NCBI GenBank assembly: GCA_012032285.1
Contig: JAAURJ010000018.1
Coordinates: 1 to 51,912 of the forward strand
Origin: Sphingomonadales bacterium
GTDB taxonomy: Bacteria > Pseudomonadota > Alphaproteobacteria > Sphingomonadales > Sphingomonadaceae
DNA length: 51,912 bases
Reading direction: 5' to 3'
The position numbers and the translations under genes are program-made. Each line of letters opens with the position of its first letter. The first letter of the stretch is position 1. Below, piece by piece: positions 1 through 51,912 of this stretch. The notes below the pieces were generated by a model, which made no database searches, had not been told where the DNA came from, and saw nothing but the letters and a program-made list of their open reading frames with translations.

Positions 1-952
1 CCCGGCGCGCAGGGAGATACGACGCTCGGTCCGGCGGTAGCCCTGCGGCTGTTCGGCAAGCCATGGACGAGTCTCGACCCGAAGTCGGATCGCCTCGACC
101 ATTTGACGGCCCACGAAGTGGCGCACTTGTGGAACAGTTCGGGCACCTACCGCGCCGCCAAAGGTTCGCCGGCGTGGATGTGGGAAGGCGGGGCCGAAAT
201 CTTGGCGCTCGAAGCGCGCGTCGCGGTGATGAAGCGCTGACGCCGTCGGGCGGGCGCAGCACCTTGAAGCTGCGTTGAACGCATGCCTCTCGGCGCTCTT
301 CGACCAACCTATGACTGCCGCTCGATCGGGCGCCACCTATGCCTGCGGCGAGACGCTCTACTGGATCGCCGATTCGGCGGAGAAGAAGCGGTCACGCGGG
401 CGAGGCGACATCTTCGCGATTTGGCGCCGCATTTTCGATCGAGCCGACAGCAACGGCGGCCTCTACACACTCCCCGACTTTCTGACGTTCGCCGCGACAT
501 CGAATGACGCGGGCCGGGCGTTGTCGCTCTTTTTGTCCGATACGGGCGGCGAGCGCTGGCAGACGCTGCCCGACGTCCTGAAACCCCTTGGCATCGAGCT
601 CACAAGGGAACCAACGCCGCACGACGCCAACACGCTTCGCCACATCGCGATGTGGCACGTCTTGAACATGCTGTGCACCGGTACCCGAGGCATGCGGCGG
701 GAGACCGACTACCTCAGGCTCGACTCGGGCGATCGATGCGGCCCGCTCTCCGGCGATCCGGAAGTCGACAGCCTCAACGACCGCAACCTCTTCACGGACA
801 TGCCAGCCGCGTACGCCGCGGCGCAGGTCGCCTGCGCCACCGGCGGCGATATCGTCCTCACGCGCACGGGAAAACCTGGGGCCTGGCCTGTGCCCTGCAC
901 GAAGCCTCTGCCTGACGCACCGCCGCGCTTCCGTATTCTCCGCACGCCGTGA
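1..952 (+). CDS. Gluzincin-type zinc metallopeptidase, 5'-truncated and frameshifted
   Basis: Reading frame 1 from the window edge encodes a zinc-peptidase core: HEVAH at bases 112-126 (two His ligands and catalytic Glu), followed by MWEGGAE around bases 175-195, where the Glu would be the third ligand. This HExxH plus downstream WxGxAE arrangement is typical of M1/M61-like gluzincins. Frame 1 stops at TGA 238-240, but the downstream helical domain continues in frame 2 from about base 239 (DAVGRAQHLEAALNAC) to the stop at 950-952. One gene with a one-base gain or two-base loss near 238 explains this. Unlike the other breaks in the window, it is not at a homopolymer. The exact family and substrate cannot be told from the fragment. 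Confidence 0.55.
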
Positions 953-1340
953 CTGGTCGACTACCTCGCCGAGCCGTTGCCACCCGCCGTGCGCGTCCCT
1001 ATAAGCGCCGCAACATGACCGCGGCCCAAAACCCCGTTTACTGCGCTCTCGACACCACCGACGTCGGTAAGGCGCTGGCGTGGGCGAAGGCGGTCAAGCC
1101 GTTCGTCGGCGGCCTGAAGATCGGGCTCGAATTCTTCAACGCGAACGGGCCGCAAGGGGTGGCGAAGATCGTCGAACAGGGTCTACCCGTCTTCGCCGAT
1201 TTGAAGCTGCACGACATTCCCAATACTGTCGCCAAAGCGGTGCAAGCGCTGCGCCCGCTCAAACCTGCGATCCTGACCGTTCATGCAGCCGGTGGCAGGG
1301 CAATGATGGAGGATGCAAAGGCCGCTGCGCCTGCACAATA
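1..1340. other. GC-rich left segment, probably foreign to the rest of the window
   Basis: This segment is richer in G and C by eye than everything after about 1340 and lacks the A/T-rich codons (aaa, att, tat) common in the main body. It holds a peptidase fragment open at the window edge and a pyrF gene that stops in the middle of the enzyme. The base composition and gene logic both change at about 1335-1345, where pyrF runs abruptly into the 3' flank of a minus-strand gene. I infer a chimeric assembly join; a real recombination junction is the alternative. Confidence 0.6.
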
Positions 1341-1341
1341 A
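1015..1341 (+). CDS. pyrF: Orotidine 5'-phosphate decarboxylase, truncated N-terminal half
   Basis: The protein would decarboxylate OMP to UMP in pyrimidine synthesis. The start ATG at 1015 gives MTAAQNPVYCALD, the usual first strand with its conserved Asp. FADLKLHDIPNTVAKA carries the catalytic Asp-Lys-x-x-Asp signature. The reading frame reaches only about 108 residues, ending ...AAPAQ-stop, whereas PyrF is normally about 230 residues, so the phosphate-binding half of the barrel is missing. The loss coincides with the composition change at about 1340. I read this as a gene cut by a chimeric join and not as a functional short protein. Confidence 0.8.
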   Translation: MTAAQNPVYCALDTTDVGKALAWAKAVKPFVGGLKIGLEFFNANGPQGVAKIVEQGLPVFADLKLHDIPNTVAKAVQALRPLKPAILTVHAAGGRAMMEDAKAAAPAQ

Positions 1342-1368
1342 GGCAAGATGACCGGCGCGGCTGACCGG

Positions 1369-3051
1369 TTATATTGATTTCATCAAGGTCAGCGCATCCG
1401 CGCTTTTGCTTTCGGACAATATCGCGGTGAAGGCGATCCAAACCGCGCATTCATTTTTGGGTGTGCCCTTGCGGTCAAAAACGCTGCGCACATCTTCTTC
1501 GGACAATCGGGTCCGGCCAATAATCTGACCAAGGATTTCGCCAGATATGGCGAAGCTTTTGGGTTTTGTTAGGTTATTGAGCAAGGACTTTTTATAATAG
1601 GTTTTGATGATATGGGCCGATATCTTCTGATCACGCTTAACAATTTCATCGGGGAATGCAAAATCGCGTTCCTGACGGCTGACAAAATCTTGGCATTGCG
1701 CGACACCCAATTTCTGCTGACTTCGCGCTTTATCGCTCCATAATTTCCAATAATCTCGCAGGTCATCGTCGCTGACGGTGGGTAGTTTTTGATACACAAA
1801 GGCTTGAGCCACAGACCTTAGGTCAGCAGTAGCATATTGATCCTGTAGAGTTTTGGATCCTTTTGACGCCCGCAAATTTATTTCGGCCAATGTTACAAAA
1901 ACCGGTACCGACAATTTTGCTTCAGCATATCCCAACTCGCCGCCAAATGCGGTGTTAAACATGTTTTCTAGCAACTGTTGTTCAGCCGCATCCGGCAAAC
2001 TTAAGGGGTTGGGTCTATTGGGCGTCTTATCCCCGGCATCGCAAAAGCGTACCAGCGAGATTAGGATTAAAAATACCCACCAATAGCTCCACCAACTGCT
2101 ATTGCTTTCCTCTCCCCTTGTCGCCGCACCGGCGGTGCCGGGGGCGAAGTCGCCGATTTTCAGCGTCCTTTCCCATTCCGCCACCCGGTCATAGTCAAAC
2201 ACCGCCTTTAACGAAGGGTGATGTCGCCGCGCGGACAGCAGCAATTCGCGGACATCTTCGTGCAGCGCCTTGTCTTTGCGCTTGGTTTCAACCGGTGATG
2301 TCAGCGCATTAAAGGCCGCGTGCAGCCGGTGATCGGGGCGCGTCAGCATGGTCACCGCCTGATTGGAATCGCGCCGCTCCAAAATATCGGCCACTTGCGG
2401 CGGGAAATCATAATTGTCGGCATTGCTATCCCATCCGAAATAGGCGGGAATGCTGTCGAGCATCGGATCGGAACGGGGAATGGTGGCGGCGATTAAATGC
2501 GCCAGGCTGAATTCATAATCGCGGGCATCGTCAATCGTGGCCCGGTCAAGCCAAGCGACAAAATTTCGGGCGGCGCTCTGTATCTGATGATATTCTTCTT
2601 CGGACAGATTCTGCCCCTGTTTTTCGGGGTCGTATAAAATATTGGCGATGTCGTTATACAGCTCTTCGCCTGTCGGTTCCCGCCACGGATTGTCTGCTGC
2701 GGGGGGGGAGGAAGGGACGAAATCGGGCGCAATATCGGCATCAAAGCCGGGCGGCGCATCATCCTCTTCGGGCAGGGCAGAATGAATGATGACTTTTGGC
2801 TGCGCCCCTTCTCCTTCTTCCCCATCATCCCAGTCATCTAGCCCGAAATCCTCCTCCTCTTCATCGTCATAGGCGGCATAGCGCACATAATCCTGTGCGG
2901 CTTCATACGCATCGCGCAGCGCGATGAAGGCGGCGGGGTCGCCGTCGACATCAATAGTCTTCAGCTTCGCAGCATAAGCGCTGCGTACGGTTTTCAAATC
3001 CTTACAGGGTTCAATGCCCAATATCGCCCAAAATCCGGCTGCCACAGTCAA
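1369..3051 (-). CDS. Degenerate J-domain membrane protein, likely HscC partner
   Basis: A 560-residue protein. The N-terminus (FWAILGIEPCKDLKTVRSAY, continuing to about residue 55) has the helix pattern of a J domain, but the HPD tripeptide between helices II and III is absent (IDVDGDPAAF instead). A strongly acidic stretch follows (about 61-82, DDEEEEDFGLDDWDDGEEGE), then a helical region and one probable membrane segment at about 320-337 (WWSYWWVFLILISLVRFC). The TTG start at 3051 overlaps the stop of the Hsp70 gene (TTGA), so the two are translationally coupled. In E. coli, hscC also sits beside J-like genes (djlB/djlC), which supports a co-chaperone role. The overlap and neighbour are seen; the partnership is inferred. 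Confidence 0.65.
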   Translation of the reverse strand: MTVAAGFWAILGIEPCKDLKTVRSAYAAKLKTIDVDGDPAAFIALRDAYEAAQDYVRYAAYDDEEEEDFGLDDWDDGEEGEGAQPKVIIHSALPEEDDAPPGFDADIAPDFVPSSPPAADNPWREPTGEELYNDIANILYDPEKQGQNLSEEEYHQIQSAARNFVAWLDRATIDDARDYEFSLAHLIAATIPRSDPMLDSIPAYFGWDSNADNYDFPPQVADILERRDSNQAVTMLTRPDHRLHAAFNALTSPVETKRKDKALHEDVRELLLSARRHHPSLKAVFDYDRVAEWERTLKIGDFAPGTAGAATRGEESNSSWWSYWWVFLILISLVRFCDAGDKTPNRPNPLSLPDAAEQQLLENMFNTAFGGELGYAEAKLSVPVFVTLAEINLRASKGSKTLQDQYATADLRSVAQAFVYQKLPTVSDDDLRDYWKLWSDKARSQQKLGVAQCQDFVSRQERDFAFPDEIVKRDQKISAHIIKTYYKKSLLNNLTKPKSFAISGEILGQIIGRTRLSEEDVRSVFDRKGTPKNECAVWIAFTAILSESKSADALTLMKSI

Positions 3052-4744
3052 AGATACCTTTCGCCTTCAATCTGATCGAGCTGAGCGATGAAATTTTCGC
3101 GGAATTCATCAATTTCTCTTTGGTCTTGCCGGTTCAGCACCGCTTCAAAGGACAGCATGACCTGTCCAATAAACTGACGCTCATCCCCCAATAACGATTC
3201 ATAGCAGCGTTTGGCCCGTGCCATCACCGCGGCATTGACGCTGTCATCGCGCGGATGGACTTTCAACTTTGCGAGCATCACGCGGCGTTTTTCTAAATCA
3301 TCTTTTTCCAGGGAATCGCCGCCAAAATATGCTGCTCCTTCTTGCCCGATTGCTGGACATGGATATCGACCTCCAACAGGCCCGACACATCATAGCTGAA
3401 CCGGCATTCCATCTGCACCTCGCCAGCCGGTTTTGGCGGAACCGATATTTTTATTTCGCCCAGTTTGACGTTGGAGGATACATTGCGTGCCTCCCCCTGA
3501 TACACGCCGAAACGTATGTCTTTCTGGTTATGCGACATGGTCGAAAATATTTGCATCTTGCTGGTTGGAATGGTGCGGTTGCGTTCGATGATTGGCGCAA
3601 AAATGCCGCTATGGACATTGCCGAACTGATCATAATCGGCGACCTCAATGCCCAGGCTGAACGGGCAGACATCGGTCATGCGGATTTCTTTCAAATCGCT
3701 GTTCCTGCTGCGCAGCCCCGCCTGCACCGCCGCGCCCAGCGCCACGGCATGATCGGGGTGTAGGCTGTGATTGGGGAAACGCCCAAACAGCCGGGTCACC
3801 GCTTTGCGCACAATCGGCATTCTGGTGCTGCCGCCGACCATGACAACCTCGCTCAGTTCCTTTGCCCGGATCCCGCCATCGCGTAGCGCCCGCAGCACCG
3901 GTTCGCGTAGGCGGTTGATCAACCCTTCGGCCTGTTTTTCAAAATCATCGGCGAATAATTCGGTTTTATACTCTTCATCCTTCCAGACAAATTTATAATC
4001 GGCGCTGGCATGGTCGCTTAGCGCGCGGCGGGTGCGTTCAGCGGCCTCGCGCATGATGGCAAGACATTCGGGATTTTTGGCCAGATCCTTTACGCTATCA
4101 CCCAATTGTTCGGCCGCCAGCGTGATCACCGCTTCGTTAAAGTCCAGCCCGCCCAGCCGCGGGTCACCGGCCGAGGAGCGCACTTCGATAATGCCGTCGA
4201 AAATCTCGACAATCGAAACGTCAAATGTTCCCCCGCCCAGATCAAAGACCAGAAAAGGATGTTCTTTTTCCAGTTCATGGATACCAAAGCCCAGCGCCGC
4301 AGCGGTTGGTTCGTTGATCAACCGGTCAACCTTCAACCCCGCCATTTGCGCCGCTTTTTGTGTGGCGCGGCGTTGCTGTTCATTGAAATAAGCCGGCACG
4401 GTAATCACCGCGCTCTCTACTTCTTCTCCCAAAAAGACTTCGGCATCGGCCTTTATACTGGCCAGAATCAGGCTGGATAAATCTTCGGGCAAAAATTGCT
4501 GTTTGCCCAGCTTCACTTTCTCCTGTGTCCCGATCAGGCGTTTGAAACCGGTGGCGGTCCGGTCCGGGTCGGTGGCCTGCCGTTCACGAGCGGCCATGCC
4601 GGTTAGGACATCGCCCTTATCGCTGATGCTGACCGCGCTGGGGGTCAGGAAATCACCCAGGCTGTTGGGGATCAATTCCGCCTTGCCATCACGCCATACC
4701 GCCGCCGCGCTGTTCGTTGTGCCAAGGTCGATACCAATAATCAT
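3048..4744 (-). CDS. hscC: HscC-type Hsp70 chaperone, single-base frameshift near the C-terminus
   Basis: An ATP-dependent Hsp70. ATG 4744 (MIIGIDLGTTNS) follows a G-rich ribosome site; a TTG at 4756 is less likely. The ATPase motifs GIDLGTTNS, VITVPAYFNEQQRRAT, INEPTAAALGFG and FDLGGGTFDVS are all present. The frame stops at 3293 after ...IPWKKMI. Adding one base to the A5 run (T5 at 3303-3307 on the plus strand) continues the protein as KKDDLEKRRVMLAKLKVHP and on to the stop at 3048, giving about 565 residues. That is the normal length of HscC (about 556 in E. coli). The apparent separate 77-residue ORF at 3048-3281 is therefore the chaperone's C-terminus. Confidence 0.85.
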
Positions 4745-4850
4745 TAAAACCCCCAAAAGAATCAGATGTTTTTATTTAATCGTTCATCCGCCTTTGGACA
4801 GGTTTTTTTGGCACCGATTACTCGTTTGCACCTTGAAATAAGCAAAATGC

Positions 4851-4866
4851 TTGCCGTAATCGGCAA
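4851..4866. promoter_or_regulatory. Inverted repeat in the divergent hscC/lacI promoter region
   Basis: TTGCCG-taat-CGGCAA is a perfect 6-bp inverted repeat with a 4-bp spacer, 62 bases upstream of the LacI-family start codon and about 107 bases from the hscC start. Position and symmetry suit an operator, possibly for autoregulation by the adjacent LacI-family protein. No binding evidence exists in the sequence itself. Confidence 0.35.
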
Positions 4867-4928
4867 AATTGGCTTAGACCTGAAAAGCTATAGCCGACAT
4901 TGCAGCTTGGCAATATATAAAGGTAACC

Positions 4929-5978
4929 ATGCAGGAAAAACCGGCATCCCAGAAAAAACCGACAATCAACGATGTCGCGCGGCTAGCCAATGTGTCGAAA
5001 AAGACCGTAAGCCGGGTATTGAACAAATCGCCGCTGACGACAGAAGTGACACGGTCGCGGGTGGAAAAGGTGATCCGGGAATTAGGCTTTGTTCCCAATC
5101 CGCAGGCCCGTGCGCTGGCATTGCGGCGTAATTTTTTCATCGTGCTGTTCCACGACAATCCCAATGCACAAACCGTTTTGAATTTCCAGAAAGGCGTGCT
5201 CGACCGGATTAAGACATCCGATCTCGCGCTTGTGGTCCGGCCGGTTGACCGGCATTCACCCGAAATGCTGGATGATATTGCCCATTTTCTGGATCAACAG
5301 CGCCCGCTCGCCGCGCTTATCCTTCCGCCCATATCGGAAGATGACCGAATAGCGCAGCTGCTGCGGGCCAAAAATATCGCCTATGCCCGCATCGGATCGG
5401 CGCAGCTTGATGATGTTCAGCATAGCGTATTTTCCAATGACCGGGAGGCGGTAAAATCCGCGTGTCAGGAACTGATCGGTGCGGGCCATAAATCGATTGC
5501 GCTGATCAAGGGGCCGTCGGGTTTCCGCTCCGGCGCCGAACGCGAACAAGGTTTCAGGGAGGCGATGCGCGATGCGGGCCTTGCGGTAGAGGAGCGCTTT
5601 GTCGTAGAAGGCAATTACCGGCTGCAATCCGGCTATCTGGCGGCGCAGAAATTGCTGGATGACGATCACCCGCCTACCGCAATTTTTGCCTCCAATGATG
5701 AAATGGCGGCGGGGGCGCTGCACGCTGCTCGGGAACGCGGGATCAATGTTCCCGATGACCTGTCATTGGTTGGTTTTGACGATTCCCCAACCGCTTCGCA
5801 TCTTTGGCCACCGCTAAGCACAGTGCGCTGGCCAATCATGGAAATGGGCCGGGTCGCCGCGCAAAAAGTCGCTCTGCCCTATTTACCCGATGGTGATGAT
5901 GCGGATATGGATTATGCCCGGCTATCGTCCGAATTCATCGCCCGCAAATCGGTCGCCCCGCCAAAGCGGGATTGCTAG
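4929..5978 (+). CDS. LacI-family transcriptional regulator
   Basis: A 349-residue repressor. The N-terminus PTINDVARLANVSKKTVSRV is a LacI-type helix-turn-helix (about residues 11-31), followed by the hinge region (NPQARALALRR). The rest is a periplasmic-binding-protein-like sensor domain ending in the typical segment ASNDEMAAGALHAARERG ... DDLSLVGFDDSP. A possible ribosome site, AAGG, lies about 7 bases before ATG 4929. It is divergent from hscC and is followed, tail to tail, by an acyl-CoA synthetase gene, so no sugar-utilisation operon is attached. The ligand is not deducible. Confidence 0.88.
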   Translation: MQEKPASQKKPTINDVARLANVSKKTVSRVLNKSPLTTEVTRSRVEKVIRELGFVPNPQARALALRRNFFIVLFHDNPNAQTVLNFQKGVLDRIKTSDLALVVRPVDRHSPEMLDDIAHFLDQQRPLAALILPPISEDDRIAQLLRAKNIAYARIGSAQLDDVQHSVFSNDREAVKSACQELIGAGHKSIALIKGPSGFRSGAEREQGFREAMRDAGLAVEERFVVEGNYRLQSGYLAAQKLLDDDHPPTAIFASNDEMAAGALHAARERGINVPDDLSLVGFDDSPTASHLWPPLSTVRWPIMEMGRVAAQKVALPYLPDGDDADMDYARLSSEFIARKSVAPPKRDC

Positions 5979-6018
5979 AGCGGGATAGCTAGGCGAGGGG
6001 CAGCGAAGCGTTTTTCGC

Positions 6019-7833
6019 CTATCCTTTATACATCGCGTCAATCCGTTCCTGATAGCGATTTCGGATCATATGGCGGCGGATTTTCATGCTCGGCGTCATT
6101 TCTTCATTTTCGATCGTGAATGGTTCGTCGGCAAATTCAAACTGGCGTATTTTTTCGGTAACAGACAGGTCTTTATTTACCCGGTCAATCGCCTCTCGGA
6201 TCGCACTGCGGAAGGCGGGGTTGTCCTGTAACAGTTTGAAATCATATTTCATATCCTGCGCCCGCGCCCATTCCAGCGCCCATTCTGGGTCAGGAACGAT
6301 CAGGCCGACAATATAAGGCCGTTTATCACCCGACACCATCGCTTGCATAATCTCCGGCTGCAAAGTCAGCATCCCTTCGACCTTTTGCGGGGCAATATTA
6401 TCGCCCTTGTCATTGACGATCAGGTCTTTTTTGCGGTCGGTAATCTTGATCCGCCCGGCCTCGTCGATCAGGCCAATATCACCTGTGTGCAGCCAGCCAT
6501 CCTTAATCACGCGGTTTGTTTCGGCCTTGTTACGCCAATAGCCCTTCATCACCAGCGGCCCGCGCACCAAAATCTCGCCATCTTCGGCAATTTTGACCTC
6601 GGTATTTTTTAGCGGCGGGCCAACCGTGTCCATTTTAAGACCGGTTTTGGGGCGGTTGCAGCTAAGCACCGGTCCGCTTTCGGTCTGGCCATAGCCCTGG
6701 AGCAGGGTAATGCCCAAAGATTGGAAAAACAGCCCGATTTCGGGGTTGAGCGGCGCCCCGCCAGACACCAAAGCCTTTAACCGCCCGCCAAATTTCTGAC
6801 CGACTTTTTTCTTGAATGTTCTCGACAAAATGAACCGCATCGGCGCATCACGCAGGCGCTTGCGTCCGCCTTCGCCATAATCCCGCTCGCCAATGGACAG
6901 CGATTTGTCGAGGAAGAAATTGGGCACCTTGCCCTGCTTCTCAATCCCCTTGATTATCCTTTGCCGGATCACCTCAAACAAGCGGGGCACGACAACCATG
7001 ATTGTGGGCCGCGTCTCTTCGATATTGCTCATCAGTTTATCAAGCCCTTCGGCATAATAAATCTGCGCCCCCACCCCGATCGGCAAAAATTGGCCGCCCG
7101 AATGTTCATAGGCATGGGATAGCGGCAGGAAAGAGAGGAACACTTCATCCTTCAGCCCGAAATCCTCTCGCAATATTTCCGCTGCGCCGTCGGCATTGTG
7201 CAAAATTGCGCCATGCGGCTGCATCACGCCGCGTGGTGCGCCGCCGGTGCCGCTGGTGTAGATGATACAGGCGACATCATCGCGGCCAAAGCTTTGCGCC
7301 GCAGTTTGGGATGCGGCAAGATCGGCGTCGCTACCTTGTGCCATATCGGTCCAGTCACGATATTGCAGCTGCCCCTGCTGCTTCAAGGGCAAGGTTTCCA
7401 TGCCTATGACAAATTCCGCTTCATTGGACTTGATCACCGCAGGCATCAATGTCTTGGCAAGTTTTTCGGTCGAAACAATGACGGCGCGGGCGCCGCTATT
7501 GTCCAAAATATGCTGATGATCGCGTTCTGTATTGGTGGTGTAGGTTGGCACGGTGATGCACCCTGCGGCCATGATGCCAAGGTCGGCGATGCACCATTCG
7601 GGACGGTTTTCCGAAACCAGCATCACCCGGTCGCCAGGTTCCAGTCCCAGTTTTTTAAGGTTTTTGGCCAATCCTGCAACACGCCGCGCGGCTTCAAGCC
7701 AACTGATGCTGAGCCATTCACCGCCGATTTTCGCCCATAAAAACGGCTTGTCCCCCAATTGGGCCGCACGGGCGTAGAATAGGGAGACCAGATTGGGGAA
7801 GGAATCAAAATCATTAAACTGCTGGGAAGCCAC
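6019..7833 (-). CDS. Long-chain acyl-CoA synthetase (AMP-forming)
   Basis: Activates fatty acids to acyl-CoA through an acyl-AMP intermediate. The 604-residue ORF is complete. It has the ATP-binding P-loop IIYTSGTGGAPRGVM (about residues 190-204), the GYGQTESGPV motif, the GWLHTGDIG motif and the C-terminal KITDRKKDLIV hinge. It belongs to the larger FadD/ACSL-type group that ends in a basic tail (MKIRRHMIRNRYQERIDAMY), as opposed to the short-chain enzymes. It stands alone, facing the LacI-family gene; the 303-base upstream gap (7834-8136) contains a REP-like palindrome. Confidence 0.88.
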   Translation of the reverse strand: MASQQFNDFDSFPNLVSLFYARAAQLGDKPFLWAKIGGEWLSISWLEAARRVAGLAKNLKKLGLEPGDRVMLVSENRPEWCIADLGIMAAGCITVPTYTTNTERDHQHILDNSGARAVIVSTEKLAKTLMPAVIKSNEAEFVIGMETLPLKQQGQLQYRDWTDMAQGSDADLAASQTAAQSFGRDDVACIIYTSGTGGAPRGVMQPHGAILHNADGAAEILREDFGLKDEVFLSFLPLSHAYEHSGGQFLPIGVGAQIYYAEGLDKLMSNIEETRPTIMVVVPRLFEVIRQRIIKGIEKQGKVPNFFLDKSLSIGERDYGEGGRKRLRDAPMRFILSRTFKKKVGQKFGGRLKALVSGGAPLNPEIGLFFQSLGITLLQGYGQTESGPVLSCNRPKTGLKMDTVGPPLKNTEVKIAEDGEILVRGPLVMKGYWRNKAETNRVIKDGWLHTGDIGLIDEAGRIKITDRKKDLIVNDKGDNIAPQKVEGMLTLQPEIMQAMVSGDKRPYIVGLIVPDPEWALEWARAQDMKYDFKLLQDNPAFRSAIREAIDRVNKDLSVTEKIRQFEFADEPFTIENEEMTPSMKIRRHMIRNRYQERIDAMYKG

Positions 7834-8015
7834 CGCCTCTCTCCTCGCTTTATTTTGTGCCTTATCCTGGCTTTATATTTTTCTTTATGGCTAAGCTAGC
7901 GTCCAAAGGGCGGCTGCGCAATCGGCTACAGCATGGCAGCGCATATCATCCACAATATATTGAAAGTCATTCCTTTCTGTAGGGTTTTTGCCGCTTATGT
8001 TGTTTTGTGCAATCC

Positions 8016-8135
8016 GGCTTCGACAAGCTCAGCCTGAGCGCGGGGGGCACGGTTTGAGTGCGGCGGTGCTTTCAGCCTGAGCGCGAAAACTATGCTGCAA
8101 ATTTACACCGCGCTCTCCCTGAACTTGTCGAAGGG
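8016..8135. repeat. REP-like inverted repeat cluster
   Basis: GGCTTCGACAAGCTCAGCCT begins at 8016 and is matched in inverted orientation by CCCTGAACTTGTCGAAGGG ending at 8135. A further copy of the core CAGCCTGAGCGCG lies between them at about 8073-8085. The cluster fills the gap between the end of the gamma-glutamyltransferase gene and the acyl-CoA synthetase start; the rest of 7834-8015 shows no gene. The same core recurs at 43175-43336, so it is a dispersed extragenic palindrome family and not a one-off terminator. Confidence 0.8.
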
Positions 8136-8136
8136 T

Positions 8137-9860
8137 TTAGGGTGTGGACCGGACCTGTACCCCAACCGGTTCGGACCGCGCATTGCCCTCTCCGCGCGGA
8201 TCGGCCGCGCCGCGCCAGCCATCGTCTGTCCATTGCGCCCCGTTTACCTTTGACCCCAAATCCGTCACATCCACCTCTTGGCCATATTGGGTGAGAGTAT
8301 CGGCTATTGCGGCAAGCGGCGTGCCCTCTTCGACTTGCAGCTTGCCCCGGCCAAAATAAATATTGGGAAGGGCAATGGCCTGATCCAGCGGCAGACCGAA
8401 ATCCATCACCCCGATCAATGTTTTGGTGACGTGCATGATGATTCTTTTCCCGCCCGCCGATCCCAATGCCAGCACCTTACGGCCATTTTGGTCGAAAACC
8501 AAAGTCGGTGACATCGACGAAAGCGGTCTTTTGCCCGCCTCCACCCGGTTGGCAACCGGGGCGCCATTTTCTTCCGGCGCAAAGGTAAAATCGGTCAACT
8601 CATTGTTCAATATGAAGCCGCCTGCGATTAATTGGCTTCCGAAAATCCCTTCAACGGTCGATGTCATCGTGGCAATGCTGCCGTCTGGATCAACCGCAAC
8701 GAAATGCGTTGTCCCGCTAACTTCCCCCGATAGCGCGGCGGTGCGCGGGGCGGCTGCGGGGGGATGGCCTGCCTCATAATTGTTCCGCGCTTTTGCGGGG
8801 TTGATCAATTTGGCCCGGCTTTTCAGATAATCGGGATCAATCAGGCCCATTGTCGGCACATCGACAAAATCGGGATCGCCCAGATATTTTTCCCGGTCGG
8901 CATAGGCAAGCTGCATCGCTTGACCGAGCAGATACCAGCTTTTGGGATCATCCTTACCCATTTTGGCCATATCAAAGGAGCTAAGCGTACCCAATATTTG
9001 CAGCACGGTTGTCGCCCCCGAAGAAGGCGCCCCATGCCGCACACCACATAAACGCGGTAAGGGGCGCATAAGGCATTTTGTTCCTTCGCCTGATAGGCGG
9101 CAAGATCGGATAGCGTCATGTCCCCTGCATTCACCGGCGCTTTTTGAACCGCATCCACGATCTGGGCCGCTATTTCTCCGGTGTAGAAAATATCCGCCCC
9201 TTGAACCGCGATCATCCGCAATGTTTCGGCCAGCGCCGGATTTTTGATTATCGTTCCGGCAGGCGCGGGCTTTCCGTCCACCCAATATAATTTTTGCGCT
9301 TCGGGAAAATCACTCCATAGCCGCGATACCTGCTCCAGCCGCTTTGCCATGGTTTCATTTACCGCATAGCCATTTTCGGCGAGGCGTATGGCGGGGACAA
9401 ATAAATCACGCCAAGGCAGCTTGCCCCATTTGCGGTGCGCCATAGCCATCAGGCGAATATTACCCGGCACGCCAACCGAGCGTCCGCCCGGCATAGCCTT
9501 CAAAAAACCCAGCGGCTTTCCATTGGCATCAACAAAACGGTCGGGCATTGCGGCGGCGGGCGCGGTTTCACGGCCGTTAATGGTGGTCAGGCCATTGGTC
9601 GCGCCGTCGGCGTAGATCAGGAACCCGCCGCCTCCAATACCGCTCGACTGCGGCTCCACAACCGTCAGGGCAAGCATCATCGCCATCGCCGCATCGGAAG
9701 CTGAACCGCCTTTTTTGAGCATCTCCATCCCTGCCTCGGTTGCGCGGGGATCGGCGCTACTGGTGACGCCATAGGTCACCATCCGTTCCTGCTGCGCTAG
9801 GGAAGTTTGCGGTAACAAAGCGGCTGCAAATGCGAAAATTGACAGGATTATTTTCTTCAT
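8137..9860 (-). CDS. ggt: Gamma-glutamyltransferase, single-base frameshift
   Basis: A periplasmic glutathione hydrolase/transpeptidase (T03 Ntn-hydrolase). It starts with a signal peptide (MKKIILSIFAFAAALLPQ, then TSLAQQ). The N-terminal half has ASDAAMAMMLALTVVEPQSS and GGGGFLIYAD. The C-terminal half has the autoprocessing site SGTTHFVAVD with the nucleophile Thr, and the substrate motif PLSSMSPTLVF. The two halves are in different frames. The break is at C4 9030-9033 (G4 on the coding strand); adding one G restores CGMGAPSSGATTVL, the conserved glycine-rich motif. The gene is about 575 residues when corrected, which is normal for the family. Confidence 0.85.
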
Positions 9861-9914
9861 ACCCGCCTTTTATGGCTATAAAAGGCGGCAGGATAGCCCC
9901 AAATTATACGCGCA

Positions 9915-10946
9915 TCATTCAGCGCCAACCGCCTCTGCGATATGGGTCAGCCCGTCGCGGTCCAGATAGTGTAGCAGGCCGCTGTTTATTTTCGCGGCCA
10001 AAGACGGGCCTTCATAGACCAAGGCGCTGTAAATCTGCACCAGCGACGCGCCCGCCTTTATCCGTTCATAGGCATCCGCTGCGCTGGCAATCCCGCCAAC
10101 GCCGATCAGGGGGATTTTGCCGCCCGAAGCCTTGCGAAAATCCCGCAGCCGCTCCAGCGCAAGCGATTTCAGCGGTGCGCCCGAAAGGCCGCCCGCCTCA
10201 TCGGCGTGATGCGATTTCAACCGGGGCCGCGTAATCGTTGTGTTTGATACGATCAGCGCATCAATCCCCCGGGTCATCGAAACCGAAACAATATCGTCAA
10301 TATCCGCAGGCTGTAAATCAGGTGCGACCTTTAGGAATATAGGGGTGGTGTCGCTACGCGCCGCCATTACCGCAGCGAGCAGATCGTCCAATGCCGCCTT
10401 ATCCTGCAAGGCGCGAAGCCCCGGCGTGTTCGGCGAGCTGATATTGACGGTCAGATAATCGGCATAGCGGGCCATGGACTGGACCCCGGTGACATAGTCG
10501 GCGGCCCGGTCAATACTGTCTTTATTCGCACCGATATTGACTCCGACCGGTCCCGGTTGCGGTTTTCGGCGCAGTTGTTCGAGCCGAACCGAGGCCGCCA
10601 TTTGTCCGTCATTATTAAACCCCATGCGGTTGATCACTGCCTGATCCTCCACCAAGCGGAACAACCGTGGTCTTGGATTGCCCGCTTGCGGGCGCGGGGT
10701 CAGCGTGCCGACTTCGGTAAAGCCAAAGCCCATGCGCAAAATGGGTGCGGCCACTTCGGCATTTTTGTCATAGCCTGGTGCCAATCCCACCGGCGTTGGA
10801 AAGCGGATGCCCGCCACCATTTGGGACAAACGCGAATCGGGCGCTGGCCATTTGCCCTGCGGCATGATTCGCAGCGCGGCGAGTGACAGCCCGTGCGCCG
10901 ATTCGGCGTCGGACAGGAATAAAGCGGGGCGAAGCAGCTTATACAT
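9915..10946 (-). CDS. pyrD: Dihydroorotate dehydrogenase (quinone), class 2
   Basis: Oxidises dihydroorotate to orotate at the inner membrane, passing electrons through FMN to quinone. The 343-residue ORF has the class-2 N-terminal helix (LRPALFLSDAESAHGLSLAA), GLAPGYDKNAEV, VNIGANKDS, YLTVNISSPNTPGLRALQ with the catalytic serine region, and IPLIGVGGIASAADAYE near the FMN phosphate site. It is complete and isolated, divergent from the AraC-family gene. Because pyrD is intact here, the broken pyrF at the left end is not explained by loss of the pyrimidine pathway. Confidence 0.93.
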   Translation of the reverse strand: MYKLLRPALFLSDAESAHGLSLAALRIMPQGKWPAPDSRLSQMVAGIRFPTPVGLAPGYDKNAEVAAPILRMGFGFTEVGTLTPRPQAGNPRPRLFRLVEDQAVINRMGFNNDGQMAASVRLEQLRRKPQPGPVGVNIGANKDSIDRAADYVTGVQSMARYADYLTVNISSPNTPGLRALQDKAALDDLLAAVMAARSDTTPIFLKVAPDLQPADIDDIVSVSMTRGIDALIVSNTTITRPRLKSHHADEAGGLSGAPLKSLALERLRDFRKASGGKIPLIGVGGIASAADAYERIKAGASLVQIYSALVYEGPSLAAKINSGLLHYLDRDGLTHIAEAVGAE

Positions 10947-11146
10947 GGCCCGTGCCTATCGCGCGGGGGGCGGCAATGTGCAACGCCCTTTTGCCATTTT
11001 GGGACATAATATAAGGACTGCATCCTAAAAAATTTCCAAAAAACATCGGCAATGACGATTCCATGCAAGACTATTTTACATCATTGCGCGATAGGGGCTG
11101 TGCGACCCGAAGGGCTCAATGTTGTTACAGAGAGTTCTTTAACTTT

Positions 11147-11175
11147 AGACCTGTCCTTCGGGGCAGGTCTTTTTT
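11147..11175 (+). terminator. Strong intrinsic terminator upstream of an AraC gene
   Basis: AGACCTGTCC-TTCG-GGGCAGGTCT forms a 10-bp stem (one G-U pair) with a stable UUCG loop and is followed directly by a T run. No plus-strand gene precedes it; the neighbour upstream, pyrD, points the other way. It therefore ends either a small RNA starting somewhere in about 10990-11100 or the leader of the AraC-family gene that starts 50 bases downstream. Confidence 0.75.
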
Positions 11176-11224
11176 GTCGAATTCATACCAAATTGCTGCT
11201 AACCTCCAATCTGAGGGATCGCTA

Positions 11225-12070
11225 ATGATAACGCTGGAATATGAAGCGGCTAATGAGAAGCTGTCTCCGCTTATTTCGTCTTTTTACCGATTCGAATATA
11301 CGGGGGCACCATTGTCAGAGCTGGAACGCGCGGACCGCGCACAGTTCCGTTTCTATTTGTGTGGGCAGGGCGAATATCATTTTTCAAAAAGCCGCGTTGA
11401 TCCCGGATATCCTGTTACAATTGTCGGACCGACCACGGCACCTTGCCTAACCAAAACAATGGGCGACGTTCTGGTTTTCGGCTGGGGCATCACGCCAGCG
11501 GGCTGGGCGGGTTTGATGGGAACGCGGGCCGAAAAGAAGATTGACCATGCCTTTGATGCGCGAGAAATTTTCGGGGACTGGATCATGGATTTGCGCAAGC
11601 AATTGGCCAAATGCGGATCATTGGCGGAGCAGGTGAGCCTAGCCGAGGCCGCAATAAGCGAGATGTACGTAAATATCGGCAATGCCCCGTTTGAATTTAC
11701 CTATCATGTCGATCAATGGCTTTCCAAAAGCGCCGATCCGCAGGTGGACGACCTGCTTATGATTACCGGCCTTTCGATCCGGCAATTGGAACGCACAACA
11801 AAACGCTATTATGGGATGCCGCCCAAAAAGCTTGCCCGAAAATACCGGGCCTTGCGTGCGGCCCATGCGCTTGCGCTGGGCGATAGCTTGGATGAAAATG
11901 AGCTTGGCTCCGCCTTTTACGACCAGTCGCATCTAATCCGGGAGATTAAGCAGTTTACAGGGCTGACGCCGGGGCAGTTGCGCACCGGTCAATCGACGCT
12001 GACCCGCGTAACCATGGAAGGACGCAGCAGCCTTGCCGGTAAGGTTAACCCATTGATATCCGATAGTTGA
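11225..12070 (+). CDS. AraC-family transcriptional regulator
   Basis: A 281-residue protein. I chose ATG 11225 because GAGGG lies 7-11 bases upstream. The longer frame from 11063 would have to be translated through the terminator hairpin. The N-terminal half (about 1-150) looks like an AraC-type sensor domain of unknown ligand. The C-terminal half has the paired helix-turn-helix: DDLLMITGLSIRQLERTTKR followed by YYGMPPKKLARKYRALRAAH and FYDQSHLIREIKQFTGLTPG, the AraC signature. No obvious target gene is adjacent on the same strand. Confidence 0.85.
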   Translation: MITLEYEAANEKLSPLISSFYRFEYTGAPLSELERADRAQFRFYLCGQGEYHFSKSRVDPGYPVTIVGPTTAPCLTKTMGDVLVFGWGITPAGWAGLMGTRAEKKIDHAFDAREIFGDWIMDLRKQLAKCGSLAEQVSLAEAAISEMYVNIGNAPFEFTYHVDQWLSKSADPQVDDLLMITGLSIRQLERTTKRYYGMPPKKLARKYRALRAAHALALGDSLDENELGSAFYDQSHLIREIKQFTGLTPGQLRTGQSTLTRVTMEGRSSLAGKVNPLISDS

Positions 12071-12099
12071 TCATTGCGCTGGTACTGGATGGCGATGCT

Positions 12100-12231
12100 T
12101 TATTCAGGCTTTTCATTCTTTGCACTGCCGCCTTCTGAAACCTTGTCCTTGGGCGCTTTACGCCGGCGCAAATTGGCACGCAGCGCTTCGGCAAGCCGGT
12201 CTTCTTTCATTTGCGAATCTGATTTTGTCAT
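12100..12231 (-). CDS. Small basic conserved-type protein, 43 residues
   Basis: ATG 12231 gives MTKSDSQMKEDRLAEALRAN followed by LRRRKAPKDKVSEGG, a short, highly charged, helix-forming protein of a kind often seen in sphingomonads (DRLxxALRxNLRRRK). The longer frame to 12417 would run antisense through the tRNA gene, so it is rejected. It faces the AraC gene tail to tail. The function is unknown; the basic middle could bind nucleic acid, but that is a guess. Confidence 0.55.
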   Translation of the reverse strand: MTKSDSQMKEDRLAEALRANLRRRKAPKDKVSEGGSAKNEKPE

Positions 12232-12317
12232 AAATTCGCTATGCCAAAGCATGGGCAGCGCAGCAAGCCGCTTGACTTTCCCCCAATCTCTAAGCATAGG
12301 CCGCTTCCACTGGTTGG

Positions 12318-12392
12318 GCCGCTGTAGCTCAGTGGTAGAGCGCGTCATTGGTAATGACGAGGCCGGGAGTTCAATTCTCCCCAGCGGCACCA
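12318..12392 (+). tRNA. tRNA-Thr (anticodon GGT), CCA encoded
   Basis: The cloverleaf is complete. The acceptor stem GCCGCTG pairs with CAGCGGC, the D arm contains GCTCAGTGGTAGAGC, and the anticodon stem CGTCA/TGACG encloses the loop TTGGTAA, giving anticodon GGT. The T arm is GGGAGTTCAATTCTCC. The discriminator A at 12389 is followed by an encoded CCA. It reads ACC threonine codons. No integrated element is seen at its 3' end. Confidence 0.95.
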
Positions 12393-12454
12393 GTTTTTGC
12401 GCCTGTTCTTTTTCCAATTGACGGGTAGCTTAGCGGGCGGCATGGCAACTTGCC

Positions 12455-13456
12455 ATGCGATTTTTCTCCGACAATGCAGCTCTGGTCCATCCCAAGGTGA
12501 TGGCGGCGATTGCCGCTGCCAATCATGTCGACAACGCCTATGATGGCGACCGGTGGAGTAAGCGGCTGGAACAGGTGTTTTCCGACCTGTTTGAACGGCA
12601 GGTGCGCTGCCTGTGGATTGCAACCGGAACCGCGGCCAATGCCATTGCCTTGTCGGCCATGGTCCGCCCCTATCAGGGCATAGTCTGCCATGAAGAGGCG
12701 CATATCGAGATGGATGAGGCGGGTGCACCCGGATTTTATACCGGCGGCGCCAAATTGCTGCTGACGCCCGGCGCAGGGGCAAAACTCACGCCCGCGGCGG
12801 TTCAGGGCAGGCTTTCTTCGATCCGCGGCGATGTGCATCAGGTGCAGGCCGCCGCCTTATCGGTCACCAATGCAACCGAATATGGATTGGTCTATAGCGC
12901 AGATGAAGTGGCCGCATTGGGCGCATTGGCACGCCGCCATAATATCTCATTCCATATGGACGGCGCCCGCTTTGCCAATGCCATTGTCTCCGCAGGCTGC
13001 TCCCCCGCCGATATGACCTGGCGGTCGGGCGTTGATGCGCTCAGTTTCGGCTTTGTCAAAAATGGCGGGATGAATGCAGAGGCGCTGATTTTCTTTAATG
13101 ATCCTATGGCGGACATGGCGCAATATCAGCGCAAACAAGCGGGGCATTTGTTCAGCAAAGGCCGGTTTGCCGCCGCGCAGCTTTTGGCGATGCTGGACGG
13201 CGATTTATGGCTGCACAATGCCCGCGCCGCTAACGCCGCCGCCGCGCTTATTGGTGAGGCGGCGGGTGAGCGGTTGCTATACCCGGTCGAGGCGAATGAG
13301 GTGTTTTTGCGCCTGACAGCGGCGGAGGCGGCAACGCTGCGCACAGCCGGATTTGATTTTTACGATTGGGGCGACGAAGCGGCGCGGATAGTGACCAGCT
13401 GGCATCACGATGTGGACGATGTCCGGCCATTGGCCAGCGCGATTGCCGCGTTATGA
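12455..13456 (+). CDS. ltaE: Low-specificity L-threonine aldolase
   Basis: A PLP enzyme that cleaves L-threonine or L-allo-threonine to glycine and acetaldehyde. The 333-residue ORF starts MRFFSDNAALVHP, with FSDN typical of the family start. It has NAYDGDRWS, TGTAANAIAL, HMDGARFANA and the PLP-lysine motif SFGFVKNGGMNAEALIFF. The stop overlaps the start of the EamA transporter (ATGA at 13453), so the two form a coupled pair, perhaps amino-acid breakdown together with export or import of a related metabolite. Confidence 0.9.
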   Translation: MRFFSDNAALVHPKVMAAIAAANHVDNAYDGDRWSKRLEQVFSDLFERQVRCLWIATGTAANAIALSAMVRPYQGIVCHEEAHIEMDEAGAPGFYTGGAKLLLTPGAGAKLTPAAVQGRLSSIRGDVHQVQAAALSVTNATEYGLVYSADEVAALGALARRHNISFHMDGARFANAIVSAGCSPADMTWRSGVDALSFGFVKNGGMNAEALIFFNDPMADMAQYQRKQAGHLFSKGRFAAAQLLAMLDGDLWLHNARAANAAAALIGEAAGERLLYPVEANEVFLRLTAAEAATLRTAGFDFYDWGDEAARIVTSWHHDVDDVRPLASAIAAL

Positions 13457-14445
13457 ACCATCCCGTTATTACCGAAGCCGCCGCCGATAGCGCCGCCGAA
13501 CAAGAGACTGTGCCGACAGAGGAAAAGGCCGCGCAGCAAGCGGACTATGGCCTGCTTCACCCCAAGATACTCTTCCCCTTCCTATTGGTGTCGGTGATTT
13601 GGGGATCGACTTGGCTGGTGATCCGGGATCAGATCAGCACAGTGCCGCCAAGCTGGTCGGTCACTTACCGTTTTATCACCGCCGCCGCCGGAATGTTTGC
13701 GCTCGCGGCTGTGATGCGGATTTCGCTGCGGCTTGACCGGCGCGGACAGCTTTGGGCGATGCTGATTGGCGCGGTGCAATTTGCGATCAATTTCAACCTT
13801 GTCTACGCCGCCGAACATCATATCACCTCCGGCCTTGTCGCGGTGCTGTTTGCGCTGCTGATCGTGCCCAATGCTTTGCTTGGAAAATATTGGCTCGGCC
13901 GCGAAGTCACGCGCCGTTTCTGGATCGGCGCATCCATTGCCAGCATCGGCGTCGGCCTGTTGGTCTTGCGCGAATATCGCTTTGCCGACTTAAACCCTGT
14001 GGACGTATTGATCGGGGCCGGTCTGACATTGATGGCGGTGATGTGCGCGTCGGTTGCCAATGTGCTGCAGGCATCGGAAAGGATGACGCGCTTTCCGATT
14101 ATCGCGGTGCTGGCTTGGGCGATGCTCTATGGCGCGGCCGGCAATGCCTTATGGTCGCTGATCACCGTGGGCGCTCCGGTGATAGAGACCCGCGCTGCTT
14201 ATCTGGGCGGTATCCTGTATTTGGGCCTGATCGGGTCGGTTGTCACCTTCCCGCTATATTTTGGCCTGATCCGCGACATCGGTCCCGGCAAAGCCGCCTA
14301 TACCAGCGTATTTATCCCGGTGGTTGCGATGCTGCTATCGACTTTATTTGAAGGCTATATCTGGTCAGGATTGGCGGCCGCAGGGGCGGCGCTGGCAATG
14401 GCCGGATTGCTGATTTCCATGCAGGCGCGTAAACCTTCGCGGTAG
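13453..14445 (+). CDS. EamA/DMT-family transporter
   Basis: A 330-residue inner-membrane protein with about ten hydrophobic segments in two repeated halves, the drug/metabolite transporter fold. SVIWGSTWLVIRDQ in the first helix is the EamA hallmark. ATG 13453 overlaps the upstream stop (ATGA); the longer frame from 13366 lies inside the aldolase gene. The substrate is unknown; the coupling to a threonine aldolase hints at an amino acid or aldehyde-related solute. Its last 91 bases overlap the end of the opposing SDR gene. Confidence 0.82.
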   Translation: MNHPVITEAAADSAAEQETVPTEEKAAQQADYGLLHPKILFPFLLVSVIWGSTWLVIRDQISTVPPSWSVTYRFITAAAGMFALAAVMRISLRLDRRGQLWAMLIGAVQFAINFNLVYAAEHHITSGLVAVLFALLIVPNALLGKYWLGREVTRRFWIGASIASIGVGLLVLREYRFADLNPVDVLIGAGLTLMAVMCASVANVLQASERMTRFPIIAVLAWAMLYGAAGNALWSLITVGAPVIETRAAYLGGILYLGLIGSVVTFPLYFGLIRDIGPGKAAYTSVFIPVVAMLLSTLFEGYIWSGLAAAGAALAMAGLLISMQARKPSR

Positions 14446-15212
14446 GTCGGATATAACGGCTGCCAGCCCAATAGCCGCTTGGCCTTGCCATTGGCGACGC
14501 GACGGTTTTCGGCATAAAAGGCCAGCGCCATCGGTGATAGCTGCGCCTCTGTCAGCGATTGCATTGGCGGCGGTTCCCGGCCCAATAATGCGGCGGCATA
14601 TTCGGTTACCGCGTTCTGGCCGCAAGGCAGGTCGTCGGACAGATTATAGACGCCCGGCGGGCCATCAAAGGATGCGATGATCCCGCTTGCTATATCGCCG
14701 ACATGGACGCGGCTGAATATCTGATCGGGCAGGTCGATACGGTGCGCCTTGCCCTCTGTCACCCGCTCCAATGCGCTGCGCCCCGGACCGTAAATACCGG
14801 GCAGGCGAAAAATACGCACCCGTTTATTAAGCGCCTGCCAAGCCAGATCGGCGGCGTTGCGGCCTGCGCGGCGGCCCTTAACCGGTGCGCTTTCATCCAC
14901 CCATGCCCCGGCCGCATCGCCATAAACGCCGGTGGACGAAAAATAGCCGGTCCATAGCGCACCTGCACCGGTAATCGCATCGCCATAGCGTTTCATCACC
15001 GGATCGTCGCCGCTGCGTTCGGGCGGCACGGATGAAAGGATATGGCTGGCCCCTGCAAGTGCGGCCCGAACCGCCGCATCATCGTCAAAGGCGATATGCA
15101 GTTCATCCCCCGTCCGCCGCGTGCCCGTCACGCGCCAGCCGCGTCCGCGCAGCTTTGCCGCCAGATAGGAGGCGCTATAGCCCATGCCGAATATATGCAG
15201 ATGCTTGTTCAT
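14355..15212 (-). CDS. NAD(P)-dependent epimerase/dehydratase-like SDR
   Basis: A 285-residue extended short-chain dehydrogenase, YeeZ-like. The N-terminus HLHIFGMGYSASYLAAKLRG has the glycine-rich nucleotide-binding loop in the reduced GxGxS form typical of this subgroup. YFSSTGVYGDAAGAWVDES holds the YFSS strand and the candidate active site, and FRLPGIYGPGRSALERV is the conserved product-site loop. The natural end could be near YREGLRAC; the last ~20 residues are antisense to the EamA C-terminus and look low in information. The substrate is unknown. Confidence 0.78.
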   Translation of the reverse strand: MNKHLHIFGMGYSASYLAAKLRGRGWRVTGTRRTGDELHIAFDDDAAVRAALAGASHILSSVPPERSGDDPVMKRYGDAITGAGALWTGYFSSTGVYGDAAGAWVDESAPVKGRRAGRNAADLAWQALNKRVRIFRLPGIYGPGRSALERVTEGKAHRIDLPDQIFSRVHVGDIASGIIASFDGPPGVYNLSDDLPCGQNAVTEYAAALLGREPPPMQSLTEAQLSPMALAFYAENRRVANGKAKRLLGWQPLYPTYREGLRACMEISNPAIASAAPAAANPDQI

Positions 15213-15260
15213 ATCTGCTTGGGCATTGCAAATAGCGGGCGTAATTGCAATGACATCGGC

Positions 15261-16025
15261 ATGACCGCAATCGAGAAACTGACATCATCGGCGCTGGGCG
15301 GCGTCCCGCACTGCTTTTTGGGGCGCAAAGGCGGCGTTTCTTCGGGGATTTACGCCGGGTTGAATGTCGGACTGGGTTCGGGTGATGACCGCGCGGCCAT
15401 TGCCGAAAACCGCGCCCGTGCCGCCGCCGCCATTCTGCCGGGGGCGGCGCTGAACAGCGTTCATCAAATCCATTCGAACAAAGTGGTGACGGTGACTGAA
15501 GCCTTTGGCGATGCCCGGCCAGAGGCGGATGCGATGGTGACACAGGTGCCCGGAATTTTGCTGGGAATATTGACCGCCGACTGTGTTCCAATCCTGTTCG
15601 CCGATGAAGCGGCAGGGATCATCGGTGCGGCGCATAGCGGGTGGAAGGGTTCGATCACCGGCATCATGGACGAAACGGTAAAGGCAATGGTCAAATTGGG
15701 TGCGCGCCGCGATGCAATCGCCTGTGCCATTGGGCCTTGTATCTCGCAAAAAAGCTATGAAGTGGATGCCGGTTTCTGTGAACGCTTCATTGACGCAGAC
15801 CCGGCCAATGACCATTTTTTTATCGCGGGCAAAGCGGGCCATTATCAATTTGATATCGAAGGCTATGTGGCCGCCCGGCTCGCCGCAGCGGGAATCCGCA
15901 AAATCGCCTGCCTGGGGGAAGATAGTTATAGCCAGCCGGACCGTTTTTTCAGCTACCGGCGCAGCTGTCATAAGGGTGAGGGCGATTATGGCCGGCAAAT
16001 ATCGCTGATCGGGTTACCGGAATGA
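15261..16025 (+). CDS. pgeF: Laccase-domain purine nucleosidase/peptidoglycan editing factor
   Basis: YfiH/PgeF/LACC1 family, 254 residues. ATG 15261 gives MTAIEKLTSSALGGVPHCFL, matching the usual family start; the longer frame runs antisense to the SDR gene. GRKGGVSSGIYAGLNVG, LNSVHQIHSNKV, ILTADCVPILFAD, IGAAHSGWKGSITGI and CIGPCI-type (AIGPCISQKSYEV) motifs carry the His/Cys/His zinc ligands. These proteins act on purine nucleosides and, in E. coli, correct mis-incorporated cell-wall precursors. The stop overlaps the next gene by ATGA. Confidence 0.88.
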   Translation: MTAIEKLTSSALGGVPHCFLGRKGGVSSGIYAGLNVGLGSGDDRAAIAENRARAAAAILPGAALNSVHQIHSNKVVTVTEAFGDARPEADAMVTQVPGILLGILTADCVPILFADEAAGIIGAAHSGWKGSITGIMDETVKAMVKLGARRDAIACAIGPCISQKSYEVDAGFCERFIDADPANDHFFIAGKAGHYQFDIEGYVAARLAAAGIRKIACLGEDSYSQPDRFFSYRRSCHKGEGDYGRQISLIGLPE

Positions 16026-17422
16026 CGGCGGAGCGGGCCGGTTTCTGGGCTGGATTGCTGCTTTTCGTTCTTATGCTGCTGCTGCCTGCACCTGCGGGTA
16101 TGACAGCGGCAGCATGGCAAGTGGCGGCGCTTGTCATTCTTATGGCGGTTTACTGGATGACGCAGGCCCTGCCGCTGACCGTCACCGCGCTTCTGCCCTT
16201 CCTGGCCCTTCCCGCCATGGGGGTCATGAGCGCGTCCGATACTGCAAAAGAATATTATTCGCCGATATTGTTCCTGATATTGGGGGGCGCCTTTATCGCG
16301 CTGGCCATTGAACGCACCGGCCTGCATCGCCGCGTCGCGCTCGCCATATTGAAACGAGCAGGGGGCAGTGCGGGGGGATTGCTCTTCGCCTTCATGGTCG
16401 CAACCGCGCTCCTATCCATGCTGATATCCAACACATCGACCGCATTGATCATGGTGCCGATCGCGCTCGCCGTATTGGCGGCTGGCGGGGTGAGGGCGGG
16501 CGAGACTAACGGCATGGCGGGCGCGTTAACCATGGGCATTGCCTTTGCCGCGAGCATCGGCGGATTGGGAACGTTGGTGGGATCGCCGACCAATGCGATT
16601 GCAGCGGGATTGATCAACAAGCAATTGGGGATAGAGATAAATTTTCTGAACTGGATGGCCTTTGGCTTGCCCGTTGTTCTGGTTTCGATACCGGTTTGCG
16701 CCCTGATCCTGATGCGGGTGCAGAAAATGGCCGATAGCCCCTTTGACAGCGCCGCCGCGCGCCAAGCCATCGGTACGCCGGGCGCGTGGAGCAGCGCCGA
16801 AAAAAGGCTCGTCCCGGTTATTGTGCTGGTCGTGCTGTTATGGATAGCGCAGCCTTGGCTCAAAGGGCTTATGCCCGAAAAATCGGTCACCGATGGCAGC
16901 ATTGCGATATTGGGCAGCTTGTTGCTGTTCACCATCCCGGACGGATCAGGCAGGCCGCTGCTAACGTGGAAAGAGGCGGATAAAGCGCCATGGGGCGTCA
17001 TCATGCTATTTGGCGGCGGGCTGGCGCTGGCGGCGGGGATTACCAAAAGCGGTCTGGCCGCATGGCTGGGTGAGGCGCTTTCCCCGCTGACCGTCGTCCA
17101 CCCGCTGATCATTGCTGCCTGCGTCGTCGCGCTTGTCATCCTGATCACCGAATTTGCCAGCAACGTCGCCACCGCCAGCGGGGTGATTCCGGTGATTGCC
17201 GGACTGGTCGCCGCAACAGGGGCCGATCCGTGGATGCTCGCCATGGCCGCCTCTATGGCCGCAAGCTGGGGCTTTATGCTGCCATCGGGCACCGGGCCCA
17301 ATGCCATTGCCTGGGCAAGCGGTCACATCGCCCTGCCCCGAATGTTAAAGGCCGGATTGCTGCTCGATATTGCAGGTGTGCCGATATTGATCGGCCTATG
17401 TTGGCTGGTGGCATCGTTGTAA
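16022..17422 (+). CDS. SLC13/DASS-family sodium:dicarboxylate or anion symporter
   Basis: A 466-residue polytopic membrane protein. The repeated cation/substrate motifs typical of VcINDY-like carriers are present: SNTSTALIMVPIAL in the first half and TEFASNVATASGVIPV in the second, each preceded by a hairpin region (SIGGLGTLVGSPTNAIA; MLPSGTGPNAIAWASG). It is coupled to pgeF by a 4-base overlap. Dicarboxylates, citrate or sulfate are possible substrates; the sequence does not decide. Confidence 0.85.
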   Translation: MTAERAGFWAGLLLFVLMLLLPAPAGMTAAAWQVAALVILMAVYWMTQALPLTVTALLPFLALPAMGVMSASDTAKEYYSPILFLILGGAFIALAIERTGLHRRVALAILKRAGGSAGGLLFAFMVATALLSMLISNTSTALIMVPIALAVLAAGGVRAGETNGMAGALTMGIAFAASIGGLGTLVGSPTNAIAAGLINKQLGIEINFLNWMAFGLPVVLVSIPVCALILMRVQKMADSPFDSAAARQAIGTPGAWSSAEKRLVPVIVLVVLLWIAQPWLKGLMPEKSVTDGSIAILGSLLLFTIPDGSGRPLLTWKEADKAPWGVIMLFGGGLALAAGITKSGLAAWLGEALSPLTVVHPLIIAACVVALVILITEFASNVATASGVIPVIAGLVAATGADPWMLAMAASMAASWGFMLPSGTGPNAIAWASGHIALPRMLKAGLLLDIAGVPILIGLCWLVASL

Positions 17423-17426
17423 TTTA

Positions 17427-17440
17427 GTTTCAATTGAAAC
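17427..17440. promoter_or_regulatory. 14-bp perfect palindrome upstream of the PLP enzyme gene
   Basis: GTTTCAATTGAAAC is a perfect palindrome 47 bases before the GTG start of the cystathionine gamma-synthase-family gene and just after the symporter stop. Its size and A/T-rich centre resemble MarR- or TetR-type operators. No regulator gene is adjacent, so the cognate protein is unknown. Confidence 0.4.
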
Positions 17441-17487
17441 GAATTATGCTATGACAGCCTTAATAACCCTTTGAGGAGAAAAAGCCC

Positions 17488-18800
17488 GTGACAGATGACC
17501 GTTTGGCCCCGCGGCCTAAGCCAAAGACGCCGATTGAAACGATTAGCGGGCAAAGGTTGAAACCGTCCACGTTGATGATGGGTCATGGCTATGATCCGGT
17601 GCTGTCCGAAGGGTCGATCAAGGCGCCTGTTTTTTGACGTCCACCTTTGTTTTTGAAAATGCGGCTGCCGGTAAACGCCATTTTGAAGGGATAACTGGAA
17701 AGCGCCCTGGCGGCGCAGACGGCCTTGTCTATTCGCGCTTCAATGCCCCGAACCAAGAGATATTGGAGGACCGGCTTTCGGTGTGGGATGGCGCCGAAGA
17801 TGCGCTGGTCTTTTCAAGCGGTATGACCGCGATTTGCGTGATGATGCTTAGCTACTGCGCGGCGGGCGATGTCATTGTGCATAGCGGCCCGCTTTATGCC
17901 GCCAGCGAGGGCTTTGTCGCCAAAACGCTTAACAAATTCAACGTCGCCTATCTGGATTTCGCGGCCGGAGCGCCGCGCGAAGAGGTGGATGCGATATTGG
18001 ATCAGGCCAAGGCTCTGGCCGCAAAGCAGGGCGGCAAGGTGGCGATGATCTATCTGGAAAGCCCCGCCAACCCGACCAACGCTCTGGTCGATATAGAGGC
18101 GGTGAGGGCCGCCCGTGATGCGGCCTTTGACGGCGAAGGTCTGGATGGCCCGCCCATCGCCATCGACAACACATTTTTGGGCCCGTTATGGCAGCGGCCG
18201 TTGGATCATGGCGCCGATATTGTTGTCTATAGCCTGACCAAATATGCCGGCGGGCATAGCGATCTGGTCGCGGGCAGTATAGCGGGCGCGAAAAAATGGA
18301 TGGACCCGGTGCGGGCCTTGCGCAACACCATGGGCGGCATTTGCGACCCCAACACCGCATGGATGCTGTGCCGCAGCCTAGAAACGCTGGAACTGCGTAT
18401 GGCGCGGGCGGGCGAAAATGCCGCAAAAGTGTGCGCTTTCCTCAAAACCCATCCCAAGATTGAAAAGCTCGGCTATTTGGGGATGATCGAAGATTCCCGG
18501 CAGCAGGATATTTATAACCGCCATTGCACCGGGGCCGGTTCGACCTTCTCTGTCTTTATCAAAGGCGGGGAGGCGGAGGCTTTCCGATTTTTGGACAATA
18601 TGAAAATAGCAAAGCTGGCGGTCAGTTTGGGCGGCACAGAAACGCTGGCCAGCCTGCCCGCAGCCATGACGCATTTATCGGTCCCGGATGAGCGCAAGGC
18701 GATGCTCGGCATCACCGACAATCTGGTCCGTATCTCTATTGGTATTGAGGATGCGGATGATTTGATCGCCGATTTTGCCCAAGCCTTGGATGCGGTTTAG
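17488..18800 (+). CDS. Cystathionine gamma-synthase/methionine gamma-lyase family PLP enzyme, frameshifted
   Basis: GTG 17488 follows TTGAGGAG and encodes VTDDRLAPRPKPKT...EGSIKAPVF before a TGA at 17635. The T6 run at 17630-17635 lacks one base; with T7 the frame joins LTSTFVFENAAAGKRHFEG and continues to 18798-18800 (437 residues). The PLP-lysine motif is VVYSLTKYAGGHSDLVAG. FSSGMTAI, SPANPT and AIDNTF are further Cys/Met-metabolism family motifs. The start of the apparent ORF at 17634 is therefore artificial. It probably makes or breaks a thioether amino acid; the exact reaction is not decidable. Confidence 0.85.
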
Positions 18801-18827
18801 AATTTATCTGGGCATAAGCTTTGGCGC

Positions 18828-19517
18828 TTAACGCCAATCCAATATCGTCCACCCTTGCGCCTCAGCCATCAAGGCGAGCGGTTTGTGCGGGTTGGTGGCA
18901 AAGGCTTCATCGGCATAAGCGAGCAGCGGGGCGTCCGATATATGGTCGCTATAGGCACGGATATGACACGCGCTTCGGTCCAGCCCTTGTGCTGTCATCC
19001 ATGATTCTACCCGTTCCAGCTTGGCCGCGTCATAGCAATTATGCCCGTCAATCCGCGCAAGCACATGGCCGCTATCGTCGCTTGCCAAATCGGTGGCGAT
19101 CACAGCGTCAAAATCTAGCCGTGCGGCAATCGCCTCGACATAAAGCCGGTAGGATGCGGTGGCGATGACATGGCGGTACCCCTCCGCTTTTTCCGCTCGC
19201 ACCCGCGCGAGCAGCTGCGGATAGACATTTTTGCCGACGACCAGATCGGCATGGCTTTCCAGATAGCGGGAAAAATCGGCCTGCTTCACCCGCCGCCCGA
19301 TCAACAGGCTTTGCGAAAATTCCTTCAGCCGTCTGCGGTCCCATAATTTCACGGCATAAAGCGCAAGACCAATAGGCAATATCGGCAGGAGCAAGAGCCG
19401 CAAGGGCGAACGATGAAGCGCCATATGTAACAAGAATCCGTTATAGGTCGCCCGGCGGGTAATGGTTTTGTCCATATCATATATGGCGATTTTTATTGTG
19501 TCCCTGTGTGCGTTCAT
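18828..19517 (-). CDS. HAD-IB family phosphatase-like hydrolase
   Basis: A 229-residue protein with HAD motif I IYDMDKTITRR (nucleophile Asp and general-acid Asp near residues 13-15), motif II VIATASYRLYV and motif IV AYSDHISDAPLL. A hydrophobic stretch in the cap (LRLLLLPILPIGLALYAVKLW, written here only in part as PILPIGLALYAVK) may contact the membrane. It resembles the HAD-IB group that includes SerB-like and lipid phosphatases. It lies between two unrelated genes, divergent from the Mla operon; the substrate is unknown. Confidence 0.8.
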   Translation of the reverse strand: MNAHRDTIKIAIYDMDKTITRRATYNGFLLHMALHRSPLRLLLLPILPIGLALYAVKLWDRRRLKEFSQSLLIGRRVKQADFSRYLESHADLVVGKNVYPQLLARVRAEKAEGYRHVIATASYRLYVEAIAARLDFDAVIATDLASDDSGHVLARIDGHNCYDAAKLERVESWMTAQGLDRSACHIRAYSDHISDAPLLAYADEAFATNPHKPLALMAEAQGWTILDWR

Positions 19518-19620
19518 GCCGCCGATATAACGCCAAAACCGGGCATTGACAGGAAAGAAAGCATGATGCGCGTATCGCTATTGGCTTGTGATTGCCGTTT
19601 TTTGTTCCAATTAAGACATT

Positions 19621-20733
19621 ATGAGCGGAGCAGCCGATTTCACCGAAGAAAAAGCGCAGGATAATAGCAGCTTGCTTCGTTTTACCGGGATTTGGACCAT
19701 CCTGCACCTGAATGGGCTGGACGAAAAGCTGCTCGCCCATGATGGCCCGGTTTCACAGATTGACTTATCGCAGGTTGATCATATCGACACAGTCGGTGCC
19801 TGGCTGGTTTACCGCACCGCCCGCAATCATGGCGCAGCAATTAGCGGCGCTTCACAGGAAGCGGCGAAGCTGATCGAACGGGTTAGCAGTGGCGACAGCG
19901 ATGCCGCAACCAAGCCGCCCACGCTGTCCCCGCCGCTGCGTATCTTAAACGAACTGGGTGAGGCAGTCACCGTCGCGCTTACCACTATGGCCATGTTTCT
20001 GGGTTTTATCGGGCAGGTGGTGGTCGCGTTTTTGTCGGTTGCTATCCATCCTTCACGGCTGCGTTGGAACGCGATTGCACAGCATTTCGAAATGGTCGGT
20101 GTGCGGGCGCTGGGCATTGTTGGGCTGATGAGTTTTCTGATCGGCATTGTGATTGCACAGCAAGGCGCGGTGCAATTGAAACAATTTGGTGCCGAAGTGT
20201 TCACCATCAACCTGATCGGGCGGCTGACTTTTCGTGAATTGGGCGTGCTTATGACCGCGATCATGATTGCAGGTCGTTCGGGAAGCGCCTTTGCCGCGCA
20301 GATCGGGACGATGAAAATCACCGAAGAAATTGACGCGATGCGCACCATTGGCGTTACACCGATTGAGGCTTTGGTTGTGCCCCGGACATTGGCGACGGTG
20401 ATGATGATGCCGCTGCTTGCCTTTTACAGCTGCTTTATCGCGGTGATTGGCGGCGGTCTTTTATGCTGGGTTGTGCTGGAGATACCGCCTGTTACCTTTG
20501 TGCAAAGATTGCGTGAAGTAACCCCCATGACGGATTTTTATGTCGGCATGATAAAGGCCCCGGTTTTTGGTGCGATCATTGCGATGACCGGTTGTTTTCA
20601 GGGGTTGCAGGTTGGCAATAATGCCGAGCAGGTGGGCCTTAAAACCACCGCCGCCGTGGTGCAGGCAATATTTTTGGTGATCGTTCTCGACGCTTTTTTT
20701 GCTGTATTTTTCAGCAGCATCGGGTGGGATTGA
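19621..20733 (+). CDS. mlaE: MlaE-type ABC permease with N-terminal STAS domain
   Basis: A 370-residue inner-membrane permease of a lipid (MCE) ABC system. Residues 1-110 form a soluble STAS-like domain (IDLSQVDHIDTVGAWLVYRT), i.e. an MlaB-like module fused to the permease. The permease part has GLMSFLIGIVIAQQGAVQL and the conserved coupling region GRSGSAFAAQIGTMKITEE. It ends in TGATG shared with mlaF. The fused form is common in alphaproteobacteria and replaces a separate MlaB. Confidence 0.88.
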   Translation: MSGAADFTEEKAQDNSSLLRFTGIWTILHLNGLDEKLLAHDGPVSQIDLSQVDHIDTVGAWLVYRTARNHGAAISGASQEAAKLIERVSSGDSDAATKPPTLSPPLRILNELGEAVTVALTTMAMFLGFIGQVVVAFLSVAIHPSRLRWNAIAQHFEMVGVRALGIVGLMSFLIGIVIAQQGAVQLKQFGAEVFTINLIGRLTFRELGVLMTAIMIAGRSGSAFAAQIGTMKITEEIDAMRTIGVTPIEALVVPRTLATVMMMPLLAFYSCFIAVIGGGLLCWVVLEIPPVTFVQRLREVTPMTDFYVGMIKAPVFGAIIAMTGCFQGLQVGNNAEQVGLKTTAAVVQAIFLVIVLDAFFAVFFSSIGWD

Positions 20734-21521
20734 TGGAAAAGGGGCCGCATCAGGACAGCGTTATTTCGGTGCGCGGTTTGCGCAACCAATTTGGCACGCA
20801 GGTGATCCATGAAAATCTGGATCTGGATGTCCGCAAGGGTGAAATATTGGGCGTGGTTGGCGGTTCGGGAACGGGTAAATCGGTTCTGATGCGCTCCATA
20901 ATCGGGCTTCAGCGCCCCGATGCCGGGGATATTCATGTGCTGGGCGAAAATCTGCACGATCATGATACCCGCGGCGATCATGAGGTGCGGCGGCAATGGG
21001 GCGTGCTGTTTCAAGGCGGCGCGCTGTTTTCCACATTGACCGTAGCGGAAAATATTCAGGTGCCCCTGCGCGAATTTTACCCCTGGCTCAGCAGCAATTT
21101 GCTCGACGAAGTCGCCCGAACAAAAGTGCATTTAAGCGGCCTTCCGCCAGAAGCAGGGGCAAAATATCCTTCTGAGCTTTCGGGCGGTATGAAAAAACGC
21201 GCCGGGCTTGCCCGTGCGCTTGCCATGGACCCGCAGCTGTTGTTTTTGGATGAACCGACAGCAGGGCTTGACCCGATTGGCGCGGCCAAATTTGACGAAC
21301 TGACTCGTGATTTGAAGGAAACTTTGGGGCTGACGGTATTTTTAATCACCCATGATCTGGATACACTCCATGCGATATGCGACCGTGTTGCCGTGCTGGC
21401 CGACCGGCGGGTCATCGCCATTGGCAAGATTGACGAATTGCTGGCCAGCGATCATCCGTGGATTAAGGAATATTTTTCGGGTCCGCGGGGCCGGGCGGCG
21501 CAGCGCGGAAATAGCCAATGA
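20733..21521 (+). CDS. mlaF: MlaF-type ABC ATPase
   Basis: A 262-residue ATP-binding subunit of the MCE transporter. Walker A GVVGGSGTGKSVLM, Q-loop VLFQGGALFS, signature LSGGMKKRAGLARA (the LSGGM variant of Mla/Ttg2 ATPases), Walker B LLFLDEPTAGLDP and the switch His in FLITHDLD are all seen. ATG 20733 overlaps the mlaE stop (TGATG); a GTG at 20724 is less likely. It ends in ATGA shared with the small ORF at 21518. Confidence 0.92.
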   Translation: MEKGPHQDSVISVRGLRNQFGTQVIHENLDLDVRKGEILGVVGGSGTGKSVLMRSIIGLQRPDAGDIHVLGENLHDHDTRGDHEVRRQWGVLFQGGALFSTLTVAENIQVPLREFYPWLSSNLLDEVARTKVHLSGLPPEAGAKYPSELSGGMKKRAGLARALAMDPQLLFLDEPTAGLDPIGAAKFDELTRDLKETLGLTVFLITHDLDTLHAICDRVAVLADRRVIAIGKIDELLASDHPWIKEYFSGPRGRAAQRGNSQ

Positions 21522-21631
21522 CCGCCGACCAGCAGACATTTTTACAAACGGCTTTGCCAATGCTTAAAGCTGCGGCTAAGGTTTCGAAGGCGGCGAAAGC
21601 ATTTGATACGCCTTTCAAAAAAGGAGCATAA
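21518..21631 (+). CDS. 37-residue ORF inside the mla operon
   Basis: ATG 21518 overlaps the mlaF stop (ATGA) and reads MTADQQTFLQTALPMLKAAA then KVSKAAKAFDTPFKKGA, stopping at 21629-21631, nine bases before the MCE gene start. It is lysine/alanine-rich and could form an amphipathic helix. The coupling overlap and tight fit favour translation. Alternatively it is only a spacer whose translation carries ribosomes to the AAGGAG site of the next gene. No family is recognised. Confidence 0.4.
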   Translation: MTADQQTFLQTALPMLKAAAKVSKAAKAFDTPFKKGA

Positions 21632-21640
21632 GCAGGGGTA

Positions 21641-22615
21641 ATGGAGACAAGATCAAATTATATACTTGTCGGTGTGGTCACAATGGCCTTGCTACTGGCG
21701 GTGATCGGCTTCACCATTTGGCTGGCGCGGTTCAATGATGGCAATCAGAAGGAATATGATATTTTCTTCAAACAATCGGTCAACGGCCTTGCCAAAGGAT
21801 CGGGCGTTTCCTTTGCGGGTGTTCCTTCGGGCCAAATTACCGAGATTAAATTATGGAAAGATGATCCCGAATTTGTCCGTGTCCGCATCAGCATTGATGA
21901 CAATGTGCCGGTTTTGCAGGGCACCGTTGCTACCATCGCCGGGGTTGGCTTTACCGGTGTTTCGGAAATCCAACTGGACGGCGCGGTCAAAGGCGCCCCG
22001 CCGATCAGCTGTCCCAAGGTCAATCCGGAATCCGCCTGCCCTGGCGGTGTTCCCATCATTCCCACGAAGCCCGGTGCGCTTGGTGAACTGCTCAACAGTG
22101 CGCCGTTGCTGCTGGAACGGTTATCGACCCTGACCGAACGGTTGACCAACATATTGTCGGACAAGAACCAGCAATCAATTGAACAGATTTTGGACAATGT
22201 GGAGGGGCTTTCGGGGACGCTCGCCACCCAAGCGCCTGAGATGCGGGCCGTGATTGCCGAATCGCGGATCACCTTGCAAAAGGCGGGGCAAGCCGCCGAA
22301 CAGATTGCCGCCGTCGCACAGTCCACCGGCAATATGATCGACAGTGAGGGCAAGGCGACCTTTGCCGAGCTGCGCGGCACATTAAACTCCGCCAATAAAA
22401 GCCTAGCTGCGTTGGAAAAGGTCGCCAATAAAACAGGGCCTGTTCTGGATCAGGTTTCGGTGCAAACCCTGCCAGAGGTCAACCGGCTGACCCGCGACTT
22501 GCAAAAGCTGGCCAGTTCGCTGCAATCGATCAGCGATAAGCTGGAACAGGATGGTGCATCTTCCCTGATCGGATCGCCAACACTACCCGATTATGAACCG
22601 GAAAAGAGCAAATAA
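21641..22615 (+). CDS. mlaD: MlaD-like MCE-domain protein
   Basis: A 324-residue substrate-binding subunit anchored by one N-terminal helix (NYILVGVVTMALLLAVIGFT, with more hydrophobic residues after). The MCE domain follows at about 40-120 (VNGLAKGSGVSFAGVPSGQI and GTVATIAGVGFTGVSEIQLD). A long helical tail (about 150-310), rich in Leu, Gln and Asn, would form the periplasmic barrel or needle. It binds lipid between the inner-membrane ABC complex and the outer membrane. Confidence 0.9.
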   Translation: METRSNYILVGVVTMALLLAVIGFTIWLARFNDGNQKEYDIFFKQSVNGLAKGSGVSFAGVPSGQITEIKLWKDDPEFVRVRISIDDNVPVLQGTVATIAGVGFTGVSEIQLDGAVKGAPPISCPKVNPESACPGGVPIIPTKPGALGELLNSAPLLLERLSTLTERLTNILSDKNQQSIEQILDNVEGLSGTLATQAPEMRAVIAESRITLQKAGQAAEQIAAVAQSTGNMIDSEGKATFAELRGTLNSANKSLAALEKVANKTGPVLDQVSVQTLPEVNRLTRDLQKLASSLQSISDKLEQDGASSLIGSPTLPDYEPEKSK

Positions 22616-22616
22616 T

Positions 22617-23216
22617 ATGGGACGAAATGCCATGAAATCCTTACCCGTCACCGGCGCATTGCTCCCTATATTATTACTGGGCGGATGTGTCAGCTTCGGC
22701 GGAAAGGCACCGCCGTCGCTGTTGGTTTTGACCGCGACCAATGCTGTTTCGGGCGGTGCCGCCCATAGCGGTGAGCGCAGCGATGCGCTTGTGATTTTAA
22801 CTCCGGCCGTGCCGCGTAAGCTTGATACCAACCGCGTACCTGTGCAAATGAGCAGCAGCAATATCGCCTATTTGAAGGATGCAGTCTGGTCCGACAAACC
22901 TGCCAGCCTGATGCAGCAATTGTTGATGGAAACCATCGCCGCCAAAAATAACCGGCTTGTCCTCAATGAAACAGATGCGGGCGGCTCTGCACAAATGATG
23001 CTATCGGGCAGCTTGATCGAATTTGGCATTGATGAAAAAAGCGCGGATGCGGTCATCGTTTTCGATGCGGTAAAGCTGATCCGCGGCGAACCGATTGAAA
23101 AACGCCGCTTCGAAGTGCGCCGCTCGGTCAATCTGATCGAAGCCGGTCCTGTGGGCAGCGCCTTAAACGAAGCTGCCAACCAATTGGCCGCGGATGTTGC
23201 CAATTGGTTGAAGTAA
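22617..23216 (+). CDS. ABC-transport auxiliary lipoprotein (PqiC/MlaD-partner type)
   Basis: A lipoprotein of about 199 residues. ATG 22617 follows the mlaD stop by one base; an in-frame ATG at 22593 lies inside mlaD. The signal MKSLPVTGALLPILLLGGCV has a good lipobox (LGGC), so it is lipidated in the periplasm. The mature part looks like the LptE/PqiC-like fold of ABC-type transport auxiliary lipoproteins and ends in a helix (LNEAANQLAADVANWLK). It probably contacts the outer membrane for the MCE complex. Confidence 0.82.
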   Translation: MGRNAMKSLPVTGALLPILLLGGCVSFGGKAPPSLLVLTATNAVSGGAAHSGERSDALVILTPAVPRKLDTNRVPVQMSSSNIAYLKDAVWSDKPASLMQQLLMETIAAKNNRLVLNETDAGGSAQMMLSGSLIEFGIDEKSADAVIVFDAVKLIRGEPIEKRRFEVRRSVNLIEAGPVGSALNEAANQLAADVANWLK

Positions 23217-23232
23217 TAGAGATATTTACTGC

Positions 23233-24300
23233 TTAAAGCGCCGCGTCAAAACCTTCTGGCCGTGGCCAATCGGGATGGCTGACCGCCAGCACTTTGAACA
23301 GGCTGCCCATTTCGTCGCCATCGACCAGCCGACTGCGCGCCGCAATAATCTCTTCGGCTTTGTCGGGGGATGCCTCCACCAATGTCGCCGCCCGCTGGTT
23401 AATGCCTAACACCGACAACCATTTGCCCTGTTCCACTGGCCCGCCAATCTGCAAATCACGCATTCGGGCCAAATTGGCTATTTCTAGGAAGTTGACATGG
23501 GCGGTCAAATCGCGGTCGCCCGGATCTTCAAACGGATCGGCAAATTTATGGTTTTTCACCGATTGCAACGTGCTGCCCAAACCCGGCTGCGCATAACCAT
23601 AGTCGATGATTAACAGCACACCGCCCTGTTTGTGGATACGCGATGTCAGCTCATACATCACCCCGCTGCTGTCGGGGGATGTCTCGTAGATGCTGTTCGC
23701 AGGCGCATTGCGGAAATCGGCCGGGACCAGATTGTCCATCGCATATTGGCCGGGCATCGCCATGAATTTGGTGCCGCGGTCACGCACCACAACCCGTTCG
23801 CGCCAACCGGCATGGGTTGCCACCAATTGCCGCACGGGAAGCGCATCGAAAAATTCATTGGCGATAATCAGCAGCGGCCCTTCATCGGGCAGATCATCCA
23901 CATTGCTGTAAAATTGGGCCTGCGGGACGGCCTCTGCCTGCTTGGCCCGAAGCGCGGAGCTGGTTTCAACAAAATGCACAGGCGGGGTCATTTCAAATTT
24001 GGCCATTGCCCGCAGCGCATCTTTGGACAATGTCCCCCGGCCCGGCCCCAATTCGACATAATGGCAGTTATCGGGGCCGTTTTGCCGCAGCCAGATATCG
24101 GCCAGCCAAAGCCCGATTAGCTCACCGAAAATCTGGCTGACTTCGGGGGCGGTGATAAAATCACCTTCGGTGCCAATCGGGTCTTGTAGGTCATAATATT
24201 GCGAATTGGCCGCACGCATATATTCGGCGACGCTGATCGGGCCGGAATTTTCAATTTGTTTTGCCAGCCGCAAAGCAAGTTGGTTCTGATCAGGCGACAC
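23233..24300 (-). CDS. MidA/NDUFAF7-family class I SAM methyltransferase
   Basis: A 355-residue protein. I chose GTG 24300 (VSPDQNQLALRLAKQIE), which overlaps the lgt stop by 11 bases; the longer frame to 24369 lies deep in lgt. ISVAEYMRAANSQYYDLQDP, GTEGDFITAPEVSQIFGELI and the SAM loop VELGPGRGTLSKDAL identify the family. The human homologue methylates an arginine of a respiratory complex I subunit; the bacterial target is not established. It is translationally coupled to lgt, an arrangement frequent in alphaproteobacteria. Confidence 0.88.
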   Translation of the reverse strand: MSPDQNQLALRLAKQIENSGPISVAEYMRAANSQYYDLQDPIGTEGDFITAPEVSQIFGELIGLWLADIWLRQNGPDNCHYVELGPGRGTLSKDALRAMAKFEMTPPVHFVETSSALRAKQAEAVPQAQFYSNVDDLPDEGPLLIIANEFFDALPVRQLVATHAGWRERVVVRDRGTKFMAMPGQYAMDNLVPADFRNAPANSIYETSPDSSGVMYELTSRIHKQGGVLLIIDYGYAQPGLGSTLQSVKNHKFADPFEDPGDRDLTAHVNFLEIANLARMRDLQIGGPVEQGKWLSVLGINQRAATLVEASPDKAEEIIAARSRLVDGDEMGSLFKVLAVSHPDWPRPEGFDAAL

Positions 24301-25171
24301 TGTCCCCTCCCATGACTGGTTCCACTCTCTGCCTGCGTTTATTAGCAGTAAAGATAAGGAAAAGTCCAAGCAGGATCATCGGCATCGTCAAAAACTGACC
24401 CATGCTAAACCCGGTGGCATCAACAAGCCATTGCAATTGCAAATCAGGTTGACGGAAATATTCGATAGTAAAACGTGCGGTTCCGTAAATCAGGGCTGCT
24501 AACCCGAACAGAAAACCTGGTTTATACCGCGCATCGGTTTTCCAGAAAAGCGGCCATAATATTGCCGCCATGACCAGTCCTTCAAACACCGCTTCATACA
24601 GCTGACTTGGATGGCGGGGCGGACCAAGCAGAGTTGCGCCCTGGACCACTTCAGGAAAGCGCATCGCCCAAGGGACATCGGTTTCGCGTCCCCATAATTC
24701 GCCATTGGCAAAATTGGCAAGGCGCACAAGGAAAGTGCCAAATGGCACACAGACGGCAATATAATCACATACCCGCAAATAAGACAGTTTATGCTTGCGC
24801 ACGAAAATCCAAAGCGCAAATAGCACACCCAATGTCCCACCATGTAGCGACATTCCGCCTTCCCAAACACGGTAGAATTTATCGAAGGCGAGCAGGCTTT
24901 GGTCGTAAAACAGAATATAGCCAAAACGCCCGCCCAATATCACGCCCAATGTCATATAAAGGATCAGGTCGTCCGCGTGCGCCCGCGACATAGGGGCACC
25001 CGGTTTTTGAATCAGCTTGGTCAAATACCAATAGCCGAGCAGGATCATCACCAGATAGCTGAGTGAATACCAGCGCAGCTTAAAAAAACCAAGGTCAAGC
25101 GCAATGGGGCCAATGCCCAGATCGGTGTAACTGATATGACTGGCAGCGGCGGCCAAGAATTCTAAATACAA
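24290..25171 (-). CDS. lgt: Prolipoprotein diacylglyceryl transferase
   Basis: An inner-membrane enzyme that attaches diacylglycerol to the lipobox cysteine, the first step of lipoprotein maturation. The 293-residue ORF has about seven membrane segments. It includes the Lgt signature VRLANFANGELWGRETDVPW with its essential Arg/Asn/Glu, and SLHGGTLGVLFAL and RHPSQLYEAVFEG. It starts at TTG 25171. It would serve the Mla lipoprotein encoded just downstream among others. Confidence 0.92.
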   Translation of the reverse strand: MYLEFLAAAASHISYTDLGIGPIALDLGFFKLRWYSLSYLVMILLGYWYLTKLIQKPGAPMSRAHADDLILYMTLGVILGGRFGYILFYDQSLLAFDKFYRVWEGGMSLHGGTLGVLFALWIFVRKHKLSYLRVCDYIAVCVPFGTFLVRLANFANGELWGRETDVPWAMRFPEVVQGATLLGPPRHPSQLYEAVFEGLVMAAILWPLFWKTDARYKPGFLFGLAALIYGTARFTIEYFRQPDLQLQWLVDATGFSMGQFLTMPMILLGLFLIFTANKRRQRVEPVMGGDSVA

Positions 25172-25245
25172 GATAAATCCCCGATAGTTTTGACATTCCT
25201 ATAGAGCGAAATAGAAGAGTAACAAAGAGCAAAGGAGAGATTCGT

Positions 25246-26947
25246 ATGCCCACCATGTTGGATATGGCAATTGACGCTACGTTAAAGCGGTTTATGGCCG
25301 ATAATGGCCCACTTTCGGTGACTTATGTTGAAAAATATGGCGTGCAAATGCCAATGTTCGCACAGGCACCAGCAAATTTGGCCGATTTTTACACCTATTT
25401 TTGTGGAGTTCATGCGGAAAAAGAATTTCTGGTCGATGGCGATGCCCGTCTGACTTTTGGTGAGGTCTATGCCGCCGCACGCGCAATCGCGGGTGGATTG
25501 GTCGAAGGCTATGATCTGCAAAAGGGTGACCGTGTCGGTATCGCCGCCCGCAATTCGGCCAATTGGATGATATTGAACATGGCGATCATATTGGCGGGCG
25601 GTGTATCCACCCTGCTGAATGGCTGGTGGCAGGGTCAGGAGCTGGCTGACGGCATTAAAATGGTCGATTGCCGCTATGTCCTTGCCGATGACCAACGCGC
25701 CGCGCGGCTCGAAGGCTGTGATATCGGGGCCTGCGAAATTTTGTTGTTCCAGCATGATTGCCCGCCATTGGATGGGCTAAGCATATTGCTGGCCAAGGGC
25801 GGCGGGGCAGATACGCAGTTGCCGAAAATGGACCCGCTCGACAATGCCACCATCCTGTACACTTCGGGATCGACTGGGCAGTCAAAAGGTGCCTATTCCG
25901 ACCACCGCTCTGTGGTGCAGGGTACCATGAGCTATGTATCGCAATCGATGATATTTTTCGATTTGCTGTCGGCAGGCGGTGCGACGTTGCCTGCTCAGCC
26001 ATCTGCGCTCGTCAATGTGCCTTTATTCCATGTCACCGCGTCTGTGCCATTGGTGCTGCAAAGCTATGCCATTGGTCGCAAATTGGTATTGATGCCAAAA
26101 TGGGATGCTGAAGAAGCCATGCGATTGATAGAAAAGGAAAAATAAGCTATTTTGTCGGCGTGCCTTTGATGAGTATCGAGATAGCGACCCATCCCAAGCG
26201 GCATGATTATGATCTGACCAGTTGCACTGCATTTGTTGCGGGCGGAGCGCCGCGCCCTGTCGATCATGTCAAGAAAATCCGCAAGGAGCTGGACCATGCC
26301 TATCCGTTATTGGGATACGGCCTGACTGAAACCAACGGCGTAGGATGCGGTAATTTCACCGAAAATTATCTCGCCAAGCCTGAAAGCACCGGCCCAGCGA
26401 CTAAGCCGCTGGTGGAAATTGAAATGCTCGATGATGACGGCAACATTCTGCCTCAAGGGGAGCGCGGCGAGGTGTGCATTCGTTCAATTGCCAATTTCAA
26501 CGGCTATTGGAATAATCCCGAAGCGACCGAGGCGGCCTTTACCAAAGACGGCTGGTTCCGCACAGGCGATATCGGCTATTTGGATGAAGATGGCTATTTA
26601 TACATTGTCGACCGCAAAAGGATATCATCATCCGCGGCGGCGAAAATATCAGCTGCCCCGAAGTGGAGGCCGCCGCTTATGAACATGATGATATTGTCGA
26701 GCTGTCTGTATTTGGCATTGCCGATGACAAATATGGCGAAGTGCCAGCTATTGTCTATCATTTGAAACAAGGCGCATCCTTGGATGCCGAGACGCTTAAG
26801 GCCTTTTTTCTCGAACGGCTCGCTCCGTTCAAAGTGCCCGTTCATTATTGGGAATCGAAAGAAGCGCTGCCGCGCCTCGGCACACAAAAAATTGATCGTG
26901 TCACTTTGCGCACAGAATATAGTGAAAAGGCACAAAGCGCCGCCTGA
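25246..26947 (+). CDS. Acyl-CoA ligase (AMP-dependent), two single-base frameshifts
   Basis: ATG 25246 has a clear AAAGGAGAG site. The enzyme is split over three frames. Break one is the A5 run 26138-26142: one extra A changes the stop in EKEK-TAA to EKEKISYFVGVPLM. Break two is the A4 run 26616-26619: one extra A restores DRKKDIIIRGGENISCPEVE, the conserved C-terminal hinge. Motifs: ILYTSGSTGQSKGAY (P-loop), GYGLTETNG, GWFRTGDIGYLDEDG. The corrected length is about 566 residues, normal for medium/long-chain acyl-CoA ligases. The substrate is unknown. Confidence 0.85.
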
Positions 26948-26986
26948 TGCTTTGCTTTTATCCGGCAGCTCTTTTAAGAGACAGCT

Positions 26987-29746
26987 ATGACACAAGCAAT
27001 ACAGGCGATTTCTGCACGGCGCGCGATCATTGACCGTCGGCGGCTTTCCGACTCTGTTGCCTCTGTAGTTGCAAAGGAGACAAGCGAAAAGCAGCGGGGA
27101 CAGATCGTTGCGCTGCTGCTGGGGGCGCTGCAGGACGGACGGGCGGAGATTGCCCGCCGGCTCATCGATAACCCCTCTGCCGGTTATGAAGCCGCCGCGG
27201 AACAAGCTTTTTTAATTGATCAGATTGTCCGGTTGCTATTCGATCATGTGACCACAAACCTGTATCCGGTCGCCAATCGCTCGGCATCCGAAAGAATCGC
27301 AATATTAGCGGTTGGCGGCTATGGAAGGGGCGAAATGGCACCGCACAGCGATGTCGATATCGCTTTTATCACCCCGTATAAACGCACACCCTGGACCGAA
27401 CAGGTGGTGGAAGCCATGCTGTACTTCTTATGGGATTTGGGGTTGAAGGTCGGACAATCAAGCCGATCGCTGGATGAAACGATCAAAATGGCGATGGAGG
27501 ATATTACTATCCGCACCGCTCTACTCGAAGGCCGTTTCATTTGGGGGGATAAAGATGTCTATGATGAGGCATCGGTGCGGTTCTGGAATGAAGTCGCCAA
27601 AAAAACCGCTGCGGATTTCGTCAGCAAGAAAATGGCCGAACGCGATGAACGGCATAAGAAAATGGGCGACAGCCGCTATGTTGTGGAACCGAATATAAAG
27701 GAAGGCAAAGGCGGTCTGCGCGATTTGCATACATTATATTGGATCGGCAAATATGTGCACCGTGTGCGCTCTGCGGCGGCTTTGGTTGATGTGGGATTGC
27801 TCACCAAAAAAGAATATCGCCGCTTTCGCCGGGCCGAAAATTTCTTATGGGCCGTGCGCTGTCATATGCATGATATAACCGGACGGGCCGAAGACCGGTT
27901 GACATTTGACCTACAAAGGGAGGTTGCGGCGCGGATGCAGTTTGCCGACCGTCCAGGCCAATCCGCGGTGGAACGTTTTATGCAATATTATTTCCTCAAT
28001 GCCAAAACCGTGGGCGACTTAACCGGACTGTTCCTAGCGCATTTGGATGAGACATTGGCAAAATCCGGACGCCGTTTCTTGCCCGCCATTGTTCGGCGAC
28101 CACGTAAGTTAAACGGCTTTAAGCTGGACCGGGGAAGACTTGCCCTGCCATCAGATGATTTTTTCACAGAAGACCCGGTCCGTATGCTGGAAATATTCCA
28201 GCTTGCTGATCGATATGGCTTGGAAATCCACCCCATGGCCATGCGGGCGGCGCAGCGCGACAGTAAATTGATCAACCGGTCGATCCGCCGCGATGAAAGG
28301 GCCAATACCCTCTTCATGGACGTTCTGACCTCTACCCGTGATCCGGAGGCTGTACTGCGATGGATGAACGAGTCGACTGTTTTTGGTCGCTTCATTCCCG
28401 ATTTCCGCCGGGTTGTCGCGCAAATGCAGTTTGATATGTATCATCATTATACAGTCGATGAACATACCATCCGCGCGATCGGCTTGCTTGCTGAAATTGA
28501 AAGAGGGGATCTGGCCGGCGACCACCCCCTGTCCACAGCCATCATGCGGCAAATTGCAAGCCGCAGGGTATTGTTCATGGCCACATTATTGCACGACATT
28601 GCGAAAGGGCGCGGCGGTGATCACAGCGTATTGGGCGCGGAAATTGCACTCAAGCTTTGTCCGCGGGTTGGGCTTACTGCTGCTGAAACCGAAACCGTAT
28701 CCTGGCTGGTCCGCAACCATTTGCTGATGTCATCAACGGCTTTCAAACGTGACCTTGCCGATTTTAAGACGATATTGGATTTTGCGCATCATGTGAAATC
28801 GCCTGAACGGTTGCGATTGCTATTGGTCCTAACAGTCGTTGACATTCGTGCGGTTGGTCCTGGCATATGGAATAGCTGGAAACGCCAATTATTGTCGGAC
28901 CTTTATGAATCGGCGGAAGAAGTATTGCGGCTTGGCCATAAGCAACGCGGTCGTGAAGAGCGAATTGCCGGTAAAAAAAGCGTACTTGAAGCATCGCTTG
29001 ATTTGAAACCGGCGGTATTTTCCAAATTGGCCAAAAGGCTACCTGATAGCTATTGGATCGCAGAATCGCCTGATATTATTGAACGTAACGCGCGTCTTTT
29101 GCTCACCAATGATCAGGAGGATTTGGCTATTGATGCCTGTTATTATGCGGAGCGAGGTGCGACCCTGATAACAGTGTATGCCGCCGACCATCCCGGATTA
29201 TTTTACCGGATCGCCGGTGCCATTCATTTGGCAGGCGGCAATATTATCGACGCGCGCATCCATACCAGCCGCGACGGCATGGCATTAGACAATTTTCTGG
29301 TGCAAGATCCAAAAGGAAGGCCGTTTAGAGAAGCCGATCAAATTGAACGGCTTCGCTCCACAATTGAAGACGCTATTGCAAACCGAAATAAAATGGCCGT
29401 GAAACTGGCCGGCAAGCCAAGTTCATTGCTGCGAGCCGAAGCATTTCGTATCGAGCCGTCCGTGTTCATCGATAACCAAGCTTCAAACCGGTTTACGGTT
29501 TTTGAGGTCAATGCACGCGACAGACCAGCCTTGCTGAACAATCTCGCTCAAGCTTTTTTCCAATCAAAAGCCACATTACACAGTGCGCATATCGCCACCT
29601 ATGGCGAACGAGCGGTAGATACTTTTTATGTGACCGACCTTTTCGGCGGTAAGATTGAGAATAAAAACCGGCTTAACGCCATTGAGAAAAGGCTGCTCGA
29701 AGCCGCTTCGGGCGAAAGTAAGGAAGATGTGAAATCGGTCGCATAG
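26987..29746 (+). CDS. glnD: [Protein-PII] uridylyltransferase/uridylyl-removing enzyme
   Basis: The nitrogen sensor that adds or removes UMP on PII according to glutamine. The 919-residue ORF is complete. The nucleotidyltransferase motif is VGGYGRGEMAPHSDVDIAF (about residues 109-127). KEGKGGLRDLHTLYWIGK is the GlnD-specific loop, LLHDIAKGRGGDHS is the metal-binding HD domain (about residue 540), and two C-terminal ACT domains start near VYAADHPGLFYRIAGAIH and VNARDRPALLNNLAQAF. It sits 36 bases after the ligase stop. Confidence 0.95.
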   Translation: MTQAIQAISARRAIIDRRRLSDSVASVVAKETSEKQRGQIVALLLGALQDGRAEIARRLIDNPSAGYEAAAEQAFLIDQIVRLLFDHVTTNLYPVANRSASERIAILAVGGYGRGEMAPHSDVDIAFITPYKRTPWTEQVVEAMLYFLWDLGLKVGQSSRSLDETIKMAMEDITIRTALLEGRFIWGDKDVYDEASVRFWNEVAKKTAADFVSKKMAERDERHKKMGDSRYVVEPNIKEGKGGLRDLHTLYWIGKYVHRVRSAAALVDVGLLTKKEYRRFRRAENFLWAVRCHMHDITGRAEDRLTFDLQREVAARMQFADRPGQSAVERFMQYYFLNAKTVGDLTGLFLAHLDETLAKSGRRFLPAIVRRPRKLNGFKLDRGRLALPSDDFFTEDPVRMLEIFQLADRYGLEIHPMAMRAAQRDSKLINRSIRRDERANTLFMDVLTSTRDPEAVLRWMNESTVFGRFIPDFRRVVAQMQFDMYHHYTVDEHTIRAIGLLAEIERGDLAGDHPLSTAIMRQIASRRVLFMATLLHDIAKGRGGDHSVLGAEIALKLCPRVGLTAAETETVSWLVRNHLLMSSTAFKRDLADFKTILDFAHHVKSPERLRLLLVLTVVDIRAVGPGIWNSWKRQLLSDLYESAEEVLRLGHKQRGREERIAGKKSVLEASLDLKPAVFSKLAKRLPDSYWIAESPDIIERNARLLLTNDQEDLAIDACYYAERGATLITVYAADHPGLFYRIAGAIHLAGGNIIDARIHTSRDGMALDNFLVQDPKGRPFREADQIERLRSTIEDAIANRNKMAVKLAGKPSSLLRAEAFRIEPSVFIDNQASNRFTVFEVNARDRPALLNNLAQAFFQSKATLHSAHIATYGERAVDTFYVTDLFGGKIENKNRLNAIEKRLLEAASGESKEDVKSVA

Positions 29747-29833
29747 CGCTTGCCGTAAATATATCGAAATACGGCAAAGCGGATGACTCCAACTCTATGC
29801 CTATTGGGTTTTCAAATATTATTGTAACGGCAT

Positions 29834-29860
29834 AAAAAAAGGCCGGTCTTTCGACCAGCC
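29834..29860 (-). terminator. Intrinsic terminator of the OmpA-like gene
   Basis: On the minus strand GGCTGGTC-GAAA-GACCGGCC, an 8-bp stem with one mismatch and a stable GAAA loop, is followed by seven T. It lies 26 bases past the porin stop codon. Confidence 0.88.
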
Positions 29861-29885
29861 CTTTCTCAAAAACTTAGTTAGGAAA

Positions 29886-31004
29886 TTACATTCCCGAACC
29901 GGGACCGTATGAAACTTCCACACGGCGGTTTTGTGGCTCGCGCTCACCATCCGCAGTTTGAACGCGGGGTTGAGTTTCACCAAATGCCTGGGTTGTAATC
30001 GCGCCAGCGCCAATACCTTTTGATTCAAGATAAGCACGGACAGTTGCGTTACGGCGCTGCGACAGGCCAACATTGTAGCTTGCCGAACCCGAACGGTCAG
30101 CGTGACCGGCGAGCATGACTTTCGCGTTACCGCAATTGGCATATTGTGCAACGGCGTTATCAAGAACCGTAGCAGCATCAGGGCGCAGATTCGATTTGTC
30201 GAAGTCGAAGAAGACAATATAGGGACCAGTGCTGCACTGCACAACCGGTGGTGGCGGTGGCGGTGGCGGTGGTGGTGGCGGGGGTGGAGCCACAACAGGC
30301 GGCGGCGGAGGCGCTGCTTCAACAGGAGTAGGCGCAGGTTCACCGCCGAAATTATAAATCAAGCTACCAAGCAAACTGTGTGAACGGAAACGACCGCTCA
30401 CATCGCCGCCAAGACGATCAACATAATCCAGCTTTGATGCATTGAAGAAGCGATATTTAATGCCAACATCCCAGCTATCGCTGATAGGTGCACGAACACC
30501 GGCAAGAGCCTGCCATGCAAAACCTGTATCGGAGTCATCAAGCCATGGTGTAGGAGTAAAGATCGCATTTTGAGCAACACGAGCAACACCCGCACCACCA
30601 CCTACAAAACCCTGAATGCCATCATCATCACCAAAATCAAGCATACCATTCAGCATGAAAGCAAGAACATTAGAATCGCCGCTTACATCGAACGAACCAG
30701 CCCGTCTTGTAGCAGCTTCAGTAGGAAGAAATGCAGAGCTACTGCTTACACTGTCGGTATCGGCCTCACGATAAGAAACCTCTGTTTCCAAGCGGAAACC
30801 TCCGAAGTCATAACCAACGACACCGCCGAAATCATAACCTGTTTTATTTTCCAAGACTACAGGAGCTCCCACTACGTCCAACGCAGTGTCTTCTACCAAC
30901 ATGGCACCGCCATCCACTCCAACATACCATTGGCCGTCACGGGCCAAAGCGGGTGTTGCCAAAGTGGTGGAAGCAAGAGCCAAACCTATGGCAAGCTTAC
31001 GCAT
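29886..31004 (-). CDS. OmpA-family outer-membrane protein with 8-strand barrel
   Basis: A 372-residue protein that starts after AAGGGGAA with a signal peptide (MRKLAIGLALASTTLATPALA in 21 residues, so cited in part as LALASTTLATPALA). An OmpA-like beta-barrel follows (about 22-225), with alternating aromatic strands (GYDFGGVVGYDFGGFRLETE). A proline linker of nearly unbroken Pro (about 230-255) leads to the C-terminal peptidoglycan-binding OmpA domain: FFDFDKSNLRPDA, GHADRSGSASYNVGLSQRRN and NRRVEVSYG. It anchors the outer membrane to the cell wall. Confidence 0.92.
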   Translation of the reverse strand: MRKLAIGLALASTTLATPALARDGQWYVGVDGGAMLVEDTALDVVGAPVVLENKTGYDFGGVVGYDFGGFRLETEVSYREADTDSVSSSSAFLPTEAATRRAGSFDVSGDSNVLAFMLNGMLDFGDDDGIQGFVGGGAGVARVAQNAIFTPTPWLDDSDTGFAWQALAGVRAPISDSWDVGIKYRFFNASKLDYVDRLGGDVSGRFRSHSLLGSLIYNFGGEPAPTPVEAAPPPPPVVAPPPPPPPPPPPPPPVVQCSTGPYIVFFDFDKSNLRPDAATVLDNAVAQYANCGNAKVMLAGHADRSGSASYNVGLSQRRNATVRAYLESKGIGAGAITTQAFGETQPRVQTADGEREPQNRRVEVSYGPGSGM

Positions 31005-31165
31005 CTAATTTCCCCTTCTTTTATTTAGGATCAAAATTCGAGCCTTGGTTACTACCGAGTCTCTAGGAACGATGCAAGCCCACATTGCTCATAACTGTTG
31101 CCAAAAAGTCTCTTTTCCAATCCTTTTTGGAAAAATTACCTTATAAAACGCAGAAACTTGGCCAT

Positions 31166-31618
31166 TTAGCTGCGAATTAATCCGATTTGACGAATGAGGG
31201 CCAGAATCGCATTCACTGCCAAGCGCGCCTCTCCATCGACAACATTGCCGCCTGTGGCATCATTTATATTGTTAGCAGATGACCATTCACCTAATTTATA
31301 GAAGCAATAAGCCGATATTGCTGAATTCCAGATCGTCATTCCGTCATATGCCGCAAGAAATCGCCAACTGCCTCCTGTCCAATAAGCTATCTTCTTGTCG
31401 TGTCCCGCCCAGTCGTCTTGAGCTGATGGTGCCACTAACCAGCATTTGCCGGCATCATTTTCAGTCAAATTGACAGGCGGAGCTGCTATTTCATCAATCA
31501 CCACCGGATTGATCAGGGCATCAATAACCGTAAGGGCTTCATTATGCGTCAGTTCTTTTTGGGCCTGACCCGAAAACAATATTGGCATTTTATGGCGGGC
31601 TGTTTGCATTTGAGGCAT
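31166..31618 (-). CDS. DUF2793-type GTA-associated protein
   Basis: A 150-residue protein. The opening (ARHKMPILFSGQAQKELTHN, then EALTVIDALI) is characteristic of DUF2793 proteins, which lie at the end of GTA or phage tail clusters in sphingomonads and rhodobacters. The middle (WTGGSWRFLAAYDGMTIWN) is probably a beta-rich fibre-type fold. It starts 47 bases after the megatron gene on the same strand. It is likely an accessory tail or attachment protein; the role is inferred from position. Confidence 0.75.
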   Translation of the reverse strand: MPQMQTARHKMPILFSGQAQKELTHNEALTVIDALINPVVIDEIAAPPVNLTENDAGKCWLVAPSAQDDWAGHDKKIAYWTGGSWRFLAAYDGMTIWNSAISAYCFYKLGEWSSANNINDATGGNVVDGEARLAVNAILALIRQIGLIRS

Positions 31619-31665
31619 GGATTGTATCCTTTTCTTCTAAGAAATTATGAGGGCAATAAGCGCCG

Positions 31666-33843
31666 TCAAATATCAAGAGACAGCGTTAGAGGCGCAGATT
31701 TTGCGAAACGTCCAATTTGGCTGATCTGTAAATTGATGGATTGAATGCCAAGTGCGCCCCAATTGCCTATTTGAATAGCGGGAATTGTGAGCCGGGAGGT
31801 GACTGTTGGAAACGACGCAAGCTCCTCTGCTTCAGCGAAAGCAGTGACCATATATGCTTCGCTATCCTCATCGAGCGGGTGATCTACACCATCCTGCCAG
31901 CCATGGTCGATCCGGCTGCGCCTGATCCAACTGAGCGATACACTGCCATCCTGACGCCGCGTTACTTCCCCATGAACAGGCGTAAATGGGCGGACAGCAT
32001 AGCCCGCTATCATGGCCGATGCGCTGACCGGTTGCGTATCCCCTAATCCCGCTGCTTCAATTTCTACAAAAGTGCCCGGATACAGGCCATCCCCTTCAAT
32101 TTGCAGAAGGTTTTCTGTTTCCAATAGTAAAATACTTTCCCCCTGCGGATGCCCGGAAATATGAGATTCGGTGCCAAAACATCCGCGCTGCAATTGTTTG
32201 AGCTGGTATCGCCCTTCACCCAGAGCGTCCACTTGTCCGGCGCGAATAATCTCACCTGCAAGCCAAAAAGTAAGTGCGCCGTTATCGGCAAGTCCGGCTT
32301 CGCGCTCCGAAAGCGGTGTTTGCGGATTGACCATCTGAATGATAATCGCATTTGCATAGTCGGTTAAATGCGCAGGATGGGCGGGGACGCTGCCTTCTAT
32401 CACGCCAATTGCCGCAGCTGGCGCGGAGCTCCCGGTTATTTCTGTGTTGCCGCCAATTATCCGCGATACAATTGCCCGTCGCCATCCAGGTCCAGAACCG
32501 GTTGCAGCCGCCACAAGCAAGGGAGCATTTCCGTCGCTGGTTCGTATTGCTGGCAATTCGGCAAGCATCAAAAATGTCGGGCTGATGGTAAAATCCGGTG
32601 TAGACAGGTTCCTGCCCGCATCGCCATCCTGACCAGGTTCAGCAAAAGCCAATAATCGCTGCGCAGTGACCCGCGAAACCATCCCGAAATGGTCAACTTC
32701 TGTGACCTGCCAATCTAAGCCTTCTGCTTCATCCCGGATCACATCGCCCGGCCCCACTTTGTGCTGGCCACGCAGGATATAGCCGTTCCACCCGGTCCCC
32801 GACCGGTTTCGGTAAAGCAGTTGCAAATCGGCAATCCGGCGTGCGGCTGTGCTCGTTAAGCTCGCCGGCAGGTCAATTCGCTCCTCCGCGCGTCCTATGT
32901 CTGACAAACGGCTTTGCTGCGAACCTATCTGATAATCGCGGGCCGGGTCATAATAGCGCACCGCCAATGCCTGCGCACTTGGCTCCAGTGCGATTTGGCG
33001 TTCGGGCCGGGGCAATTTTTTGCTGTTTTCATAGGCGGCAGCGGTAATTGAAACGGGTTCTTGCGGCGTGCCCCAAGCCGCGATTTCCAATATATCGCCA
33101 TCCGGCCGGACAAGGACTGGCAAATTAACCGTCAACGGCTCCAAGGCGGAGCGCAGATCGCCGCCCAGCAGAGCATAGCCTGAAACCGTCTCCTGCGCTT
33201 TGCAGTCAAAGAGCGGGCCTGCAACAGATTCGGTTATATCGCATAGCGATACCGAACCGTTGCGTTCAAAAATTTCAAAGGTCATCGAAGGGATGCGGTT
33301 GCCAAAATCCGCCAGCTGCAATTCCTCAAATACTATATAGCATAATCCGCGATAGGCAGGGCAGGCATTTTCCCCTTCTATCGATGCTATCAGCGGATCG
33401 GCACCCTGATCACCATAGCCTCTATAAAAGCGCAATTGTCCGCCGGTTTTCAAATCCCCCGCCGCCCCGCGCAGCAAATTGCCGTCCGCCCATATCCGGC
33501 CCAATCTTGCGGCAGGTTTACTGGATAGCGCAACCGCCATGCTGACCGCATAGCTATATTCTATCGTTGATCTCTGGCCCTTGCCGCCGCTTATCTTATT
33601 GCTCTTCTCGATCAGGTCGGTTGCCCAAATCACGGTGCCCGCAACCCGCATGGCCCCGTAAATGCTCGGAATCTGTGTGCCATAGGAGGATGTCTGCACC
33701 TCCAGCTCTTTCAGCCGCGGGCCTTCACGCGGCGGTCCTTTGAACAATTCGGCGTCAATTTGCTGGCCAATAAAGGCCCCAATCTGTGCCCCGGTTTGAC
33801 CGCCGAAATAAGCGCCTACCGCAGCCAAAGCTATGGTTGCCAT
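31666..33843 (-). CDS. GTA megatron-type tail hub/host-specificity protein (g15)
   Basis: A 725-residue protein from ATG 33843 (MATIALAAVGAYFGGQTGAQ), preceded by AAAAAGGAG at good spacing. The start GGQTGAQIGAFIGQQIDAEL and the VQTSSYGTQIPSIYGAMRVA segment are typical of the tail-hub family that closes the GTA tail. It is about half the length of the Rhodobacter g15 and seems to lack the TIM-barrel glycosidase-like domain; a similar barrel is present in the g12 product here instead. The gene is in one open frame with g14 only because of the indel described there. Confidence 0.8.
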   Translation of the reverse strand: MATIALAAVGAYFGGQTGAQIGAFIGQQIDAELFKGPPREGPRLKELEVQTSSYGTQIPSIYGAMRVAGTVIWATDLIEKSNKISGGKGQRSTIEYSYAVSMAVALSSKPAARLGRIWADGNLLRGAAGDLKTGGQLRFYRGYGDQGADPLIASIEGENACPAYRGLCYIVFEELQLADFGNRIPSMTFEIFERNGSVSLCDITESVAGPLFDCKAQETVSGYALLGGDLRSALEPLTVNLPVLVRPDGDILEIAAWGTPQEPVSITAAAYENSKKLPRPERQIALEPSAQALAVRYYDPARDYQIGSQQSRLSDIGRAEERIDLPASLTSTAARRIADLQLLYRNRSGTGWNGYILRGQHKVGPGDVIRDEAEGLDWQVTEVDHFGMVSRVTAQRLLAFAEPGQDGDAGRNLSTPDFTISPTFLMLAELPAIRTSDGNAPLLVAAATGSGPGWRRAIVSRIIGGNTEITGSSAPAAAIGVIEGSVPAHPAHLTDYANAIIIQMVNPQTPLSEREAGLADNGALTFWLAGEIIRAGQVDALGEGRYQLKQLQRGCFGTESHISGHPQGESILLLETENLLQIEGDGLYPGTFVEIEAAGLGDTQPVSASAMIAGYAVRPFTPVHGEVTRRQDGSVSLSWIRRSRIDHGWQDGVDHPLDEDSEAYMVTAFAEAEELASFPTVTSRLTIPAIQIGNWGALGIQSINLQISQIGRFAKSAPLTLSLDI

Positions 33844-33844
33844 A

Positions 33845-34257
33845 TCAGTCTCCTTTTTGCGCCAAATTTGTTCGACCGGCCAAGCGGGCGTGCCGGGGGT
33901 GAAAACGACCCGCCTGATTCCGGCATGGGCATGGATAAATCCGCCGCCCACCCAGATTAGCAGATGCTGGTGACACGGCCCCGGTTGTACGAGCAGGATG
34001 TCGCCTCTGGCGAACTCATGATCTGCCGCTAAAGCCGTAAATCCGGATGTATCCATATAGGTGCAAATTTGATCCATATATTTGCCGCGCAAATGATAGC
34101 TGCGCGGCGGTGGAGGAAGCGTGCCGTCTATATTCATCGCATGGGCGGTCAGTCCGACACAGTCCAGCCCTAGCCCAGCTTTACGGCCATGCAACTTGAA
34201 CGCTACGCCAATTTGCGCCTGCGCCCGTGCGGCGATTTCTGCGCCCGCCTGTCCCAT
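33845..34257 (-). CDS. GTA NlpC/P60-family cell-wall peptidase (g14)
   Basis: A 137-residue cysteine peptidase that would let the tail cross peptidoglycan. The catalytic Cys is in GLDCVGLTAHA (about residue 33), with His in GGGFIHAHAG (about 109). The frame reads through into the next gene. Adding one base to the A5 run (T5 at 33854-33858 on the plus strand) makes the C-terminus WRKKGD-stop, with TGA one base before the megatron ATG, the arrangement expected of separate coupled genes. ATG 34257 overlaps the g13 stop (TGATG). Confidence 0.8.
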
Positions 34258-35081
34258 CAGGATACACCGGGATAGCGGGTCAGCAAGTCATTCCCCGGCA
34301 GATAAGGCTCCCCCCGAAAATTAACCGCATTGGCAAAACGGCCCGAACAAGTAGCAATAATTTTATTGCAACCTTCAACAAGCGCCGCCCTTGTCCCAGC
34401 CAGCACCGGGAATTCGGGTATTTGTGCCAAATAAACATCCTTGTTCCCACTGGCATAAATATTGGATGTTAAACCGCAATTTTTACCGTCGAGCCATCGC
34501 ACATGGCCATAGGCAAAGCCATTGGCGCCTCCTGGTAAATCATTCTGAAAAACAATATGATCGGCGTCTGCATGGCTGACAATACGTTCATGGCGAAAAC
34601 GGGCCTGACTTAGCCCGCAATTCGCATCGCAAAAACTGGCGCGGCATCCCGGCGATGTTTGCGGCACAACCGGCGAATTCAAACGGGCCGCCGGACCATT
34701 AACCTCAACCTGAAAATTCTCGCCCGAATAGGTTACCTGTCCCAACTCGCCTTGCGCCAATATCCGTTTGCCTGCCCCCCGCTGGGTCCAATCGAATAAA
34801 AACACCGACAGGGCACAGCCATTCCAGCGTCCGGCCGATAAATCCGCCTCTGATATTGCATCGCTGCTCACAATACCGCTTATCTCTAGGCCGCCATTAT
34901 CAAGGCCCAAGCTTTCCGAAACCGCGCTCGGTTCCATGCCCGGACTGGCGCGATAGAGCAGCCCGTCAATTTCCACATCGCGGTCATGCGAAGTGAAACC
35001 AATTGTGATCCCGTCCCGCCGTTCCAGCCGCCAGCCATAGGCCGTGCTGGTCAGATCACCTGCCAGCCAAAAATCGGTCAT
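34257..35081 (-). CDS. GTA DUF2163 tail hub protein (g13)
   Basis: A 274-residue protein matching the DUF2163/phage BR0599-type family of GTA tails. MTDFWLAGDLTSTAYGWRLE, RRDGITIGFTSHDRDVEIDG and the cysteine cluster SPGCRASFCDANCGLSQARF are typical; the cysteines may bind an iron-sulfur cluster, as reported for the Rhodobacter homologue. It is coupled on both sides: ATGA with g12 and TGATG with g14. It forms part of the baseplate hub. Confidence 0.85.
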   Translation of the reverse strand: MTDFWLAGDLTSTAYGWRLERRDGITIGFTSHDRDVEIDGLLYRASPGMEPSAVSESLGLDNGGLEISGIVSSDAISEADLSAGRWNGCALSVFLFDWTQRGAGKRILAQGELGQVTYSGENFQVEVNGPAARLNSPVVPQTSPGCRASFCDANCGLSQARFRHERIVSHADADHIVFQNDLPGGANGFAYGHVRWLDGKNCGLTSNIYASGNKDVYLAQIPEFPVLAGTRAALVEGCNKIIATCSGRFANAVNFRGEPYLPGNDLLTRYPGVS

Positions 35082-37401
35082 AACGACTCCTTCACTTCAA
35101 TCAGAGGTACCGACGGCATTTCGCCAGCGCCAAAGCTGAAGCGGCTCACCTCAATCCGGTCCTCGGCAAAACGCACCGGCACATCAAAATAAAAACCGGC
35201 GCTGATCACCGCGCCATTTGCGGGGGCGTCGCCAAAGATTATATGCCCGTTTTCCGCTTGCCATCCTTGCGCAGCCTGTCCGTTAACCGCGACGAGAATG
35301 CTGTCTTCAACCGGGCGGCTGATCTGACGCAGCTGCGCCTCTCCGTCTTCGCCATAGCGTTTCACAAGCGCAAAGCGGGTGGTTATCCCGTCGCCTTCAC
35401 CCAATAACTGGTCCGCCTGCGTCGGAGGGGCGGTCATGCCATTGGAGCTATAATCAAAAGGATCGCGGAAGCGAAAAGCCTTCGCCGCGCCGCGCCGCGC
35501 CCGGAAAAAACCAACCAGCTGCGCCAGTGCTGCATCGCTGCTAATACCTGGAGCGACATCATAGCTTTGCCGGGCATCGGACCAGTCGCTGTTGCGCCGT
35601 TCATGCCCCGATAGGGTGGTGGCAATTTGGGTAGAAAATTCCGATGTGGAGGACGCCCGCGCCCCGATTTCTAACGGGAATAAAATATCGTCAAAGGCCT
35701 GCACCTCTTGCTCCTCTCCTATTTCAAAATGGGTGTAGCCATCACGGCAGATTTGCGGCAGCGCCCAGATATAGCTTTGTGCCGTTCCCCTTTTCGCGCT
35801 GCGCTGAACGGCTTCCTCAATATCGCTCCACTGCGCCTTATCGGCGGCATTCAGGACAAAGCCGGAAAAATAATGCTGCTCCTCAACCGGATAGCCCAGC
35901 CGCTGTGTCGTTGCGGTTATCGCCCGGTCCGTTGCGCCGTGATTGCCGCTGGTCACCCAGTCATAATCTTCAAGCTGCAAAACATCAAAAGCAGGCGCAG
36001 CCCAGCCTATGGGCACATTGGCCCTTTTTGCTTCCGGCGCTGCGGGATCAAGCACAGTGGGCAGGTAAACAAGCAGCAAAGTCTCTGCGCCTGCCGCGCC
36101 CGCCTCCTCACGCACCGCCGCGGCCAGCGCCGTAGTAGATGAAGCGAGCATCTCGCCCGCTTTATCCAACATCCTATTTTGCGCGGCGCTTTTGGGCCCC
36201 ATGATAGTATGGATACTCACTGACAAGGAACCAAAAGCAGCGCTGGCGGCGGCATCATATAGGCAGATGCGGCCATCTGGCATAATCCACCACCATGGCT
36301 CGCCAATTTGGAATTTCACCGGCAGCCCCGCTTGCCTCAATATCGCGGCAAAGGCCCGCCCGACCGATTGTAAATAGGACATTGCCCCCTGATGCGCGGG
36401 CGATAGCAGCGTCGATGGCGGCACCCATCCGGTAAGCGCCGGATCGCCATTTTCCGCACGCTGTTTCCAATCATTCCAGCAATGGGCATCGAACAGCTCA
36501 TAGGATAGTGAGAAAATCAGATCATAGCCTGCGTCTTTGACCAAGGATGCGAAATTTTCATGCCATGCTTTGCACGGCGCATTGAGCGTGCCGCCTGCCA
36601 GGCTAACATAATGCTCATTGCCCAGCGGTTCGAGCCGGAAATAGTGGCTCATCCCGGCATAATGATTGATCGTCCCGCGATAGCCCAGCCCCCTTATCTG
36701 GCGCAGCAGCCGGGCCGGGGTCTGGTTATAGGCATCGTCATAGCCGGTCGCCATTTTAAGGCTATGTTCGGGCAGCATAACGTCGCCTGTATCAAGCATT
36801 ACTCCTGCGCCGTCACAGCGTATCTGTGACAGGGTGACCCAGCCTTCTCTGACGGCGCTGAAAATCTGTTCAGTGCCGCCATATTCGGGCGGGACAAGCG
36901 AAATGAACATTCGGTCAATATCGCTTGCAAAGACCGGATCAGCCTCCGATGGGAGCAGGAATCCGCCTTTCAGATCGCTGAATTTCAGGGTAATTTGCGC
37001 GTCTGTCGGCGTTCCGTTGGCATAATTCCAAAGCCGCACATACCAGCTTTTGCTATTCCCGGCTGCGTCACGCCCTTCAATCGTCAATGTCGGGCCATGG
37101 ACTGCATCAAGCGGCATAATCCCTTGCGATTTCCAGCGAAAGGATAAGGTCAAGCGGCGATAATCCCGTTTGGTTTCATAAGCGAGCAGCGGATGATCGA
37201 GCCGGTCCTCACTGTCCCAAATCAGCCCGGCGAGATCGTCATTTTTGTAAAAGCTCGCATCAACCCTCAGCGATTCCGCGCCTGTTGTCACCACCGATGC
37301 CATCATCGGACGCGGAAAGTTGACCGTCCAGAAACGCGGGTCGAACCGCATCACCGCGACGCTTTGCTGACGCCCTTTTTTTCACATAGCCAATAGGCCA
37401 T
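35078..37401 (-). CDS. GTA distal-tail DUF2460 protein fused to a glycosidase-like barrel (g12), N-terminal frameshift
   Basis: The last ~215 residues are the DUF2460 distal-tail domain (SGHERRNSDWSDARQSYDVA; FFRARRGAAKAFRFRDP). Before it is a ~540-residue extension with a TIM-barrel glycoside-hydrolase look: IFSLSYELFDAHCWNDW, QIGEPWWWIMP and FDVLQLEDYDWV give candidate acidic residues at strand ends. The annotated-looking start GTG 37354 lacks a ribosome site. ATG 37401 has TAAGGAGG but stops after MAYWLCEKKGVSKASR. One extra base in the A7 run (T7 at 37376-37382) joins MAYWLCEKKGRQQSVAVMRF, which I take as the true N-terminus. The alternative is a 16-residue leader coupled by TGATG. Confidence 0.75.
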
Positions 37402-37411
37402 AACCGCCTCC

Positions 37412-37518
37412 TTAATTACGGCTGAGCGCTTGGCGCACCATACGGGCCACCTGACGCGAGGAACGCTGCAGGCTTTCGGGGGCACTGCCCCGGCCATTGT
37501 CGGAAATATGGATGCTAA
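37412..37518 (-). pseudogene. C-terminal remnant of the GTA tail tape-measure gene (g11)
   Basis: Read backward from the TAA at 37412-37414, this frame gives SIHISDNGRGSAPESLQRSS then RQVARMVRQALSRN. APESLQRSSRQVARxVRxAL is how GTA tape-measure proteins end. About 34 codons survive; the frame meets a stop inside the transposon's terminal repeat. The rest of the gene and all head genes (g1-g10) are absent from the window. The stop lies 10 bases before the g12 ATG, so the operon order is otherwise normal. Confidence 0.8.
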
Positions 37519-37542
37519 GGCATTATTATACTTGACATACCC
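37519..37542 (+). repeat. Left terminal inverted repeat of the transposon
   Basis: The repeat starts GGCATTATTATACTTGACAT and ends with ACCC. Compared with the right end, three positions differ, all transitions (A/G, C/T, A/G). The repeat cuts the g11 reading frame. Confidence 0.85.
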
Positions 37543-37585
37543 ACGCTTTTCTCCTAGTTTGAAACCAGAACGGAGAATAGAAGTC

Positions 37586-38503
37586 ATGGCATCGGCCCTT
37601 TCAGCACCCCACTTTCACAGCGAAGAAGCCGCTTTTGCATATGTTGAGGCTCGCGTTTGGGCAGAAGGTCCGGTTTGTCCTCACTGTGGCGGCTTTGACC
37701 GTATTGGTAAAATGGGTGGCAAATCCACCCGCGTCGGCCTCTATAAGTGCTACCAATGCCGCAAGCCATTTACCGTGCGAATTGGCACCATTTTCGAGAG
37801 CAGCCATGTGCCGTTGAACATCTGGCTTCAAGCGATGTATCTAATCGCCGGTAGCAAGAAGGGCATTTCCAGCAACCAACTTCACCGGACCCTTGGCGTT
37901 ACCCTAAAAACCGCATGGTTTATGTCGCACCGTATTCGCGAAGCGATGCGTGACGATAACATGGATATGTTCGGCGGTGAAGGCGGTGAGGTCCAAGCGG
38001 ATGAAACCTACATCGGCAACATCGCCGAAAAGGCTCCCAAGGCGCGCGGCTTTGCTCACAAGATGCGCGTTGTCAGCCTGCTCGACAAGCGCACTGGCAA
38101 AACCCGTTCTTTCTATGCGCCTAGCAAGAGCCTTCCGACCGTATCGCAGATCGTGCGCGACAATGTGGATCAGGAAAGCCACCTTGTTACCGATGAAGCC
38201 CGTTACTACTGGCGCGTTGGCAAGGAGTTCGCGGGCCACACCAAAGTGTTTCATGGCACTGGCAACTATTTCAAAGACGGTCGCACCACCAACGATATTG
38301 AGGGCTTTTTCAGCATTTTTAAGCGTGGTATGCGCGGCGTCTATCAGTTCTGTAACGAACGCCACTTACATCGCTATCTTGCCGAATTTGACTTCCGCTA
38401 CAGCAACCGCGTAGCATTGGGCTATAATGACGCAGATCGCGCTGACACCATGTTGAAGGGCATCGTCGGCAAGCGTCTCACTTATCAAAGGGCTAGTGCG
38501 TAG
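37586..38503 (+). CDS. IS1595-family transposase
   Basis: 305 residues from ATG 37586 (MASALSAPHFHSEEAAFAYV); the longer frame from 37430 starts outside the element. An N-terminal zinc ribbon (C31, C34, C55, C58: CPHCGG ... KCYQC) is followed by the DDE-type catalytic core: QADETYIG with Asp139, VTDEARYY with Asp203, and the TNDIEGFFSIFKRGMRG block holding the third acidic or Asn residue. Size and motif layout fit the ISNwi1-like branch. The ORF is intact, so the element may be active. Confidence 0.9.
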   Translation: MASALSAPHFHSEEAAFAYVEARVWAEGPVCPHCGGFDRIGKMGGKSTRVGLYKCYQCRKPFTVRIGTIFESSHVPLNIWLQAMYLIAGSKKGISSNQLHRTLGVTLKTAWFMSHRIREAMRDDNMDMFGGEGGEVQADETYIGNIAEKAPKARGFAHKMRVVSLLDKRTGKTRSFYAPSKSLPTVSQIVRDNVDQESHLVTDEARYYWRVGKEFAGHTKVFHGTGNYFKDGRTTNDIEGFFSIFKRGMRGVYQFCNERHLHRYLAEFDFRYSNRVALGYNDADRADTMLKGIVGKRLTYQRASA

Positions 38504-38658
38504 TGCCAAAAAAGAAAAATCAGGAAAGCCAAGCGGAGCAAAGCGAGCGGTTCAAAAAAGCCATCCGCGACCTCGTGGACGCTGGCGAACTAAACCCCAC
38601 CGAAGCCGATAAGGCGTTTGACAGGTTAATGGGGCAAGTTAAAACGAAGTCCGCTTAG
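38503..38658 (+). CDS. 51-residue charged ORF downstream of the transposase
   Basis: GTG 38503 overlaps the transposase stop (TAGTG) and encodes VPKKKNQESQAEQSERFKKA then IRDLVDAGELNPTEADKAFD and a short tail ending KTKSA. It is very rich in Lys, Glu and Gln and is probably a small helical protein. The coupling suggests it is made together with the transposase, perhaps as an accessory or regulatory factor. Its stop TAG (38656-38658) overlaps the methylase stop on the other strand. The family is not recognised. Confidence 0.6.
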   Translation: MPKKKNQESQAEQSERFKKAIRDLVDAGELNPTEADKAFDRLMGQVKTKSA

Positions 38659-39539
38659 GCAGCTTTGCGATATTGGGGCCGATTGACCTGTCGCGCCTTC
38701 ACGGTATCTGGCATTGTTAGACCCTTCGAAGCAATTAGTAGCTCGGTCCCTACGCGCTTCTCTTGAAGAGAGTAGTTGATGTCGAAGCAGTATTGGCGGC
38801 GAGCCTTGTAGAGTGCACGGATTTCCGGCGTATCGTCATATGTAACGATCCATGGGCGATCCAAACCGATAATGCGTTCCGCTAGTTCGCCATGATCTTG
38901 AGGCCGATAGAAGCTCATATAGAGCGATGAGCCTTTGTTGAAATATGGAGGATCGACAAACAACAATGATTCTGTTGGGATTTCGCGCTCGCATTGGTTT
39001 AGGAAGTCAATCGCATCCAAATTTGTGAGATGGATGCGGTCTTCATATTTCTTGATGCGTTTGATGCGCTGCGCCAGCCTACCCGCGTTGTAGCGGCAAT
39101 CAATCTTGTAGTTTCCGGTCTGATCAAGCCCGCCAATGACACCGCCCCCCTTGATGATCCCAGATCGATTTGTGCGGTTAAGAAAGAACGCACAAAACCC
39201 TAAAGCCAGCACATCGTCTGTTTTACCGCTCCGCATAAATTCGCGCTGCTTAAGCCACTCGTCGATTGTCACTGGCGTATTCAGAACTCGCTCAACCAAA
39301 GCGTCGGTTTCGTTTAGAACGCAATGCCAGAAAGCCCAAATCGCGGGATCAATGTCATTGATATGGATGTCCGCTACATAGCCGCCATATAGCAGCTCCA
39401 ATGCCAATCCACAGCCGCCAGCGTAAGGCTCAAGATAATGGCCGCGCTCGAGCTGGTTTGCCCGCAGGATGGATGCGGTCAAACTCAACATACATGATTT
39501 ACCGCCTGGATAGCGAAAGGGTGAAGCCGTGGACGCCAT
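38655..39539 (-). CDS. DNA adenine methylase (D12/Dam class), transposon cargo
   Basis: 294 residues from ATG 39539, which has AGGA 6 bases upstream; an in-frame ATG at 39578 is possible. The motifs are in alpha-group order: PFRYPGGKS (residues 7-15), EPYAGGCGLALEL (38-50) for SAM binding, and the catalytic FVDPPYF (194-200). The NRTNRSGIIKGGG segment is also typical of Dam-like enzymes. No restriction endonuclease of a known type is beside it. It may methylate the element's own ends or protect DNA against the neighbouring nuclease-fold protein. Confidence 0.88.
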   Translation of the reverse strand: MASTASPFRYPGGKSCMLSLTASILRANQLERGHYLEPYAGGCGLALELLYGGYVADIHINDIDPAIWAFWHCVLNETDALVERVLNTPVTIDEWLKQREFMRSGKTDDVLALGFCAFFLNRTNRSGIIKGGGVIGGLDQTGNYKIDCRYNAGRLAQRIKRIKKYEDRIHLTNLDAIDFLNQCEREIPTESLLFVDPPYFNKGSSLYMSFYRPQDHGELAERIIGLDRPWIVTYDDTPEIRALYKARRQYCFDINYSLQEKRVGTELLIASKGLTMPDTVKARQVNRPQYRKAA

Positions 39540-39607
39540 AGGATTTCCTGCTAAAATGGTGCGCTTTAGCGGAATCATAACAAAAAATGGTTGTCACGGC
39601 CAGCGTT

Positions 39608-40897
39608 TTATGGAGCCTTATTTGAAGCGTCATCCACGCATTTTAGAACTACGTCTTTCAGCGCCGTCATATCGTTGTTTAGCTGGTCACCCGCAAAGGC
39701 TGCCAGCACGGCATGATGCTTGGTAGTGTTGCCGAATTGAGAAATCCGCTTCAACGCCTCTGACAGAGCAGTAGTCTTGCCTACAATGCCCATATTAGAA
39801 AGTTTGCTAGGGGCTAAGTATCCGTGAAAATCCGTTCCATCTTTGCGCCCCTGACAACCCGTTAGCGTTTCAAAAAACGACCACATACCAACAGCGATCA
39901 AAGGCGAATGATGTTCAAGCTCAATATCGCAAATCGAGTGATACAGGCTTTCCAGCTTCTTGTTTCCATAACCCTTCAATGCTTGGAAAATCTCTTCCTC
40001 ATATTGGACATGCTTCGCCTTTTCAGGCTTCTTCGGCTTCTTCTTCCGGGTCGCCTTGGTCTTGCCCGCGCTTGCGCCCTCGTTCAGCGGCTCTGAGTCA
40101 ATCCTATTGCCAGTCAATCCGCGAATGTTGTTAAGCGGGCGGGCGTATTTTACGATGTCCTCCTTGTTCATGCGCGAGTTTACATCTTCCTTGCCAACCA
40201 AATCCCGTACAAAACGCTTTAGGATAGTATCGAAATCCTCTTTTGGTCGTGTCCGCGACGGCTGCTCTGGATTATCTTGATCAAATCCTAAGGACTCTCG
40301 GAAAGTCTGGTTGCTCAAAAACCGCTGAACTGTCGTGAGTTTTCCTTCGCGTTGTTCAGGTGTAATCATACCCACTTGCTCAGCATAGTCGAGCAATGCC
40401 TGTGAGGCTTTGTTCTTATTTCCACCGTCAAAGCGAGCCTTTTGCTCTGCGTTCCATTGACGGCGACCAATGCCGCCCTGAGCGCCGTTGTGAATGCGAT
40501 CCAGCCATATTCGTATAGTTTCAATATCTTCAAATTTTACGGCCGTGACGGTTTTTACAGGTGTCCAGCCTTCGGCCAGCTTGGCAAATTGCTTGCGATA
40601 TTTGGGAGGCGCTAACTCAGGATCACTTAACAGCTTTAGAGCGCAAATGCGCCGATTTCCCTCGGCGACGAAGAATGTCCCGCCTGTCTTTTTCTTGTCA
40701 GCCGGTATTACGCCACACAATTCTATAGGATTCAGGCCGAACTTTACGACATCCCGCGCCAGTGAGTAAACATCCTCTTTCTCGCAAAGATAGGTAATGG
40801 CCTCTGCTTCACTATCGAACGGCTCGTGCCGTGGATTACTGTGCAGAAGGAAAATCCGGCTTAGAAGAATGCTGTCAGGTGTTCCGAAATTTGACAT
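39608..40897 (-). CDS. ParB/Srx-fold N-terminal domain protein, transposon cargo
   Basis: A 429-residue protein. Residues 10-100 are a ParB-like domain: LLHSNPRHEPFDSEAEAI and the signature FFVAEGNRRICALKLL (79-83 EGNRR), a fold that binds CTP in ParB and is a nuclease in relatives. A strongly basic linker follows (GKTKATRKKKPKKPEKAK). The C-terminal ~140 residues are helical and contain QFGNTTKHHAVL, which recalls the RNxxxH-like site of HEPN-type RNases, though weakly. It is transcribed towards the methylase with a 68-base gap. The function is unknown. Confidence 0.65.
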   Translation of the reverse strand: MSNFGTPDSILLSRIFLLHSNPRHEPFDSEAEAITYLCEKEDVYSLARDVVKFGLNPIELCGVIPADKKKTGGTFFVAEGNRRICALKLLSDPELAPPKYRKQFAKLAEGWTPVKTVTAVKFEDIETIRIWLDRIHNGAQGGIGRRQWNAEQKARFDGGNKNKASQALLDYAEQVGMITPEQREGKLTTVQRFLSNQTFRESLGFDQDNPEQPSRTRPKEDFDTILKRFVRDLVGKEDVNSRMNKEDIVKYARPLNNIRGLTGNRIDSEPLNEGASAGKTKATRKKKPKKPEKAKHVQYEEEIFQALKGYGNKKLESLYHSICDIELEHHSPLIAVGMWSFFETLTGCQGRKDGTDFHGYLAPSKLSNMGIVGKTTALSEALKRISQFGNTTKHHAVLAAFAGDQLNNDMTALKDVVLKCVDDASNKAP

Positions 40898-40954
40898 TTA
40901 TTAGCCCCGCGTGACGACTCATTCGCAACGCTCTAATAACACGAAATTGCTTTT

Positions 40955-40978
40955 GGGTATGCCAAATATAATAACGCC
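40955..40978 (-). repeat. Right terminal inverted repeat of the transposon
   Basis: On the minus strand it starts GGCGTTATTATATTTGGCAT and ends with ACCC. It lies 4 bases past the stop codon of the GST gene, so the GST gene is intact up to its last codon. Confidence 0.85.
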
Positions 40979-40982
40979 TAAA

Positions 40983-41627
40983 TTATCCCAATATCTTGGC
41001 CTCCATCGCCAATTGCCGTACAAAACTTGGCCTTGCCCATGTTGCCGACAGCCATGCGGCCAGCCTGGGATAGGCCGAAGCATCCACGCTCACGCCGCCA
41101 TGTTTGAAATTCACAAAAATACTGGCCAGCGCTATATCGGCGAGGGTCAGCGCGTCGCCGACAAGGAAATTACCGTTTTCAGGCATGGTTTTTTCGAGTT
41201 TTTCGAGTATCGGCGGTAAAGTTTCTCGCTCCGCTTTGTCCGCAGCCGCCAAATCTCCGTCCTTGCCCATGAATTTGGGTAAAACAACCCGGTTGAAAAA
41301 TATCGGCGCGGTGACAGCGGCGAGCGCGGTGTCTGCTATTTCGTCAAAGAAAATCACCCGGCCCACCGCCTGCGCCTCTTTGGGCAACAATAGTGCGCCA
41401 TGTTTGGCTTCCAGATAATGAATAATCGCGCTGCTATCGGCAAGGGTGAAGCCGTCATCTTCTATCGCCGGAATTTTGCCCATGGGCGAGGCCGCTTGAA
41501 ATTCGGGGTTTTGTCCATCCGGCCCCATGGGAAAAATCGGCACATGATCATAGGTCAGATCGCGCTCAGCGCAATAAATCATCAGCTTGCGGACAAACGG
41601 CGATAGCGGGGCACCAAAAATTTTCAT
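40983..41627 (-). CDS. Glutathione S-transferase family protein
   Basis: 214 residues from ATG 41627 (MKIFGAPLSPFVRKLMIYCA); the longer frame is unlikely because the thioredoxin-like strand starts here. The SPFVRK segment is the GSH-binding start, PMGKIPAIEDDGFTLADSSA holds the conserved cis-Pro and the Asp-Ser pair, and the C-terminal domain is helical (FLVGDALTLADIALAS). It is cytosolic, possibly for detoxification. The transposon end lies 4 bases after its stop codon. Confidence 0.87.
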   Translation of the reverse strand: MKIFGAPLSPFVRKLMIYCAERDLTYDHVPIFPMGPDGQNPEFQAASPMGKIPAIEDDGFTLADSSAIIHYLEAKHGALLLPKEAQAVGRVIFFDEIADTALAAVTAPIFFNRVVLPKFMGKDGDLAAADKAERETLPPILEKLEKTMPENGNFLVGDALTLADIALASIFVNFKHGGVSVDASAYPRLAAWLSATWARPSFVRQLAMEAKILG

Positions 41628-41781
41628 GGGGGTCGTTCCTTTCTTGAAATAGCATGATCTTGAAATAGCAAAGTCCAGAAATAATGAGGGGTATGATGCC
41701 ATATGAGTTTTCAAATGCAACCATTTATGCCGCGCTGATAATTCCATCGACAACAGCAAGGGGCGTGGGTAAAGGCTCGAT

Positions 41782-42363
41782 ATGCTCAAACGCCTTTATG
41801 AATGGACATTGGAAAAAGCCGCGCATCGCCATGCCGAACGCTGGCTATTCGGTATCAGCTTCATGGAAAGCAGCTTCTTTCCGATCCCGCCTGATGTGGT
41901 GCTCGCCCCCATGTGCCTTGCAAAGCCGGAAAGGGCATGGCGCTATGCGTTGATTTGCACCATCGCATCGGTTTTGGGCGCTTTGCTGGGTTATGCCATC
42001 GGATTTTTCCTGTTTGAAACAATCGGTCAGGCCATTCTGAATTTTTACGGGCTGGCCGATAAATTTGACAGCTTCGCGGCGAGTTTTAATGAACAGGGCT
42101 GGCTGATTGTGCTGCTTGCAGGGTTCACTCCTCTGCCCTTCAAAGTCATCACCATTGCCGCCGGGTCAACCGCAATGCCGCTTTACATCATGATTGCAGC
42201 GGCGATCGTGTCCCGGTCCGCGCGCTTCTTCCTTGTCGCCGGCCTATTGCGCTTTTTTGGACCGCCGATGAAGGCATGGATTGACAAAAATTTCGCGCTG
42301 GCTTCGGCGCTGGCCGGGATATTATTTGTCGGCGGTTTTGTCGCTATAAAATGGCTGTTATGA
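41782..42363 (+). CDS. YqaA/SNARE-associated (DedA-like) membrane protein
   Basis: A 193-residue inner-membrane protein with four to five hydrophobic helices. The motif FMESSFFPIPPDVVLAPM near residue 30 and AGFTPLPFKVITIAAGS in the middle are the two conserved re-entrant regions of the YqaA/DedA superfamily, with the functional Glu and Pro residues in place. Such proteins affect lipid transport and membrane homeostasis. The gene precedes xth by 18 bases on the same strand. Confidence 0.87.
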   Translation: MLKRLYEWTLEKAAHRHAERWLFGISFMESSFFPIPPDVVLAPMCLAKPERAWRYALICTIASVLGALLGYAIGFFLFETIGQAILNFYGLADKFDSFAASFNEQGWLIVLLAGFTPLPFKVITIAAGSTAMPLYIMIAAAIVSRSARFFLVAGLLRFFGPPMKAWIDKNFALASALAGILFVGGFVAIKWLL

Positions 42364-42381
42364 TCCGGCCGCAGGGAGGCC

Positions 42382-43158
42382 ATGATGCGCATTGCGAGTT
42401 TTAATATCAACGGCATAAAGGCACGGTTGCCGCGGTTGATCGAATGGCTAGAAGAAACCCAGCCCGATGTCGCCTGCTTGCAAGAAATTAAGACGCAGGA
42501 TGACGGCTTTCCGGCCGCCGAATTTGAAAAAATCGGCTATGGTGCGATCTGGCATGGGCAGAAAAGCTTTAACGGCGTAGCAATTTTGGCCAAGGGAACA
42601 GAGCCTGCCGAAACGCAGCGCCGCTTGCCCGGTGATGCGGAGGATGAACAGGCCCGATATTTGGAGGCGGACGTTGCAGGCGTGCGTATCGCCACCATAT
42701 ATTTGCCCAATGGCAATCCGCAACCGGGGCCGAAATTTGATTATAAGCTTGGTTGGATGCGGCGTCTGCGCACTCATGCGGCGCGGCTGTGGGATTTGGA
42801 AATGCCGGTGGTGCTGGCCGGCGATTATAATGTCATCCCGCGCCCTTGCGACATTTGGTCAAAGGATGCGATGATGGATGATGCGCTGCGCCAGACGGAA
42901 AGCATCGCCGCCTATCGCCGCATTTTGGGTGATGGTTGGACAGATGCGCTTGCCGCCCATTATCCGGCGGGAGGCATTTGGACCTATTGGGATTTTCAGG
43001 CCGGCGCATGGCAGCAGGACCGCGGCTTTCGCATCGACCATTTGCTGCTCAGCCCGCAGGCCGCCGACCGGTTAATCGCAAGCGGTGTTGACAAGGATTA
43101 TCGCGGAAGGGAAAAACCCAGCGACCATGCGCCCACCTGGATTGAAATAAGCGATTAG
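42382..43158 (+). CDS. xth: Exodeoxyribonuclease III
   Basis: A 258-residue base-excision-repair nuclease (AP endonuclease and 3'-exonuclease). MRIASFNINGIKARL, the metal-binding Glu in ACLQEIKTQD, LAGDYNVIPRPCDIW and the catalytic Asp-His in PSDHAPTWIEI are all present and in order. The start is preceded by AGGGAGG. It probably shares a transcript with the YqaA gene; a REP cluster follows the stop. Confidence 0.94.
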   Translation: MMRIASFNINGIKARLPRLIEWLEETQPDVACLQEIKTQDDGFPAAEFEKIGYGAIWHGQKSFNGVAILAKGTEPAETQRRLPGDAEDEQARYLEADVAGVRIATIYLPNGNPQPGPKFDYKLGWMRRLRTHAARLWDLEMPVVLAGDYNVIPRPCDIWSKDAMMDDALRQTESIAAYRRILGDGWTDALAAHYPAGGIWTYWDFQAGAWQQDRGFRIDHLLLSPQAADRLIASGVDKDYRGREKPSDHAPTWIEISD

Positions 43159-43174
43159 GACCAGTGCGCCAGCC

Positions 43175-43336
43175 CGGCTTCGACAAGCTCAGCCTGAGCG
43201 CAGGGGGATGGAGGCTCACCCTGAGCGCAGATTGGATCGGAAGTTTCCTCCGCGCTCACCCTGAGCCCGTCGAAGGGCAGGAGGTTGCAGCTATGTTGGA
43301 TGAACACCGCGCTCACCCTGAGCCTGCCCGAAGGGT
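43175..43336. repeat. REP-like palindrome cluster, four units
   Basis: GGCTTCGACAAGCTCAGCCT at about 43176 is followed by inverted-orientation units at about 43214 (CTCACCCTGAGCGCAG), 43251 (CGCTCACCCTGAGCCCGTCG) and 43309 (CGCGCTCACCCTGAGCCTGC). The same core as at 8016-8135. The cluster occupies the whole convergent gap between xth and the DUF3426 gene, where it could act as a transcript end or stabiliser. Confidence 0.82.
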
Positions 43337-43350
43337 TGGGTAGCGCGCAG

Positions 43351-44217
43351 TTAATCCGCGCTGTCCAGCACCCATTTTACACTAATCTCGTTCGCTGAAC
43401 GCGGCACGTCAAGCTTCGCCTCGCTAAAATCGACAATACCGCCGGGGGCGATGATGCGGGCTTTGGGTTTGATCTTCCAATTATACACCGCCCGGCCGCT
43501 TGCGTCTTTTAACGTGACAAGCATATCGGGAATGGCTTGCTCACTGCCGCCGGGATTGACGATGCTGCCACTGGCGATGAAGAAAGCAGTGCCGTCGGTG
43601 CGATATTGCAATTGCAAATTGGGGGTCAGCTCAATCTTCAGGTCCGGCTCGTTAAAGCTGGCGGTAAAGCCGCCTCCCGGGATTCCAAAATAGGATGCGG
43701 CTGCGCCTATCGCTGCGATGGTAATGGCAAAGGCAATGGCCGCAATCGTCCAAAGCTTTGCCGGATTGCGGCGCGGTTTGAACGGTGGTTCATGCGCGAA
43801 CTGGCTGGTTTGCTGCGGAGGTTGGGCAATTTCGGGAGCGGGCGGGATTGCCGCATCGGCTTCGCTCCCCTTGGGCCGGGGGGGATCGTCAAAGGCGGCG
43901 AAGCCGGTTTGCACTGGCTCTTGCACCGGCTCTTGTATTGGGGCCTGTTCCTGCATTGCCGTTACCGGTGCGGGAGCAGGAGGAGCAGGGGGCTCAGAGG
44001 GAGCAGGCGGGGACGGCGGCGTTCCATTATCGGGCCGATCCTCTGGCGCGGTTTTCGGCGCTGCGACCTGCGGGGCGGGCGGCGCAGCTTCAACCGGGAT
44101 GCCGTCCTGAAACCAGCTATGCCTGCAATTGGCGCAGCGCACCGAACGGCCATCCGCGCCAATTGCGGCGTCAGGAACCACATAACGTGTCGAACAGGAC
44201 GGACAGACCAGTAACAT
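43351..44217 (-). CDS. Zinc-ribbon membrane protein with DUF3426-like domain
   Basis: A 288-residue protein. The N-terminal zinc ribbon (C5, C8, C28, C31: LVCPSCSTRY ... RCANCRHSWF) is the MJ0042 type. A long Pro/Ala-rich linker with repeated QEPVQEPVQ follows, then one membrane helix (IAAIAFAITIAAIGAAASY) and an outer beta domain (VNPGGSEQAIPDMLVTLKDA ... GRAVYNW) of DUF3426 type. It is divergent from ftsE with a 163-base gap. The role is unknown; its adjacency to ftsEX is common in this group. Confidence 0.82.
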   Translation of the reverse strand: MLLVCPSCSTRYVVPDAAIGADGRSVRCANCRHSWFQDGIPVEAAPPAPQVAAPKTAPEDRPDNGTPPSPPAPSEPPAPPAPAPVTAMQEQAPIQEPVQEPVQTGFAAFDDPPRPKGSEADAAIPPAPEIAQPPQQTSQFAHEPPFKPRRNPAKLWTIAAIAFAITIAAIGAAASYFGIPGGGFTASFNEPDLKIELTPNLQLQYRTDGTAFFIASGSIVNPGGSEQAIPDMLVTLKDASGRAVYNWKIKPKARIIAPGGIVDFSEAKLDVPRSANEISVKWVLDSAD

Positions 44218-44380
44218 GACACCCCATAAGCATCAGCACGGCGAAAGTTGCAAGCCCGCTTGGAAAATTTGCTGTGGATGGACGCTATCCTGCGGCAATG
44301 ATTTCCCGATTTGACACCGGATAAGTCATATCTAACTATTCGCTTGGCCAAAGCGGGCATATTATGCCATTTGGGGAGCA

Positions 44381-45094
44381 ATGCAGAGCGTTGTGGAATT
44401 TGATAATGTCGGACTGCGCTATGGCACCGGCGCGGAAACCTTAACGGATTTAAGCTTCACGCTTTATCCGGGAAGTTTCTATTTCCTGACAGGTGCATCG
44501 GGCGCGGGAAAGACATCCTTGCTCAAATTGCTCTATCTTGCCCACCGGCCGAGCCGGGGCGCAATCCGTATGTTCGGAAAGGATGCGGTCACCATGCCGC
44601 GCGAACGTATGCCGGGATTTAGGCGGCGCATCGGCGTTGTGTTTCAGGATTTCCGGTTGGTCCCGCATTTGTCCACCTTTGACAATATCGCTTTGCCGCT
44701 GCGTATTGCTGGGATTCAGGAGAAGGATCTGAAAGGTCCGGTTACCGAAATGCTCGCTTGGATCGGCCTCACCGAAAGGGCCGATGCGCGGCCCGCGACT
44801 TTGTCCGGCGGGGAACAGCAACGTGTCGCCATCGCCCGCGCCGTTATCGGTCGGCCGGAAATATTGGTTGCGGACGAACCGACAGGCAATGTCGATCCCG
44901 ATATGGCGAGGCGCCTGCTTCAGCTTTTTGCGGCGCTTAATAAACTGGGCACCACAGTTGTTGTCGCCACCCATGACATCCATTTGCTGAATGAGATAGA
45001 AGGGGCGCAGATGATGCGGCTCGATAAAGGGCGGCTATCAGACCCATCGGGCCTGTTGAAAAACCCGCCGCGGCCCTTGGTGCTGAAAAACTGA
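44381..45094 (+). CDS. ftsE: Cell-division ABC ATPase FtsE
   Basis: A 237-residue ATPase. Walker A GASGAGKTSLLKLLY, Q-loop VFQDFRLVPH, signature LSGGEQQRVAIARAV, Walker B ILVADEPTGNVDP and the switch His in VVATHDIHL are intact. FtsEX couples ATP hydrolysis to periplasmic cell-wall hydrolases at the division site. The stop overlaps the ftsX start by one base. Confidence 0.92.
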   Translation: MQSVVEFDNVGLRYGTGAETLTDLSFTLYPGSFYFLTGASGAGKTSLLKLLYLAHRPSRGAIRMFGKDAVTMPRERMPGFRRRIGVVFQDFRLVPHLSTFDNIALPLRIAGIQEKDLKGPVTEMLAWIGLTERADARPATLSGGEQQRVAIARAVIGRPEILVADEPTGNVDPDMARRLLQLFAALNKLGTTVVVATHDIHLLNEIEGAQMMRLDKGRLSDPSGLLKNPPRPLVLKN

Positions 45095-45990
45095 TGCTGC
45101 TTGATTTCGCCCTGCCTGATCATGAAAGGAAGCTGATCCCCGAAGGCCGGATTTCCGGGCCGATGCCATGGGTGATTGCAATCATGATGTTTCTGACCAT
45201 GTTATCCGCCATTGCCGGATTGGTGCTCGTCAATGCCGCGCGGCAAGGCAGCGATGATTTAAGCTCTCGGGTCACGGTGCAAATTATCGAACCTGACCCC
45301 ACTGCACGGGCTGGGCAAAGGGCCGCGATCAACAAGGCCCTAAAAAGCAATCAAGATATAAAAACCATACGCGCGGTTCCCGATGCCGAAATACGCGATC
45401 TGCTCGAACCTTGGCTGGGCGGCGATATTATTGATGCGGATATTGCGATCCCCGCGTTGGTCGATGTAACCTTCAAAAACCGGCCCGGTAAAGAACAGCT
45501 TGAAAAGCTGCGTTCCCAAATCCGGACATTATCCTCTTCGGCGCGGATTGACAGTCAGGCGGTTTGGATGGGGCCTTATCTGCAATTGATGCGGGCGCTG
45601 CTTTGGCTCGCCGGCGGGGTGATATTCTTGCTGCTGCTGGCGACGTGTGCTGCGGTGATTTTGGCGGTGCGCAGTGCACTCAACACGCACCGCGAAACCA
45701 TCAATATCATGCATATGCTGGGCGGCACCGATATTCAGGCGGCCCGCCTGTTCCAGCGGCGCGTCGCACTTGATGCCATGCTGGGCGGGGTGATTGGCTT
45801 TGCAGGCGCACTGGCGGTATTTTGGATTTTAGCCGGACGTTTTGCCGCCATTGGTCCTAGCCTGCTGTCTTCGGCTTCGATACCATGGTTTGGATGGATC
45901 ATCCTTGCGCTCATTCCGCTTGCAGTCACAGGGCTTGCTATGCTTATGGCCAGATGGACCGTGGTGTCGGCCCTCAGGAAAATGTTATAG
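45094..45990 (+). CDS. ftsX: Cell-division permease-like protein FtsX
   Basis: A 298-residue membrane protein with an N-terminal helix (MPWVIAIMMFLTMLSAIAGL), a periplasmic loop domain and three C-terminal helices. NTHRETINIMHMLGGTDIQA is the conserved cytoplasmic loop of FtsX. It forms the FtsEX complex with the preceding gene. The ATG overlaps the ftsE stop. Confidence 0.9.
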   Translation: MLLDFALPDHERKLIPEGRISGPMPWVIAIMMFLTMLSAIAGLVLVNAARQGSDDLSSRVTVQIIEPDPTARAGQRAAINKALKSNQDIKTIRAVPDAEIRDLLEPWLGGDIIDADIAIPALVDVTFKNRPGKEQLEKLRSQIRTLSSSARIDSQAVWMGPYLQLMRALLWLAGGVIFLLLLATCAAVILAVRSALNTHRETINIMHMLGGTDIQAARLFQRRVALDAMLGGVIGFAGALAVFWILAGRFAAIGPSLLSSASIPWFGWIILALIPLAVTGLAMLMARWTVVSALRKML

Positions 45991-46009
45991 GCGTATTTGT
46001 TCCCGATAA

Positions 46010-46540
46010 ATGTTAAAACGAATAACCTCCTTTGCCTTATTGGTCTGGATATTAGGATTTGCCTGGTTCGCATTCCTATTGCCGCAACCTGCCGGGAAAC
46101 AGCAAACCGACGCGGTTGTGGTTTTAACCGGCGGTGCAAACCGCATCGACCATGGGCTGGTGATATTGGAAGAAGGTCAGGCCAAACATATGCTCATATC
46201 GGGTGTGGACCGTGATGTTCGTCCCGAAGAATTGGCGGCGCAATATCCGGGCTATAGCCGCCAGTTCAAATGCTGCGTCGAATTGGGTTTTCGTGCGGTG
46301 GACACGCGCTCCAATGCCCTTGAAACCGCGCGCTGGGTATCAAGGCACAAGATAAAATCGCTGCGGCTGATCACCCATGACTGGCATATGCGCCGGGCGC
46401 GGCTGGAGCTTGATCAAGCGCTGCCTAATGATGTCCGGATTGTGAATGATGCCGTAATGACCCGCCCGTCGCTGTTCATATTGTTCAAGGAATATAATAA
46501 ATATTGGCTGCGCAGGTTCGCCGCGTTGATCGGGTTATAG
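46010..46540 (+). CDS. YdcF/DUF218-family protein
   Basis: A 176-residue protein with one N-terminal membrane helix (ITSFALLVWILGFAWFAFLL) and a DUF218 Rossmann-like domain: TDAVVVLTGGANRIDHGLVI, HMLISGVDR, TRSNALETARWVSRHK and LITHDWHMRRARLELDQAL. Members are linked to envelope polysaccharide metabolism in other bacteria. It lies in the ftsEX-ydcF-plsC run and is probably co-transcribed. Confidence 0.83.
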   Translation: MLKRITSFALLVWILGFAWFAFLLPQPAGKQQTDAVVVLTGGANRIDHGLVILEEGQAKHMLISGVDRDVRPEELAAQYPGYSRQFKCCVELGFRAVDTRSNALETARWVSRHKIKSLRLITHDWHMRRARLELDQALPNDVRIVNDAVMTRPSLFILFKEYNKYWLRRFAALIGL

Positions 46541-46542
46541 CG

Positions 46543-47238
46543 ATGGCGGCGCTGCGCACTATCCTTTACCGTATCATCTTTTTTGGTGGTTCGACCCTGC
46601 ACGTCATTACCGCTTTTTTGGGCAGTATTTTTTCGGTGCGGCTGATGCGATGGACGGTGCGCTGTTGGAGCCGGTATCAAACCCTATGCGCCCGCTGGAT
46701 TTTGGGCATTGAAATAAAAATTGACGGTCACATCCCCGACAAGCCGGTATTATTCGCCATCAAGCATGAAAGTATGTTTGAAACCATCGATATGCACCGG
46801 TTCTTTGACTATCCGGCGGTGGTGGCAAAGATGCAATTGGCCCGTATTCCCTTTTGGGGATTTGCCGCGCGGCGCTATGGTATGATTTTTGTGGACCGTG
46901 ACGGCGGGGCGCAAAGTTTACGTAAGATGCTGGCTCAGGCAAAACAGGCCATTATTGATGAACGCCCAATTGTGATATTTCCCGAAGGAACGCGGGTGGA
47001 TCATGGCCAGCGCCCGGCGCTGCAATCCGGTTTTGCCGGTCTCTATAAAATGCTGCGGCTGCCAGTGGTGCCGATTGCGGTGGACAGCGGCAAATGCATT
47101 CCGCGCGGCAGCTGGATTTTTCACCCCGGCATCATCCGCTATCAAATCGGGCAGGAAATCCCCGCCGGCTTGCAGCGTGAAGAAATTGAAAAGCGTGTCC
47201 ATAGCGCGATCAACGCCCTTAACAGCGGCCACAAATAA
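46543..47238 (+). CDS. plsC: 1-acyl-sn-glycerol-3-phosphate acyltransferase
   Basis: 231 residues from ATG 46543, two bases after the ydcF stop. It makes phosphatidic acid from lysophosphatidate at the inner membrane. The catalytic block is AIKHESMFETIDM, an H-x4-E form instead of the commoner H-x4-D, and the glycerol-phosphate site is IFPEGTRVDHGQRP. VVPIAVDSGKC is the third conserved block. The N-terminus is hydrophobic. Confidence 0.87.
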   Translation: MAALRTILYRIIFFGGSTLHVITAFLGSIFSVRLMRWTVRCWSRYQTLCARWILGIEIKIDGHIPDKPVLFAIKHESMFETIDMHRFFDYPAVVAKMQLARIPFWGFAARRYGMIFVDRDGGAQSLRKMLAQAKQAIIDERPIVIFPEGTRVDHGQRPALQSGFAGLYKMLRLPVVPIAVDSGKCIPRGSWIFHPGIIRYQIGQEIPAGLQREEIEKRVHSAINALNSGHK

Positions 47239-47339
47239 GCCCTGATCCTAATCGGCTGCGCATAGCAGCGCGGTAATACTGGACGAATCCCGCAGAGCCT
47301 ATTAGGGAAGCGCCGTAACCAGAATTATGGGAAAATCAC

Positions 47340-48629
47340 TTGGCGAATGTAACGGTAATTGGCGCTCAATGGGGCGATGAAGGTAAGGGCAAGATTGTCG
47401 ATTGGCTGTCGAGCAAGGCCGATGTGGTGGCCCGGTTCCAAGGCGGGCATAATGCGGGACATACGCTGGTCATCGGTGAGAATGTCTATAAATTATCCCT
47501 TTTGCCCAGCGGTATTGTGCGCGGCACTTTGTCGGTTATCGGCAATGGTGTGGTTTTTGATCCCTGGCATTTCCGCGATGAAGTGGCGAAGCTAAAAGGT
47601 CAGGGCGTGGATATCAGCCCCGAAAATCTGCAGGTCGCCGAAAATGCGCCCTTGATCCTTCCCTTTCACCGCGACCTTGACGGTCTGCGCGAAGCTGCGG
47701 CGGGCAGCGGCAAGATAGGCACGACCGGACGCGGTATCGGCCCTGCTTATGAAGATAAGGTTGGCCGCCGGTCGATCCGTGTTTGCGACCTTGCGCATTT
47801 GGATGATCTTGGCCCGCAGCTCGACCGGATATGCGCCCATCATGACGCGCTGCGTAAAGGGTTCGGCGAACAGCCGATTGACCGGCAGCGGCTATTGGAT
47901 GATCTGTGGGATATTGCCGCTTTCATCCTGCCTTTTGCCAAGCCGGTTTGGCGGACGTTAAACCAAGCAAAGCGCGAGGGCAAAAGGATATTGTTCGAAG
48001 GGGCGCAGGGCGTATTGCTCGATATTGATCATGGCACCTATCCCTTTGTCACCAGTTCCAATGTGGTGGCGGGCACCGCGTCTAGCGGAACGGGTATCGG
48101 GCCATCGGGCATTGGTTATGTGCTCGGTATTGTAAAGGCCTATACCACGCGGGTTGGATCGGGGCCTTTCCCGACAGAGCAGCAAAATGAGATTGGGCAG
48201 CGTTTGGGCGAGCGCGGCCATGAATTTGGCACCGTCACCGGACGGCAACGCAGATGCGGCTGGTTTGATGCGGTGCTGGTCCGGCAAAGCTGCGCAGTGT
48301 CTGGCGTATCGGGTATTGCGCTGACCAAGATTGATGTGCTTGACGGGATGGAGACGATCAAAATCTGCACCGGATACCGGGTGGATGGCAGGGATTATGA
48401 CTATCTGCCCCCGCACGCCGCGGATCAGGCGAAGGTGGAACCGGTTTATGAAGAAATGCCGGGCTGGCAAGGCACAACGGCGGGCGCACGCAGCTGGGCC
48501 GATTTACCGGCGCAGGCAATCAAATATGTCAAGCGTATCGAAGAATTGATCGAATGCCCCGTCGCCTGTGTCAGCACCTCGCCAGAACGGGAGGATACGA
48601 TATTGGTAAAGGATCCCTTTGCGGATTAA
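47340..48629 (+). CDS. purA: Adenylosuccinate synthetase
   Basis: A 429-residue enzyme that links IMP and aspartate with GTP in AMP synthesis. [17 protein letters not shown] is the GTP/catalytic loop with its Asp-Glu; [27 protein letters not shown] and [12 protein letters not shown] follow. Start codon is TTG 47340. The stop overlaps the L,D-transpeptidase start by 11 bases. Confidence 0.94.
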
Positions 48630-49224
48630 CCGGCTTTTGCTGCTGGCCGCGATACTGGCCGCTTCCTGTGCGAAGGCGCAGGATCCCGCGGCTGTGAACA
48701 ATGTCGCTAACGAGGCTGCACCGGATAAAACGGCCAAAGATGCCGCTGCGCCTGCGCCCGCTATACAGCCGAAGCCTGCGCCGCTGCCAGTGGTGGCAGA
48801 CGGGGTTAAGGCCAACCGCATCTTGGTCGATAAAAGCGAGCGCTCCTTGATTTTATTTGCGAACGGCAAAGAAATTGCCCGCTATGGCGGCATCAGATTT
48901 GGCGACGCGCCGACCGGGCATAAGCAGTTTGAGGGCGACGAGAAAACGCCGGAGGGTGACTATATCATCAATGGCCGCAACTCCAGCAGCCGTTATCATC
49001 TCAGCTTGCGTATATCCTATCCAAATGCCGCGGACCGTGCCTATGCCAAGGCACAGGGAAAACCGCCCGGCGGCGATATATTCATCCATGGACAGCCCAA
49101 TGGCTATAGCGGACCGGTGCTAACCCGTGATTGGACCGATGGCTGCATCGCGCTCAGCAACGCCGAAATCGCACAAATATGGAAATTGGTGCCCGACGGC
49201 ACGAAGATTACCATACAGCCCTGA
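48619..49224 (+). CDS. L,D-transpeptidase (YkuD-domain) family protein
   Basis: A 201-residue secreted protein. The start TTG 48619 lies inside the end of purA and gives a signal peptide ([18 protein letters not shown]) with likely cleavage after AKA. An Ala/Pro-rich linker precedes the YkuD domain: [30 protein letters not shown] and the Cys site [11 protein letters not shown]. The canonical SHGCIR is replaced by TDGCIA, so the usual Ser-His pair before Cys differs. It probably modifies or anchors to peptidoglycan. Confidence 0.8.
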
Positions 49225-49231
49225 GCGCTAT

Positions 49232-50547
49232 TTATTCTGTCCCCGCCTCCGCTTCGGCGGCCAATGTCTGTGTAGAGATGACCTGCGCCGCGACCAGATC
49301 GCCGATGACATTCAGCGTAGTACGGCACATATCGAGCAAACGGTCGACGCCCAAAATCAATCCCAGCGCTTCGGGCGGCACACCGATCCCGGCTAGGATC
49401 AGCGCGATGACCGGCAGAGAACCTGCCGGAACGCCCGCCGTGCCAATGCCACCCAATATGCAGATCAGCATAACAAAAAGCTGTTGTTGCAGGCTGAGGT
49501 CAACACCGAAAAACTGCGCAAGAAAAATCACGGTCACACCTTCGAACATCGCTGTGCCATTCTGATTAGCGGTTGCGCCAATGGTCAGCACAAAGCGCGA
49601 TACTTTTTCAGGCAGTTTCAGTTGATCCTTCGCCACACGCAGCGCGGTGGGCAGCGTCGCATTGGACGAGGCGGTCGAAAAAGCCATAACAAAGGCCTCT
49701 CGCGTTTCTTTAAAAAAAGCGACTGGAGATTTTTTGCCAGAAATTTCAGAATCAGTGGGAAAACTCCAAACATTTGCAGGCCAAGCGCAAGCAGGACAAC
49801 ACCAACATAAGCGGCGAGTTTTTCGATTATCTCCCACCCGAATTGCGCCGCCAAGTTGAACATGAAACAGAATATGGCAATCGGTGCCAAACGGATGACA
49901 AGCCCGATTAACTTCATGGATATTTCAAAAACCGCCTCTATTCCTTGTTTCAGCTTGTCGGTATTTTCGCTTTTGGTCAGCAACAATCCGATCCCGAAAA
50001 ACAGCGCAAAGAACATGACCGCCAAAATATCATTCTGGCTCATTGCAGCGATGAAATTGCTGGGCACAATATTGATGACGGCATCAACACCCGACGGGGT
50101 TTCCGCCGATTTCTGGATGATACCCTTTGCGCCTTCCTGTCCTTGTTGCAGCAATTCATTGGCTGCCGCGCGGTCCACGCCCGCACCGGGCTTTATAACA
50201 TTAACGACTGTCAGGCTGACTGCCACCGCGATTGAGGACACCACCACTGTATAGACCAAGGTACGAATGCCGATTTTCTTAAGCGCTGCCGCCTCGCCCA
50301 TTTCGGACACGCCAACAACCAGCGCGGAAAACAGCAGCGGAATGACGAGCATGAACAACAGCCGCAGGAAAATCTGACCGACGGGATTGGTGATGTAGGT
50401 TACCACCGCCTCCACCCATGCGGCCCCGCCTGCAAAACTATAGACTGCAAGGCCAAGTAACAATCCGGCTAAAAATCCGGCGAGCATTTGCCATTGCAAG
50501 CGGTTATGCCCCTTTTCCTTATCTGCTCCGGCGGCAATCGCTGTCAT
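49232..50547 (-). CDS. Dicarboxylate/amino-acid:cation symporter (DAACS), single-base frameshift
   Basis: A GltP/DctA-type secondary transporter, starting at ATG 50547 (MTAIAAGADKEK). The first part has several membrane helices (RLLFMLVIPLLFSALVVGVS) and reads to ...ILKFLAKNLQ before leaving frame. One extra base in the A6 run (T6 at 49730-49735 on the plus strand) restores LAKKSPVAFFKETREAFVMA and the core STASSNATLPTALRVA, NQNGTAMFEG and GIGTAGVPAGSLPV. The corrected length is about 439 residues. The TATANQNGTA-like block shows it is a sodium- or proton-coupled carrier; the substrate is unknown. Confidence 0.85.
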
Positions 50548-50736
50548 AATGCTCCCCAATCCCTTATCTGATTTGTAATGGCTTAGCCGAGCTTCGGCTA
50601 ATCGGCAACAGCGGGGCCGCTCATGAGAGGAAACTAGTCTCAATTGTAACTATTGCGCTTGAAAGCCCGTTGCGGCAAGAGCATAAGGGGCGTGAGTGAC
50701 CTATTCCCATTTGCGACATGGAGAGAGAGAAGCCAA

Positions 50737-51912
50737 ATGGCCGCAAGCAGCAGCGAAAAAGCACCAGAATCCATCCCCCCCGAATTGATTAAACCGATGA
50801 TGAAGGCCTTTGCCGCCAACACATTGCCGGGCGAGGATGAAGGCTTTGATGATGCCGCGTGCAGGGATGCGGCATTGTTTGCGCTTGCCGCGTGCGGGCG
50901 GCGCAAGGCCGGACAGGCAGCAATCACCGCCGCCAGCTTTACCGATCAGCGCGGACGGCTGGCTCTGCGCATTTTGATCTGCAATGACGATATGCCCTTT
51001 TTGGTTGATTCGGTTGCGGCGGCATTGGTGGCCAATGGCGTGAATGTGCAGCGGGTTATTCATCCGGTGGTGGCTGTTAATCGCGATGCAAAGGGCCAGT
51101 TATTATCGCTGGCCGCAAAACGCGAAGAGGGCAGCGCGGCAGAATCAATCATTTATATTGAAGCAGACCGGATCGATTCCAAGCAGAGACATAAACTGGA
51201 AGAACAGCTTGCCGAAATCCTGTATGAGGTTCGCTGCGCTGTCAGTGACTGGCCCGCTATGCTGGCGGAAATGGACAAGGATGCCATCGCCGTGACCAAT
51301 GGCGAGGGCAGGGAATTGATCGGGTGGTTCCACAGCGGCAATATGACGGTGCTGGGCCATGAACATCTGGGCCGGGACGGCGTGGGCCGTTCCAAGCTGG
51401 GCCTGTCGCGGGCCAGTGACGCGCCGATGTTATCGCTTGCGAGCGTGGAATTGGCCTTTGACTGGTTTAAAAAAGGTGGTCAGCCGCCCCTGATCCTGAA
51501 GGCCAACCGGCTATCACGGGTACACCGCAATGTCCTGCTCGACCTGTTATTGGTGCCGGTCATGGACGGCGAGTTCCTCTGCGAAGATTATTTTGGAACG
51601 GTCACGGGAGTCGCGGGAGGCAACCTTTTGATCTGCGGGACCAATGCTCGTTCCGCATTGATTGCCGCCGAAGCGGCCTTTATGACCAACAAGCCTGCGG
51701 AAGCCGTTAGTTATATTAATATCATCCGTGAGCGGGCGGCTTACCCAACAGGTAATGCGGCCGCAATGGATATTACCGAAGCAGATTTATCAATAGATTT
51801 TATACTGGATGAACGTACCCGCGAACTGTGCGGTGAGCTGATGCGCTGGCATGACCTGACGCGTACCGGCAAGCTTATTGAAAGAGTAAAGTTGTATAAC
51901 CCGGAAGCAGCG
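50737..51912 (+). CDS. NAD-specific glutamate dehydrogenase, N-terminal part, fused to foreign sequence
   Basis: ATG 50737 begins [20 protein letters not shown]. The family is the ~180-kDa [44 protein letters not shown] and [20 protein letters not shown] are conserved in its N-terminal regulatory part. The match holds to about VPVMDGE (51570). After that the frame stays open but the protein is no longer GDH: an unassigned ~28 residues, then a SusD C-terminus. Only about 275 of roughly 1,550 residues are present, so the catalytic part lies outside or was lost at the join. Confidence 0.8.
51655..51912 (+). other. SusD/RagB C-terminal fragment (Bacteroidota-type), chimeric end
   Basis: In the GDH frame the last ~86 codons read [20 protein letters not shown], then a stretch containing [10 protein letters not shown], and [20 protein letters not shown], then [17 protein letters not shown]. 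The ERxRELxGExxRWxDLxRTGKL block is the hallmark of SusD-family outer-membrane glycan-binding lipoproteins, which are essentially confined to Bacteroidota. It has no place in a sphingomonad dehydrogenase gene. Confidence 0.85.

Follow-up and report, generated by a model that had tools for sequence, protein, structure and literature searches.

PD-λ-5 of E. coli was selected as a phage defence (Vassallo et al. 2022, PMC9519451); in the accessible parts of that report plaquing was affected for nine of the ten phages, in a test host whose mrr region had been deleted, and the system was described as apparently an RM+Abi system in compacted, prophage form. The contexts given for it in the available literature are prophages, genomic islands and ICE/IME. 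Among mobile elements, transporter IS of the IS1595 family (tIS; tISCpe8, MTnSag1) combine an IS1595 transposase and repeats of ~25 nt with a passenger gene (Siguier et al. 2009, as cited in the accessible parts of PMC3129680 and PMC8496243); tISCpe8 is a lincomycin-resistance element, which PMC5704250, as far as accessible, lists among mobilizable elements. PrrC-type or RM+Abi pairs tie methylation-based self-recognition to an RNase-type effector (partly from general background and the accessible part of PMC9296519).

The locus reported here lies in a window of 51,912 nucleotides (the whole stretch of DNA analysed) from a Sphingomonadales bacterium and is very probably a transporter-type transposon of the IS1595 family whose cargo is the two-gene phage-defence system PD-λ-5. 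An earlier note had described 37519-40978 as a transposon with IS1595-type repeats, an intact transposase, a coupled 51-residue ORF and a methylase plus ParB-like pair as cargo. This observation was confirmed, and the IS1595-type element was placed at 37518-40979 (3.46 kb). In contrast to the prophages and islands of the available literature, the pair stands here alone in a simple transposon, about the smallest possible self-moving unit. The group to which the element belongs carries fast-turnover, defence- or toxin-antitoxin-like cargo, unlike tISCpe8, and the likeness to PrrC-type pairs is one of logic only, a ParB-fold domain being found in place of their type I restriction complex. The features of the element and its flanks are:

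35078..37354, minus strand, gene-transfer-agent-like tail gene (left flank), residues 553-755 matching the distal tail protein Rcc01695
37415..37517, minus strand, 3' end (~34 codons) of a gene homologous to L187:3212-3790 (192 aa), truncated by the element (left flank)
37518..37543, plus strand, left inverted repeat, containing TTGACA at 37532-37537, which probably serves the transposase promoter as a -35 box
37586..38503, plus strand, intact IS1595-family DDE transposase (P0003, 305 aa; IS1595 models)
38503..38658, plus strand, 51-aa ORF directly after the transposase, part of a conserved ~1.1-kb module
38655..39578, minus strand, D12-class N6-adenine methylase, PD-λ-5 component B (PF02086, PDLC04018), DPPY intact
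39608..40897, minus strand, PD-λ-5 component A, 429 aa: N-terminal ParB/Srx-fold domain, basic linker, C-terminal HEPN-like domain
40954..40979, minus strand, right inverted repeat, with TTGGCA pointing inwards to the cargo operon
40983..41624, minus strand, presumably a glutathione-S-transferase-like gene, so named from family knowledge (right flank); its stop lies 3 bases from the element

The terminal inverted repeats (26 nt, 37518-37543 and 40954-40979, 88% complementary) were the top-ranked inverted pair within 37400-41100, and comparison with relatives revealed the same repeats. The transposase matched NF033547 (8e-49), PF12762 (3.1e-28) and PF12760 (2.1e-10), which corresponds to the ISXO2-like DDE transposase with zinc ribbon of the IS1595 family; the remaining transposase matches in the same draft genome were only 31-43% identical. 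Since relatives of the 51-aa ORF directly follow the transposase in L069, L073, L076 and L078, this ORF is more than a chance reading frame. When the element was aligned with L069 or L071, one long DNA match covered bases ~1-1100 and a second the last 26 bases. At the level of DNA comparison, it was thus shown that a ~1.1-kb module (left repeat, transposase and small ORF) and the 26-nt right repeat flank an unrelated cargo operon, which would be read inwards from the right end. The cargo is lower in GC (~49%) than the flanks (52-57%).

In the left end, a -35/-10 signal was visible only across the group of elements, with a mean match of 2.80/6 at spacing 17 (2.43 at spacing 19, the next best, and 0.96-2.16 at the others); the right-end signal was weaker (maximum 1.76). 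A sigma-70 scan of the window element alone was uninformative (5 found, 3.4 expected). The window copy differs from a textbook IS by the absence of the 8-bp target duplication, its flanking 8-mers being GATGCTAA and TAAATTAT. It lies within 1 kb of gene-transfer-agent (GTA)-like genes, and ~8.9 kb of this cluster is missing beside the element relative to L187, which would explain the absent duplication.

Judged by its PADLOC matches, the cargo pair is PD-λ-5, both components being recognised almost over their full length (PDLC04000 at 3e-172 for the ParB-like protein, residues 6-427 of 429; PDLC04018 at 6.4e-120 for the methylase, residues 14-298). The two genes adjoin on one strand with A first, an order also seen in L007, L008 and L140-L151. 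The methylase in addition matched PF02086 (4.7e-11), and its DPPY motif is invariant across the 11 sequences of alignment A4, from which L150 and L151 were left out. Its true start is probably Met14 (39539), which is the first residue in 6 of 10 aligned homologues. A defence activity of the pair in the window is predicted from homology. The suggestion of a mobile modification-based defence module appears right, whereas the statement that no named system has this exact set was wrong.

The pair also occurs elsewhere, as the earlier note had asked. The methylase adjoins the ParB-like gene in all six full-length genome homologues, in 10 of 10 viral contigs, in Paracoccus phage Pkon1 and on a Kosakonia plasmid. 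The pair also occurs apart from this transposase, which is absent from the fetched flanks of L007, L008, L030-L033 and the 10 viral contigs. Only 4 of 17 more distant ParB-like loci had the methylase within flanks of ~1.5 kb, and it was still absent when four of the other 13 (L136-L139) were re-read with wider flanks; the pair is thus not obligatory across the ParB-like superfamily. The same layout, in an intact element with an 8/8 duplication, was found in L094 (PD-λ-5 A 3.3e-178, B 2.4e-116) and, over 3816 bp, on a plasmid of Mesorhizobium sp. AR07 (L262).

The 429-aa protein has full-length homologues in L007 and L008 (55 and 57% identity) and in the viral contigs, which rules out a fusion of unrelated fragments. 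Its ParB/Srx-fold domain carries an invariant EGNRR and its HEPN-like domain GNTTKH. A whole-protein structure model reached a pTM of only 0.43. Foldseek with the N-terminus ranked ParB and Noc first, then sulfiredoxin, in agreement with the proposed ParB/Srx type, with low TM-scores to ParB and Noc (0.15-0.25 by query length); among PDB sequences the ParB profile found 0 matches. The isolated C-terminal domain was modelled better (pLDDT 88, pTM 0.85). Seven of its first 10 Foldseek matches were titled HEPN and HEPN entries ranked first, all of them weak (best E 0.57, prob 0.77); 7bxo and 1ylm, also among these 10, we take to be of the HEPN kind too. HEPN ribonucleases have a helical-bundle fold and the canonical motif R-x4-6-H. 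No invariant Arg was found 4-6 residues ahead of the His in alignments A3 and A7, where G-N-x-T-K-H stands instead; the C-terminus is therefore called HEPN-like only, which is how it had been proposed. Across the 12 C-termini aligned in A7 (divergent L151 left out), the G, T, K and H of this site never vary; in A3, which includes L151 as 13th homologue, only the His is fully invariant.

The system might work as follows. The transposase would act on both repeats and produce 8-bp duplications as in relatives, the window copy having presumably lost its own through the adjoining deletion. The D12 enzyme would methylate an adenine motif in host DNA, while the ParB-fold domain would read DNA in a nucleotide-dependent manner and encounter unmodified invading DNA. 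The HEPN-like domain could then be released as an RNase-type effector, and infection would be stopped either directly or through abortive infection.

To place the element in its group, transposase matches at E<=1e-60 were surveyed and ORFs called mechanically. In the order sample, 60 of 67 transposase relatives had defined ends (not L070, L089, L113, L126 and L133-L135; L070, with a weak repeat, was added by hand for cargo extraction), and 53 of these 60 had 8/8 duplications, scored with a tolerance of up to two bases for the position of the ends. In the class sample, ends were found in 32 of the 40 regions read (not in L228, L234, L236, L239, L242, L245, L255 and L258); L224, L226 and L231, which lack a duplication, were accepted on their repeat scores, and the ends of L226 and L231 are odd. 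All 60 elements of the order sample hold 0.85-2.7 kb of other DNA. Most of the cargo recognised by Pfam resembles defence, nuclease or toxin-antitoxin genes, whereas matched flanking ORFs, a control by Pfam only, do not, among the 25 of 74 families listed; the PADLOC cargo tallies rest on 25 of 51 and 25 of 73 families listed. At least 67 of 98 cargo ORFs in the order set (98 of 106 ORFs >=90 aa tallied) and at least 37 of 58 in the class set (58/58 tallied) had no Pfam match at 1e-3; a second PADLOC scan covered 143 of 152 ORFs. When 30 pairs of elements with transposase identities of at least 80% were compared, only 3 had cargo in common, and even transposases >90% identical were found with unrelated cargo. 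Six named plasmid elements comprise two with annotated toxin-family genes, one with the PD-λ-5 pair and three whose cargo genes are all hypothetical or DUF3892; in one of these three the transposase match is in two pieces. L094 alone, among the 60 and 32 sampled elements with defined ends, carries a homologue of the window methylase; among all elements examined, only those of the window, L094 and L262 do. Where recognisable, the cargo slot thus appears to hold mostly small defence or toxin-antitoxin cassettes and to be often refilled.

These data bear on other readings of the pair. It could be chiefly an addiction module stabilising the transposon, with the methylase as antitoxin and the HEPN-like protein as toxin, which is a rival on mechanism compatible with PD-λ-5 identity. 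Stabilisation would be useful to a low-copy element, and cargo resembling toxin-antitoxin genes (SocA/Panacea, PIN, PemK, RelA_SpoT, VapC) is found in other elements of the group; however, frequent cargo replacement argues against strong addiction and the E. coli relative was, in the accessible part of PMC9519451, selected as a phage defence, so that we consider this unlikely. An ordinary type II restriction-modification system, in which the ParB-like protein itself cuts unmethylated DNA, would likewise differ in mechanism only. The methylase does adjoin a protein with a DNA-binding fold and is also scored by PADLOC as MTase_II (3.1e-101), but the C-terminus looks HEPN-like, and searches of Pfam, NCBIfam and PADLOC at E<=1 matched the ParB-like protein to no restriction-endonuclease family (the best 25 of 26 PADLOC families listed all being PD-Lambda-5_A), and none was recognisable among the families listed for the element's four proteins, making this mechanism quite improbable. 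Finally, although the pair sits inside the repeats and Dam methylation regulates some IS elements, an integrated transposition-control device, with the ends as targets of the methylase and the ParB-like protein serving in partition or end binding, is very improbable, because most sampled relatives with like ends show 8-bp duplications yet lack the methylase, and because phages and a plasmid carry the pair with no copy of this transposase close by.

Beyond the PD-λ-5 reading of the window element, we tentatively propose, at somewhat less than even chances, that low-copy IS1595 transposons of an apparently alphaproteobacterial clade serve as dedicated vehicles for compact defence and toxin-antitoxin cassettes. 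They would combine a fixed ~1.1-kb module and 26-bp right end with cargo that is exchanged more rapidly than the transposase sequence changes, and would settle recurrently at GTA cluster edges. If so, the many cargo proteins without a Pfam match would be candidates for new defence systems, for which the transposase offers a simple bait. No literature report of this IS1595 group carrying defence cargo was found in a search mainly of openly accessible papers, and the accessible parts of PMC10799925, PMC12824646 and PMC12629846 make no mention of it. The group also offers a testable model of defence-gene shuffling without islands, including its unexplained link to GTA loci. No tRNA genes were present at two hotspot loci. 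Twelve of the 60 order-sample elements lie within 1 kb of GTA-like genes, the null being roughly assumed as 17 kb of a 2-Mb genome. A GTA capsid holds about 4 kb and the group elements span 1.8-4.3 kb; most would therefore fit, and GTAs could be spreading such transposons.

In the window, an IS1595-type element was located in which all the parts announced by the earlier note (terminal repeats, transposase, 51-residue ORF, methylase and ParB-like protein) could be placed:

37518-40979, IS1595-type element, bounded by 26-nt inverted repeats that are 88% complementary
37586-38503, + strand, IS1595 transposase, named by Pfam and NCBIfam
38503-38658, + strand, 51-aa ORF directly after the transposase
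39608-40897, - strand, ParB-like gene (429 aa), the first gene of the cargo inward from the right end
38655-39578, - strand, D12 adenine methylase, after the ParB-like gene in the same inward reading

The GC content of the cargo is about 49%, versus 52-57% in the surroundings. In 76 of 93 elements, the left repeat holds a TTGACA-like motif with 5 or more of the 6 bases, and a -10-like peak occurs at a spacing of 17 from it (the corresponding segment of the window is 37532-37560); judging from these motifs, the promoter of the transposase seems to reside in the left repeat. A small ORF with a core like SQ-x-DKFKEAAR-x-LE-x-DD, perhaps a transposition accessory, recurs in many elements (L084, L093, L097, L099, L101, L103, L105, L108), either immediately behind the transposase or at a later position within the cargo. 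The 51-aa ORF of the window (38503-38658) aligns only loosely with this small ORF.

Contrary to the initial statement that no named system has this exact set, both cargo proteins matched PADLOC models of PD-λ-5: PDLC04000 (component A) for the ParB-like protein (3e-172, residues 6-427) and PDLC04018 (component B) for the methylase (6.4e-120). As reported in PMC9519451, PD-λ-5 altered the plaquing of nine of ten phages in an E. coli host deleted for the mrr region. The methylase belongs to D12 in Pfam and NCBIfam, its Dam match being below the cut-off; Pfam and NCBIfam searches gave no useful match for the ParB-like protein, which PHROGs places in families of unknown function. We consider it highly probable that the element is a transporter IS1595 carrying a PD-λ-5 defence pair.

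The pair does co-occur elsewhere: a methylase homologue adjoins the ParB-like gene in 6/6 full-length genome homologues (L007, L008, L030-L033) and in 10/10 viral contigs, and the pair is also present in Paracoccus phage vB_PkoS_Pkon1 and on a Kosakonia plasmid. Evidence against strict pairing comes from 17 ParB-like loci that are more distantly related (L003-L006, L017-L029; about 1.5 kb of flank fetched): the methylase was found at 4 of them and was absent from four of the others (L136-L139) with wider flanks too. The expectation that the pair always travels with this transposase did not hold: no transposase of the window type occurred in the fetched stretches of L007, L008, L030-L037, L136-L139 and the 10 viral contigs. 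The pair thus appears to move independently of the transposase. In a FastTree tree, the window ParB-like protein clusters with IMG/VR contigs L142 and L143 and with L007 and L008; a prophage-type lineage is the probable source of the captured pair.

In an alignment of 13 homologues of the ParB-like protein, E79-G80-N81-R82-R83 is invariant and resembles GERR, the nucleotide-binding box of ParB. The AlphaFold2 model of the whole protein (pLDDT 80.7, pTM 0.43) retrieved ParB-CDP and Noc first from the PDB, then sulfiredoxin; 6sdk had an E-value of 7.5e-4 and a probability of 1.00, yet low TM-scores (0.18/0.35). The C-terminal domain modelled alone was confident (pLDDT 88, pTM 0.85), and among the 10 PDB entries ranked highest for it, 7 have HEPN in their titles, with weak E-values (2hsb: TM 0.50, E 0.57). 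Conservation does not extend to the Arg typical of the HEPN motif, where G-N-x-T-K-H is found instead; G, T, K and H are invariant in 12 aligned C-termini, and the divergent L151, left out of that alignment, departs from the pattern. Because of the weak E-values and the lack of a conserved Arg, the domain is termed HEPN-like and its catalysis putative.

For the element and its pair, the observations comprise anatomy, family matches, conserved adjacency and modular exchange. Mechanistically, the D12 methylase would methylate self DNA, the ParB-type domain would sense unmodified DNA and the HEPN-like domain may act as effector, each step being much less probable than the identification as a whole. 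The pair acting as an addiction module, or as an ordinary type II restriction-modification system in which the ParB-like protein cuts DNA, are rivals to these steps; both are compatible with the PD-λ-5 identification.

The same arrangement was found in two other elements. L094, whose transposase is 51% identical to that of the window, carries the pair and an 8/8 target duplication. PD-λ-5 models were matched by its pair as well, with another A model ranking best (PDLC04009, 3.3e-178). L262 is an intact element of 3816 bp on Mesorhizobium sp. AR07 plasmid pMspAR07d (825737-829552). Its ends agree at 21/22 bases, it is flanked by an 8/8 duplication, and its pair and transposase lie on opposite strands. 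The PLSDB record of this plasmid is without annotation. The three transposases lie far from one another in their tree and the window ParB is distant from those of L094 and L262, hence at least two independent captures of the pair; a third capture is probable though uncertain, as the pairs of L094 and L262 are related (support 0.74). No homologues of the pair were found in the 40 class regions.

Transposase homologues (E<=1e-60) were present in 62/396 order genomes (single match in 56/62) and in 38/385 class genomes (single in 28/38), the window's own genome being included in both counts. Ends were defined in 60/67 order regions, window excluded (elements of 1831-3703 bp, 854-2724 bp beyond the transposase; 8/8 duplications in 53/60), and in 32/40 class regions (8/8 duplications in 26/32). 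The duplications are A+T rich: in the order sample (L069-L132) their A+T content is 73%, versus 38% for flanks of 500 bp, and the corresponding values in the class sample (L222-L261) are 58% and 40%. The named plasmid relatives examined all belong to Alphaproteobacteria, which suggests this class as host of the group. Two stretches of the window element, its first ~1.1 kb and its last 26 bp, match the DNA of order elements L069 and L071, and any other matches are repeat-to-repeat or short chance ones; the element therefore consists of a fixed module and an exchangeable slot.

A Pfam scan of 98 of the 106 order-sample cargo ORFs, window pair included, gave 15 families: DUF3800 (9), SocA/Panacea (5), DUF4145 (3), D12 methylase (2), PIN (2) and, with one member each, DUF1828, HATPase_c_4, GmrSD_N, PemK, SLFN_AlbA_2, HNH_5, Trypsin_2, GIY-YIG, HARE-HTH and SMC_N. 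The separate class sample (58 ORFs) gave 18: GmrSD_N, PIN, DUF3800, N6_N4_Mtase, SocA, three HEPN types, RelA_SpoT, DUF1828, PIN_10, DUF433, HNH, NYN, NA-iREase1, Cas2, Mrr_cat and HTH_66. We take most of these to be defence, nuclease or toxin-antitoxin families; DUF3800, DUF4145, DUF1828, Trypsin_2 and HTH_66 are not diagnostic. As a control, 98 length-matched flanking ORFs picked from 601 gave 74 families; among the 25 of them listed, metabolic and housekeeping families predominate and there is one DndE. At least 67/98 order and 37/58 class cargo ORFs had no Pfam family. In PADLOC scans, the matches listed for cargo other than the families above also included PDC-S46 (4.7e-255), BstA (1.6e-115), PDC-S33, NsnA, PDC-M24B and type II/III methylases. 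The PDC-S46 match, to a candidate defence family, belongs to a lone 732-aa SMC-like cargo protein (L080:4563-6761). DUF3800, the commonest recognised cargo (9/98 order-sample ORFs) and a candidate for a defence or toxin role, is carried by L077, L084 and L095 (scanned singly) and by L083, L103, L105 and L107 (linked by blastp). Among six named plasmid elements, two have VapC- or PIN-family genes (Methylobacterium, Roseomonas), one has the PD-λ-5 pair, and nothing was recognisable in the cargo of three.

Sharing of cargo was judged with blastp at 1e-4 on ORFs of 90 aa or more. A common cargo family was found in 3/30 pairs of elements whose transposases share 80% identity or more, and in 0/3 above 90%; among 12 pairs with flanks homologous on both sides, only L095/L103 share cargo.

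Twelve of 60 order elements (L073, L085, L092, L095, L098, L101-L105, L108, L109) lie within 1 kb of a gene like those of gene transfer agents (GTA), against 0/32 class elements; 10/12 are located upstream of a terminase-like gene, at a distance of 591-834 bp, and at least four GTA queries were matched in 9/12. L085, L104 and L109, with a terminase match alone, could be prophage rather than GTA. Under a rough uniform null, this proximity has a probability of 1e-13, or 7e-6 after likely shared insertions are collapsed to 6/54. Target choice, harmless ground or spread by GTA particles may account for this hotspot.

The window copy is located at the same GTA locus. Its left flank shares homology with relatives as far as 37514, 3 bases short of the element, which at its left edge cuts the homologue of a 192-aa gene (L187:3212-3790). 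In the homologous region L187, ~8.9 kb separate the cut point from a gene that we name GST-like, 47% identical to that of the window, both adjoining the same YqaA-like gene. Among the genes of this stretch are those for a GTA capsid and portal, which match Rcc01687 (2.8e-92) and Rcc01684 (5.5e-84) of RcGTA. The stretch has no tblastx match at 1e-5 in the window, nor any match in C24, another contig of the window's genome. In the window (35078-41624), the GTA cluster thus appears without the ~8.9 kb between tail gene and GST-like gene, and the transposon stands at the gap. A deletion beside the element would explain why the window copy lacks a target duplication.
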